Shown: piece after piece, positions 1 to 44,638 of the stretch
How positions within the stretch are numbered: position 1 is the first letter of the stretch
Layout: each line of letters starts with the position of its first letter
Assembly: GCA_945787785.1 (NCBI GenBank)
Contig: CALZIO010000020.1
Span: 1 to 44,638, forward strand
From: an uncultured Chromatiaceae bacterium
Lineage (GTDB): Bacteria > Pseudomonadota > Gammaproteobacteria > Tenderiales > Tenderiaceae
Reading direction: 5' to 3'
Length of the DNA: 44,638 nucleotides
The notes under the pieces: model-generated
Databases searched by the model: none
Seen by the model: the letters and a program-made list of their open reading frames with translations, nothing else
What the model was told of the DNA's origin: nothing
Made by a program: the position numbers and the translations under genes

Positions 1-15
1 ATAGTGAACCTGGCC

Positions 16-1023
16 CTAAAACCTTATGGATTGGATTGCAGAGAGCGCGAGATTTTGCCTTAGCATTTGAGGTGCAGAACGCAATGCGGAAATCCAAGAT
101 TTGTGTGTAACGATGTGCTTCCCTAAGTGGGAGAGTTGAAATGCCTTTACACAAGCTTCTTTCTCCTGTTCTGTCATAAAACCGTTGCGCTGATATTTGG
201 GCATCTTACCCAGCTTGACTGCCTTATCACTCCACAATGGGTTATAAGGCAATAAGGTCGCCGCATCGACACCATTGATAGCAAGAAAATCAGCAATCCC
301 CTGCAAATTTTCTTCACTGGTGGTTATGCCTGGAATCAAGGGCACTCTTGGAATCACTGCCACGCGCCCATCGGCAACCAGCTTGCTGAAGTTTTCGAGA
401 ATCAACCGATTTGACTGGCCGGTGTATTTACGGCTCTCTGCATCATCAATCAACTTAAGATCAAAATAGATCAGATCGAGCCACGGCAATAGTTTTTCAC
501 TGAAACGGCGATAGTTGAAAAAGCCACTGGTTTCGATGGCGGTATGAATACCTTCCTGCTTCAGTGCCTTGAGAAAATGATGCGCGAACTCCATTTGTTG
601 TGTCACTTCACCGCCAGAGAGCGTGACACCGCCACCACTGGAGCTATAGAAAGGTTTATCGATCAACACACGGTAAAGCAGATCATCCAGACCGATCCAG
701 TAACCTGATGCTTCCAGTGCTCCAGTAGGACAAACCTCACTGCATTTGCTACAAGACGTACAAACGTCGCGATCGATCTGCACCTTATCATCCAGCAAAC
801 TCAAACAGTTCTCTGGACACACATCCAGACAGGTCTTGCCACACTGTTCAGGATGACACGCAGCCGCGTTATAAGATAATTCAGCGTGCTTTTCTTTGCC
901 TTCAGGATTCTGACACCAGACACAACTCAGAGGGCAACCTTTAAAAAAGACCGTGGTGCGAATACCCGGCCCATCCTCGCTGCAATCGCGTTTGATATCA
1001 AAGATGAGGGCCTGCTTCTGCAT
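16..1023 (-). CDS. Glycyl radical enzyme activating enzyme (radical SAM)
   Basis: This 335-residue protein is a radical SAM activase that abstracts hydrogen from the catalytic glycine of a partner glycyl radical enzyme. The radical SAM cluster is C30-x3-C34-x2-C37 (GCPLSCVWC). It is followed by a ferredoxin-like insert with two further cysteine sets, C56/C61/C65/C69 (plus C73) and C88-x2-C91-x2-C94-x3-C98, so two auxiliary 4Fe-4S clusters are expected, as in activases of the dehydratase/lyase type rather than the short PflA. The GGGVTLSGGE motif typical of activases is present. The gene starts 2 bp after the stop of the SCP2-like gene and is the last of the minus-strand cluster headed by the glycyl radical enzyme, so that enzyme is its obvious target. 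The family is certain; the partner is inferred from adjacency. Confidence 0.95.
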   Translation of the reverse strand: MQKQALIFDIKRDCSEDGPGIRTTVFFKGCPLSCVWCQNPEGKEKHAELSYNAAACHPEQCGKTCLDVCPENCLSLLDDKVQIDRDVCTSCSKCSEVCPTGALEASGYWIGLDDLLYRVLIDKPFYSSSGGGVTLSGGEVTQQMEFAHHFLKALKQEGIHTAIETSGFFNYRRFSEKLLPWLDLIYFDLKLIDDAESRKYTGQSNRLILENFSKLVADGRVAVIPRVPLIPGITTSEENLQGIADFLAINGVDAATLLPYNPLWSDKAVKLGKMPKYQRNGFMTEQEKEACVKAFQLSHLGKHIVTHKSWISALRSAPQMLRQNLALSAIQSIRF

Positions 1024-1025
1024 TG

Positions 1026-1667
1026 TTAAGCTGCCTTGGTTAATCCCAATTCCAGCTCAATGTTTTTGGCAATGGCACCCAGTTTGAAAAGATGACCAAC
1101 ATTGCCGGTGAGTTGCACTACGTTCTCCAACAGCAAACCAACAATATCCACATCGTCACGGCCAATCAAACCAACAATGGAATCTATGTCTTTAAAACGA
1201 ATGACCAGATCAACCTTATCCGGGTCGCGCTCCATTCGTTCTGCCTCGACTTCGCTCACCACATCTGCCTCAACCACCTTGAGTGAATTAATGGTTCGAC
1301 CCAAGGCGGTATCAACAAACAACTCTTTTGGTTTGGGGCAAAAACGCAGCCATACATTCATGTTGTCACCCGGCTTGCGCGTACGCAGCAGAAACCTGCC
1401 TTGATAAAAGCGCTGGCCGTTAGGCACATTGGGGTCGCGGAAGATGAAGTTTTCATCGAAAAAGGCCAGTGCCTTTTCTGAACGCTGTTTATCCAGCAGA
1501 CTGTCGCGTATGACATATCCAAAACCAAGCTTAAGTAACAGCGCCATGCCACCAGCCAATACCGGACCCGCAACACTGTCGACCAACGCTGGCATCTCGC
1601 CTGAACGGGCGCCGAGTTGCATTACTCGCTGGATATCCTGACTAAAAAACGGAAAACCTGCATGCAT
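1026..1667 (-). CDS. SCP2 sterol-carrier-like protein in glycyl radical enzyme cluster
   Basis: A soluble protein of 213 residues. The C-terminal ~80 residues have the pattern of the SCP2 lipid-binding fold: alternating strands (VDLVIRFKDIDSIVGLIG) and a terminal helix region with LTGNVGHLFKLGAI, close to the usual G-x-L-x-V-x-G-N-x-x-x-A-x-K-L ending of SCP2 domains. No signal peptide is seen. I chose the ATG at 1667 because GGGAGG lies about 9 bases upstream; an upstream in-frame start would run into the 3' end of the glycyl radical enzyme gene. It lies 13 bp after that gene and 2 bp before the activase, so all three are probably co-translated. A lipid-carrier-like partner next to a radical enzyme suggests a hydrophobic substrate, product or cofactor, but that is inference. 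The SCP2 assignment is from pattern only. Confidence 0.75.
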   Translation of the reverse strand: MHAGFPFFSQDIQRVMQLGARSGEMPALVDSVAGPVLAGGMALLLKLGFGYVIRDSLLDKQRSEKALAFFDENFIFRDPNVPNGQRFYQGRFLLRTRKPGDNMNVWLRFCPKPKELFVDTALGRTINSLKVVEADVVSEVEAERMERDPDKVDLVIRFKDIDSIVGLIGRDDVDIVGLLLENVVQLTGNVGHLFKLGAIAKNIELELGLTKAA

Positions 1668-1680
1668 GATCAATACCTCC

Positions 1681-4650
1681 CTAAATTGCCACCAGCGTAT
1701 GTTGCTCAACGCCGTTATCCAAGGCAAAGTTGGCGCGGTCGATAATTTCCTGGCGCATCTGCGGACTCAAGGTAACAAAGTAAGCCGAGTAACCGGCCAC
1801 ACGTATCATCAGATCCTTGTAAGGCGCCAAGGCCTGCAGCTCTGCCTCACCCGCATCTGATTGTGCCGCTGCTGTTGCAGCCTTGTCGGCGGCGATCAGA
1901 TCATCAATGGCTGAGACACACAGCTGCACCAATACGCCGTCATTATCCATAAAGGCCTTCATGTAACGGGCAAACAATTCGGTATCTTCGGGGAAGAACT
2001 CCTGATCACGGGTGGTTAGGCTCAGATTATAGGTATAACCATTCTGCACCGTGTCACCTTCCACTTCGGCTACCGAGAGGATGTGGTCCAGCGCCATGAC
2101 CGGATCTCCATTACGCTTCACCACGCCAGGACACGGTGTGATACCACTGGCGAAGGGTTCACGCGCTTTGCGGCCATTGGGCGTAGCCTTGGTCAACATG
2201 CCAAACCCGGCATGATTGGTCATGCTCCAGTAGCCAGGCAGATAACGGCCACCGCGGTGGGTGCGGTATTTGTAGAACACTTCCTGGATCAGGCGTGTGA
2301 TGAGATGAGTATAATGCACCGCGAGACTGTTATCATAGAGTCCACCAGGTGTTTGATCGACCCCGGCACCATATTTTGGCGCCAGATGAATCATGTGTTT
2401 GATCTCTTTCATTCGCCCTGCTGATAAGTCGGGTAACTGACTGGACTCTGCGCTGGCACCAAACAGCCTGCGCAGACTATTGAGCATGGCCACCAGCGGG
2501 TTGGGCTGCTGTTTGGGTGTTAAGCCGGATTCATCAAAATCCGCGTCAAGCGCTGCCAACAGTTCCTGCGCCGACATCTTGCCACCAAACACCAGCTCAT
2601 CAATGACACAGAATGAATCAATCACATCCGCCACGCCGATGATGGCAACACCGGATGAATTGTACTTGGCACCACCGGCAGTCAGGTCACGAAACACCGC
2701 CCCTTCACCGCGCGGCAGATTGGTTGGCCCGGTGAAGATACCGGACAGAAACGGCACCTGACGCATTTTTTCCATCGCCCGGCCGAGATAGTTGTTGCAT
2801 TGCGCGGTATGTTGCGCCATTTCATCGAGCTGGTATTTGAAGGCATCGATAAACTCTTGCATTGAACTCATCTCGGCCAGTGGTTTGGTGGTGTAGTTCG
2901 TATGTTCATGGAAAAGATTGGGATTATCCTTGCCAACGCCATCACTGCGATGTTTACCGCCGAATAGGGCCAGCTCCAGCACCGCCGGCAACACCAACAA
3001 GGTCGAGCCGGTATTGCCATAGTGCTTGCCGGCTGAATTCTGTTCTATACAGCCGATGGATGCGTAGTCGTAGGCATCGGCAAGCGCCTCTGCTTCACTG
3101 ATTCCGGTATGAGCTGCGTAATACTTCGCCATGGAATGCACCACTGGCGCATCACCGTGAATGGCTGGTGTCGCCTTGGTGAGAATATTGACCTGACTGA
3201 CCCGTTTCAGATAGGGATCATAGAAACCATCAGGCAACGGGGTGCCCTGCGCATCGCGGTGATGCACCTCTTTATGATAACGGGCATGTACATTAGGATC
3301 GCGGATACCGAGAATTTCGGTTGCCTTGAGGGTGATATAAGTCATGTCATTGACCGCATCCACCACCTCACCGTTTTCATATTTGGTGCCGCCGACGGTA
3401 AGGGCTTGATTGGAGCCGCTGCCTGCAAACAGGGTCTCCGAACCTTCTGTCGAGAGTGGCACATGATCAGAGCAACGCAGGAAAAAGTGGCTCACCATTT
3501 CAACTGCCCGCTCAACATAGGCATCACGTTCAGCATCATTCGATAGCTGTTGCCAATCGCTCAAATAGTAGTCATTCAACAGTTGATCCAAACGGCCAAT
3601 AGAAAAACCGAAATTGGTGTTTTCCTGCAATAACAAGTGATAACAGATCCAGATGGTGGTGAGCGCCTCATGCAGGGTCTCGGCCGGTTGTGCCGGCACC
3701 TTGCTACAGATGCGTGCCAGTTCGGTATTGCCACTTGCTTGTGCCGCCTCAGCCAGATGTTGGGCGTAGGTCTTGGCCCCCTCGAAAACGCTAATCACGC
3801 CTTCAAGAAACTCTTGCTGTTCAACATCATGCATAGCGTTATTGGCAAGATCTGCCTGCGCTTGCGTAATCAAACCATCAAAGCCATATTTCAACACCCG
3901 CTCAAAATCGGGCACGGTATGGGAGACACAGGTGGCTTTATCAGATAGATAGAAGGCGACCCGCTCCATCAATTCCAGCGCCTTGGGGGTTTCGCCGGCG
4001 CGGCTGATTAAGGCGGGATCAATTGAGTCTCCCTCGACCCGATCGCGGTTAGGATGTTGCTCGCTATCGTAATCGCTGTAACGCGCCACCTCTTGCGCCG
4101 GGCGACGCTCGAGCCAGTAGGGAAATATCTCCTTGTTTAAGCGCTCTGCCACCTCGGGCCGGATCCTGAATGGGTTTTGCGCCCGGCTAGTCACTGTCTT
4201 CAATTCCGGCCAGATGCAATAGCCGATCGTGTCCATATAGACTACCGGGCCAACGAAGCTAGTGGTGGTCTGACCGGGTAGCAGATCGGTATTGCGCACC
4301 AGTGGTGTCTTATTCACAAAGACATGGTGCAAGGCCTTGGCGCGGCGGGTATAAGGCGACATCGCTTGCGCTTCAGGCGTGCGCAGAAATTCAGTGAGCA
4401 AGCGCGGTAATTCATCACAGATCTCGGGCAGGCCTTCGGGCGCAAACAATTTATCGCGCCAAGCCTTTACAACCGGATACTGTTCCAGGCCGATATGACT
4501 CAAGGCCAGGTCTTTGAGTGTCTTGATCCGCTGTGGTATTTCATTCGGGATCGGGAAGGTGCGCGTCTTACCCCGCTCAGGGCGCAGAATGTGTGTCTCT
4601 TCGGTAAGACTGACACGCATACTCCCAGTGTGCAGTCCAGGTTTATTCAT
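1681..4650 (-). CDS. Glycyl radical enzyme, long atypical member (PFL/dehydratase superfamily)
   Basis: At 989 residues this is clearly longer than the usual 760-870 of pyruvate formate-lyase, diol dehydratase, choline lyase and benzylsuccinate synthase. The thiyl cysteine is C534 in ASIGCIEQ, followed by GKHYGNTG; the Cys-x-Glu arrangement (C534, E536) is that of the eliminating and decarboxylating enzymes, not the Cys-Cys of PFL. The glycyl radical loop is RVAGYSAYF with G953. Extra length lies near residues 700-760 and in an Ala-rich stretch (about 918-942) just before the radical loop. An AAGGGG ribosome site lies 7 bases upstream of the ATG. It is expected to be oxygen-sensitive and cytoplasmic, and to need the activase at 16-1023. 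The substrate is unknown; I find no basis for naming a known subfamily. Confidence 0.93.
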   Translation of the reverse strand: MNKPGLHTGSMRVSLTEETHILRPERGKTRTFPIPNEIPQRIKTLKDLALSHIGLEQYPVVKAWRDKLFAPEGLPEICDELPRLLTEFLRTPEAQAMSPYTRRAKALHHVFVNKTPLVRNTDLLPGQTTTSFVGPVVYMDTIGYCIWPELKTVTSRAQNPFRIRPEVAERLNKEIFPYWLERRPAQEVARYSDYDSEQHPNRDRVEGDSIDPALISRAGETPKALELMERVAFYLSDKATCVSHTVPDFERVLKYGFDGLITQAQADLANNAMHDVEQQEFLEGVISVFEGAKTYAQHLAEAAQASGNTELARICSKVPAQPAETLHEALTTIWICYHLLLQENTNFGFSIGRLDQLLNDYYLSDWQQLSNDAERDAYVERAVEMVSHFFLRCSDHVPLSTEGSETLFAGSGSNQALTVGGTKYENGEVVDAVNDMTYITLKATEILGIRDPNVHARYHKEVHHRDAQGTPLPDGFYDPYLKRVSQVNILTKATPAIHGDAPVVHSMAKYYAAHTGISEAEALADAYDYASIGCIEQNSAGKHYGNTGSTLLVLPAVLELALFGGKHRSDGVGKDNPNLFHEHTNYTTKPLAEMSSMQEFIDAFKYQLDEMAQHTAQCNNYLGRAMEKMRQVPFLSGIFTGPTNLPRGEGAVFRDLTAGGAKYNSSGVAIIGVADVIDSFCVIDELVFGGKMSAQELLAALDADFDESGLTPKQQPNPLVAMLNSLRRLFGASAESSQLPDLSAGRMKEIKHMIHLAPKYGAGVDQTPGGLYDNSLAVHYTHLITRLIQEVFYKYRTHRGGRYLPGYWSMTNHAGFGMLTKATPNGRKAREPFASGITPCPGVVKRNGDPVMALDHILSVAEVEGDTVQNGYTYNLSLTTRDQEFFPEDTELFARYMKAFMDNDGVLVQLCVSAIDDLIAADKAATAAAQSDAGEAELQALAPYKDLMIRVAGYSAYFVTLSPQMRQEIIDRANFALDNGVEQHTLVAI

Positions 4651-4681
4651 TGCGTAACCCCTTTGATTCCTTGTTAATAAT

Positions 4682-4704
4682 GATTGTCAGTTACAGTGAC
4701 AATC
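4682..4704. promoter_or_regulatory. Perfect inverted repeat upstream of the glycyl radical enzyme gene
   Basis: GATTGTCA, a 7-base spacer, then TGACAATC: a perfect 8-bp palindromic pair in the 96-bp gap between the 812-residue protein gene and the glycyl radical enzyme gene, about 30 bp before the latter's start codon. No T-tract follows on the minus strand, so it is a poor intrinsic terminator and better explained as an operator or an mRNA stem. It is not an FNR box (TTGAT-N4-ATCAA). Confidence 0.5.
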
Positions 4705-4746
4705 GATTTCCGTATATCTATAGCAACATCACCATACTCTATTATT

Positions 4747-7185
4747 CTAGTCCAAAGTATCCAACTTGATAGCCTGGCGATGACGTTCCCAGTCGTCGTC
4801 AAGCATTAGGAAATATCCAAATAACTGGTATTTATATTCACTTGCCGCAACGCCGGAGTGGAAAGGCACATCCAAAGCCGTGGAGTAGATCAGCTGACCG
4901 AGGTAAAGGCCATCCGCGATCTGCACCAACTCATCCAAACAATAACCGATCGGCACCGGTCCACCGATGAGCGGAAAACGGTAATGAAACTGGAATACGC
5001 GCTTGCTGCCTTGATCACCACTATTCATTGGCAGGATGGATTCCTGATCGGCAACACCGAGAAAACAGTAGCCCTGGCGGGCAAACGGCGAACCACTGGC
5101 CTCTGAAGCTTGTTGCAAACGCTTTTCCGGTACCCGGTAGTTCATGTCCGCGATCTTCATCAAGGCATCCGCAACACGAATGCGCTTGTCTTGCAGATTG
5201 TAGCCCATTACCCAGCGCTCGCCGGCCTCTTTAATCCAAAAGACTTTGTCTTCATCACTCATACCCTGGTCCCAACTGCCGCTGGCTAAATGCTCAGCAT
5301 AGCGGCCAGGCCGTTGCCAATAATTCAGTTGATTATTCTTTACCAGTGCGTAATGCGGTGCACTGGCCAGATGGCGCTTTAATTCATGCACACGCTGAGG
5401 ATAACGCTCGGCCAAGTCACTTCCTTCATCCAGCAACATACTCAACTTACGCGGACTGATCATCTCAAACGATTTACCCGCCCAGGGGAAAATATATTTG
5501 CCGATACTGTGCCAGACCATGTTCATCACATTTGGACCACGCGCCTCTTCTCCGGATAATGTGTTAGACAACACGCCGGGAATTAGGGCGACATCCAAAT
5601 CGCCAGCATCTCGGTCCGGGCAAAAGGTTTCACTGAAGCCCCAATGTAGATTCAGGGTTGCTCCGTGGTAATAATCAAAGCCATGGCTCACCTCTTTTTC
5701 ACCATACCAATCGTGCTCTTCCTCACCATTGAGACGGAGATTGAATCCTTTTGACCCTGAGCCTTGGAACAAGCCATTTTGCACTCTGGGAGCAACACCA
5801 CTGCGAAACAGGCTATGCAGCTGTTCAAAGTGTTTCAGGTGGTCTTCGTGTTTGGTTTGCGCCGAAATATCATGACTAATGCGCTGCAACATTTGTAATA
5901 CTGACTCATCCTCGCGCAGCATCGCTTTCACATCACCATCATCAGCGCGCGTAGAGGGCTCGGTGATTAACGTGGTAAATTTTTCAGTCAACGCTTCATC
6001 ATCACGCCAGCCATTGACCCAGTCATGCCCGGTATGCGTGGCTGCAACAACAGGGGCAGCATCATAACCAAGCTCTTCGTAACCAATCTCACCTGCACGT
6101 GGCCGCAGTTGGGGAAAGGCGTTGTCAGCATAAACCTGCTTTGCGTAGGCTGGGTCCAGCATTAAAAAGAAGCCATTGTTCTGATAGCCGTAATCAGGCC
6201 CGCTACTATTGGTTTGGCCATGCAATAGACGCTTGATTGACTCGAAAATAGTGTGTTTATACGGTTCGTAAGGCTCGCCCAACTCAATGTCATGATCGCC
6301 CGGAAAGAAAGGCAAATCGATGCTACCCAGACTATAATGTTTAGTGGCATAAACCAGTTGGCCTAGATAAATGCCTTCGCCAATCTGGACTAATTCATCA
6401 ACCAACCGGGTCATAGGATAAGCCGGGCTAAGCTTGGGCCAGCGGTAATTGAGTTGGTATACCTGCTTGCCATTCATTTCTGGCACTACCGATTTACCCA
6501 TCTGGGCAAGATAGATTCCGCCAGTCTTGTTGTAGGGAATGGCCTTTTCTTTAACCAGGTTGGCCGTTAACAACTCAGCTTCGAATCCTTCTGCATCTTT
6601 GGACATGGGCCGGTCTTGCAGCTGCCAGATCTGCTCCAATACGGGCAATGCTATTTCCTGTAGCTGGCTGGAATCATTCGGCTCACGGAAAAAATTACGC
6701 CCGATACGGCTAGTTGCCGAATCATAGGCCGCCATTAATTCAGGATCACCGTCACACTTTGTCCTGAATACCTCCTCAGTAACCGGCTCAAAGGTTTTGC
6801 CCATCCACAGGCCTGTGTCTGCAAACGTGGCGTTCCAGGCAGTCGCTAACAGCTCGATTTTTACCAATAATGAGCGGTTATCACCAAATAATCGTGCCGT
6901 ATCCTGAAAATAATCGCTGTCGCGGATCGCAACTGGTATCCCGATCATGGGTCCATCAAGCGGCACTGCCTTGCCACACTTGAATAGCACACTCAATTTT
7001 TCATGTATCTGCGGCCAAAGCTCGCGTTGATGATTATCTGCCAGAATACGCTGGTACTTTGCCAGCATGGTGTATAGGCTATCATCACAGTCAGTCTTTA
7101 AGATGGCCCGCAAATTCGATCTGAGCGCTGTTTTCTCCTCGTCGGAGCAATCAGGAAAATTGTTACTACTAAGCATCATGTCCAT
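4747..7185 (-). CDS. Unrecognised 812-residue protein with internal duplication
   Basis: I do not recognise this family. No signal peptide, membrane segment or metal motif stands out, so it is probably cytoplasmic. It contains two diverged copies of a module. Each copy has W-x-G-K-[TS]-F-E (WMGKTFE at 127-133, WAGKSFE at 568-574) and later a block with aromatic strands, DELVQI, G-[IL]-YLGQL and G-[FY]-FLMLD (about 222-346 and 703-797). The two DELVQI blocks start at 263 and 751. The centre (about 465-520) has a Gly/Asn-rich GLFQGSGSKGFNLRLNG and YYHGATLNLHWGF. The spaced beta-like strands recall ligand-binding barrel proteins, but that is only an impression. It precedes the glycyl radical enzyme by 96 bp on the same strand. 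The G-run near 7190 sits only 2 bases before the first ATG, so M3 (7179) may be the true start. Confidence 0.85.
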   Translation of the reverse strand: MDMMLSSNNFPDCSDEEKTALRSNLRAILKTDCDDSLYTMLAKYQRILADNHQRELWPQIHEKLSVLFKCGKAVPLDGPMIGIPVAIRDSDYFQDTARLFGDNRSLLVKIELLATAWNATFADTGLWMGKTFEPVTEEVFRTKCDGDPELMAAYDSATSRIGRNFFREPNDSSQLQEIALPVLEQIWQLQDRPMSKDAEGFEAELLTANLVKEKAIPYNKTGGIYLAQMGKSVVPEMNGKQVYQLNYRWPKLSPAYPMTRLVDELVQIGEGIYLGQLVYATKHYSLGSIDLPFFPGDHDIELGEPYEPYKHTIFESIKRLLHGQTNSSGPDYGYQNNGFFLMLDPAYAKQVYADNAFPQLRPRAGEIGYEELGYDAAPVVAATHTGHDWVNGWRDDEALTEKFTTLITEPSTRADDGDVKAMLREDESVLQMLQRISHDISAQTKHEDHLKHFEQLHSLFRSGVAPRVQNGLFQGSGSKGFNLRLNGEEEHDWYGEKEVSHGFDYYHGATLNLHWGFSETFCPDRDAGDLDVALIPGVLSNTLSGEEARGPNVMNMVWHSIGKYIFPWAGKSFEMISPRKLSMLLDEGSDLAERYPQRVHELKRHLASAPHYALVKNNQLNYWQRPGRYAEHLASGSWDQGMSDEDKVFWIKEAGERWVMGYNLQDKRIRVADALMKIADMNYRVPEKRLQQASEASGSPFARQGYCFLGVADQESILPMNSGDQGSKRVFQFHYRFPLIGGPVPIGYCLDELVQIADGLYLGQLIYSTALDVPFHSGVAASEYKYQLFGYFLMLDDDWERHRQAIKLDTLD

Positions 7186-7406
7186 GGCCCCCCATGCTTG
7201 GTAATGATAATTATTGTTGAACTAGCGCCTGTTAACACTAATCCCAAAATTTACATCCAACAACCATACCTTTCAAGTTAGTGAGATATAAGGGAATAAA
7301 AAAACTCTAGTCCAGTTTATTCCCCTTTACCAGTGATATGCTCTATTGGCTTTAATTAGTCATCCAATTTAAGCTTGGTAATAGTTATACATTATTCAAT
7401 GCAAGG

Positions 7407-7412
7407 TATAAT
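7407..7412 (+). promoter_or_regulatory. Candidate -10 box for the response regulator gene
   Basis: A perfect TATAAT lies 31 bp upstream of the response regulator start in the 257-bp divergent gap (7186-7442). No convincing -35 hexamer is seen at 16-18 bp, as expected of an activated or extended promoter. The rest of the gap is AT-rich and must also carry the promoter of the minus-strand cluster, which I could not place. Confidence 0.4.
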
Positions 7413-7442
7413 TCAGACGATTCGAAAAAACAGGCACAAAAA

Positions 7443-8138
7443 ATGCGAATATTGATCATTGAAGACGATTTAGACTTGGCTGCCAATCTATATGATTATC
7501 TAGAAACCAAAGGACACCAGGCCGAGACCGCTGGCGACGGTGTCACAGGATTGCATCTGGCCGTCAGCAAGAACTACGATGTCATCATACTGGACATCAA
7601 CTTGCCAGGCATGGATGGTCTAACCGTCTGTAGTAAACTCCGACAGGAAGCTGGGAAGCAAACCCCCGTATTATTACTCACGGCCAAGGACACCCTCAAT
7701 GATAAGCTGTCTGGTTTTGCCAGTGGCGGCGATGACTATCTGGTCAAACCCTTTGCCCTGCAGGAACTGTTAGCCCGCCTAACGGCGCTCAGCAAGCGGC
7801 AACAGAGCAACCAAGTCGATTCGGTTTTGCAAGTCGCAGATTTGACATTCAATACCAAGACACTTGAGATTAATCGTGCCGATAAGCATATTCACCTCAC
7901 TCCCACCGGACTTAAAATTCTCGAACTGTTAATGCGCAATTCACCCAACGTCGTTACACGACAACAAATTGAAGAGACTCTCTGGCATAACTCGCCACCA
8001 GACAGCGATGCCCTTCGTGTCCACATGCACTCTCTGCGCAACCTGATTGATCGGCCCTTCAATCAACCATTAATCCAGACCTTACACGGTATCGGTTTTA
8101 AAATAATCTCCCCCACTGAGATAGGCAATGGGAATTAG
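7443..8138 (+). CDS. OmpR/PhoB-family response regulator
   Basis: A 231-residue regulator with an N-terminal receiver domain (acidic pocket IIEDDLD near residues 5-11, phosphoacceptor D51 in VIILDINLPGMDG, switch Thr in LLLTAKD, conserved lysine in YLVKPF) and a C-terminal winged-helix DNA-binding domain (about 130-225, LTPTGLKILELLM... and ...HSLRNLIDRPF). The overall form is like the QseB/PmrA/TctD group. Its stop overlaps the start of the sensor kinase gene by 11 bases, so the two form a coupled pair. It is transcribed away from the glycyl radical enzyme cluster across a shared 257-bp region, which makes that cluster a plausible target; no operator repeat was identified to prove it. Confidence 0.93.
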   Translation: MRILIIEDDLDLAANLYDYLETKGHQAETAGDGVTGLHLAVSKNYDVIILDINLPGMDGLTVCSKLRQEAGKQTPVLLLTAKDTLNDKLSGFASGGDDYLVKPFALQELLARLTALSKRQQSNQVDSVLQVADLTFNTKTLEINRADKHIHLTPTGLKILELLMRNSPNVVTRQQIEETLWHNSPPDSDALRVHMHSLRNLIDRPFNQPLIQTLHGIGFKIISPTEIGNGN

Positions 8139-9414
8139 GCACGGTCTACGTCACCGCATCACCTTTTTTTTTGTTCTATTTGGAACGCTATTGAGTGGCA
8201 TTATTACCGTTGGCGTTTATTTAGCGGTTGAGGATATCGAAAAAAAAATGCTGCAGGATACTCTGCGATTAGAACTTGATTATTTTCTCAACAAACCGGA
8301 CAAATCACCCGGCACCTATGAGCAGATAAGTGCAGATAGCATCCTCTATTTTGTTAATGAGGAGCAAAAGCTGATTGTACCTGACATGATTCGCGATCTT
8401 GGCGATGGTTCCCACGAAGTCTTGTATGAGCATCATGTGGCTTATCACGTTCTAATTACCAGCATCGAAGACGGCACTATCTATCTGATAAAAAATGCCA
8501 CCACTTTCGAGCGGCGTGAAGTCACCATCCACTTAGCACTCATCACCTCAGTTGTGGTGGCGATACTGACTTCGTTATGGTTAGGAATCTGGCTCTCAGG
8601 CAAAGTAATAACGCCGGTAAAAGCATTAGCAAAGCAAGTCGCCCTGCTAAACCCTGGCACCAAAGCCTCATTCAGAATTGCACCTCAATATGCTAGCGAT
8701 GAAGTCGGTCAACTCGCCGCCATATTTGATTCCTATCAGCACAAGATGGAGCGATTTATCCAGCGCGAACAGGAATTCACGGCGGATGCCAGCCATGAAT
8801 TACGCACCCCACTGACGGTAATAAATGGTGCCACGGAATTGCTTCTCGACAATCCTGACCTAACTGATGTTGCCAGACGCCAGATACAACGTATTGAACG
8901 CGCCGGTGAACGCATGTCACAGATGCTGGAAATCCTATTGCTGCTAGCCCGCGAAGCCAGCTATTCGGATGACACTGAGCTTGAACTCTGCCTGGTTGAT
9001 AATATTGTTCGCGATGTGATTGAACAACATCGCTTTATGCTGCATGGCAAACCAGTCACCATGCACATGGAAACCGCATCCGGCTTTAGCCTGCCACTTT
9101 CTAAAACAGCACTGGCCATCGTGCTCAGCAATCTGATTCGCAATGCAATAAACTACACCGACCAGGGCGAGGTGGTTGTGAAGGTGGCTGATAAAAAGAT
9201 TGAGGTATGTGACACGGGTATGGGCATCGCCGCAGAAGAACTGGAATCAATCTTTGAACGCAATTACCGTGGCAATAATATCAATAAAGCGGGTAGCGGA
9301 ATTGGGCTTTCCATCGTCAAACGAATCTGTGACCGGCATAACTGGGATCTCAAGATTCACAGTGAGGCGGGAAAAGGAACAACCGTTACGCTTCAATTTT
9401 ATAAAATAGTTTAA
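8128..9414 (+). CDS. Membrane sensor histidine kinase
   Basis: A 428-residue kinase with transmembrane segments at about 11-33 and 134-157 enclosing a short periplasmic sensor of about 100 residues, then HAMP (about 158-210), dimerisation/phosphoacceptor domain with H223 in ASHELRTPLTV, and an ATPase domain with N box (LSNLIRNAINYT), G1 (VCDTGMGI) and G2 (GSGIGLSIVKRI). All catalytic motifs are intact. It is the cognate kinase of the overlapping OmpR-type regulator. The periplasmic domain contains no cysteine pair or recognisable ligand fold, so the signal cannot be read from the sequence. Confidence 0.93.
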   Translation: MGIRHGLRHRITFFFVLFGTLLSGIITVGVYLAVEDIEKKMLQDTLRLELDYFLNKPDKSPGTYEQISADSILYFVNEEQKLIVPDMIRDLGDGSHEVLYEHHVAYHVLITSIEDGTIYLIKNATTFERREVTIHLALITSVVVAILTSLWLGIWLSGKVITPVKALAKQVALLNPGTKASFRIAPQYASDEVGQLAAIFDSYQHKMERFIQREQEFTADASHELRTPLTVINGATELLLDNPDLTDVARRQIQRIERAGERMSQMLEILLLLAREASYSDDTELELCLVDNIVRDVIEQHRFMLHGKPVTMHMETASGFSLPLSKTALAIVLSNLIRNAINYTDQGEVVVKVADKKIEVCDTGMGIAAEELESIFERNYRGNNINKAGSGIGLSIVKRICDRHNWDLKIHSEAGKGTTVTLQFYKIV

Positions 9415-9474
9415 ACGTCAGATTGCAGCATTATTCAGTCATGACAAGCATCAACGCACTCTGCTAACCTTTGG

Positions 9475-9690
9475 GGACACTCTGATTAATTCGTTTTTCG
9501 TCATTCCGGCGCATACCCAAAGGGCACAAGGGCCGGAATCTACTAAAGCATTGAATTAGAAGCACTGGATTCCGGGTCTCGACCCTATGTTCCTGACAGG
9601 GTCTACCTCACCCATCCGTGGGCTCGTACGCTACGCTTCGCCCGGCTTGTGCCCGGTCTTTGGGTAAATGACGAATTAATCAGAGTATCC
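9475..9690. mobile_element. MITE-like non-coding element with terminal inverted repeats
   Basis: A 216-bp stretch bounded by 20-bp terminal inverted repeats, 9475-9494 and 9671-9690, which differ at one position (GGACACTCTGATTAATTCGT and GGATACTCTGATTAATTCGT). Inside, further complementary blocks (ACCCAAAG and CTTTGGGT, GGGCACAAG and CTTGTGCCC) would fold most of the element, and ATTCCGGC/GCCGGAAT at 9503-9539 forms a local perfect hairpin. It contains no gene and no transposase. It fills the 310-bp gap between the kinase gene and the small protein at 9725. No direct target duplication was evident. Size and structure fit a miniature inverted-repeat element mobilised in trans; copy number is unknown. 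Confidence 0.7.
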
Positions 9691-9724
9691 TTAGCTTATT
9701 AACAAAAAACGCAACAGGTGAATT

Positions 9725-10096
9725 ATGAACCAGGAAACTCAAACCGCTACTTTCAATGGCGAAAATCTATACCGTGAAGAGAGCTTCACTGACCGTACTG
9801 TCGGCACACTACGCCGCATGACGCCAGTCGACAAAGAAGGCAACATCGATAACAGCCGTGCAGTAGTCTACGTTGGTCAAACCCAGGTAATGACAGCCAT
9901 GGGGGCCCTGCCACTCAGCTTCGAGTTGCAGGCCGATAATTTAGCGGACGCCATTGCCGGCTTCTCTGATGGCGCCAAAGTAGCGTTTGAAGACGCCATG
10001 AAAGAATTGGAAGAGTTACGCCGCGAACAGGCTTCATCTATCGTAATGCCAGGCGCGGGCGGCGACCTGCCAGGTGGAGGGAAAATACAACTTTGA
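9725..10096 (+). CDS. Conserved small cytoplasmic protein of unknown function
   Basis: A 123-residue acidic protein without signal peptide or membrane segment. The N-terminal two thirds are beta-rich (ESFTDRTVGTLRRMTPV, VVYVGQTQVMTAMGALPLSF), followed by a helix (about 83-105, DAIAGFSDGAKVAFEDAMKE) and a flexible Gly-rich tail. The pattern resembles short proteins usually annotated only as cytoplasmic protein in proteobacteria. An ACAGGTG ribosome site precedes the ATG closely. It stands alone, downstream of the MITE-like element and convergent with the PEP-CTERM gene. I cannot assign a function. Confidence 0.8.
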   Translation: MNQETQTATFNGENLYREESFTDRTVGTLRRMTPVDKEGNIDNSRAVVYVGQTQVMTAMGALPLSFELQADNLADAIAGFSDGAKVAFEDAMKELEELRREQASSIVMPGAGGDLPGGGKIQL

Positions 10097-10125
10097 ACCT
10101 GCTATTTTTACAAACCAACAAATAG

Positions 10126-10161
10126 CACAAAAAAAAGCCCTGCATACAAACAATACAGGGC
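10126..10161 (-). terminator. Rho-independent terminator of the PEP-CTERM gene
   Basis: Read on the minus strand, a hairpin with GCCCTG/CAGGGC arms (10137-10161) is followed by a run of T (10136 down to about 10128). It sits 27 bp past the stop of the PEP-CTERM gene, between two convergent genes, and could also slow the plus-strand transcript. Confidence 0.75.
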
Positions 10162-10187
10162 CTTGTGTAATGAAGCCTTATTTTTAT

Positions 10188-10958
10188 TTAGAACAGCTTC
10201 AGTCGGCGCTTCGCTACCCTCAATAGAGCCAGACCTACGAACATCAGCGCCACCGTGCCTGGTTCTGGCACGTTGTTATTGGTTAGTCTTGATTGATCAT
10301 TATTTGATGATGCAAATAGCAATCCGTCCAGATAGAACTCTTCGGATGCACCACTAACGCCACCTGCATAAGCTTGATCCCCGTGAACAATCATGAAACT
10401 GCTGATTGCATCTTTTGTTGTAAAACCAATAAAGGGGATTGGAGAAGTTGTATAAATCGCAGAAAGAGTACCGGATGCTGTAGAAGAATTAGTTAGTCCT
10501 AATATATCGCTAACTAAAAAATAAGACCCATCTACCAACAGGCCGATTTCTACAAGATTCAAACCCGTCGTTGAACCAATAGTGTCATCCTGCAAATTCA
10601 ACAGACCAAACCCCGTAAATGGCGAGTGACCCAAGCGAACATTCAATCCATCCTCGTCACCTACCAGGCTCGAATCAACTTCACTTTCGAAAAAACCAGT
10701 GCCAGTTAGCCCCGTAGGACCGGTATCACCCACCCCGCCGATCAGTTCGACAGAGACTGAGCCCGCATCATTTCCTGTTGAAAATGAGCTAAAACTTGAG
10801 GCAGCACCATCAAATGTCTCTACAGTCACGGTTGAACCACTCAGTGCGGATTCCCAGTCGCCACGGTCTGTGTACGTTGAAATTACGGTGGCTTTTGCAG
10901 CCCCCATAAAAGCAGTAGCCAAACCTGCAACCAGGCAGAACGCTCTAAAATACATCAT
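10188..10958 (-). CDS. PEP-CTERM sorting domain protein (exported)
   Basis: A secreted protein of 256 residues. It has a signal peptide (hydrophobic core followed by GAAKA), a beta-rich body with many Ser, Thr, Gly and Asp residues and no cysteine in the mature part, and a classic PEP-CTERM tail: NNVPEPGTVALMFVGLALL followed by a basic end (RVAKRRLKLF). In this family the tail is cut by an exosortase and the protein is delivered to the surface, often with exopolysaccharide. The body matches no enzyme I know. The ATG at 10958 is preferred over the in-frame TTG three bases upstream because of AGGAAG spacing. No exosortase is in the window. A sigma-54-like site lies upstream. Confidence 0.9.
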   Translation of the reverse strand: MMYFRAFCLVAGLATAFMGAAKATVISTYTDRGDWESALSGSTVTVETFDGAASSFSSFSTGNDAGSVSVELIGGVGDTGPTGLTGTGFFESEVDSSLVGDEDGLNVRLGHSPFTGFGLLNLQDDTIGSTTGLNLVEIGLLVDGSYFLVSDILGLTNSSTASGTLSAIYTTSPIPFIGFTTKDAISSFMIVHGDQAYAGGVSGASEEFYLDGLLFASSNNDQSRLTNNNVPEPGTVALMFVGLALLRVAKRRLKLF

Positions 10959-10994
10959 CAACTTCCTACTTCTTTATTATTGTGCCAGTTAACA

Positions 10995-11010
10995 TCCAAA
11001 TATCGTGCCA
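10995..11010 (-). promoter_or_regulatory. Sigma-54-like -24/-12 promoter of the PEP-CTERM gene
   Basis: On the minus strand TGGCAC-N5-TTGGA, one base off the RpoN consensus TGGCAC-N5-TTGC[AT], ending 37 bp before the ATG at 10958. RpoN together with PrsK/PrsR is known to control PEP-CTERM genes in some floc-forming bacteria, which makes the placement meaningful, but the mismatch is in the conserved -12 element. Confidence 0.45.
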
Positions 11011-11155
11011 ATCAAAATAATAATTTATTTACAACAAGTTAAATTTACCGGAGTTTTTTCCATAAAATAATTGTAAAAATACCCGACATAAAAACTGGGG
11101 TTAGAGAGGAAACAACAGAAGAATGTATATCCAGCCAAATCTGGTTAATGCAGCC

Positions 11156-12319
11156 TTAACACCGCACCAAAATCAAGGGTACTTCGATTTCCGTACTACT
11201 TAAACCACCGTGAAAACCCGTCATCTGAATAGCACGCTCGCCGGGCAGCCGCTGTGTCAGCACGTAGTTCTCTTTCATCACCAAAGTGAAATCACCCACA
11301 CGCGAGGCCAACTCAGGGTGGCGCTCACCGAGACCATATAAACCACGTTCAATTAAATGCTGGCTAGGATATAGCTCAGCTATATGAGCCAGTTCATTTT
11401 GCACCGAATCCACAAAGCGCTGCTGCATTCCATTTCTCACATAGCAGTAAGCCAGACGCGGTTCACCGCATAGTGGTATCTGTAAACACTGCTGCAAATC
11501 AGGCAGAGAATTTACATCTAACTGACGCTCGACTGGAGCATCAACAAATCCATGATCGGCACTTAACAAGACCACACTTTCCGTGCCTGATAGTTGAGCT
11601 GTTAATTGCTGGAAGGCTTCATCCAGCAATGCAAAATGGTCCGCTACGGCAGAGCTATTCACGCCATACTCATGCGCAAGGGAATCAAACCCCGGCCAGT
11701 AAGCATAAATGTATTTACGATTGTCATGACGGCGGACGCAGTCTGTGATCTGATAAATATAGTGCTGAAGATCCCGATAGGGCATTAACCCAGCCTTACC
11801 CAAGTGAGCCTGATTAAACACAGACCTGGCAATCCACTCAGGTGAAATCGAATAGCTCGACACACTCATCAAATCAAAGACGGATTGATGTCCGAACAGC
11901 GTTTGTGGAGTGATGCCAGCCAGGCCTAAATCACTGCGATTGCAGCGGGCTAAAAATGGCAACACCGTGACTACACTGCCCAATTCACGAAACCAGGTAT
12001 ACCAGCCAGTCAGCCCATGTTGTTGTGGTGCCAAACCAGTTAGATAGGTTGTGATAGAAGCCGCAGTTGTCGCTGGCGCAACGGCATGTATACGGCTATG
12101 CAGATGCTGATACAAACTGCTGCCCTTTCCGTGCCGAATTAGATAGTCATAACCCAATCCATCAATGACACATAGAATCACATTCCTGGCATTGGTCAGA
12201 CAATCTGCATCCAGGTTTCGTAAAACTGGATAGCGTGTCGCTTCACCACCACAGGCAGCAATGATACTGCTCATCAGATTCACGATACTACCGCCCTGGT
12301 AATCAGGGAAAAGAGTCAT
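11156..12319 (-). CDS. Alkaline phosphatase superfamily protein (type I phosphodiesterase/nucleotide pyrophosphatase)
   Basis: About 387 residues. The fold's metal-binding and nucleophile motifs are present: ILCVIDGLGYD (metal Asp), then AVAPATTAASITTYLTG with the catalytic Thr, LTGWYTWFRELG, and near the C-terminal half SADHGFVD (metal Asp-His) with a final TGFHGGLS His. It has no signal peptide, so a cytoplasmic phosphodiester or phosphate-ester hydrolase is expected; the substrate is unknown. The ATG at 12319 is my preferred start; in-frame GTG (12328) and TTG (12334) also exist and none has a strong ribosome site. It follows the SLC13 transporter gene by about 25 bp on the same strand and is likely co-transcribed with it. 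Confidence 0.85.
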   Translation of the reverse strand: MTLFPDYQGGSIVNLMSSIIAACGGEATRYPVLRNLDADCLTNARNVILCVIDGLGYDYLIRHGKGSSLYQHLHSRIHAVAPATTAASITTYLTGLAPQQHGLTGWYTWFRELGSVVTVLPFLARCNRSDLGLAGITPQTLFGHQSVFDLMSVSSYSISPEWIARSVFNQAHLGKAGLMPYRDLQHYIYQITDCVRRHDNRKYIYAYWPGFDSLAHEYGVNSSAVADHFALLDEAFQQLTAQLSGTESVVLLSADHGFVDAPVERQLDVNSLPDLQQCLQIPLCGEPRLAYCYVRNGMQQRFVDSVQNELAHIAELYPSQHLIERGLYGLGERHPELASRVGDFTLVMKENYVLTQRLPGERAIQMTGFHGGLSSTEIEVPLILVRC

Positions 12320-12343
12320 GTCACTCACAAACAATCCAATATT

Positions 12344-13816
12344 CTATTGAGGCAGCTGTAAGAGCATCGGCATAATAAAGCTTATAAAAACAGTAATAAT
12401 CAGGGCGCCAATAATATTCAGCCACACCCCTGCTTTGGCCATTTGGGGAATAGTTACCTGACGGCTGGCAAAAACAATCGCATTTGGCGGCGTCGCCACA
12501 GGCAACATAAATGCAAAAGATGCAGCTAAGGCGGCAGCCCCCATTAGTGACAATGCCGGGACATCCGCAGCGATAGCAAAACCAGCCATCACCGGTAAAA
12601 GTAGTGAGGCGGTAGCAGTATTCGATGTTACCTCAGTAAGAAAAGTCACCATAATAACCACCACCAACACTAGCACAACCAGATCAGCCCCTTGCAACAA
12701 TGACAACTGCTCACCTAACCACGAGGTTAAACCAGTAGCAGCGAAACCGGCTGCTAGGGCAAAACCACCACCGAAGAGAATAATAATATCCCAGGGAATG
12801 CGAACCGCTGTCTTCCAGTCGAGCAAGAATTCACCCTTTTTCAGATCAGCTGGAATCATAAACAACAACAAGGCACCAAAAATAGCTACCGTTGAATCTT
12901 TCACCTCTTTCAATGCATCAATATTTAAGAGACCACGAAACAACCATGCGGCCACTACAAACACAAATACAGCCAACACCCGCTTCTCCTGTTTACTCAT
13001 TGGCCCAAGCGCGGCCAATTGCTCGCGGATAACCGCTTTTCCACCAGGCAACTCTTTCATATCAATGCGAAATGCAAAACGCGTAAGATAAAGCCAGGCT
13101 AAAATCAACATTACAACAGAGAGTGGCATCGCAAAGATCATCCACTCGGCAAACCCAATGGTATAACCAAACTGTTTTTCGACGACACCGGCAAAAATGG
13201 CGTTTGGCGGAGTACCAATCAATGTTGCCACCCCACCAATAGACGCGGAATATGCAATACCTAGCATCAGGGCTTTGCCAAAACTTGTCTGGGGCATTTT
13301 ATTTTGTTGTTGCGCAGAATTATCAGCCAATTGATGCAGCACGGCCATGCCGATAGTAACCATCAGCATGGCCGTAGCAGTATTGCTAATCCAGCATGAG
13401 AGAAACGCGGTCGCTACCATAAACCCAAGAATGACACGATTAGGAGTAACCCCAACAAGATGCACTGTATGCAGCGCAATGCGTTTATGTAAATGCCAAC
13501 GTTCTATTGCCATCGCAATGAGAAACCCACCCATAAAAAGATAGATCAAATGATTGGCGTACGATGCTGTTACCTTGGCGGGAGACATGACACCTAATAA
13601 AGGAAACAGGGCGATCGGGATCAAAGCTGTTGCTGGAATCGGGATTGCTTCAGTAATCCAGAACACCGCCATCAGCAATGCAACGGCGGCAACCATCATA
13701 CCCTCAGGTTGCATACTCTCAGGCGTAGGCAGTAAAAACATCAACACAAACAGGCTTGGCCCCAAGAACAACCCAATCTTTTGCCGTCTGGAAAATCCTG
13801 TTTCTGCCACCACCAT
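12344..13816 (-). CDS. SLC13/DASS family sodium-coupled anion (dicarboxylate) transporter
   Basis: A 490-residue inner-membrane protein with about 11 hydrophobic segments and the two signature Ser-Asn-Thr motifs of the DASS family (WISNTATAMLMVTIG near 140-155, and TSNTATASLLLPVM near 390-405). The conserved LMGGFLIAMAIERWHLHKR and the PPNAIVFASRQ tail hairpin also fit. Members import succinate, malate, sulfate or related anions with sodium; specificity cannot be read here. AAGGAG abuts the annotated ATG, so an in-frame GTG at 13810 is an equally likely start. It is paired with the downstream phosphodiesterase-superfamily gene, hinting at uptake and use of an organic anion, which is speculative. 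Confidence 0.93.
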   Translation of the reverse strand: MVVAETGFSRRQKIGLFLGPSLFVLMFLLPTPESMQPEGMMVAAVALLMAVFWITEAIPIPATALIPIALFPLLGVMSPAKVTASYANHLIYLFMGGFLIAMAIERWHLHKRIALHTVHLVGVTPNRVILGFMVATAFLSCWISNTATAMLMVTIGMAVLHQLADNSAQQQNKMPQTSFGKALMLGIAYSASIGGVATLIGTPPNAIFAGVVEKQFGYTIGFAEWMIFAMPLSVVMLILAWLYLTRFAFRIDMKELPGGKAVIREQLAALGPMSKQEKRVLAVFVFVVAAWLFRGLLNIDALKEVKDSTVAIFGALLLFMIPADLKKGEFLLDWKTAVRIPWDIIILFGGGFALAAGFAATGLTSWLGEQLSLLQGADLVVLVLVVVIMVTFLTEVTSNTATASLLLPVMAGFAIAADVPALSLMGAAALAASFAFMLPVATPPNAIVFASRQVTIPQMAKAGVWLNIIGALIITVFISFIMPMLLQLPQ

Positions 13817-13986
13817 CTCCTTTACGTGACGATTAATTTATCACCTACATACTTACGATAAATATCAAAGATACTCGCTAATTCAAGATGTGTAAAACAG
13901 GATTGTTAACAGCGGAGAAAGAGTTTATTAAGCAGAGGATAATACTCGAAAAGCGCGTTGACGGACTTAAACAAAACAAGCCTTTA

Positions 13987-14449
13987 TTAATAATTAGTAT
14001 TCCATAAAATCTGTTTCAGTAATGCATTTGTACCCTGTAAACGACCAGATAGGGTAAGTGCAATGTGGCGCATAATCACATAACCCACATCAGTATTGTT
14101 ATTTATATATTCTGAAAGTGACGAACCATCAACGCGTACAGCATGGACATTACCAACACAGCGCACAGATGCAGTACGAGCCTCATCGGTCAGCCACGCC
14201 ATCTCGCCAAAGACATCATTATCTTCTCTAGAGATCACGACCTCACCACTCGTGGCAAGTGAATTAATTGGAGACAATTTCAACCATTCCCTTACACAAC
14301 AAATACAAATCGTGGTCTTTTTTATCAGCCTCATGGATCAACATATCACCATCGGCCAAAACAAGATAACTACAGAACTGGCTGACCGCATTAAGTTGAC
14401 CTGGCGTTAAATCCTGAAAAAGGCTGACTTGCTCCAGCTCTTCAATCAT
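13987..14449 (-). pseudogene. Cyclic nucleotide-binding domain protein, broken by one apparent extra base
   Basis: Two overlapping frames together encode one ~155-residue single-domain cNMP-binding protein. The first frame (from the ATG at 14449, with GGAG 6 bases upstream) gives EELEQVSLFQDLTPGQLNAV ... LLCKGMVEIVSN and stops at 14264-14266. The next frame resumes with INSLATSGEVVISRED ... VFGEMAWLTDEARTASVRC, which holds the phosphate-binding cassette, and ends LLKQILWNTNY. Removing one T at 14266/14267 restores a continuous reading (VSNNSLATSG). There is no DNA-binding domain, so it was a stand-alone sensor domain. The rest is well preserved, so this is either a very recent mutation or a sequencing error. 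Confidence 0.75.
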
Positions 14450-14540
14450 TGTGATCTCCATAAATTCTTTTATTGTAGATAAATACTGTATAACAATTTT
14501 TATCTATTCATTACTTCAATAGTATTACTACCATTCGCCC

Positions 14541-17060
14541 TCAATCAATAATTGGCTTATACACTTCGGCATCATACAATGGGCGAGGCATATCAATTCC
14601 ATAACCCTGAGCATAATCGACACCTATTTCGTGCAAAATATCAACAATCTTCTCATTTTCCACAAACTCAGCCACAACCTTAATCCCCATTACTTTCCCA
14701 ACATACGTGATCATTTCAACCATAGCCTTATAGACTTTGTCTGTCTCAATATCCTTCACAAATTTACCATCAATTTTAAGCACATCGATTGGAAGATTTT
14801 TGAGATATCCAAGCGAAGAAAGACCCGCGCCAAAATCATCCAGTGCAAAGCGACATCCCAGCTTCCGCAACGCATTAATCATCTTGATCGCCTGATTCAA
14901 GTTAGTGATCGCAGCGGTTTCGGTGATTTCAAATGTTATATCTTCTGGAACAACATCGTAATAAATCAGTTTCTGCTCTATAAATTCATGCAATCTCTTA
15001 TCACCAACAGAATTACCAGATAGATTTATCGATAAGCATACTACATCACCACCTTCTTCCTTAGATTCAGCATAATACTTAAACGCGTGCTCGATTACCC
15101 AGCGGTCTAATTTCCCAATTAAGTTATAACGTTCAGCAGCCGGCAAAAAAGCTCCGGGGGGAATAATTTCATTATTCTCACCACGCATACGAATCAGCAC
15201 TTCCCGACATAGTTTTGATTCATTTTCACTCTGAATAGATTTAATAGCCTGACCAAACAAAACAAACTGATCATTATCCAATGCATTATTAATCCTTGCC
15301 ACCCAATGCATTTCTGCATGACGTTTGGCCATATCTTCGTCACTTGCCTGATAGAAATGCACTCTATTCCGGCCACTTTCCTTAGCGGCATAACATGCCA
15401 CATCTGCTGCACTTAGCAGGCTGGTTAAATTCTCGGAATGTTCAGAGACTGACAACAGGCCAATGCTCACCCCAATCTTGAAGGTATTACCCTCCCAGAA
15501 AAACGAAAAATCCTGGACTGTGCGCAACAGGTTCCCTGCAACTTTCTCAGCATTCATTTCGGGACAATAGGTCAACAGCACACCAAACTCATCACCACCG
15601 AGGCGGGCCAAAACATCACCGGCACGCAACACATTCTTCAATTGCTCAGATATCTGACAAAGAAGTTCATCACCAGCCATGTGGCCGCAGGTATCATTAA
15701 CAACTTTGAACTGATCAAGATCCAAATACATCAGTGCATGCACAGCTCTATCCTGGTGAGCAGTTATCAGGGCCTCATTCACCCGATTCTCAAACTCCTT
15801 ACGGTTAACAAGACCAGTCAAGGAATCGTGCGTTGCCTGCCATTCAAGTTTTCGCGTCATGCGACTGGCTTGAGTTACGTCATGAAACACAACCAGGGAA
15901 CACGCAACATTACTCGATTGATCACGCAACGGTGTAACTATCGCCTCAACTGCCGACTCACCCCCATCAGTGGAGTGCAGCATCATCGGCTCCCGGAACA
16001 TCACAGCTTCATCATGACCAACTGCCTGCACAACTTTCTTGCCCAAGGCTTCTGGAGAAGAATCATCGTAAAGGCGAACCACCTGACTAAACTGTTTTCC
16101 TTTGGCCTGAGACGCCTCGAATCCAGTCATTATTTCCGCCATAGGATTCATAAATTCAATTGTGCCGTCTTTGCTGACCACAAACACTGAGTCACTGATT
16201 GAATTCAGAGTTACCGCAGCACGCTCACGCTCACGATATAATTTAATCGTGTTTCGGCTCAGCAGAACCAACATATAAATAATTACACCTACAAGTACTG
16301 CAACAAGAACAGACATCAACATCTTATACCTGCCAACACCACCTACTGCGCGTTTGTAGTTATTCATATACGCATAATGCAAAGCATCGATGTCAACTTC
16401 TAATGGTTCTTGTGACTCCTCAATGAAAACTTTATGGACTTTCTGACTACCATCAATTATCAACCATGCGTGCCCAAGAAAATGAAGCATCTGCTCATCT
16501 TGGTAATGCTTTTCTAAATAGTTATATTCAATCCTGGCAGAATTCAACCAAGTTTTATCACCATTAATAGCAATATAAAGAACTGACCGAATCAGACTCA
16601 GGATATGCTCTCTCTGATCATTGTATATTTCAGACTCTTGAATTTGATTGATAATGAATGGAAAATAGTCAAGCGAGTTTTTCAGGATTGCATGCCGCAA
16701 CTTAAATGTATCAATTAGTTGAATCTTGTAAACAACAGACTCCTTCAATAAACTCAGGGCTTCGATTAATTCTGGATCGTTGATTTCCGACAAACCACCT
16801 TCACTGTTAGACAATCTATCAATCGTATCGCGCAACGCCAGAACAGACACAGAAATACCATCGTAATTGCGCCCAATACCAGCATACACCTTATAGATAT
16901 CCTCATTTAAAGCGGCATTTGACTTTTTAAGCGTTCGCAATAATTCAATGACATGATTATGCCGTTCTGCATCAACCACTTGTAACTTATTATAAAGGTA
17001 AGACATCACCAGCATTGCTAAAACAACCAGCAATAGCGGGATGATTAGCCTTTTGTTCAC
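14541..17060 (-). CDS. Membrane PAS-GGDEF-EAL cyclic-di-GMP enzyme
   Basis: This 839-residue protein has an N-terminal membrane segment (about 5-23), an all-helical periplasmic sensor (about 30-240, resembling the DAHL-type domain), a second membrane segment (246-268), a PAS domain (about 280-395), GGDEF (about 405-568) and EAL (about 580-835). The cyclase signature is intact (RLGGDEF, 486-492). In the EAL domain the signature reads EVL (620-622), but the other metal ligands are present: SINLSGN, FEITETAAI, LDDFGAGLSS (740-749), LKIDG and VVAEFVE. Both synthesis and breakdown of c-di-GMP are therefore possible. Its start overlaps the stop of the cytochrome c peroxidase gene by 4 bases (ATGA), so the two are translated together; a redox or peroxide input to c-di-GMP is inferred from this. 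Confidence 0.93.
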   Translation of the reverse strand: MNKRLIIPLLLVVLAMLVMSYLYNKLQVVDAERHNHVIELLRTLKKSNAALNEDIYKVYAGIGRNYDGISVSVLALRDTIDRLSNSEGGLSEINDPELIEALSLLKESVVYKIQLIDTFKLRHAILKNSLDYFPFIINQIQESEIYNDQREHILSLIRSVLYIAINGDKTWLNSARIEYNYLEKHYQDEQMLHFLGHAWLIIDGSQKVHKVFIEESQEPLEVDIDALHYAYMNNYKRAVGGVGRYKMLMSVLVAVLVGVIIYMLVLLSRNTIKLYRERERAAVTLNSISDSVFVVSKDGTIEFMNPMAEIMTGFEASQAKGKQFSQVVRLYDDSSPEALGKKVVQAVGHDEAVMFREPMMLHSTDGGESAVEAIVTPLRDQSSNVACSLVVFHDVTQASRMTRKLEWQATHDSLTGLVNRKEFENRVNEALITAHQDRAVHALMYLDLDQFKVVNDTCGHMAGDELLCQISEQLKNVLRAGDVLARLGGDEFGVLLTYCPEMNAEKVAGNLLRTVQDFSFFWEGNTFKIGVSIGLLSVSEHSENLTSLLSAADVACYAAKESGRNRVHFYQASDEDMAKRHAEMHWVARINNALDNDQFVLFGQAIKSIQSENESKLCREVLIRMRGENNEIIPPGAFLPAAERYNLIGKLDRWVIEHAFKYYAESKEEGGDVVCLSINLSGNSVGDKRLHEFIEQKLIYYDVVPEDITFEITETAAITNLNQAIKMINALRKLGCRFALDDFGAGLSSLGYLKNLPIDVLKIDGKFVKDIETDKVYKAMVEMITYVGKVMGIKVVAEFVENEKIVDILHEIGVDYAQGYGIDMPRPLYDAEVYKPIID

Positions 17061-18064
17061 AAGGACTCTCCATTCAGTTCGCCAGTAAGAGTTTCCAGAA
17101 ACTGTTTAATCAGGCGAATATCCCTTTCCGGTATCTCACGACCGAGCATATAACGTCCCATCACATCAATTGCCTCATCCAGCGTTGTTACAGAACCATC
17201 ATGAAAATAAGGTGCTGTCAGTTCTATATTGCGCAAGCCTGGCACACGAAATATATATTGATCTTCCGGCCGTTTGGTTTTGTTAAAAAGACCGAGATCA
17301 GCCTGAGTTTCATTACCCGTGTTCTGCATATAATTTCCAAAGACACCGAATGGGGAAGTCATATTTCCACCCAAATTAATACCTTGATGGCATGAGGCGC
17401 ACCCATAACTCTTAAATAATTGGTAGCCCCTCATTTCATCAACGCTAATTGCACTCTCCTGACCACGAAGGTATTTATCAAAACGGGCATTAGGAGTAAT
17501 TAGAGAACGCATATATTCAGCCATCACTTCTTTTACATGATCTGGCTTGATTGCTTGGTGATAGATATTTTCAAAAGCATTACGGTAAGCTGGCATGGCA
17601 TTGAGCTTATTGATCAACTCTGGCCAGTCTGTTGCCAATCCCTGCTTACTTTTTATTATCGCCTCGGTGACACTTTCCAGACTGTTTCCCGCCCCCGTCC
17701 AGCCCAACATGGGCACTAGGCCAACATTAAAAATAGTAGGCGTATTAGTTGAGCGTGGCTTATCATTAATAGCGTTTGAGAGCCTCTCGTTATCTGCCCC
17801 CCCCTTATCTGACAAATGACATTCCACACACGCCTTCTTACCGTCTTTGGATATTCGCTTATCCTCAAACAATAATTTACCAAGCCTGGCTTTTTCCAGA
17901 TCAACAGAAACCGTTAGCGGAATGGGCTCAACCAGGCTGACGTCATTTTGATATTCCTGCAGCAGGTGGATTCTTTCCTCAGCATATATCTGGCAACTGA
18001 TGGACGTCAGCAGGAATAGCAACCACCCGGCTCTAGTCGGCAAAAATTGTCTGAAAAATATCAT
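17057..18064 (-). CDS. Di-haem cytochrome c peroxidase (MauG/CcpA family), periplasmic
   Basis: A 335-residue protein with a signal peptide (residues 1-28, ending IYA) and two c-type haem sites, C79-V-E-C-H83 and C222-A-S-C-H226. The family's KLGK-LLFEDKRIS region, the linker TPTIFNVGL and the C-terminal YFHDGSVTTLDEAIDVM are all present, so it should reduce hydrogen peroxide with electrons from a periplasmic cytochrome. It is the first gene of a two-gene unit with the PAS-GGDEF-EAL protein. The 172-bp gap on its upstream side (18065-18236) holds no other gene and should contain the promoter, though no clear -35/-10 pair was found. Confidence 0.95.
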   Translation of the reverse strand: MIFFRQFLPTRAGWLLFLLTSISCQIYAEERIHLLQEYQNDVSLVEPIPLTVSVDLEKARLGKLLFEDKRISKDGKKACVECHLSDKGGADNERLSNAINDKPRSTNTPTIFNVGLVPMLGWTGAGNSLESVTEAIIKSKQGLATDWPELINKLNAMPAYRNAFENIYHQAIKPDHVKEVMAEYMRSLITPNARFDKYLRGQESAISVDEMRGYQLFKSYGCASCHQGINLGGNMTSPFGVFGNYMQNTGNETQADLGLFNKTKRPEDQYIFRVPGLRNIELTAPYFHDGSVTTLDEAIDVMGRYMLGREIPERDIRLIKQFLETLTGELNGESL

Positions 18065-18236
18065 TAACCCCTAAAAACCTAATAAATTAAACCTGATCGC
18101 ACTATTCAACGGCACAAGACATACAAACTTGATACAAAGGGAAAATTCCTCTATGGGCATTTATTTAGCATTCCCAACTCAGTTAATGTTTACTCTTCGA
18201 ACACTAAACCAGATAAAGCACTGTCAAACACTGCTA

Positions 18237-21200
18237 CTACTCGATTGTTTTAGGTTGATCCAGGCTGGGAATAGAGTCAATCAACTCGTTGATCTGGGGT
18301 GCCGCTTCTTCGATCAATACAGTGGTTTGACCACGCAGGTCGATACCTAAGTAGTAGGATGCACCTACAATTGCGACGAGAAACAGTAAAACAATTAGGA
18401 GAAACTTAACTTTTGTACCGCTGCGCATATTCTCATGTTGCAGCCGGGATAATTCTTCAATTAAGATTTTATTACGTAGCTTTTCTTTTGAATTTTCAGC
18501 TGTTAGCTGTTTGGATTCTGCTGTTACTTTATTGAGATTTGTGGAAAGTTGCTCAATCAGCTCTTGATAACCTGCTTCGTTCTCTACAAATTGAGATTTT
18601 TTCTCTACCAATATCGATCTCATTGACTGAAGCTGTTCCTTTATAGAGTTACTTTCCTGTTGTATGGACTGTTCCTGTATTTTCGGAGCTTGATCAAAAG
18701 ATGAAATTTTTTCTTCCAACTCCTGCTTCACTTCTACTAAATCTTTAAGTTCTCGCTGAGCTTGATGATAAGCTGCCTGGCCCTGCTCATATCTGGATGC
18801 TAATTCTTCCAATTGCCGCTGCGATTCTTCCAATGATTTATCGGCAGCGTCAGTCGTACCCCTCAACTTGTTATGCAGACCACTTATCTCATTCGACTGT
18901 TGATCCGATTTTCGCCTTACCTCGTTGAGCTGCTCGGTAAGAGAAACATTCTCCGCCTTAGCCTGCTCATAATTAGATTCAAGCACTGAGAACTGATTTT
19001 GCGTACTTTTCAATTCGACTTCATTCTTTTCTTCCTGCTCTATAACGGCTTGGAGTTTAGACTGCAATTCACTCAACTCATCCGCCTGCTTCTTACACTT
19101 TTGCCTGGATTCATCGACCCGTTCATTGAGAGAATCATTCTCTTTCTGTAGTCGCTTATAAGTGAGCTCAAGCTCCGAGTGTTTATCGTGCAAGGCTTGC
19201 ATTTCATACCCAGATTTCTCTGCTTTTTCATCTGAGATGTGCAGCTGTGATTGCAGATTATTCAACTCATCCGCATAACTGCTAGACTTTTGTTTTGCTT
19301 CATCAAGCTGATCACTGAGTGACTGTTTCTCTTCCAGAATCTGCTCATGACTGGCTCCGATATCCAGCTGCTTCTGAAATAATTCCTGAAATTCTTGTTC
19401 TGACTTTTCTGCTCGCTCCATAGCCTCTCTTAACAGTGATTTCAGCTCATTAATATCACTCAGATATAAAACCGACCTTTGCTTTTCCTCATTGAGCTGA
19501 TCATTGAGCAACTCAATTTCTTTCAACACCTGTTCATTTCCGGATTCGAGACCTGACTGGCTTTGTTGTAAAGCTTGAAGTTCTTGTTCTGATTTTTCGG
19601 CCTGCTCTACAGCCTCTTTTAACAGTGATTTCAGCTCTTCAATCTCACTCGCATGTTGAATTGACTTTTGTTTTTCCTCCTTGAGCTGATCATTGAGCAG
19701 CTCATTTTGTTCTAATACCTGTTCATTTCCAGATTCGAGACCTGACTGCTTCTGTTGCAAGACTTGAAGTTCTTGTTCTGATTTTTCGGCTTTCTCTACA
19801 GCCTCTTTTAACAGTGATTTCAGCCCATCGATATCACCTACATGTAATATAGACTTTTGTTTTTCCTCATTAAGCTGATCATTGAGCAACTCATTATCTT
19901 CTAATGCCTGATCATTTATGGATTCGAGTTCTGACTGCTTTTGTTGCAAGGCTTGAAGTTCTTGCTCTAGCTTTTCAGTCTGGCTACCAGAATTGGACGC
20001 CTGATTCTGCAACTGATTTATGTCATGTGTCAGCTGATCCACATTTTGATTAGCCACCGCTAACTGGGCATTAAGTGACAGCTTATCATCCTGATTGAGC
20101 TTAAGATTAGATTCTAATTCAGCGTATTGCTCTTGTAGCTGCTTCAACTCATGTTCAGTTTTTTCGGATCGATCAATGGCGCTTTGTAGCTGGCACTGCA
20201 ATTCACTATGCGTATCGTTACTCTCATTTGTTACTCGATTTAACTCATCAAGACTGTTAGATAACGCTTCTTTTTCTTTGATTATCTTTTCGTGAGTGTG
20301 CTGCAGCTCTTCCATTTCAGCCTTGAACTGACTGATAGTTTGATTAAACTCAGCTTCACGTTTTTCGATCTCGCCGACATCGATCAAATCAGTTTCGATT
20401 TTTTGATGCGCTTGTTGAATTTCATTATTGGCAGCTTCAAGTTGACTATTCAGGCTATCATTCTGGCTAATTAACGATTGGCTATTTTGCTTTTCCTTCT
20501 TTAACTCCTCGTTAAGTTCATGAACCCGATTTTTCAAGGAAGTTTCTGATTTTTTCTTTAGCTTACTGGCTTCAATGATTGCTGACTTGGCACTACCTTC
20601 GGTCTCTACCAGCTTATCTTCCAACGACTGAACATGTCCTTTGGTTTCAGCATGACGCTGTTCTTCTTTTTGGAGGTAAATATTTGCCCGATCGAGCTGG
20701 TGTTGTAATTCAGAAACCTTTATATGCAACGCCTTTGTCTCAGCATCGTCCTTTGCAGCCTTGGCGGCACTCTCTTCTTTTGCAGCTGTTTTTAGCAGAT
20801 ACACATTAAAGCGCTTCTGACTCAACAAAAATGCGGCCACCGCACTCATCTTATTATCGTCAGAAACTACGATATATTCTTTGTCTTTTTTTAACTCGCC
20901 AATTCGACTGCGCAGTTCGGCAAATGGAATATTTGTTCCACTACCGTCCTTTGCAAACAACTCTGCCGAGCGTAAATCAAGTACTACTGCACCACCAAGC
21001 TTTAACTTATCTGCCTTCTCAATGCCGATTGGTTTTACGAATGGCGACTCTAAAATCTTTTTAAAGTCCTCCATACCAAGACGCAACACTAGTCCATCGT
21101 CAGTCATTCGCGCTGTCGCACCGCGTGCCGTGTTCGCAATTAAGGCTTCTTCACCGAAGGTGTCACCCGGGTTCAGGATGGCAAGCTCTACTGGGGCATT

Positions 21201-21794
21201 CATTTCTGCTGAGTGGCGGGTGATACTGCAATGGCCACGCGAAACAATATAATAATAATCTGGCTTATCACCTTGATTAAAAATGATTTCATTGCTTGCA
21301 AATTCAACGGGGACAATGGCAGACATCAATGCCTGAATACCGGAGGGCGAAAGATTCAACAACACGTCACTTTGCATAAGCCCATCGGCTAAGCCACTCG
21401 AATCACTGGCATCTATCTCTTCTACTTCAAAGCCGGTGCTATTCCCCCAGCTGCGCAAGAAGTCCAGCATGTCATTATCGACACACAATACCGTGACATC
21501 GTTTTTGGCAAGGACACGCCTTCGATTATCTGGCGTCAGAATCGCTTGGCGGGCCGCTTGACTAATCGCCTCGACGCTCTCCACATGCGCTGAACCGGGT
21601 GAACATTCAACAGTGCCGGCAAGCAAATATACGAGCTGGTTTTTTGCTGTCGCCGAAGAAATCGATTGGCCTCTTTTGAAACGAAGCACGGATGAACTTT
21701 CGGCCAATTCCGACAATTTATCGTGGTCCAGCTCATTGAGCGGGACAAGAGTTTCTAACAACCTGATATCACTAATTTTATTTTCTGCAGACAT
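18237..21794 (-). CDS. cNMP-binding/rhodanese-like/coiled-coil membrane-anchored protein
   Basis: A 1185-residue protein with an unusual order of domains. A degenerate cNMP-binding-like domain (about 10-115) is followed by a better preserved one (about 140-250, with GDTFGEEALIANTARGATARM-type phosphate cassette split here as GDTFGEEAL and ARGATARM). Next comes a rhodanese-like domain (about 264-335, VVLDLRSAELF) whose catalytic Cys loop reads VSDDNKMS, so it is inactive. A coiled coil of nearly 800 residues then leads to one membrane segment (about 1130-1150) and a short tail. Seven 63-residue tandem repeats make up residues 544-984. The head is probably cytoplasmic and the protein anchored by its tail. 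It may act as a scaffold or tether that senses a nucleotide; its function is unknown. A perfect 10-bp inverted repeat lies just upstream of its ATG. Confidence 0.9.
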   Translation of the reverse strand: MSAENKISDIRLLETLVPLNELDHDKLSELAESSSVLRFKRGQSISSATAKNQLVYLLAGTVECSPGSAHVESVEAISQAARQAILTPDNRRRVLAKNDVTVLCVDNDMLDFLRSWGNSTGFEVEEIDASDSSGLADGLMQSDVLLNLSPSGIQALMSAIVPVEFASNEIIFNQGDKPDYYYIVSRGHCSITRHSAEMNAPVELAILNPGDTFGEEALIANTARGATARMTDDGLVLRLGMEDFKKILESPFVKPIGIEKADKLKLGGAVVLDLRSAELFAKDGSGTNIPFAELRSRIGELKKDKEYIVVSDDNKMSAVAAFLLSQKRFNVYLLKTAAKEESAAKAAKDDAETKALHIKVSELQHQLDRANIYLQKEEQRHAETKGHVQSLEDKLVETEGSAKSAIIEASKLKKKSETSLKNRVHELNEELKKEKQNSQSLISQNDSLNSQLEAANNEIQQAHQKIETDLIDVGEIEKREAEFNQTISQFKAEMEELQHTHEKIIKEKEALSNSLDELNRVTNESNDTHSELQCQLQSAIDRSEKTEHELKQLQEQYAELESNLKLNQDDKLSLNAQLAVANQNVDQLTHDINQLQNQASNSGSQTEKLEQELQALQQKQSELESINDQALEDNELLNDQLNEEKQKSILHVGDIDGLKSLLKEAVEKAEKSEQELQVLQQKQSGLESGNEQVLEQNELLNDQLKEEKQKSIQHASEIEELKSLLKEAVEQAEKSEQELQALQQSQSGLESGNEQVLKEIELLNDQLNEEKQRSVLYLSDINELKSLLREAMERAEKSEQEFQELFQKQLDIGASHEQILEEKQSLSDQLDEAKQKSSSYADELNNLQSQLHISDEKAEKSGYEMQALHDKHSELELTYKRLQKENDSLNERVDESRQKCKKQADELSELQSKLQAVIEQEEKNEVELKSTQNQFSVLESNYEQAKAENVSLTEQLNEVRRKSDQQSNEISGLHNKLRGTTDAADKSLEESQRQLEELASRYEQGQAAYHQAQRELKDLVEVKQELEEKISSFDQAPKIQEQSIQQESNSIKEQLQSMRSILVEKKSQFVENEAGYQELIEQLSTNLNKVTAESKQLTAENSKEKLRNKILIEELSRLQHENMRSGTKVKFLLIVLLFLVAIVGASYYLGIDLRGQTTVLIEEAAPQINELIDSIPSLDQPKTIE
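18843..20165 (-). repeat. Seven tandem 189-bp (63-residue) coiled-coil repeats
   Basis: Seven consecutive units of exactly 63 residues, each beginning E-K-x-E (or EKSGYE, EKNEVE) and carrying the pattern L-N-D-Q-L-x-E-x-x-Q-K-S near position 31-42. The second, third and fourth units are the most alike: AACAGTGATTTCAG recurs at 19432, 19621 and 19810, exactly 189 bp apart. 63 residues is nine heptads, so unit gain or loss keeps the coiled-coil register. Confidence 0.9.
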
Positions 21795-21807
21795 TGAGAC
21801 CCTTTGA

Positions 21808-21839
21808 ATATAACAAGTTCCTTCTAACTCTTGTTATAT
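21808..21839. promoter_or_regulatory. Perfect inverted repeat upstream of the coiled-coil protein gene
   Basis: ATATAACAAG, 12-base spacer, CTTGTTATAT: a perfect 10-bp pair beginning 14 bp upstream of the start codon at 21794. The position suits an operator or a 5' leader stem that would influence translation. The core AACAAG...CTTGTT resembles the pair over the aceE promoter (27873-27897). Confidence 0.5.
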
Positions 21840-21907
21840 CGGGTGATCGGTCTTATGGATTAGCCATACAGATAAGAAGTTGCTTATTTTGTGAACCCAA
21901 ACAAGAA

Positions 21908-21926
21908 AGCCCGGCAGGGCCGGGCT
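21908..21926 (-). terminator. Intrinsic terminator after the pyruvate dehydrogenase operon
   Basis: AGCCCGGC, loop AGG, GCCGGGCT: a perfect 8-bp GC-rich stem 27 bp beyond the lpd stop. T-rich sequence lies on both sides (TTTT on the plus strand, TTTCTTGTTT on the minus strand), so it can act in both directions; it mainly ends the minus-strand operon. Confidence 0.85.
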
Positions 21927-21952
21927 TTTGAATCCTCATTGCCGAGAAATAG

Positions 21953-23710
21953 CTATTTCTTTTTTGGCACGTAAAGATCAGTACAGGTCCCTTCAGCCAC
22001 CTCGGCGGCGAAGTTGAATGTCTCCGACAGGGTTGGATGAGGATGAATGCTGAGTGCAATATCCTCGATATCAGCCCCCATTTCCAGCGCCAGTACCGCT
22101 TCAGCAATCAATTCACCAGCATTGGGACCCACCATGGCGGCGCCGATGATCTTGTGATCCTCGCCAAACAACACCTTGGTCATGCCTTCATCACGCCCCA
22201 AAGAGAGTGAACGACCCGATGCAGCCCAGGGGAAGACACCTTTCTGGTAGTTGATACTCTCTTTTTTACATTCTTCTTCGGTCTTACCCATCCATGCCAC
22301 TTCAGGATCAGTGTAGGCAACTGAAGGAATAGTTCTGGCATCAAAGAAGGATTTCTCGCCAGCGATGTTTTGCGCCGCCACCTTACCTTCATGGGTCGCC
22401 TTATGTGCCAACATAGGTTGCCCAACGATATCGCCAATGGCATAGATGTGATTAGCGTTGGTACGTTGTTGCTTATCGACGTCGATAAAACCCCAGTCAT
22501 TCACCACCACGCCTGCCTTTTCGGCATCAATCAACTTGCCATTGGGCGAACGGCCAATGGCCACCAGAACACGATCAAAGGTGTCTTTCTCTGGCGCCCC
22601 CTTACCTTCGAAAGAACAGACCAGCCCTTTGTCGCTTGGCTCGATGGCCGTAACCTTGGTATTGAGGTAGATTTTTTCATAGCGCTTCTTGATACGACGC
22701 TCCAGTGGACGCACCACATCGCGGTCGGCGCCGGGAATCAAACCAGGCGACAACTCAACCACAGTCACTTTGGCACCCAGGGCGTCATACACCGTGGCCA
22801 TTTCCAGACCGATGATGCCACCGCCAACCACCAGCAGGCGTTCTGGCACTTCCTCGACTTCTAATGCATCGGTGGAATCCATTACCCGAGGGTCATCCCA
22901 GGGAATAAAGGGAAGCTTGGTGACGCGCGATCCGGCAGCGATAATGCAATTCTCAAATCCGACCACTTGCTTACTACCGTCGGCCGCTTCCACCTGGATA
23001 GTATTGGCTGAGGTGAACTTGCCATAGCCTTGCACGATCTGCACCTTACGTTGCTTGGCCAGATGTTTCAGTCCACCCGTGAGCTTGCCAACCACCTTGT
23101 CCTTGTGGCCACGCAGCTTATTCAAATCAATGTCAGGCTTATTAAAGCTGACGCCAATTTCATGGAATTCAGCTGCCTCGGTGATCACCTGTGCAGTGTG
23201 CAGCAGCGCCTTGGAAGGAATACATCCCACGTTCAGACAGACACCACCAATACTTTCATAACGCTCGATCAGCACCACCTGTTTACCCAGATCGGCAGCA
23301 CGAAAAGCAGCGGTGTAACCACCGGGGCCTGAGCCGAGCACCACGACTTCGGCACCGATATCCACATCACCACTGTAACTTGCAGCCTGCGGTGAAGCTG
23401 CAGCAGCGGGTGCGGGTGTTTCTGCAGGTGTAGCAGCCTTTTTTTCTACCGGTGCAGCCGCCGCTTCGGCACCGACTTCCAGCATCAATATAGCGCTACC
23501 TTCGGAGACCTTGTCACCCAACGAAATCAGCACCTGTTTCACCACACCCGCTTGCGGCGCAGGGATCTCCATGGAGGCCTTGTCAGACTCAACCGAGATC
23601 AGCGAGTCTTCGACATTAACGCTGTCGCCAGCATTGACCAGAATTTCAATGACTTCAACATCTGCGAAATCACCGATATTAGGAACTTTTATCTCAACAA
23701 CATTACTCAT
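21953..23710 (-). CDS. lpdA: Dihydrolipoyl dehydrogenase (E3) with N-terminal lipoyl domain
   Basis: A 585-residue FAD enzyme that reoxidises dihydrolipoyl groups and passes electrons to NAD+. Residues 1-78 form a lipoyl domain (lipoyl Lys K44 in ESDKASMEI), joined by an Ala/Pro linker (about 82-115) to the E3 body. The body has the FAD motif VVVLGSGPGGYTAA, the redox disulfide C158-LNVG-C163, the NAD motif VVGGGIIGLEMA, a second FAD motif IYAIGDIVG and the catalytic HPHPTLSE near the C terminus. The fused lipoyl domain is known from several proteobacterial and Gram-positive E3 proteins. The gene is third in the aceE-aceF-lpdA operon, 15 bp after aceF, and is followed by a terminator. Confidence 0.97.
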   Translation of the reverse strand: MSNVVEIKVPNIGDFADVEVIEILVNAGDSVNVEDSLISVESDKASMEIPAPQAGVVKQVLISLGDKVSEGSAILMLEVGAEAAAAPVEKKAATPAETPAPAAAASPQAASYSGDVDIGAEVVVLGSGPGGYTAAFRAADLGKQVVLIERYESIGGVCLNVGCIPSKALLHTAQVITEAAEFHEIGVSFNKPDIDLNKLRGHKDKVVGKLTGGLKHLAKQRKVQIVQGYGKFTSANTIQVEAADGSKQVVGFENCIIAAGSRVTKLPFIPWDDPRVMDSTDALEVEEVPERLLVVGGGIIGLEMATVYDALGAKVTVVELSPGLIPGADRDVVRPLERRIKKRYEKIYLNTKVTAIEPSDKGLVCSFEGKGAPEKDTFDRVLVAIGRSPNGKLIDAEKAGVVVNDWGFIDVDKQQRTNANHIYAIGDIVGQPMLAHKATHEGKVAAQNIAGEKSFFDARTIPSVAYTDPEVAWMGKTEEECKKESINYQKGVFPWAASGRSLSLGRDEGMTKVLFGEDHKIIGAAMVGPNAGELIAEAVLALEMGADIEDIALSIHPHPTLSETFNFAAEVAEGTCTDLYVPKKK

Positions 23711-23725
23711 CTGTCATCCCTCCAA

Positions 23726-25015
23726 TCACAACAACAGTCGACGGGTGTCAGACAAGACACGACTGAGAAAGGTTGTGAAGCGGGCTCCGTCGGCACCGTC
23801 GATGACACGGTGGTCATACGACAACGACAGCGGCAACATCAAGCGTGGTTCAAACTCCGAACCATTCCAGACCGGATGCATCTTGGAGCGCGACACACCG
23901 AGAATGGCAACTTCAGGGGCATTCACAATCGGAGTGAATTTAGTGCCACCGATACCGCCCAGGCTGGAGATGGTAATACTACCGCCCTGCATATCAGACG
24001 GCTTGAGTTTCTTGTCACGCGCCTTGATGCTGATCTCGCCCAGCTCAACCGCCAGATCCACGATGCTCTTGCGATCCACATTCTGCACTACTGGCACCAC
24101 CAGGCCGTCCGGCGTATCCACTGCAATACCGACGTTATAGTAATTCTTCAGAATCAGGTTCTCGCCGGTTGCGTCTAGTGAAGAGTTAAAACGCGGAAAC
24201 TCTTTCAACGCGGAAACGACGGCCTTCATCATAAACACCAGCGGTGTAATGCGAATACCCTTGTCTTTATAGTCACCCGCTAGTTGTTTGCGGAAGGTCT
24301 CCATGTCGGTGATGTCTGCCTCATCAAACTGAGTAACATGCGGGATGGTGACCCAATTGCGGTGCAAGAACTGTCCAGTAAGCTTGTTGATCTTGGACAG
24401 CGGCTTGATTTCGATTTCGCCCCACTGACTAAAATCAATCTCGGGCATGGGCGCCACACCCAGGCCACCACCGGCCGGTTGCGACAAGGCACGCTTGACG
24501 AAATTTTGAACATCTTCCTTGGTAATGCGGCCTTTGCGACCACTGCCATCCATCTGCCCCAGGTCAACACCCAGCTCGCGGGCAAACTTGCGCACCGCAG
24601 GAGAGGCATAGGCCTTGGAAAAACTAACTTCGTCAATCTTGGCTGTAGGGGACTGTTTAACCGGGGCAGGTGCTGGCTTTGCCGCAACGTGAGCAGGTGT
24701 CGGCGCTGGCGCAGCCTTCGCTTTTGGTTCTGCCTGAGGTGCCGCTTCCGATTTTGCGGGCGCAGCTTCAGCGGCCTCGCCAGCGGGATCCAGCAACAGA
24801 ATCAAGCTGCCTTCCGAAACTTTGTCGCCCAGCGCAATTTTCAGCTCTTTCACCACACCGGCTTCAGGTGCCGGTATCTCCATCGAGGCCTTATCCGACT
24901 CAACCGAGATCAGTGAATCTTCAGCCTGAACCGAATCACCTGGAGAGACCAGGATCTCGATCACCTCCACCTCGGAAAAGTCACCAATATTGGGTACCAG
25001 AATTTCTTTGCTCAT
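23726..25015 (-). CDS. aceF: Pyruvate dehydrogenase E2, dihydrolipoamide acetyltransferase
   Basis: A 429-residue core subunit that transfers acetyl groups to CoA. It has a single lipoyl domain (1-77, lipoyl K42 in ESDKASMEI), a long Ala/Pro/Lys linker (about 78-130), a peripheral-subunit-binding domain (about 136-176, ASPAVRKFARELGVDL ... GRKGRITKEDV) and the catalytic domain (about 195-429) with SYDHRVIDGADGARF. Enterobacterial AceF usually has three lipoyl domains; here one is on E2 and another on E3. It is middle gene of the operon, 30 bp after aceE and 15 bp before lpdA. Confidence 0.97.
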   Translation of the reverse strand: MSKEILVPNIGDFSEVEVIEILVSPGDSVQAEDSLISVESDKASMEIPAPEAGVVKELKIALGDKVSEGSLILLLDPAGEAAEAAPAKSEAAPQAEPKAKAAPAPTPAHVAAKPAPAPVKQSPTAKIDEVSFSKAYASPAVRKFARELGVDLGQMDGSGRKGRITKEDVQNFVKRALSQPAGGGLGVAPMPEIDFSQWGEIEIKPLSKINKLTGQFLHRNWVTIPHVTQFDEADITDMETFRKQLAGDYKDKGIRITPLVFMMKAVVSALKEFPRFNSSLDATGENLILKNYYNVGIAVDTPDGLVVPVVQNVDRKSIVDLAVELGEISIKARDKKLKPSDMQGGSITISSLGGIGGTKFTPIVNAPEVAILGVSRSKMHPVWNGSEFEPRLMLPLSLSYDHRVIDGADGARFTTFLSRVLSDTRRLLL

Positions 25016-25045
25016 AATCGTCCTTCGCTTTTTATCCTTGTGGGA

Positions 25046-27718
25046 CTAGGCATGCAGCGGATTGGGTTTGTCTGCATCAATTCCGTATTTGGCAATCGCC
25101 TCGCTCACTTTGTCGCGACCGATCTGACCTTCGTCAGCCAGAGCCTTCAATGCAGCGACGGCCACATTAACTGCATTTACTTCGAAGTGTTTGCGTAACT
25201 GGGCACGGGTATCGGAACGACCGAAACCATCGGTACCCAATACCACGTAACGGCCCGGCACCCATTCACGGATCTGATCGGCATAGTTACGGATGTAGTC
25301 AGTAGCAGCGATGAACGGCCCTTTGCGATCAGCCAGTGTTTGCGCCACGTAAGGCTCTCTGGCCTCAGCTTGCGGATGCAGTCGATTCCAGCGTTCACAG
25401 TCCTGCGCCTCGCGGGTCAGTTCGTTAAGGCTGGTAGCACTCCAGATGTCGGCATCCACACCCCAGTCATCCTTCAGTAGATCAGCAGCAGCAATCACTT
25501 CACGTAGGATAGTGCCGGAGCCGATAAGCTGAACCTTGAGCTTGCTCTTACCTCCCTGCTTGAGTTCATACAATCCCTTGATGATGCCCTGCTCGACACC
25601 TTCCGGCATGGCAGGCTGGGTGTAGTTTTCGTTCATGGTAGTGACGTAATAGAAAATATTCTCCTGCTCGGCATACATGCGGCGCAAACCATCGTGCACG
25701 ATCACCGCCAGCTCATAACCAAAAGTGGGATCATAGCTGACACAGTTGGGAATGGTATTGGCCATAACCAGACCGTGACCATCCTGATGCTGCAGGCCTT
25801 CACCGGCCAGAGTAGTTCGTCCCGCTGTAGCGCCGATCAGAAAACCGCGCGCCTGCATATCTCCCGCCGCCCAGGCCAGATCACCAATACGCTGAAATCC
25901 GAACATGGAATAGTAAATATAAAACGGTACAGTGTTGACGCCATGCGAGCTATAGGAAGTGGCCGCGGCAATCCAGGATGACATGGAACCGGCTTCGTTA
26001 ATGCCTTCCTCCAGGATTTGGCCAGTCTTGTCCTCCTTATAGAACATGATCTCGTCCTTGTCCTGTGGCGTATAGAGCTGACCCACCGAGGAATAGATAC
26101 CCAGCTGACGGAACATGCCTTCCATACCAAAGGTACGCGCCTCATCAGGCACTATTGGCACTACGTTTTTGCCCATCTTCTTGTCACGGCAGAGGATGGT
26201 CAACAAGCGCACATAGGCCATGGTGGTGGACATCTCTTTATCGCCACTGCCTTTTAACAACACATCGAAGGCCGACAATTTAGGCACTTCAAGCGGCGCT
26301 GCTGTGTGATGACGGGTCGGCAGATAACCACCCAACTCCTTCCGCACTGCATGTATATACTGCATTTCGGGGCTGTCTTCTGCCGGCTTATAATATTTAC
26401 AAGCCGCCGCGTCTTCATCACTCAACGGGATATTGAAACGATTGCGGACGTAGATCATCTCCTCGTCACCCAGTTTCTTTTGTGAGTGAGTGCGCATCTG
26501 CCCTTCACCGGCCGCGCCCATGCCATACCCTTTTACAGTCTGAGCCAGGATAACGGTGGGCTCACCGCTCTCAACAGCTGCTTTGTAGGAAGCATAAACC
26601 TTGTGCGGATCATGTCCACCGCGGTTCAGACGCCAGATATCCTCATCGGACATCTTCGACACCATCGCCTTCAGCTCAGGATACTTTCCGAAAAAGTGCT
26701 CACGCACATAGGCGCCGTCTTTTGATTTGTAATTCTGATAATCGCCGTCGACACACTCCATCATGCGCTGTTGCAACAGACCGTTTTTGTCCTTAGCCAA
26801 CAACGGATCCCAGTAAGAGCCCCACAGTACTTTGATCACATTCCAGCCGGCGCCACGGAAGCTGGCTTCCAGCTCCTGTACGATCTTGCCGTTACCGCGC
26901 ACCGGACCGTCCAGGCGCTGCAGGTTACAGTTGACCACCCAGATCAGATTATCGAGTTTCTCACGTGCGGCCAATGAGATAGCACCGAGCGATTCTGGCT
27001 CATCAGTCTCGCCGTCGCCAAGGAAAGCCCAGACCTTACGATTCTTGGTATCGGCCAGGCCGCGATCCCGCAGGTACTTCATAAAGCGGGCCTGGTAAAT
27101 TGACATAATCGGGCCCAACCCCATGGAAACCGTCGGAAACTGCCAGAAGTCAGGCATCAGCCAGGGGTGCGGGTACGAAGACAGACCCTTGCCATCCACT
27201 TCCTGACGGAAGTTGTCCAATTGTTCTTCGGTCAAACGGCTTTCAAGAAAGGCACGGGCATAGGTGCCGGGTGAGGCATGGCCCTGGGAGTAGATCAGAT
27301 CGCCGCCATGTTCGTGCGATGGCGCACGCCAAAAGTGATTGAAACCCACATCGTAAAGCACTGCCGCTGAGGCGAAAGTAGCGATATGGCCGCCCAGTTC
27401 GGAGGCCTTGCGGTTGGCCTTGACCACCATGGCGACAGCGTTCCAACGGATGAAGGAACGAATCCGGGCTTCAATCGTTTGGTCACCCGGAATGGGGGCC
27501 TCAAGATGAGGTGGAATCGTATTCACATAGGCCGTGTTGGCGGAATAAGGCAGGTTTGCACCCGAACGGCGCGCCTTGTCGATCATCTGCTCAAGCAGGA
27601 AGTGGGCACGCTCAACACCTTCGTTTTCAATGACCGCTTCAAGGGCCTCGATCCATTCCTTGGTTTCGACTGCGTCGATATCCGGTAACTGTTCAGAAAT
27701 ATGGGATTGCTGAGACAT
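25046..27718 (-). CDS. aceE: Pyruvate dehydrogenase E1, homodimeric type
   Basis: An 890-residue thiamin-diphosphate enzyme that decarboxylates pyruvate and reductively acetylates E2. The ThDP-binding motif GDGETDEPES (from G234) ... NCNLQRLDG (N263-G271) is intact, along with the GHASPGTYARAFLE active-site region and the C-terminal TDGFGRSDTRAQLR typical of AceE. The length is normal for the family. It is first gene of the operon; the 250-bp gap upstream (27719-27968) carries a strong -10 box embedded in an inverted repeat and no gene. Confidence 0.98.
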   Translation of the reverse strand: MSQQSHISEQLPDIDAVETKEWIEALEAVIENEGVERAHFLLEQMIDKARRSGANLPYSANTAYVNTIPPHLEAPIPGDQTIEARIRSFIRWNAVAMVVKANRKASELGGHIATFASAAVLYDVGFNHFWRAPSHEHGGDLIYSQGHASPGTYARAFLESRLTEEQLDNFRQEVDGKGLSSYPHPWLMPDFWQFPTVSMGLGPIMSIYQARFMKYLRDRGLADTKNRKVWAFLGDGETDEPESLGAISLAAREKLDNLIWVVNCNLQRLDGPVRGNGKIVQELEASFRGAGWNVIKVLWGSYWDPLLAKDKNGLLQQRMMECVDGDYQNYKSKDGAYVREHFFGKYPELKAMVSKMSDEDIWRLNRGGHDPHKVYASYKAAVESGEPTVILAQTVKGYGMGAAGEGQMRTHSQKKLGDEEMIYVRNRFNIPLSDEDAAACKYYKPAEDSPEMQYIHAVRKELGGYLPTRHHTAAPLEVPKLSAFDVLLKGSGDKEMSTTMAYVRLLTILCRDKKMGKNVVPIVPDEARTFGMEGMFRQLGIYSSVGQLYTPQDKDEIMFYKEDKTGQILEEGINEAGSMSSWIAAATSYSSHGVNTVPFYIYYSMFGFQRIGDLAWAAGDMQARGFLIGATAGRTTLAGEGLQHQDGHGLVMANTIPNCVSYDPTFGYELAVIVHDGLRRMYAEQENIFYYVTTMNENYTQPAMPEGVEQGIIKGLYELKQGGKSKLKVQLIGSGTILREVIAAADLLKDDWGVDADIWSATSLNELTREAQDCERWNRLHPQAEAREPYVAQTLADRKGPFIAATDYIRNYADQIREWVPGRYVVLGTDGFGRSDTRAQLRKHFEVNAVNVAVAALKALADEGQIGRDKVSEAIAKYGIDADKPNPLHA

Positions 27719-27843
27719 ATAGCTCCGACCTCTAAATTAAATAAATTCTTATTGCCGTATCACAAGGCGCGTGACAATGGGCGATGTTTTTGACGGCCCG
27801 GCCGCTTAGCCCCGTGATTTAATGACTTCCTCCAAAACAGGAA

Positions 27844-27897
27844 CTTGTTTTCTTGTTTTTTCAGTCAGTTAGAACAAGGCGGCAATTATACCTTGTT
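27844..27897 (-). promoter_or_regulatory. aceE promoter with AACAAG/CTTGTT half-site cluster
   Basis: On the minus strand a perfect TATAAT lies at 27890-27885, about 167 bp before the aceE start, with only a weak -35. It sits inside an inverted repeat, AACAAGG (27873-27879) and CCTTGTT (27891-27897). Two more CTTGTT copies occur at 27844 and 27852, in the predicted transcript start or leader. The arrangement looks like a repressor site over the promoter, but it is not the PdhR consensus (AATTGGT-N3-ACCAATT). Confidence 0.5.
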
Positions 27898-27968
27898 TTT
27901 GAAAAACGGGAAATTAAGCCCCTGTTTCAGTATCAGGCGCCCATATCGCTGCGGCAGAAAACACAGAG

Positions 27969-31154
<3,186 letters not shown>

Positions 31155-31155
<1 letters not shown>

Positions 31156-32069
31156 TATTCCCCCGCCTTCTTGACCGCATGACCACCAAAGGCATTGCGC
31201 ATCATGGATAGTAGCTTGAAGTCATACCCCTCTTCATCCTGACTGGTAAAACGCATACTCATGGCCAGACTCAGCACCGGTGCGGCAGTACCCTGATCAA
31301 TTGATTCAATCACAGTCCAACGTCCTTCACCGGAATCGGGTACGAATGGAGCAATATCTTTCAATTGCTGGTCTTGTTGCAGGGCATCAGCGGTAAGATC
31401 CAGCAGCCAGCTGCGCACCACTGAACTATGACGCCAAAGCTCGGAGATCTGGGCCAGATCAAGATTAAACTCGGCTTTGCCTTTCATCAGGGCAAAGCCT
31501 TCAGCCATGGCCTGCATCATGCCGTATTCAATGCCATTATGGATCATCTTGGTAAAGTGGCCTGAACCAACGGGGCCAACATGGGCCCAACCACGGTCAG
31601 CCGCGGGGGCCAGTATTTTTAAGGCTGGCTCGACCAGGGCCACGGCGTCTTTCTCGCCTCCGACCATCAGGCAGTAGCCATTATCCAAACCCCAGATACC
31701 GCCGGAGGTGCCAGAATCCACATAACCGATCGATTGCTGCGCCAACATAGCGCCGCGGCGTTGGCTGTCATGGTAGTTTGAGTTACCCCCATCGACGATC
31801 ACATCACCCTGATCAAGGATTGCGCTCAACTCTTCAATAGCCTGCTCAGTCGGACCTCCACTGGGCAACATCAACCACACTACGCGTGGCGCGGTCAGCT
31901 TCTCAACCGCTTCGCGCAGTGAGCCTGCCGGAATCATCCCTTCTTCCTGAGCCAGGCTGTTGACGATTTCCGATGATCGGTTGTAGCCGACAACTTCTAT
32001 TCCACCTCGACAAAGACGCCGCGCCATGTTGCCGCCCATCTTGCCTAAACCGATCAATGCCATACGCAT
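31155..32069 (-). CDS. gnd: 6-phosphogluconate dehydrogenase, decarboxylating, short form
   Basis: At 304 residues this is the short (GndA/YqeC-like) form, not the ~470-residue enzyme of enteric bacteria; short forms are commonly NAD+-preferring. It has the Rossmann motif [15 protein letters not shown], the [13 protein letters not shown] substrate segment, and the catalytic [18 protein letters not shown]. It catalyses oxidative decarboxylation of 6-phosphogluconate to ribulose 5-phosphate. An AAGGAG ribosome site lies close upstream of the ATG. It leads the gnd-zwf-pgi run, with 167 bp between it and regA that hold its probable promoter but no clear -35/-10 pair. Confidence 0.96.
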
Positions 32070-32236
32070 GTTAAATCTCCTTCTGTGTCTAAACGATAAA
32101 CCAACGCTGATTCATCAGTATTGGTCAAAATTAAAAAAAGCGTCGCTCCAAATATCAGCTGTTAGTCGTCAGTTAACGTCAAAATTTAAAGCTCCATTTA
32201 AAAACATAGTTAATAACACTATATAAGTACACACTA

Positions 32237-32779
32237 TTATTGTTTCACCGGCCTTTTTTGCAACTTACGCTGCAAGGTACGGCGATGCATACCAAGTCGC
32301 CGCGCTGCTTCGGAAATATTTCCGTCAACTTCCGCCAGCACTTTCTGAATATGCTCCCATTGCAGCCGCCGCACCGACATGGGTGATTCGCGCACTGGCA
32401 CCTCAGAGTCGCCACTATCTTTATGCAAGGCAGTGACGATTTCATCGGCATCCGCCGGTTTTGCCAGGTAATGAATGGCACCAAGCTTGATTGCCTCTAC
32501 GGCAGTGGCGATACTGGCATATCCTGTTAACACGACGGCACGCATCTCTTCATCCTGGCTACAGAGGTGCTCTACCAGGGATAATCCTGAACCTCCTGGC
32601 ATGTTCAGATCAACGACAGCATAGTCCGGCCACCAGCGCTCACTCAATGCCATCCCGGCCTCAACATCGTGCACAACTTCTACCTCAAAATCGCGCTTAG
32701 CGAGTGCGCGAGCCAGCACCCCCGAAAAAACCTCATCATCATCTGCCAACAACAACCGTGGCTTAATTTCGTCACTCAT
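32237..32779 (-). CDS. regA: RegA/PrrA/ActR-family redox response regulator
   Basis: A 180-residue regulator made of a receiver domain (acidic LLLADDDE, phosphoacceptor D57 in YAVVDLNMPGGSG, conserved LTGYASIATAVEAIKLGA and YLAKPAD) and a short Fis-type helix-turn-helix (about 135-176, NISEAARRLGMHRRTLQRKL). This compact plan and the HTH sequence are those of RegA/PrrA/ActR/RoxR, global regulators of redox-responsive genes such as carbon fixation, respiration and nitrogen metabolism. Its start overlaps the 3' end of the kinase gene by 8 bases. Its neighbours are genes for carbon metabolism, which are plausible but unproven targets. Confidence 0.95.
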   Translation of the reverse strand: MSDEIKPRLLLADDDEVFSGVLARALAKRDFEVEVVHDVEAGMALSERWWPDYAVVDLNMPGGSGLSLVEHLCSQDEEMRAVVLTGYASIATAVEAIKLGAIHYLAKPADADEIVTALHKDSGDSEVPVRESPMSVRRLQWEHIQKVLAEVDGNISEAARRLGMHRRTLQRKLQKRPVKQ

Positions 32780-34061
32780 TCAACAACAACCTGTCTAATT
32801 CCAATTCCATTGTCACACGGGTACCGCCACCGGGCCGTTCACTCACAGCCACCGTGCCATCCAAACGCTGAATGATGGCGTGCGCCAAAAACAAGCCCAG
32901 CCCCTGGCCTTCTTTTTTGGTACTAAATGGTACCTTGCCGACATGGTCCTTGAACTCCACCGGCACCCCTGCACCACGGTCGGCCACCACCACCTGGAGA
33001 TGCCGGTCACTCCACAGACAAGTCATGTCAACATCATCCGGCGAAGAATCCGCGGCATTATCCAAAAAAGTAATTAGGGCCTGCCGAAGTCCTTTTTCAG
33101 AGATGATATTAGGCGCCGGATCCACCCCGGAAACAGTAAACTCCAAGCGCGATTCAGGCCGCACTTTACGCCAATCATCCACCACAGCCGTCAGAAACTG
33201 ATCAAGTTGAATTCGATATCCACCTTCGGCACGCAACTGACCCGACGATGCCGAAATCATTGAAAGTGTTTCTTTACAGCGATCAACCTGTTGTCTCAGG
33301 ATGAGTAGGCGCTGCTGCAACTCCTCATCCTGAGTATATTCCTGCTCCAGCTCCTTGGTCAGCACCGCCATCGTAGAAAGCGGCGTACCCAACTCATGCG
33401 CAGCACCGGCTGCCAGGGTCCCCAGCGCCACCAGTTGCTCGTCACGCAGAGCCCGCTCTCTGGCCTGAGCCAGATGCCGGTCACGCTCGCGTAACGACTC
33501 GGCCATGCGTAAAACAAAGAAGACAATCATGATGACCGCCAGCAGAAAACCAAACCACATGCCAATCACGTGCCAATCGAAATCCTTGCCGGCATGGGAT
33601 GCCACATGCGGCATGGGCTGGTGGGTAAACATTAGTAGGCCATAGGCAAACACCACCAACACAGCCATCACCGAGACATGCACTCTGGGCAGTACCGCAG
33701 CCGCCACCACCAAGGGCAACAACAATAGAGAAACAAAAGGATTTGTCGCTCCACCGACAAGGTAGAGCAAAATGGTCAGGATAACGACATCAAGGCTTAG
33801 CTGAAATAGAAACTCATTGGCGCCAATGACCTTATTTGTGCGCAAACGCAACCAGGCAAACAAATTGATTAGCGCATGCGCAGCGATAACAATTGTTAAT
33901 AGCAACACCGGAAGATGCATACCCAGACCAAGCACGGCGACGGCGACGGCGATAATTTCCCCCGCAATCGCAACGATGCGGACGAACACCAAGCGCTTGA
34001 GATTAAGCAATGAGGTTGTATCGCGATCTTGAGAGGAATTCTGTTGGGGGAGAAATTTCAT
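32772..34061 (-). CDS. regB: RegB/PrrB/ActS-family redox sensor kinase
   Basis: A 429-residue kinase with six hydrophobic segments in residues 25-190. Between segments it has GGATNPF (103-109), which fits the GGxxNPF quinone-binding motif of RegB. The phosphoacceptor is H222 in AAHELGTPLSTMAVL, the RegB-type H box. C262 in QVDRCKETL matches the position of the redox-active cysteine of RegB. The ATPase domain ends with DRGAGVP, FSTKKEGQGLGLFLAHAI and a normal C terminus. It should sense ubiquinone pool and/or oxygen state and phosphorylate the adjacent RegA. Confidence 0.95.
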   Translation of the reverse strand: MKFLPQQNSSQDRDTTSLLNLKRLVFVRIVAIAGEIIAVAVAVLGLGMHLPVLLLTIVIAAHALINLFAWLRLRTNKVIGANEFLFQLSLDVVILTILLYLVGGATNPFVSLLLLPLVVAAAVLPRVHVSVMAVLVVFAYGLLMFTHQPMPHVASHAGKDFDWHVIGMWFGFLLAVIMIVFFVLRMAESLRERDRHLAQARERALRDEQLVALGTLAAGAAHELGTPLSTMAVLTKELEQEYTQDEELQQRLLILRQQVDRCKETLSMISASSGQLRAEGGYRIQLDQFLTAVVDDWRKVRPESRLEFTVSGVDPAPNIISEKGLRQALITFLDNAADSSPDDVDMTCLWSDRHLQVVVADRGAGVPVEFKDHVGKVPFSTKKEGQGLGLFLAHAIIQRLDGTVAVSERPGGGTRVTMELELDRLLLNE

Positions 34062-34258
34062 CTAAATAAAAATTTAACGTCGCAATATTCAGCCGTATTA
34101 CCGCACCAAGTTCAGACAAGAAGCACCAAAGCCGCGCATCATACATTATTCCATGTTTACACGGACATTAAGCATTCCCAAGCTTAAAAGGCTCATGTTA
34201 TTCTGGTTTTGCAAATCAATAACCATCTCGCAAAACATTGCTTAAAAAGCAGGATCAA

Positions 34259-35725
34259 ATGGCTACCAACAATATACTTTTTGTTACAAGTGAAGCCTAC
34301 CCGCTGATCAAGACAGGTGGTTTAGCAGATGTTGCTGGCGGCTTGCCTACTGCTTTGAAGGAACAGCACCAGGACGTACGAATCATCATGCCGGCCTATC
34401 GGGAAGCCATGCGCAAGGCTGAAAAACTGGGCTTTGCCAGCTTTAATATGGAGGGGCTGCCGGAAACAGCGCGCCTGCTTGAAGGCCGCCTGCCCAACAC
34501 CACTGTCAAAATATACCTTGTTGATTCTCCTGCCCATTTTGACCGTCCAGGCGGGCCATATTCGGACCCGGACAACCATGACTGGGCAGATAATGCCGAA
34601 CGTTTTGCCATATTTGCCCGAACGGCCATTGCCGTAGCCACCAACAAAGCTGGACTTGATTGGCAACCTGATATTGTCCATTGCAATGACTGGCAAAGTG
34701 GTCTGGTACCGGCATTGCTGGCTCAATATCCAAAGCGGCCAGCCACAATTTTCACGATTCATAACCTGGCTTACCAAGGCCATTTTGATTCAAGCCATTT
34801 CAAAAACCTCAACCTTCCCCCCTATCTCCGGGGAATCGATGGGTTGGAATTTCATGGCGGTCTCTCTTTTATCAAGGGCGGGCTTATTTTCGCTGACATG
34901 ATCAACACCGTCAGCCCAACCTATGCTGCTGAAATCCGCACCCACCATTTTGGCCATGGCCTTGACGGCCTGCTCAATCACCGCGCCGATAGACTGGTCG
35001 GCATTCTTAATGGGGTCGACTATAAAGCATGGAACCCTGCGAATGACCCCCTTCTGAAACATCACTTTGATGCCCACAATCTGGAAGGCAAGGAAAACAA
35101 CAAGCGCCAGCTACAGAAAAAATTCAGTTTGCCGCAGCAATCCGAATCGCCATTGCTCGGATTAGTTGGTCGTCTGGTAGAGCAAAAAGGCATTGATCTG
35201 GTGCTGAGCATTGTCCCGCAACTGGTGCAAAATAATGTTCAGCTGGTTGTGTTGGGCTCAGGCCACAAGCGTTTTCAGGCTGAACTTCTGCAAGCAAGCA
35301 AAGATTACCCCGGGCATATTGCGGTTCACGTAGGTTTCGATGAGAGCATGGCACATCAAATTGAGGCAGGGGCAGATATGTTCCTGATGCCTTCTAGGTT
35401 TGAGCCCTGTGGATTGAATCAAATCTACAGCTTGCGTTATGGCACCGTGCCGATTGTGCGCAATACCGGCGGGTTGGCTGACACCGTCATTGATGCCCGT
35501 GAAGAAAACATCGAACAGAAAACCGCCACCGGCTTTAAATTTGAACAAGCCAGCCATGAAGAACTATGGCGGGCTACGGAACGGGCACTCTCAATCTATC
35601 GCGACAAACCAAAAGTCTGGCGTCAGATCATTACTACCGGTATGAAGCAGGATTTCAGCTGGGAACAGAGCGCCAAGCATTACCTCGATTTATATCATCT
35701 CGCCCTGGCGAAAATTCGCCACTGA
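34259..35725 (+). CDS. glgA: Glycogen (starch) synthase, ADP-glucose type
   Basis: A GT5-family glucosyltransferase of about 488 residues that extends alpha-1,4-glucan from ADP-glucose. It has the nucleotide-sugar Lys motif KTGGLADVAGGLP (K18), HNLAYQG, the second domain motif GLVGRLVEQKGIDL and the C-terminal PSRFEPCGLNQIYSLRYG with the two catalytic-face glutamates. The ATG at 34259 is preferred: AGGA lies 7 bases upstream, and the in-frame extension begins only with a TTG at 34238. It is transcribed divergently from regB; the 197-bp region between them holds both promoters. It lies 127 bp upstream of ppc. Confidence 0.97.
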   Translation: MATNNILFVTSEAYPLIKTGGLADVAGGLPTALKEQHQDVRIIMPAYREAMRKAEKLGFASFNMEGLPETARLLEGRLPNTTVKIYLVDSPAHFDRPGGPYSDPDNHDWADNAERFAIFARTAIAVATNKAGLDWQPDIVHCNDWQSGLVPALLAQYPKRPATIFTIHNLAYQGHFDSSHFKNLNLPPYLRGIDGLEFHGGLSFIKGGLIFADMINTVSPTYAAEIRTHHFGHGLDGLLNHRADRLVGILNGVDYKAWNPANDPLLKHHFDAHNLEGKENNKRQLQKKFSLPQQSESPLLGLVGRLVEQKGIDLVLSIVPQLVQNNVQLVVLGSGHKRFQAELLQASKDYPGHIAVHVGFDESMAHQIEAGADMFLMPSRFEPCGLNQIYSLRYGTVPIVRNTGGLADTVIDAREENIEQKTATGFKFEQASHEELWRATERALSIYRDKPKVWRQIITTGMKQDFSWEQSAKHYLDLYHLALAKIRH

Positions 35726-35769
35726 ACCAAGCCTGACGACAAGCTCAAACGCATTAGCGTCACTCGGTG

Positions 35770-35775
35770 TATAAT
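35770..35775 (+). promoter_or_regulatory. Candidate -10 box for ppc
   Basis: TATAAT 77 bp before the ppc start, in the 127-bp gap after glgA, with no good -35. A GC-rich stem, CGGCC-ATGC-GGCCG, follows at about 35795-35810 in the predicted leader. Confidence 0.4.
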
Positions 35776-35852
35776 AAGCGCCTTTTGTCGCTGCGGCCAT
35801 GCGGCCGACAGCCCCACAACAGCAGTAACCAGTTGTTTTAACGAAGAAAATT

Positions 35853-38636
35853 ATGGATAAAAGACTTCGCACACGCGTCAAACTATTCGGCAACTTGCTA
35901 GGCAATATCCTGCGTGATCAGGCCGGTGAGCAAGTCTTCGACGCAGTGGAAACATTGCGTAAGGGCTACCTTAGCCTGCGCAAAGAGGACAGCGCGAGAA
36001 AACGCCAGCAACTCAATCTACTTGTTAACCGGCTGGACCCGCAAAGTCTGACCCAGGTGGTACGCGCCTTCAGCATCTATTTCAGCTTGGTCAACATCGC
36101 CGAAGAGGCCTATCAACATCAATATCGTCGCAGATTGTGCAAATATAGCGATGGTCATGCCTGGCCTGGTTCATTTAATTCCACGCTAAGCGAATTCAAA
36201 CAACAGGGCATCAGCGCCGACGAGTTTCAGACTATCCTCAATCACACCGCTTATTATCCGGTCATTACTGCCCACCCGACCGAAGCAAAGCGCCGCATGG
36301 TGAAAGAGGCGCTAAGACGCATCTTTGTCACCAGTGAACAGTTAGACGATACCCGCCTCAGCAAGCAGGAACGTAGCGAGATCATCGAACAGCTCGAAAG
36401 TGAAATTCAGATATTGTGGAAGACCGATGAAGTTCGCGTCTCCCGGCCACGCGTCGAAGATGAAATTCGAACCGGTATTGGCTACTTCCAGGACTGCCTG
36501 TTCGATGCAATCCCGCAGACCTATCGCAACATGGAAAAAGCCGTCGCCAATATGTACGGTAAAATTCCTAGTGTAAAAGTACCCAGCTTTTTACGCTTCG
36601 GCTCCTGGATCGGTGGCGACCGTGACGGTAATCCGAACGTCACACCAGATACCACCATCTACGCGCTGCGCCTACAATCGCGCTCGGTGCTGCTTGAATA
36701 CTTGAACAGAATAGGCAAACTAACACAAGTTCTGACACAGTCCAGCTCACTCTGCCGTCAAACCGAGGCATTCAACCAGGCATTAAGCAACTATGACCAC
36801 CTAATCGAAACAGCCTTTGAGGATGACATGGATCGTTTTTCCAACGAACCCTATCGCCGCATGCTGTTTATTGTGCGTTACCGCCTGGAACGCAATCTGG
36901 TCTCGGTCAAAAAATCCTTAGGTGAAAACGTCACCGAACCAACAGAGCATGCCTATAACAACGAAGACGAACTACTGCATGACCTGCACTTAATCCAGGA
37001 TTCATTGGTCAGCCATGGGGATGGCAGAATCGCGAATGGCGACCTCAAGGATCTAATCCGTTTAATAGAGACTTGTGGCTTCTTTTTGATGAACCTGGAT
37101 GTGCGCCAAGAGTCGACCCGCCATAGCAGCGCAGTCAGTGAAGTGCTGAACCAGGCGTTTGCCAACGATCAATACGAAAGTATGAATGAAGAACAGCGCT
37201 TGGCTACATTAAGCGAACTGGTCGCCAGTAATCAGCGGCCATCAGTGAATCGTGACGCACTCTCTGATGAGACCCGTGAGACACTGGAAGTGTTTGACGT
37301 CATGATGCAGATGCGTAAAGAGATCAGTACACGTGCCTTCGGCACCTATGTGATTTCCATGACTCATGCGGCCAGCCATGTAATGGAAGTGATGTTTCTG
37401 GCCCACATGGCCGGACTTGTTTCCTGTAGTGGAGATCAGTGGCAATGTGATATTCAGATCTCACCGCTGTTCGAAACCATTGAAGACCTGGCGCATATTG
37501 AAATCGTTATGGAACGCCTGCTGGATGACAACACGTATCGCCGCCTGCTGGCCAGCTCCGGCGATATCCAGGAAGTGATGCTGGGTTATTCCGATTCGTG
37601 CAAAGACGGCGGCATTCTCGCCTCTGGCTGGAGCCTGTACCAGGCGCAACGCAAAATCACTAACATTGCCAGCAAGCATGATATCGAATGCCGCCTGTTT
37701 CACGGACGTGGCGGCACCATTGGCCGCGGCGGCGGCCCAACCCACGATTCCATTCTATCTCAGCCAGCAGGGACCGTGTTTGGACAGATTAAATTCACCG
37801 AACAGGGTGAAGTGCTGTCATCAAAATACAGTAACCGGGAAACTGCCGTCTATGAACTGACCATGGGCAGTACCGGCCTGCTTAAAGCCAGCTGCTGCAT
37901 TGTCAAAACCCCACCAAAAGATCACGATGAATATCTTGAAGTCATCGACCAATTGGTGCAAACCGGTGAAGGCGCTTACCGAGACCTAACCGATAACAAT
38001 CCAGCCCTGCTCGATTACTTCTATGAAGCCACGCCGGTCAACGAGATTGGCATGCTCAACATAGGCTCGCGGCCTTCACACCGCAAGAAGGGAGATCGCT
38101 CCAAGAGTTCAGTGCGCGCCATTGCTTGGGTCTTTGGCTGGGCGCAATCGCGCCATACATTGCCAGCCTGGTATGGCATTGGCACCGCATTGGAACAGTG
38201 GGCAGCGAACGATGAACAGCGCCTCAACACCTTGCAGCAGATGAATCGCCAATGGCCGTTTTTTCACGCCCTGCTCGGCAACACTCAAATGGCCCTGTTT
38301 AAGGCCAATATGCAGATTGCAAAAGAGTATGCTCAGCTTTGTCTCGACGAAGAGACCTGCACCTTGATTTATTCGCAAGTCCGTGAAGAATATCAGCGCA
38401 CTGTCGATACTGTGCTCAAGGTAACGGACAGCGAGCATCTTCTGGATGAAAATCCAGGCCTGGCCTTGTCACTGGCGCGACGCAGCCCATATCTGGATCC
38501 ACTCAACAACATCCAGGTAACCCTGCTGAAGCGTTATCGTGATGAAAGCCTGCCAGAATCTGAGCGCGAGATCTGGCTCAATCCGCTGCTGCGTTCCATT
38601 AATGCGATTGCAGCAGGAATGCGCAATACCGGTTAA
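35853..38636 (+). CDS. ppc: Phosphoenolpyruvate carboxylase
   Basis: A 927-residue enzyme that carboxylates PEP to oxaloacetate and so refills the citric acid cycle. Catalytic motifs are intact: VITAHPTEAKRR with H141, FLRFGSWIGGDRDGNPNVT, FHGRGGTIGRGGGP near 616-629, GSRPSHRKKGDRSKSS, and AIAWVFGWAQSRHTLPAWYG. The C terminus is RNTG, the usual end of the family and needed for activity. It stands with glgA on the plus strand with its own probable promoter. The 73 bp after it, before the small SAP-domain gene, hold only a weak stem. Confidence 0.98.
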   Translation: MDKRLRTRVKLFGNLLGNILRDQAGEQVFDAVETLRKGYLSLRKEDSARKRQQLNLLVNRLDPQSLTQVVRAFSIYFSLVNIAEEAYQHQYRRRLCKYSDGHAWPGSFNSTLSEFKQQGISADEFQTILNHTAYYPVITAHPTEAKRRMVKEALRRIFVTSEQLDDTRLSKQERSEIIEQLESEIQILWKTDEVRVSRPRVEDEIRTGIGYFQDCLFDAIPQTYRNMEKAVANMYGKIPSVKVPSFLRFGSWIGGDRDGNPNVTPDTTIYALRLQSRSVLLEYLNRIGKLTQVLTQSSSLCRQTEAFNQALSNYDHLIETAFEDDMDRFSNEPYRRMLFIVRYRLERNLVSVKKSLGENVTEPTEHAYNNEDELLHDLHLIQDSLVSHGDGRIANGDLKDLIRLIETCGFFLMNLDVRQESTRHSSAVSEVLNQAFANDQYESMNEEQRLATLSELVASNQRPSVNRDALSDETRETLEVFDVMMQMRKEISTRAFGTYVISMTHAASHVMEVMFLAHMAGLVSCSGDQWQCDIQISPLFETIEDLAHIEIVMERLLDDNTYRRLLASSGDIQEVMLGYSDSCKDGGILASGWSLYQAQRKITNIASKHDIECRLFHGRGGTIGRGGGPTHDSILSQPAGTVFGQIKFTEQGEVLSSKYSNRETAVYELTMGSTGLLKASCCIVKTPPKDHDEYLEVIDQLVQTGEGAYRDLTDNNPALLDYFYEATPVNEIGMLNIGSRPSHRKKGDRSKSSVRAIAWVFGWAQSRHTLPAWYGIGTALEQWAANDEQRLNTLQQMNRQWPFFHALLGNTQMALFKANMQIAKEYAQLCLDEETCTLIYSQVREEYQRTVDTVLKVTDSEHLLDENPGLALSLARRSPYLDPLNNIQVTLLKRYRDESLPESEREIWLNPLLRSINAIAAGMRNTG

Positions 38637-38709
38637 TCGCTATTAAAGCGGTTTTATTATTTATTAACTAACTTTCCTAACTTTATATCCTCAGGGGGAA
38701 TAATCAGCG

Positions 38710-38916
38710 ATGAAAATGGATGACATTCGTTCTTTAGCACGCACTATTGGCATCAAACCGGGCAAATTGAACAAAACCAATCTGGTGCGCAATATTCAGC
38801 GTCTAGAAGGCAATTTCGAGTGTTTCGCCACCGATAAAGATGGCACATGTGACCAGCAAGGTTGCATCTGGCGTGAAGACTGTTCTTTTGTGGCAAAGAG
38901 AGACTGTGCGGCTTAA
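38710..38916 (+). CDS. Small SAP-domain protein with cysteine-rich tail
   Basis: A 68-residue protein. Residues 3-35 form a SAP-like helix-loop-helix (MDDIRSLARTIGIKPGKLNK, then a second helix LVRNIQRLEG), a fold usually linked to nucleic-acid binding. The tail has five cysteines in the arrangement C-x8-C-x4-C-x5-C-x9-C, including DGTCDQQGC and WREDC, which might bind a metal. AGGGGG lies 11 bases before the ATG. Similar short proteins occur in gammaproteobacteria without a known role. It is followed by a strong terminator. Confidence 0.85.
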   Translation: MKMDDIRSLARTIGIKPGKLNKTNLVRNIQRLEGNFECFATDKDGTCDQQGCIWREDCSFVAKRDCAA

Positions 38917-38933
38917 TCACATGACTTCGAAAT

Positions 38934-38957
38934 AAGGGGGGCATTGCTCCCCTTTTT
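38934..38957 (+). terminator. Intrinsic terminator after the SAP-domain gene
   Basis: AAGGGGGGC, loop ATT, GCTCCCCTT, then TTT: a 9-bp stem with one G-U pair followed by five T in total, 17 bp after the stop codon. It marks the end of the conserved metabolic block. Confidence 0.85.
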
Positions 38958-39055
38958 ACAGCAGCCCCCTCCCCCAAGCAATTTCACTATCACATAGTTC
39001 AGTAGGCTAAAAAGCGTAGTTTGTACGAAATCATAAGCTGACCAAAACGGACAAG

Positions 39056-39418
39056 CTATGGATATCTGGAAACATATTTTTCCACAAAGCCATACAGTGC
39101 CAGGCGTTCCATAAAACGTTTAAATATAGCCGTCACCGAACCCATGTTGGTGGGCGAAGCCAGAATAAAACCATCCGCCTGTTCAATATTGTTAACCAAT
39201 GCCTGCATGTCATCATGCTGCACACATAACCCCGGCACTTCTCTTGGCTACTGCATACACTCGCGGCAGTTTAGGCAAAACTCGATATGCACATCACGCA
39301 AAATGATTGATTCAACGCCAGCGCCCGCTTCCCTGGGCGCTGCAAGCGTCACATCTACAGTCTGGTCCGTAATACCGTCACCCCGAAAGGAGCCATTGAT
39401 CGCCAGAATTTTTGTTAT
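39056..39418 (-). pseudogene. NADPH-dependent FMN reductase (flavodoxin-fold) remnant
   Basis: One continuous frame encodes the N-terminal two thirds of a flavodoxin-like NAD(P)H reductase: TKILAINGSFRGDGITDQ ... EFCLNCREC ... then CVQHDDMQALVNNIEQADGF and ASPTNMGSVTAIFKRFMERL. It is damaged in three ways. The expected start codon is ATA (39416-39418) with a stop just upstream. An in-frame TAG lies at 39248-39250 after NCRECMQ. The C-terminal part after FMERLALYG is lost, ending in an unrelated YVSRYP. Related intact proteins are about 180-200 residues. Confidence 0.8.
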
Positions 39419-39527
39419 GGTTTATCCAATCAAAAAACAGGGGAGCCATGGCTAAAATATTACCCTGATTCCATATTGCTTTCCTGAAAAACTCGAACAA
39501 TAGAAATCGCTATCAGGGAGACCTAAG

Positions 39528-40436
39528 TTATTTGTTCATCTGATAGGCATGATCCGGCCGCCAGGGAAACGGCCCCATATGCATGTCCAGCATCACGCGC
39601 CAGACATTCAGGTGAAGCCATTCCTTGTACATGGCCCAGTTTTTATACTTGGGCAGTTTAACAGCACCAGGAACCTGGCCGAATGGTGTGCCTTTCTTAA
39701 ATTCAGCCATAATCGCCGCCTGCATATCCTGGATAAACTCACGTGTTTGTGTCACCTCTGCCTTACTGCCAAACGGCTCTTTTGCCTGAGAGTGGGAATA
39801 GATTGCCGTATCAAAATCCATTGCTTCAATTTCGCTCAGGGAGCGTAGCCACTCCTTGATATTAAAATCCGGCACGATGGCAAACAGCACACGATTAGGA
39901 GTAACTATGTCTGCTATATACGCGATTTTTTCTTCGGGCAGAACAAAGACGGTCATCCCCAGCCCATGATTCATGCCCAGATAATGCAATTCGATGGTCT
40001 TACCTCCCAAGACAATATCCTTGCGACTTCCCGCCCAGACATCATCCGGCAAGGCCAGCTCCGGACGTTGATTGGCTTTCATCCACTCATACGCCTCTGT
40101 GTGCGCCACAATCTTTGCGCCTTGATCGCGGAACACCTGCCCACCCAGCGAGTGATCCCAGTGATTGTGACTGTGCAACAGATAACGAATCGGTTTATCC
40201 GTCACACCTCTAATCGCCTGTAACAGCCCTTCGGAATGTTTGGTGTTCACCGGCTCAACCACGATCACTCCATCATCAGTAACCACGAACATGGAGTAAT
40301 AACCATCACCCGGCCCGTATCTGTAAACGTTGTCTGCCGCCTGCCATAGATTCTTGTCGGCATAAGCAACACCACTCATAAACACAGCCAAGACAAGAAC
40401 AGGTATTAGCAAAAATAATTGTTTTAATCTGGACAT
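39528..40436 (-). CDS. Secreted metallo-beta-lactamase-fold hydrolase
   Basis: A 302-residue protein with a signal peptide (1-26, ending GVAYA) and a metallo-beta-lactamase fold. The zinc motif is H90-N-H92-W-D94-H95 in LLHSHNHWDHSLGG; downstream His (MNHGLGM), a metal Asp (YIADIV) and a final IYSHSQ supply the other ligands. It should be periplasmic and hydrolytic, or part of the quinoprotein-associated MBL group; the substrate is unknown. It is flanked by two pseudogenes, with no operon partner. The 127 bp upstream (40437-40563) shows no recognised motif. Confidence 0.88.
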   Translation of the reverse strand: MSRLKQLFLLIPVLVLAVFMSGVAYADKNLWQAADNVYRYGPGDGYYSMFVVTDDGVIVVEPVNTKHSEGLLQAIRGVTDKPIRYLLHSHNHWDHSLGGQVFRDQGAKIVAHTEAYEWMKANQRPELALPDDVWAGSRKDIVLGGKTIELHYLGMNHGLGMTVFVLPEEKIAYIADIVTPNRVLFAIVPDFNIKEWLRSLSEIEAMDFDTAIYSHSQAKEPFGSKAEVTQTREFIQDMQAAIMAEFKKGTPFGQVPGAVKLPKYKNWAMYKEWLHLNVWRVMLDMHMGPFPWRPDHAYQMNK

Positions 40437-40563
40437 CGTTATCTCCTTCCCTCTGCAACGCAGAAGCTATTGAGTTGTTATTGATTGGGATTACTAGTCA
40501 TATAGATAGATAGTGTTTGGACATCCGTCAACGTAAGACTCCAAGCCATTCAAATTGCATTGA

Positions 40564-41060
40564 TTAAATCCGGCGTCGATAAAACCCAACAACCTCATAC
40601 AATGCATGGGTGAATTGCCCCAAGCTGAAGTACTTAGCGACATCCATTAATACCGCAAAGGTATTACCATCTGCAAGCACTATTCGTTTTAACTGTTGCA
40701 GGGCATTTTTGATTCACCGAGATGGTTTTTCTTGAACCGTGTGACAGATTCAATTTGCGCCTGTTTTTCCTGTTCGTCAGAGCCGATCAAGCGCGTCGTT
40801 GTATTTGCCTTTATCGTTTGTTCCTGCAAAAAAGTATTCACCCTGACAATCGACAGACTATCATCATGTTTACGTTGCTCGTAATAAAGCGCCTAGTCCT
40901 GAATCTTGCTACGCTGATATAAAAAATTCCATGGCACCTAGCACACCACCCCGTTCGAACAAGCGATTAAACTCGTATACGTAGCCTCTTCCACCAGGTC
41001 GGTCAGCTCCGTCAATCTATTTCGGGAATGATCAGGACAACAAGCGATACCGGACTGCTT
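40564..41060 (-). pseudogene. Fused acyl-CoA mutase (IcmF-like) C-terminal remnant
   Basis: Translating the minus strand piecewise gives ordered matches to the C-terminal part of the cobalamin-dependent isobutyryl/methylmalonyl-CoA mutase family: LTELTDLVEEA, FNRLFERGGVLGAME, then YQRSKIQD(stop)ALYYEQRKH, VNTFLQEQT, and finally AKYFSLGQFTHALYEVVG followed by YRRRI and a stop at 40564-40566. The pieces lie in different frames (at least three shifts) with several stops, so the gene is dead. The family's N-terminal B12 and GTPase parts are absent. Upstream, 41061-41206, is too degraded to recognise. Confidence 0.75.
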
Positions 41061-41206
41061 AATTGAATGCCGCCCCAATGTCTAGGCCCATGGCGATTGT
41101 GCCGAACTGAGCGTGCATAACAGCGTGATCATCCATGGCCGTATACCCTATTTCGATTAAGTTTTTTTCAGAATTATTCAGGCAATCAGCGAACTCTAAC
41201 GTTGAA

Positions 41207-42037
41207 CTAAAGACGATTTTCGTCCGATTGTGTTATCTCAGCCAAAACCGCCTCGATAGCATGCACAAGTGCTTCGGATTTTTTTGGATTTTGTGCATCA
41301 GGATGAGGCGAAGCAAACCCACCCGAATCGTTGTCGAAATACTTGCCGGAAGCTTTTGAGAATTTATATGTCAGTGCTGCGCGAGTCAATATTTCCGCAC
41401 CGATGCGGATATCACCACCTGCCACACCGAAGCCCTGTTTCACCATCTTAGTGCCGAGCATCGAGCCAGGATTAACTGCGATAATCGCCGGACCCTCATC
41501 TTTGAGTGAAAGCGCCAGACTGCGAGACCACATTGTCAGCGCCAGTTTACTTTGCGCATACGCATCAAAGTCGTCGGACAGTCTGAGCCGTCCAGTCAGC
41601 ACTTCTGGATCAACCGACGACTGTGCGGCGGAAGACAAATTAATCACCCGCCCGGAAGATCCAAGCAGCGGCATTAGTTTTTGCGTTAGCAGATAAGGGG
41701 CAATGGTATTCACCGCAAAGCGCACATCAAGTCCGTCTTGTGTGATGGGTTCGAGTGTTTTGAAAACACCGGCATTATTGATCAACACATCAAGTTTGGT
41801 GTGCTTTTCAGATACAGCCTTGGCAAGTGCCTCCACATCGGTCATGCGCGATAGATCAGCCACGTAGCTTTCAATACGTTCCCCCTCCGCTAGCGCAGAG
41901 AGTGTTCTTTCTGCATCCGCCAGTTTTGTTGGATTACGTCCGTGCAGCAGAACATGGTGGCCTTGCGAGACCAACATCTTTGCTGTTTCTAAGCCGATGC
42001 CGTCGGTCGAACCGGTAATAAGAATAATTTTATGCAT
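41207..42037 (-). CDS. Short-chain dehydrogenase/reductase
   Basis: A classical SDR of 276 residues that probably uses NAD(P)(H) on a small carbonyl or alcohol. It has TGSTDGIG (cofactor-binding T-G-x3-G-x-G), NNAG in LDVLINNAGVF, the catalytic Ser in INLSSAAQSS and Y-x3-K in YAQSK. The Arg in HGRN suggests NADPH preference. I chose the ATG at 42037 because a GAGAGAG ribosome site precedes it and the fold begins directly at MHKIILITGS; the longer frame would overlap the upstream luciferase-like remnant. It lies 13 bp after that remnant, so it probably once formed an operon with it. Confidence 0.92.
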   Translation of the reverse strand: MHKIILITGSTDGIGLETAKMLVSQGHHVLLHGRNPTKLADAERTLSALAEGERIESYVADLSRMTDVEALAKAVSEKHTKLDVLINNAGVFKTLEPITQDGLDVRFAVNTIAPYLLTQKLMPLLGSSGRVINLSSAAQSSVDPEVLTGRLRLSDDFDAYAQSKLALTMWSRSLALSLKDEGPAIIAVNPGSMLGTKMVKQGFGVAGGDIRIGAEILTRAALTYKFSKASGKYFDNDSGGFASPHPDAQNPKKSEALVHAIEAVLAEITQSDENRL

Positions 42038-42050
42038 GGTGTTGTCTCTC

Positions 42051-42275
42051 TCATTCAGCGAAGTTTGACTCTGGAATATAAGTCCCAGGGAAATCAGACA
42101 AGATATCATCAGCCAGACGTTTCAGCGTTGTCTCGATATCTACCTGGTTAAAGCTCAGCTTCAGCGCCACATGGTTTACACCTATCTCTTCCAGCGATTT
42201 AAGATACGCCCGAAGATGGTTTACTCCCGAGCGAAAGCCCAAATGAATCGGTTGCGCTGGTGTCTCAGGGCGTAT
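42051..42275 (-). pseudogene. Luciferase-like monooxygenase C-terminal fragment
   Basis: About 75 residues match the very end of flavin-dependent luciferase-like monooxygenases: PAQPIHLGFRSGVNHL, LEEIGVNHVALKL and ETLKRLADDILSDFPG. Intact members run to about 300 residues; the rest is missing. The open frame continues upstream to 42317 without a credible start codon (only a TTG). The adjacent 42276-42554 shows no gene. Confidence 0.7.
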
Positions 42276-42554
42276 GGTGCAAAAATTAGAACGTGCACGT
42301 TCTTGGCCGGACCTCAACGTGAATCTGGCTTAAAACAACTCGCGCAGACATTCTTGACAATCACGGTCAAGTGAACCAACCTATTCTAGTAAATCGAATT
42401 GTCTGACTTCTAAATTGGACTCGTAACGTACTGGACTGACTATTGCGGTGCGTGGGTTGAGAGTGGCGAATTATAGGCGCCAGCACGATGAGTGCGCCTA
42501 CATCTCACCAAGCTTCTGAGCCGTCAACTATGACTAGAGTTAAGGAGGGTGGTA

Positions 42555-44090
42555 ATGAGATATAAACTAGCTATGATCTTAATTTCAGGTCTGATCTGGA
42601 TCCCGGGCAATGCTCTGGGACACGGCCTTGATGATGTCTTGGAACGCGCAGCCGATTTCCTGGGCGGTGAGCAGAGCCTAACAGCCCTCCAGCAGATAGA
42701 GATCACGTCTACAGGCACCCGGTGGGTTTTAGATGAGGGTTTCGAGCCTGGCGCGAGCCGGCAAGGGACGTTTGATATGGACCTGCAGTGGGAGGTGCGC
42801 AAGGAGCAGCTTCGGCTTGACTATGACATCGAGACACCGTCTTTCGGTGTCACTCGTAGTGTTATCGAAGTTGTGAATGGCGCTGACGGCTTCACTGACG
42901 GCCAGGATGGAAACTTTGCACCACCTGGGACGTTCGCAATGAGTTCGGATCGTGTTGAATCGATCAAGCGCCACCAGCGGTTGCTAAATCCCCAAGTTAT
43001 TCTGCGCGAGCTACTACGTGACGACGGCGACGCGCGACTACGGCGTCACCATCATGGATTGTACGATCAAATCGTAATCGAGGACAATGTAGCGAATATC
43101 ACTCTATTTATTCTTAGAGAGACTGGCGAGATCTCGCACCTAAAGACGAAGACAAGCGATCTCCTGCGGCGTGACGTGCCACTAGTAATTACCTACAGCG
43201 ATTGGGGATTCTTCGGTAGCGGAGTCAAGTTTCCCACGCAAATTGAAATTTCCCTCGATGGCGAGCTCGTGCATCGTGAGCAGCGCACTGCGGTCCGCGC
43301 CGGCGCAGAACTGTTCCTCGCCGAAATCTTCAGCATTCCTGATAACCTTGACGCCGAGCGTGACTTACAGTTACAGAATCGCGGTAATGGCCACCATCAG
43401 ACGCTTCAGTCGATGGCGGCATTTGGATTTCCCCAGGACGGATTTCGGCTCAACATCGCGAGCACGGAAATTACACCGGGGGTGTGGTTTCTAGGTGGCA
43501 CGAGTCACAACTCACTCGCTGTCGTGCAGAGTGATGGCGTGGTGATTGTCGATGCGCCGCTCGGTCCGGAGCGCTCCCGCGCGATTCTCGACTGGGTGAA
43601 GGAAGAGATCGGTAGCAGGGTTAAAAACGTCGTAGTAAGCCATCACCATGTCGACCACGCGGCGGGCGTTCGGGAGATGGCGGGACGCTGGGCCGGGGTT
43701 GTCGTTCATGAGTCTGTCAGGGACTTTTGGAACGACGTTTTCAGGAACCCATCTCGTATACTGCAAGACGCAATTGAGAGGAAGAGGTCGTGGCGACCAT
43801 ATGATGTACGCATCACAGATTATAAAGAACTTGTCGTACTCGAAGATGACAATACTCCCGTACGTGCTTTCCCTTATGAACAAACCCACTCCGTTGACTC
43901 CGTTTTAGTAGAAGCAGGTGGCGTCATCTTTGTCGTGGATACCTACAGTCCGGGTAACGCCCCCGCTCCAGATGTGGGGCGCGCGATCGTTGAGGCAGTG
44001 GAGGCACAAGGACTCACGCCATCGTTCATTGCCGGCGGTCACGGTACATTCATTACATGGGCCGATTTTCTGGCAGGCCTGCCCCAGTAA
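42555..44090 (+). CDS. Secreted metallo-beta-lactamase-fold hydrolase, large
   Basis: A 511-residue protein with a signal peptide (about 1-22, ending ALG), an N-terminal beta-rich domain of about 270 residues, and a C-terminal metallo-beta-lactamase domain with H363-H-H365-V-D367-H368 in SHHHVDHAAG, then a metal Asp in FVVDTYSPG and His in GGHGTF. The ATG at 42555 has AAGGAGG just ahead; the upstream in-frame GTG is inside the ribosome site. It is unrelated in detail to the MBL protein at 39528-40436. Its codon use looks richer in G+C than the neighbours, possibly a recent arrival. Substrate unknown. Confidence 0.88.
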   Translation: MRYKLAMILISGLIWIPGNALGHGLDDVLERAADFLGGEQSLTALQQIEITSTGTRWVLDEGFEPGASRQGTFDMDLQWEVRKEQLRLDYDIETPSFGVTRSVIEVVNGADGFTDGQDGNFAPPGTFAMSSDRVESIKRHQRLLNPQVILRELLRDDGDARLRRHHHGLYDQIVIEDNVANITLFILRETGEISHLKTKTSDLLRRDVPLVITYSDWGFFGSGVKFPTQIEISLDGELVHREQRTAVRAGAELFLAEIFSIPDNLDAERDLQLQNRGNGHHQTLQSMAAFGFPQDGFRLNIASTEITPGVWFLGGTSHNSLAVVQSDGVVIVDAPLGPERSRAILDWVKEEIGSRVKNVVVSHHHVDHAAGVREMAGRWAGVVVHESVRDFWNDVFRNPSRILQDAIERKRSWRPYDVRITDYKELVVLEDDNTPVRAFPYEQTHSVDSVLVEAGGVIFVVDTYSPGNAPAPDVGRAIVEAVEAQGLTPSFIAGGHGTFITWADFLAGLPQ

Positions 44091-44100
44091 GCCCAGTAGG

Positions 44101-44123
44101 GTGGGCACGTTTTTCGTGCCCAC
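44101..44123 (+). terminator. Perfect hairpin after the large MBL gene
   Basis: GTGGGCACG, TTTTT loop, CGTGCCCAC: a perfect 9-bp stem 10 bp after the stop codon. There is no T-run after the stem, so it is only a partial terminator and may instead be a dispersed repeat of the type often found in gammaproteobacterial intergenic regions. Confidence 0.55.
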
Positions 44124-44598
44124 GTATAACGCATAACCTCAAGTATCAACTTGATAGCTGAGATAATGCCGGCTTCCGCTGTACACCTGACGCTCGCGCC
44201 GATTGGGCTGAATGTCTCTATAATGGGTCGAGTCCCGCTGTTTGGCTAACCAAGAGTAAAATCTAACTGAATCGCTCAACGTGTTGCTGTGTAATAGGCA
44301 GCTGTGTGCCAGTACGAGTCATTCGCCAACTACTCGGTAAACGACCGGTCAATTGGAAAACCGTCATTGGGATCGATGATGATGCCTCTGACTTCCCTGA
44401 TCCAATCTAAAAACGGAAAAATCTATTGCGATTAATAGAGTGGGCATTCCGTGGTTTTCGAAAAAATTGAGTACAGGAAAAATCGCCTACCATGGTTTTT
44501 TGTGGTTCGACACAAGTCTGTGGATATGCTAATTTTTCTTCGAAGTCTAGATTAAGCTTTGTTAGGATAACTTGATAATAATACTAGGGAGTATGCTC
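44124..44598. other. 475-bp non-coding gap
   Basis: No open reading frame, RNA gene or repeat was recognised. The last ~60 bp are AT-rich and likely carry the promoter of the gene starting at 44599; an AGGGAG ribosome site lies at 44586-44591. Confidence 0.5.
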
Positions 44599-44638
44599 AT
44601 GAAGACACATCTGCACATAGGCGTAATACTGACGTTAG
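44599..44638 (+). CDS. Start of a gene running off the window (possible signal peptide)
   Basis: Thirteen codons, MKTHLHIGVILTL, in an open frame to the window end, with AGGGAG 7 bases before the ATG. Basic residue followed by a hydrophobic run suggests an exported protein. An in-frame ATG lies two codons upstream (44593) but is too close to the ribosome site. Confidence 0.4.
   Translation, partial: MKTHLHIGVILTL

Follow-up and report, generated by a model that had tools for sequence, protein, structure and literature searches.

UNK812, a duplicated protein of a nameless family, is linked to glycyl radical enzymes and SCP2-fold proteins across several bacterial phyla

Introduction

The described glycyl radical enzyme (GRE) clusters that come closest to the locus reported here are those of glycerol/diol dehydratase, choline TMA-lyase and (alkyl)benzylsuccinate synthase, which combine a PFL-like GRE carrying a Cys-x-Glu motif and an RVxGYSA glycyl loop with an adjoining dedicated radical SAM activase and an accessory protein. 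To our knowledge, GREs of known function act mostly on small water-soluble molecules or on hydrocarbons that are added to fumarate. A second point of comparison is provided by UbiJ and UbiT, SCP2 proteins that assist enzymes whose substrates are hydrophobic quinone intermediates; UbiJ binds these intermediates, and UbiT has the matching job in an oxygen-independent pathway (PMC6747719).

The stretch of DNA analysed here, called the window, comprises 44,638 nucleotides from an uncultured Chromatiaceae bacterium and holds a gene cluster that resembles each of these systems in part. Its GRE, motifs and adjoining activase are those of the known GRE clusters, but no curated GRE model reaches its cut-off, and the GRE is accompanied by an SCP2-fold protein and by UNK812, two proteins not known as GRE partners. 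With ubiquinone synthesis, where UbiT works with the oxygen-independent UbiUV, the cluster shares an SCP2-fold helper for enzymes on hydrophobic substrates, but here the partners of that helper are a GRE and UNK812. The literature searched contains no paper linking a GRE to SCP2 and nothing on GREs in Nitrosomonas or Methylomonas; as subscription journals and preprints were thinly covered, a prior description is possible.

Results

UNK812 consists of two copies of one module

UNK812 is encoded by a minus-strand open reading frame (Table 1), the plus strand across the same positions being rich in stop codons. The original prediction had described a large protein built from two diverged copies of one module, and both BLASTP and profile–profile alignment of the halves confirm this, with WMGKTFE at residue 127 and WAGKSFE at 568, DELVQI at 263 and 751, and FLMLD at 340 and 792. 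BLASTP aligned residues 217-344 with 700-796 (E 8e-14), and profile–profile alignment with 54 relatives aligned 35-347 with 427-799 (E 4.6e-18), so that the duplication is nearly full-length and includes the helical N-terminal parts. The first copy comprises a helical part followed by W127-x-G129-K130-x-x-E133 (in the second copy W568-x-G570-K571-x-x-E574), Y247-R248 (Y735-R736), D263-E264 (D751-E752), L274-GQL (L762-GQL), Y334-Q335 (Y786-Q787) and F340-L341 (F792-L793).

Many of these positions are invariant in both halves, including G125/G562, W127/W568, G129/G570, K130/K571, E133/E574, K240/K728, Q244/Q732, Y247-R248/Y735-R736, D263-E264/D751-E752, LGQL at 274 and 762, and Y334-Q335/Y786-Q787, among others. 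Across the well-aligned part, the same residue is at least 95% conserved in both halves in 27 of 112 column pairs, whereas 2000 shuffled pairings averaged 2.3 and never exceeded 9. This pairing of invariant residues indicates that both copies have apparently retained an equivalent site.

Table 1. Features of the UNK812 locus in the window
Feature	Position	Strand	Size or residues	Basis or remark
Radical SAM activase of GRE	16–1023	minus		TIGR02494, 280.9 bits vs cut-off 174; contig ends just beyond
SCP2-fold lipid-carrier-like protein	1026–1667	minus	213 aa	start codon ATGCATGCAG at 1667; predicted fold and weak PF02036
Glycyl radical enzyme (GRE)	1681–4650	minus	989 aa	PF02901 E 5e-101; 96 bases downstream of UNK812
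UNK812	4747–7185	minus	812 aa	ORF, ATG start; family without a name
UNK812, second module copy	4789–5907	minus	residues 427–799	profile–profile alignment of halves, shared invariant residues
UNK812, first module copy	6145–7083	minus	residues 35–347	profile–profile alignment of halves, shared invariant residues
Response regulator and kinase	7443–9414	plus
Protein without family match	9725–10096	plus	123 aa
Protein with PEP-CTERM-like tail	10188–10961	minus		tail VPEPGTVALMFVGLALL

UNK812 matches no described family

The absence of a recognisable domain in UNK812, noted from its sequence at the outset, held up against the databases: neither UNK812 nor 54 family members matched Pfam, NCBIfam, PHROGs or PDB sequences (the strongest stray hit, to Pfam, had E 0.014), and profile searches assigned it to no characterised family. 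Profile searches for PDB sequence relatives found none for UNK812, the SCP2-like protein or DUF6765, a protein often encoded in the cluster. An AlphaFold model from 54 sequences, an alignment of low diversity (profile Neff about 2-3), has a mean pLDDT of 81 and a pTM of 0.55, and each half is modelled as helical in its N-terminal part and rich in strands thereafter. With the whole model as query, Foldseek returned no significant relative in the PDB (best E 0.63) or among viral proteins (best E 0.16), ligand-binding barrels of the lipocalin/calycin kind included; small barrels (LgBiT, BcnA, FHbp, viral avidin) recur as weak matches at E 2-4.

The highest 19-residue hydropathy mean is 1.13, no segment is long enough for a membrane span, and the predicted pI is an acidic 5.2; UNK812 is predicted to be a soluble, cytosolic protein. 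Conservation across phyla is about 60%, and numerous Asp, Glu, Lys, Arg and His positions are invariant. Only C749 of its seven cysteines is invariant across the family, C70 being nearly so. A role as an Fe-S small subunit of the kind found with benzylsuccinate synthase or hydroxyphenylacetate decarboxylase is not supported, UNK812 having no conserved set of cysteines that could ligate a cluster. By eye, UNK812 also shares with GXWXG-DUF4334 proteins (PF14231/PF14232) the motif order W-x-GK-x-F/Y, V-x-x-x-x-Y-x-x-x-P-x-x-(D/R) and YFFL, but their profiles align over nine residues only, at a probability below 1%. Homology to these proteins was rejected: hhalign, run with 6 family members, gave probabilities of 0.8% and 0.7%, with the likeness confined to the W-x-GK-x-F block and a GLFQG-like stretch, and no Pfam match in any of the 54 members at E up to 1 placed UNK812 in PF14231 or PF14232.

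UNK812 is rare and widely scattered

A search of 84,980 species genomes identified 70 relatives of UNK812 at 52-76% identity. The hosts include Nitrosomonas, Methylomonas, Crenothrix, Methylobacter, Gallionella, Sedimenticola and uncultured Chromatiaceae and Ectothiorhodospiraceae, together with Desulfobulbaceae, Desulfocapsaceae, Desulfobacteraceae, Myxococcota and Acidobacteriota. Nitrosomonas oligotropha, N. aestuarii and several Methylomonas are cultured, oxygen-dependent hosts, and strict anaerobes are also represented. UNK812 is rare within each group: it was found in 2 of 399 genomes of the window's phylum with a single sequence as query, and in the same 2 with a profile, and in 4 of 11 genomes of the window's taxonomic family, the genomes being mostly metagenome assemblies in which absences are soft. 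Viral contigs and plasmids yielded no relatives.

Two of the loci carry altered genes. In one complete genome (G102, locus L002, about 1495-1700) a single in-frame TGA lies near residue 57 of an otherwise intact UNK812 relative, and the GRE, SCP2-like and activase genes still adjoin it. In an uncultured Desulfobacterium (L067:9950-13731) UNK812 is interrupted by a segment of about 1.3 kb, probably an insertion element, in which the opposite strand carries a 455-aa ORF.

UNK812 is linked to a GRE and its activase

Read along the minus strand of the window, UNK812 is followed by the GRE, the SCP2-fold protein and the activase, after which the contig ends. The GRE has a PFL-like domain, a catalytic Cys in the Cys-x-Glu motif GCIEQ (C534), the glycyl loop RVAGYSA (G953) and an adjoining TIGR02494 activase. 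As GC[IV]E and RV[AS]GYSA are kept in every cluster GRE that covers those positions, Cys-x-Glu type chemistry is expected. In the PDB the window GRE comes closest to glycerol/diol dehydratases and choline lyases, a glycerol dehydratase being nearest at low identity, and it scores below every curated equivalog cut-off. Aligned to 1R8W, whose His164, His281, Ser282 and Asp447 we take to be the glycerol-binding residues, the window GRE keeps His164 and has F347, G348 and G548 in place of the other three, so that glycerol dehydration is unlikely. On the equivalog cut-offs and these three replacements, identity as a glycerol/diol dehydratase is not supported.

That UNK812 is tied to the GRE ahead of which it stands, as proposed from the window, is strongly upheld across genomes. 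Flanks of 6 kb or more on each side of UNK812 were available for 37 loci, among which 32 encode a GRE nearby, 30 an SCP2-like protein, 29 an activase and 26 DUF6765. In 33 loci UNK812 immediately precedes a GRE of the same orientation, and in 12 the two share a strand but are some kilobases apart; elsewhere order and strands vary. Presence and absence run parallel in the window's family, where UNK812 and the GRE occur together in 4 of 11 genomes and are both missing from the other seven. No linked GRE was found at L018, L034, L061 and L067, some loci having no GRE within 6-10 kb, and in Desulfosediminicola the nearest GRE-like gene is far from UNK812. A GRE is encoded elsewhere in the genome in 15 of 17 further UNK812 genomes, most of which have none beside UNK812. 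This genome-level co-occurrence is strong evidence for the window-like GRE type and weak evidence for sulfate reducers, where it says little because GREs are common.

Two Desulfobacterium genomes (G411, with L161, and G410, with L162) contain many GRE matches (17-20 match rows); several form a tandem array on a single contig and most resemble the short GRE type of the cluster. A selenocysteine reading of the TGA in Desulfobacterium GREs was rejected; the TGA is an ordinary stop codon.

The regulator pair on the other side of UNK812 had been drawn into the same function, a tie that did not survive comparison: the regulators accompany UNK812 in no genus but that of the window, and even within it G406 carries a different gene at their position. 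The 123-aa protein encoded beyond them has a relative in G406 that adjoins UNK812 even though the regulators are absent. A protein with a PEP-CTERM-like tail, as in the window, also occurs in the G102 locus, upstream of UNK812.

Partners with an SCP2 fold, DUF6765 and a lipase-like gene

The AlphaFold model of the SCP2-like protein (pLDDT 76.5) finds UbiJ first with Foldseek (E 3e-3, probability 1.00, TM 0.68 by target) and also sterol carrier proteins. Its best 39 PDB matches are all SCP2-domain proteins or alkylsulfatases, and alkylsulfatases carry an SCP2-like domain. PF02036 stays under its cut-off in the relatives (E 0.0027 as the best of 12 members; 17.0 bits vs 21.3 in another), and a profile–profile alignment to SCP2 proteins, though weak, runs colinearly for about 104 columns. 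At the level of its predicted fold, the protein is an SCP2 protein.

DUF6765, present in many of the long-flank loci, is encoded on another contig in the window's genome. Its standing as an obligatory partner is weakened, as it is found in two genomes of the window's family without UNK812 and is missing from two with UNK812, the latter assemblies being incomplete. Its near-invariant residues are H6, D35, H79, H135, D139, H143, H197 and D205, a His/Asp set that suggests a putative metal site resembling the one in zinc phospholipase C; sequence searches found no relative of solved structure, and the literature searched had nothing relevant on it.

A lipase-like gene adjoins UNK812 in Methylomonas and in one Desulfobulbaceae locus. 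The order in five Methylomonas loci (L043, L045, L046, L047 and L075) is GRE, SCP2-like protein, activase, DUF6765, lipase-like protein and UNK812, with an AMP-ligase-like gene just upstream in four of the five.

One UNK812 family is joined to two GRE/SCP2 pairs

The cluster GREs fall into two types, the window type of about 990 aa and a shorter one of about 820 aa. Mean identity within these two types and between them contrasts strongly among the cluster proteins: 71.0 and 68.2 within vs 35.8 between for the GRE, 58.4 and 53.5 vs 16.2 for the SCP2-like protein, 61.1 and 54.6 vs 42.1 for the activase, 58.4 and 55.9 vs 50.8 for DUF6765, and 62.8 and 64.5 vs 59.9 for UNK812. On a quick UNK812 tree with SH-aLRT support only, GRE type changes three times, and at least two of these changes are forced by well-supported branches. 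The identity contrast and the forced partner changes indicate that UNK812 is the constant part of the cluster and has been joined repeatedly to different GRE/SCP2 pairs. Across several phyla, then, UNK812 is a duplicated protein with paired conservation that is linked to a GRE and an SCP2 protein and has exchanged these partners.

Discussion

The reading that we tentatively favour places UNK812, as the best-conserved accessory component, in an undescribed oxygen-independent GRE pathway acting on a hydrophobic, lipid-like substrate; within this pathway, we infer, UNK812 is a soluble protein with two lobes that binds the hydrophobic substrate or product of the radical reaction or hands it over. 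A hydrophobic substrate is suggested by the SCP2 fold and by the lipase in some loci, and the SCP2-fold protein in the cluster makes plausible a carrier or accessory role for UNK812, as the original prediction had entertained. In such a pathway the activase would install the glycyl radical on the GRE, the SCP2 protein would hold the substrate by its hydrophobic part and present it, and the GRE would carry out a Cys-x-Glu type radical elimination or rearrangement near the polar head group. UNK812 would take or offer the polar end of the substrate or product at two equivalent sites (the K/E/R/DE sets), each half combining a helical part with a beta-barrel-like part for the same kind of ligand, and DUF6765 and the lipase, where present, may make or release the substrate. 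The constancy of UNK812 across GRE types speaks against adaptation to the surface of a single GRE and favours a function directed at a substrate or product that the types share. Some hosts of the cluster use menaquinone, so that ubiquinone itself is an unlikely substrate.

An enzymatic role in the same pathway is nearly as likely as the carrier or hand-over role, and it is quite possible that UNK812 acts on the GRE product or makes the GRE substrate, by two active lobes or by one site between them. The conservation of UNK812 across phyla and its many invariant charged residues exceed what is usual for a plain carrier and fit an enzyme as well; its conservation between strongly differing GREs would be expected of a shared next or previous step, and its distance from the GRE in 12 loci and lack of linkage elsewhere are compatible with a separate catalyst. 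However, no enzyme family was matched by sequence or fold, there is no metal or Fe-S motif and only one invariant Cys, and the recurrence of the same residues in both halves would be unusual for a duplicated catalytic domain unless both are active.

It is unlikely that UNK812 instead serves the GRE itself as an assembly, protection or activation factor, for example against oxygen in Nitrosomonas and methanotrophs. Its place directly upstream of the GRE in 33 loci and the oxygen-dependent bacteria among its hosts would suit such a factor, but strict anaerobes, in which protection would be needless, also have UNK812, and proteins about 60% identical accompany GRE families that are 36% identical, with at least two partner changes, which makes tight co-evolution with a GRE surface unlikely. 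Mere co-inheritance of UNK812 and the GRE as parts of separate processes is less probable again: loci without a GRE within 6-10 kb and the variable gene order point that way, but a GRE lies near in 32 of 37 long-flank loci across several phyla even though order and orientation vary, and presence and absence are parallel within one family. Modification of hopanoids, sterol-like lipids whose polyol tail would suit a diol-dehydratase-like GRE and an SCP2 carrier, is refuted as a general explanation, since just 5 of the 20 host genomes tested encode a squalene-hopene cyclase.

Returning to the favoured reading of an accessory component in a lipid-directed GRE pathway, its broader meaning may be stated at similarly guarded strength. 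UNK812 could found a new family of two-lobed ligand-binding proteins or enzymes that, together with an SCP2 carrier and either of two unrelated GREs, forms an undescribed oxygen-independent radical pathway for a lipid class common to oxygen-dependent ammonia and methane oxidisers and to sulfate reducers. With its lipid-carrier-like subunit, a GRE cluster of this kind would broaden radical enzymology to include substrates of the lipid type, and UNK812, with relatives in 70 species genomes, is its most constant part and yet belongs to a nameless family. The presence of the cluster in Nitrosomonas oligotropha, N. aestuarii and Methylomonas suggests a micro-oxic or anoxic metabolism that is undescribed for these organisms in the literature searched, and the cultured host strains make the pathway testable.
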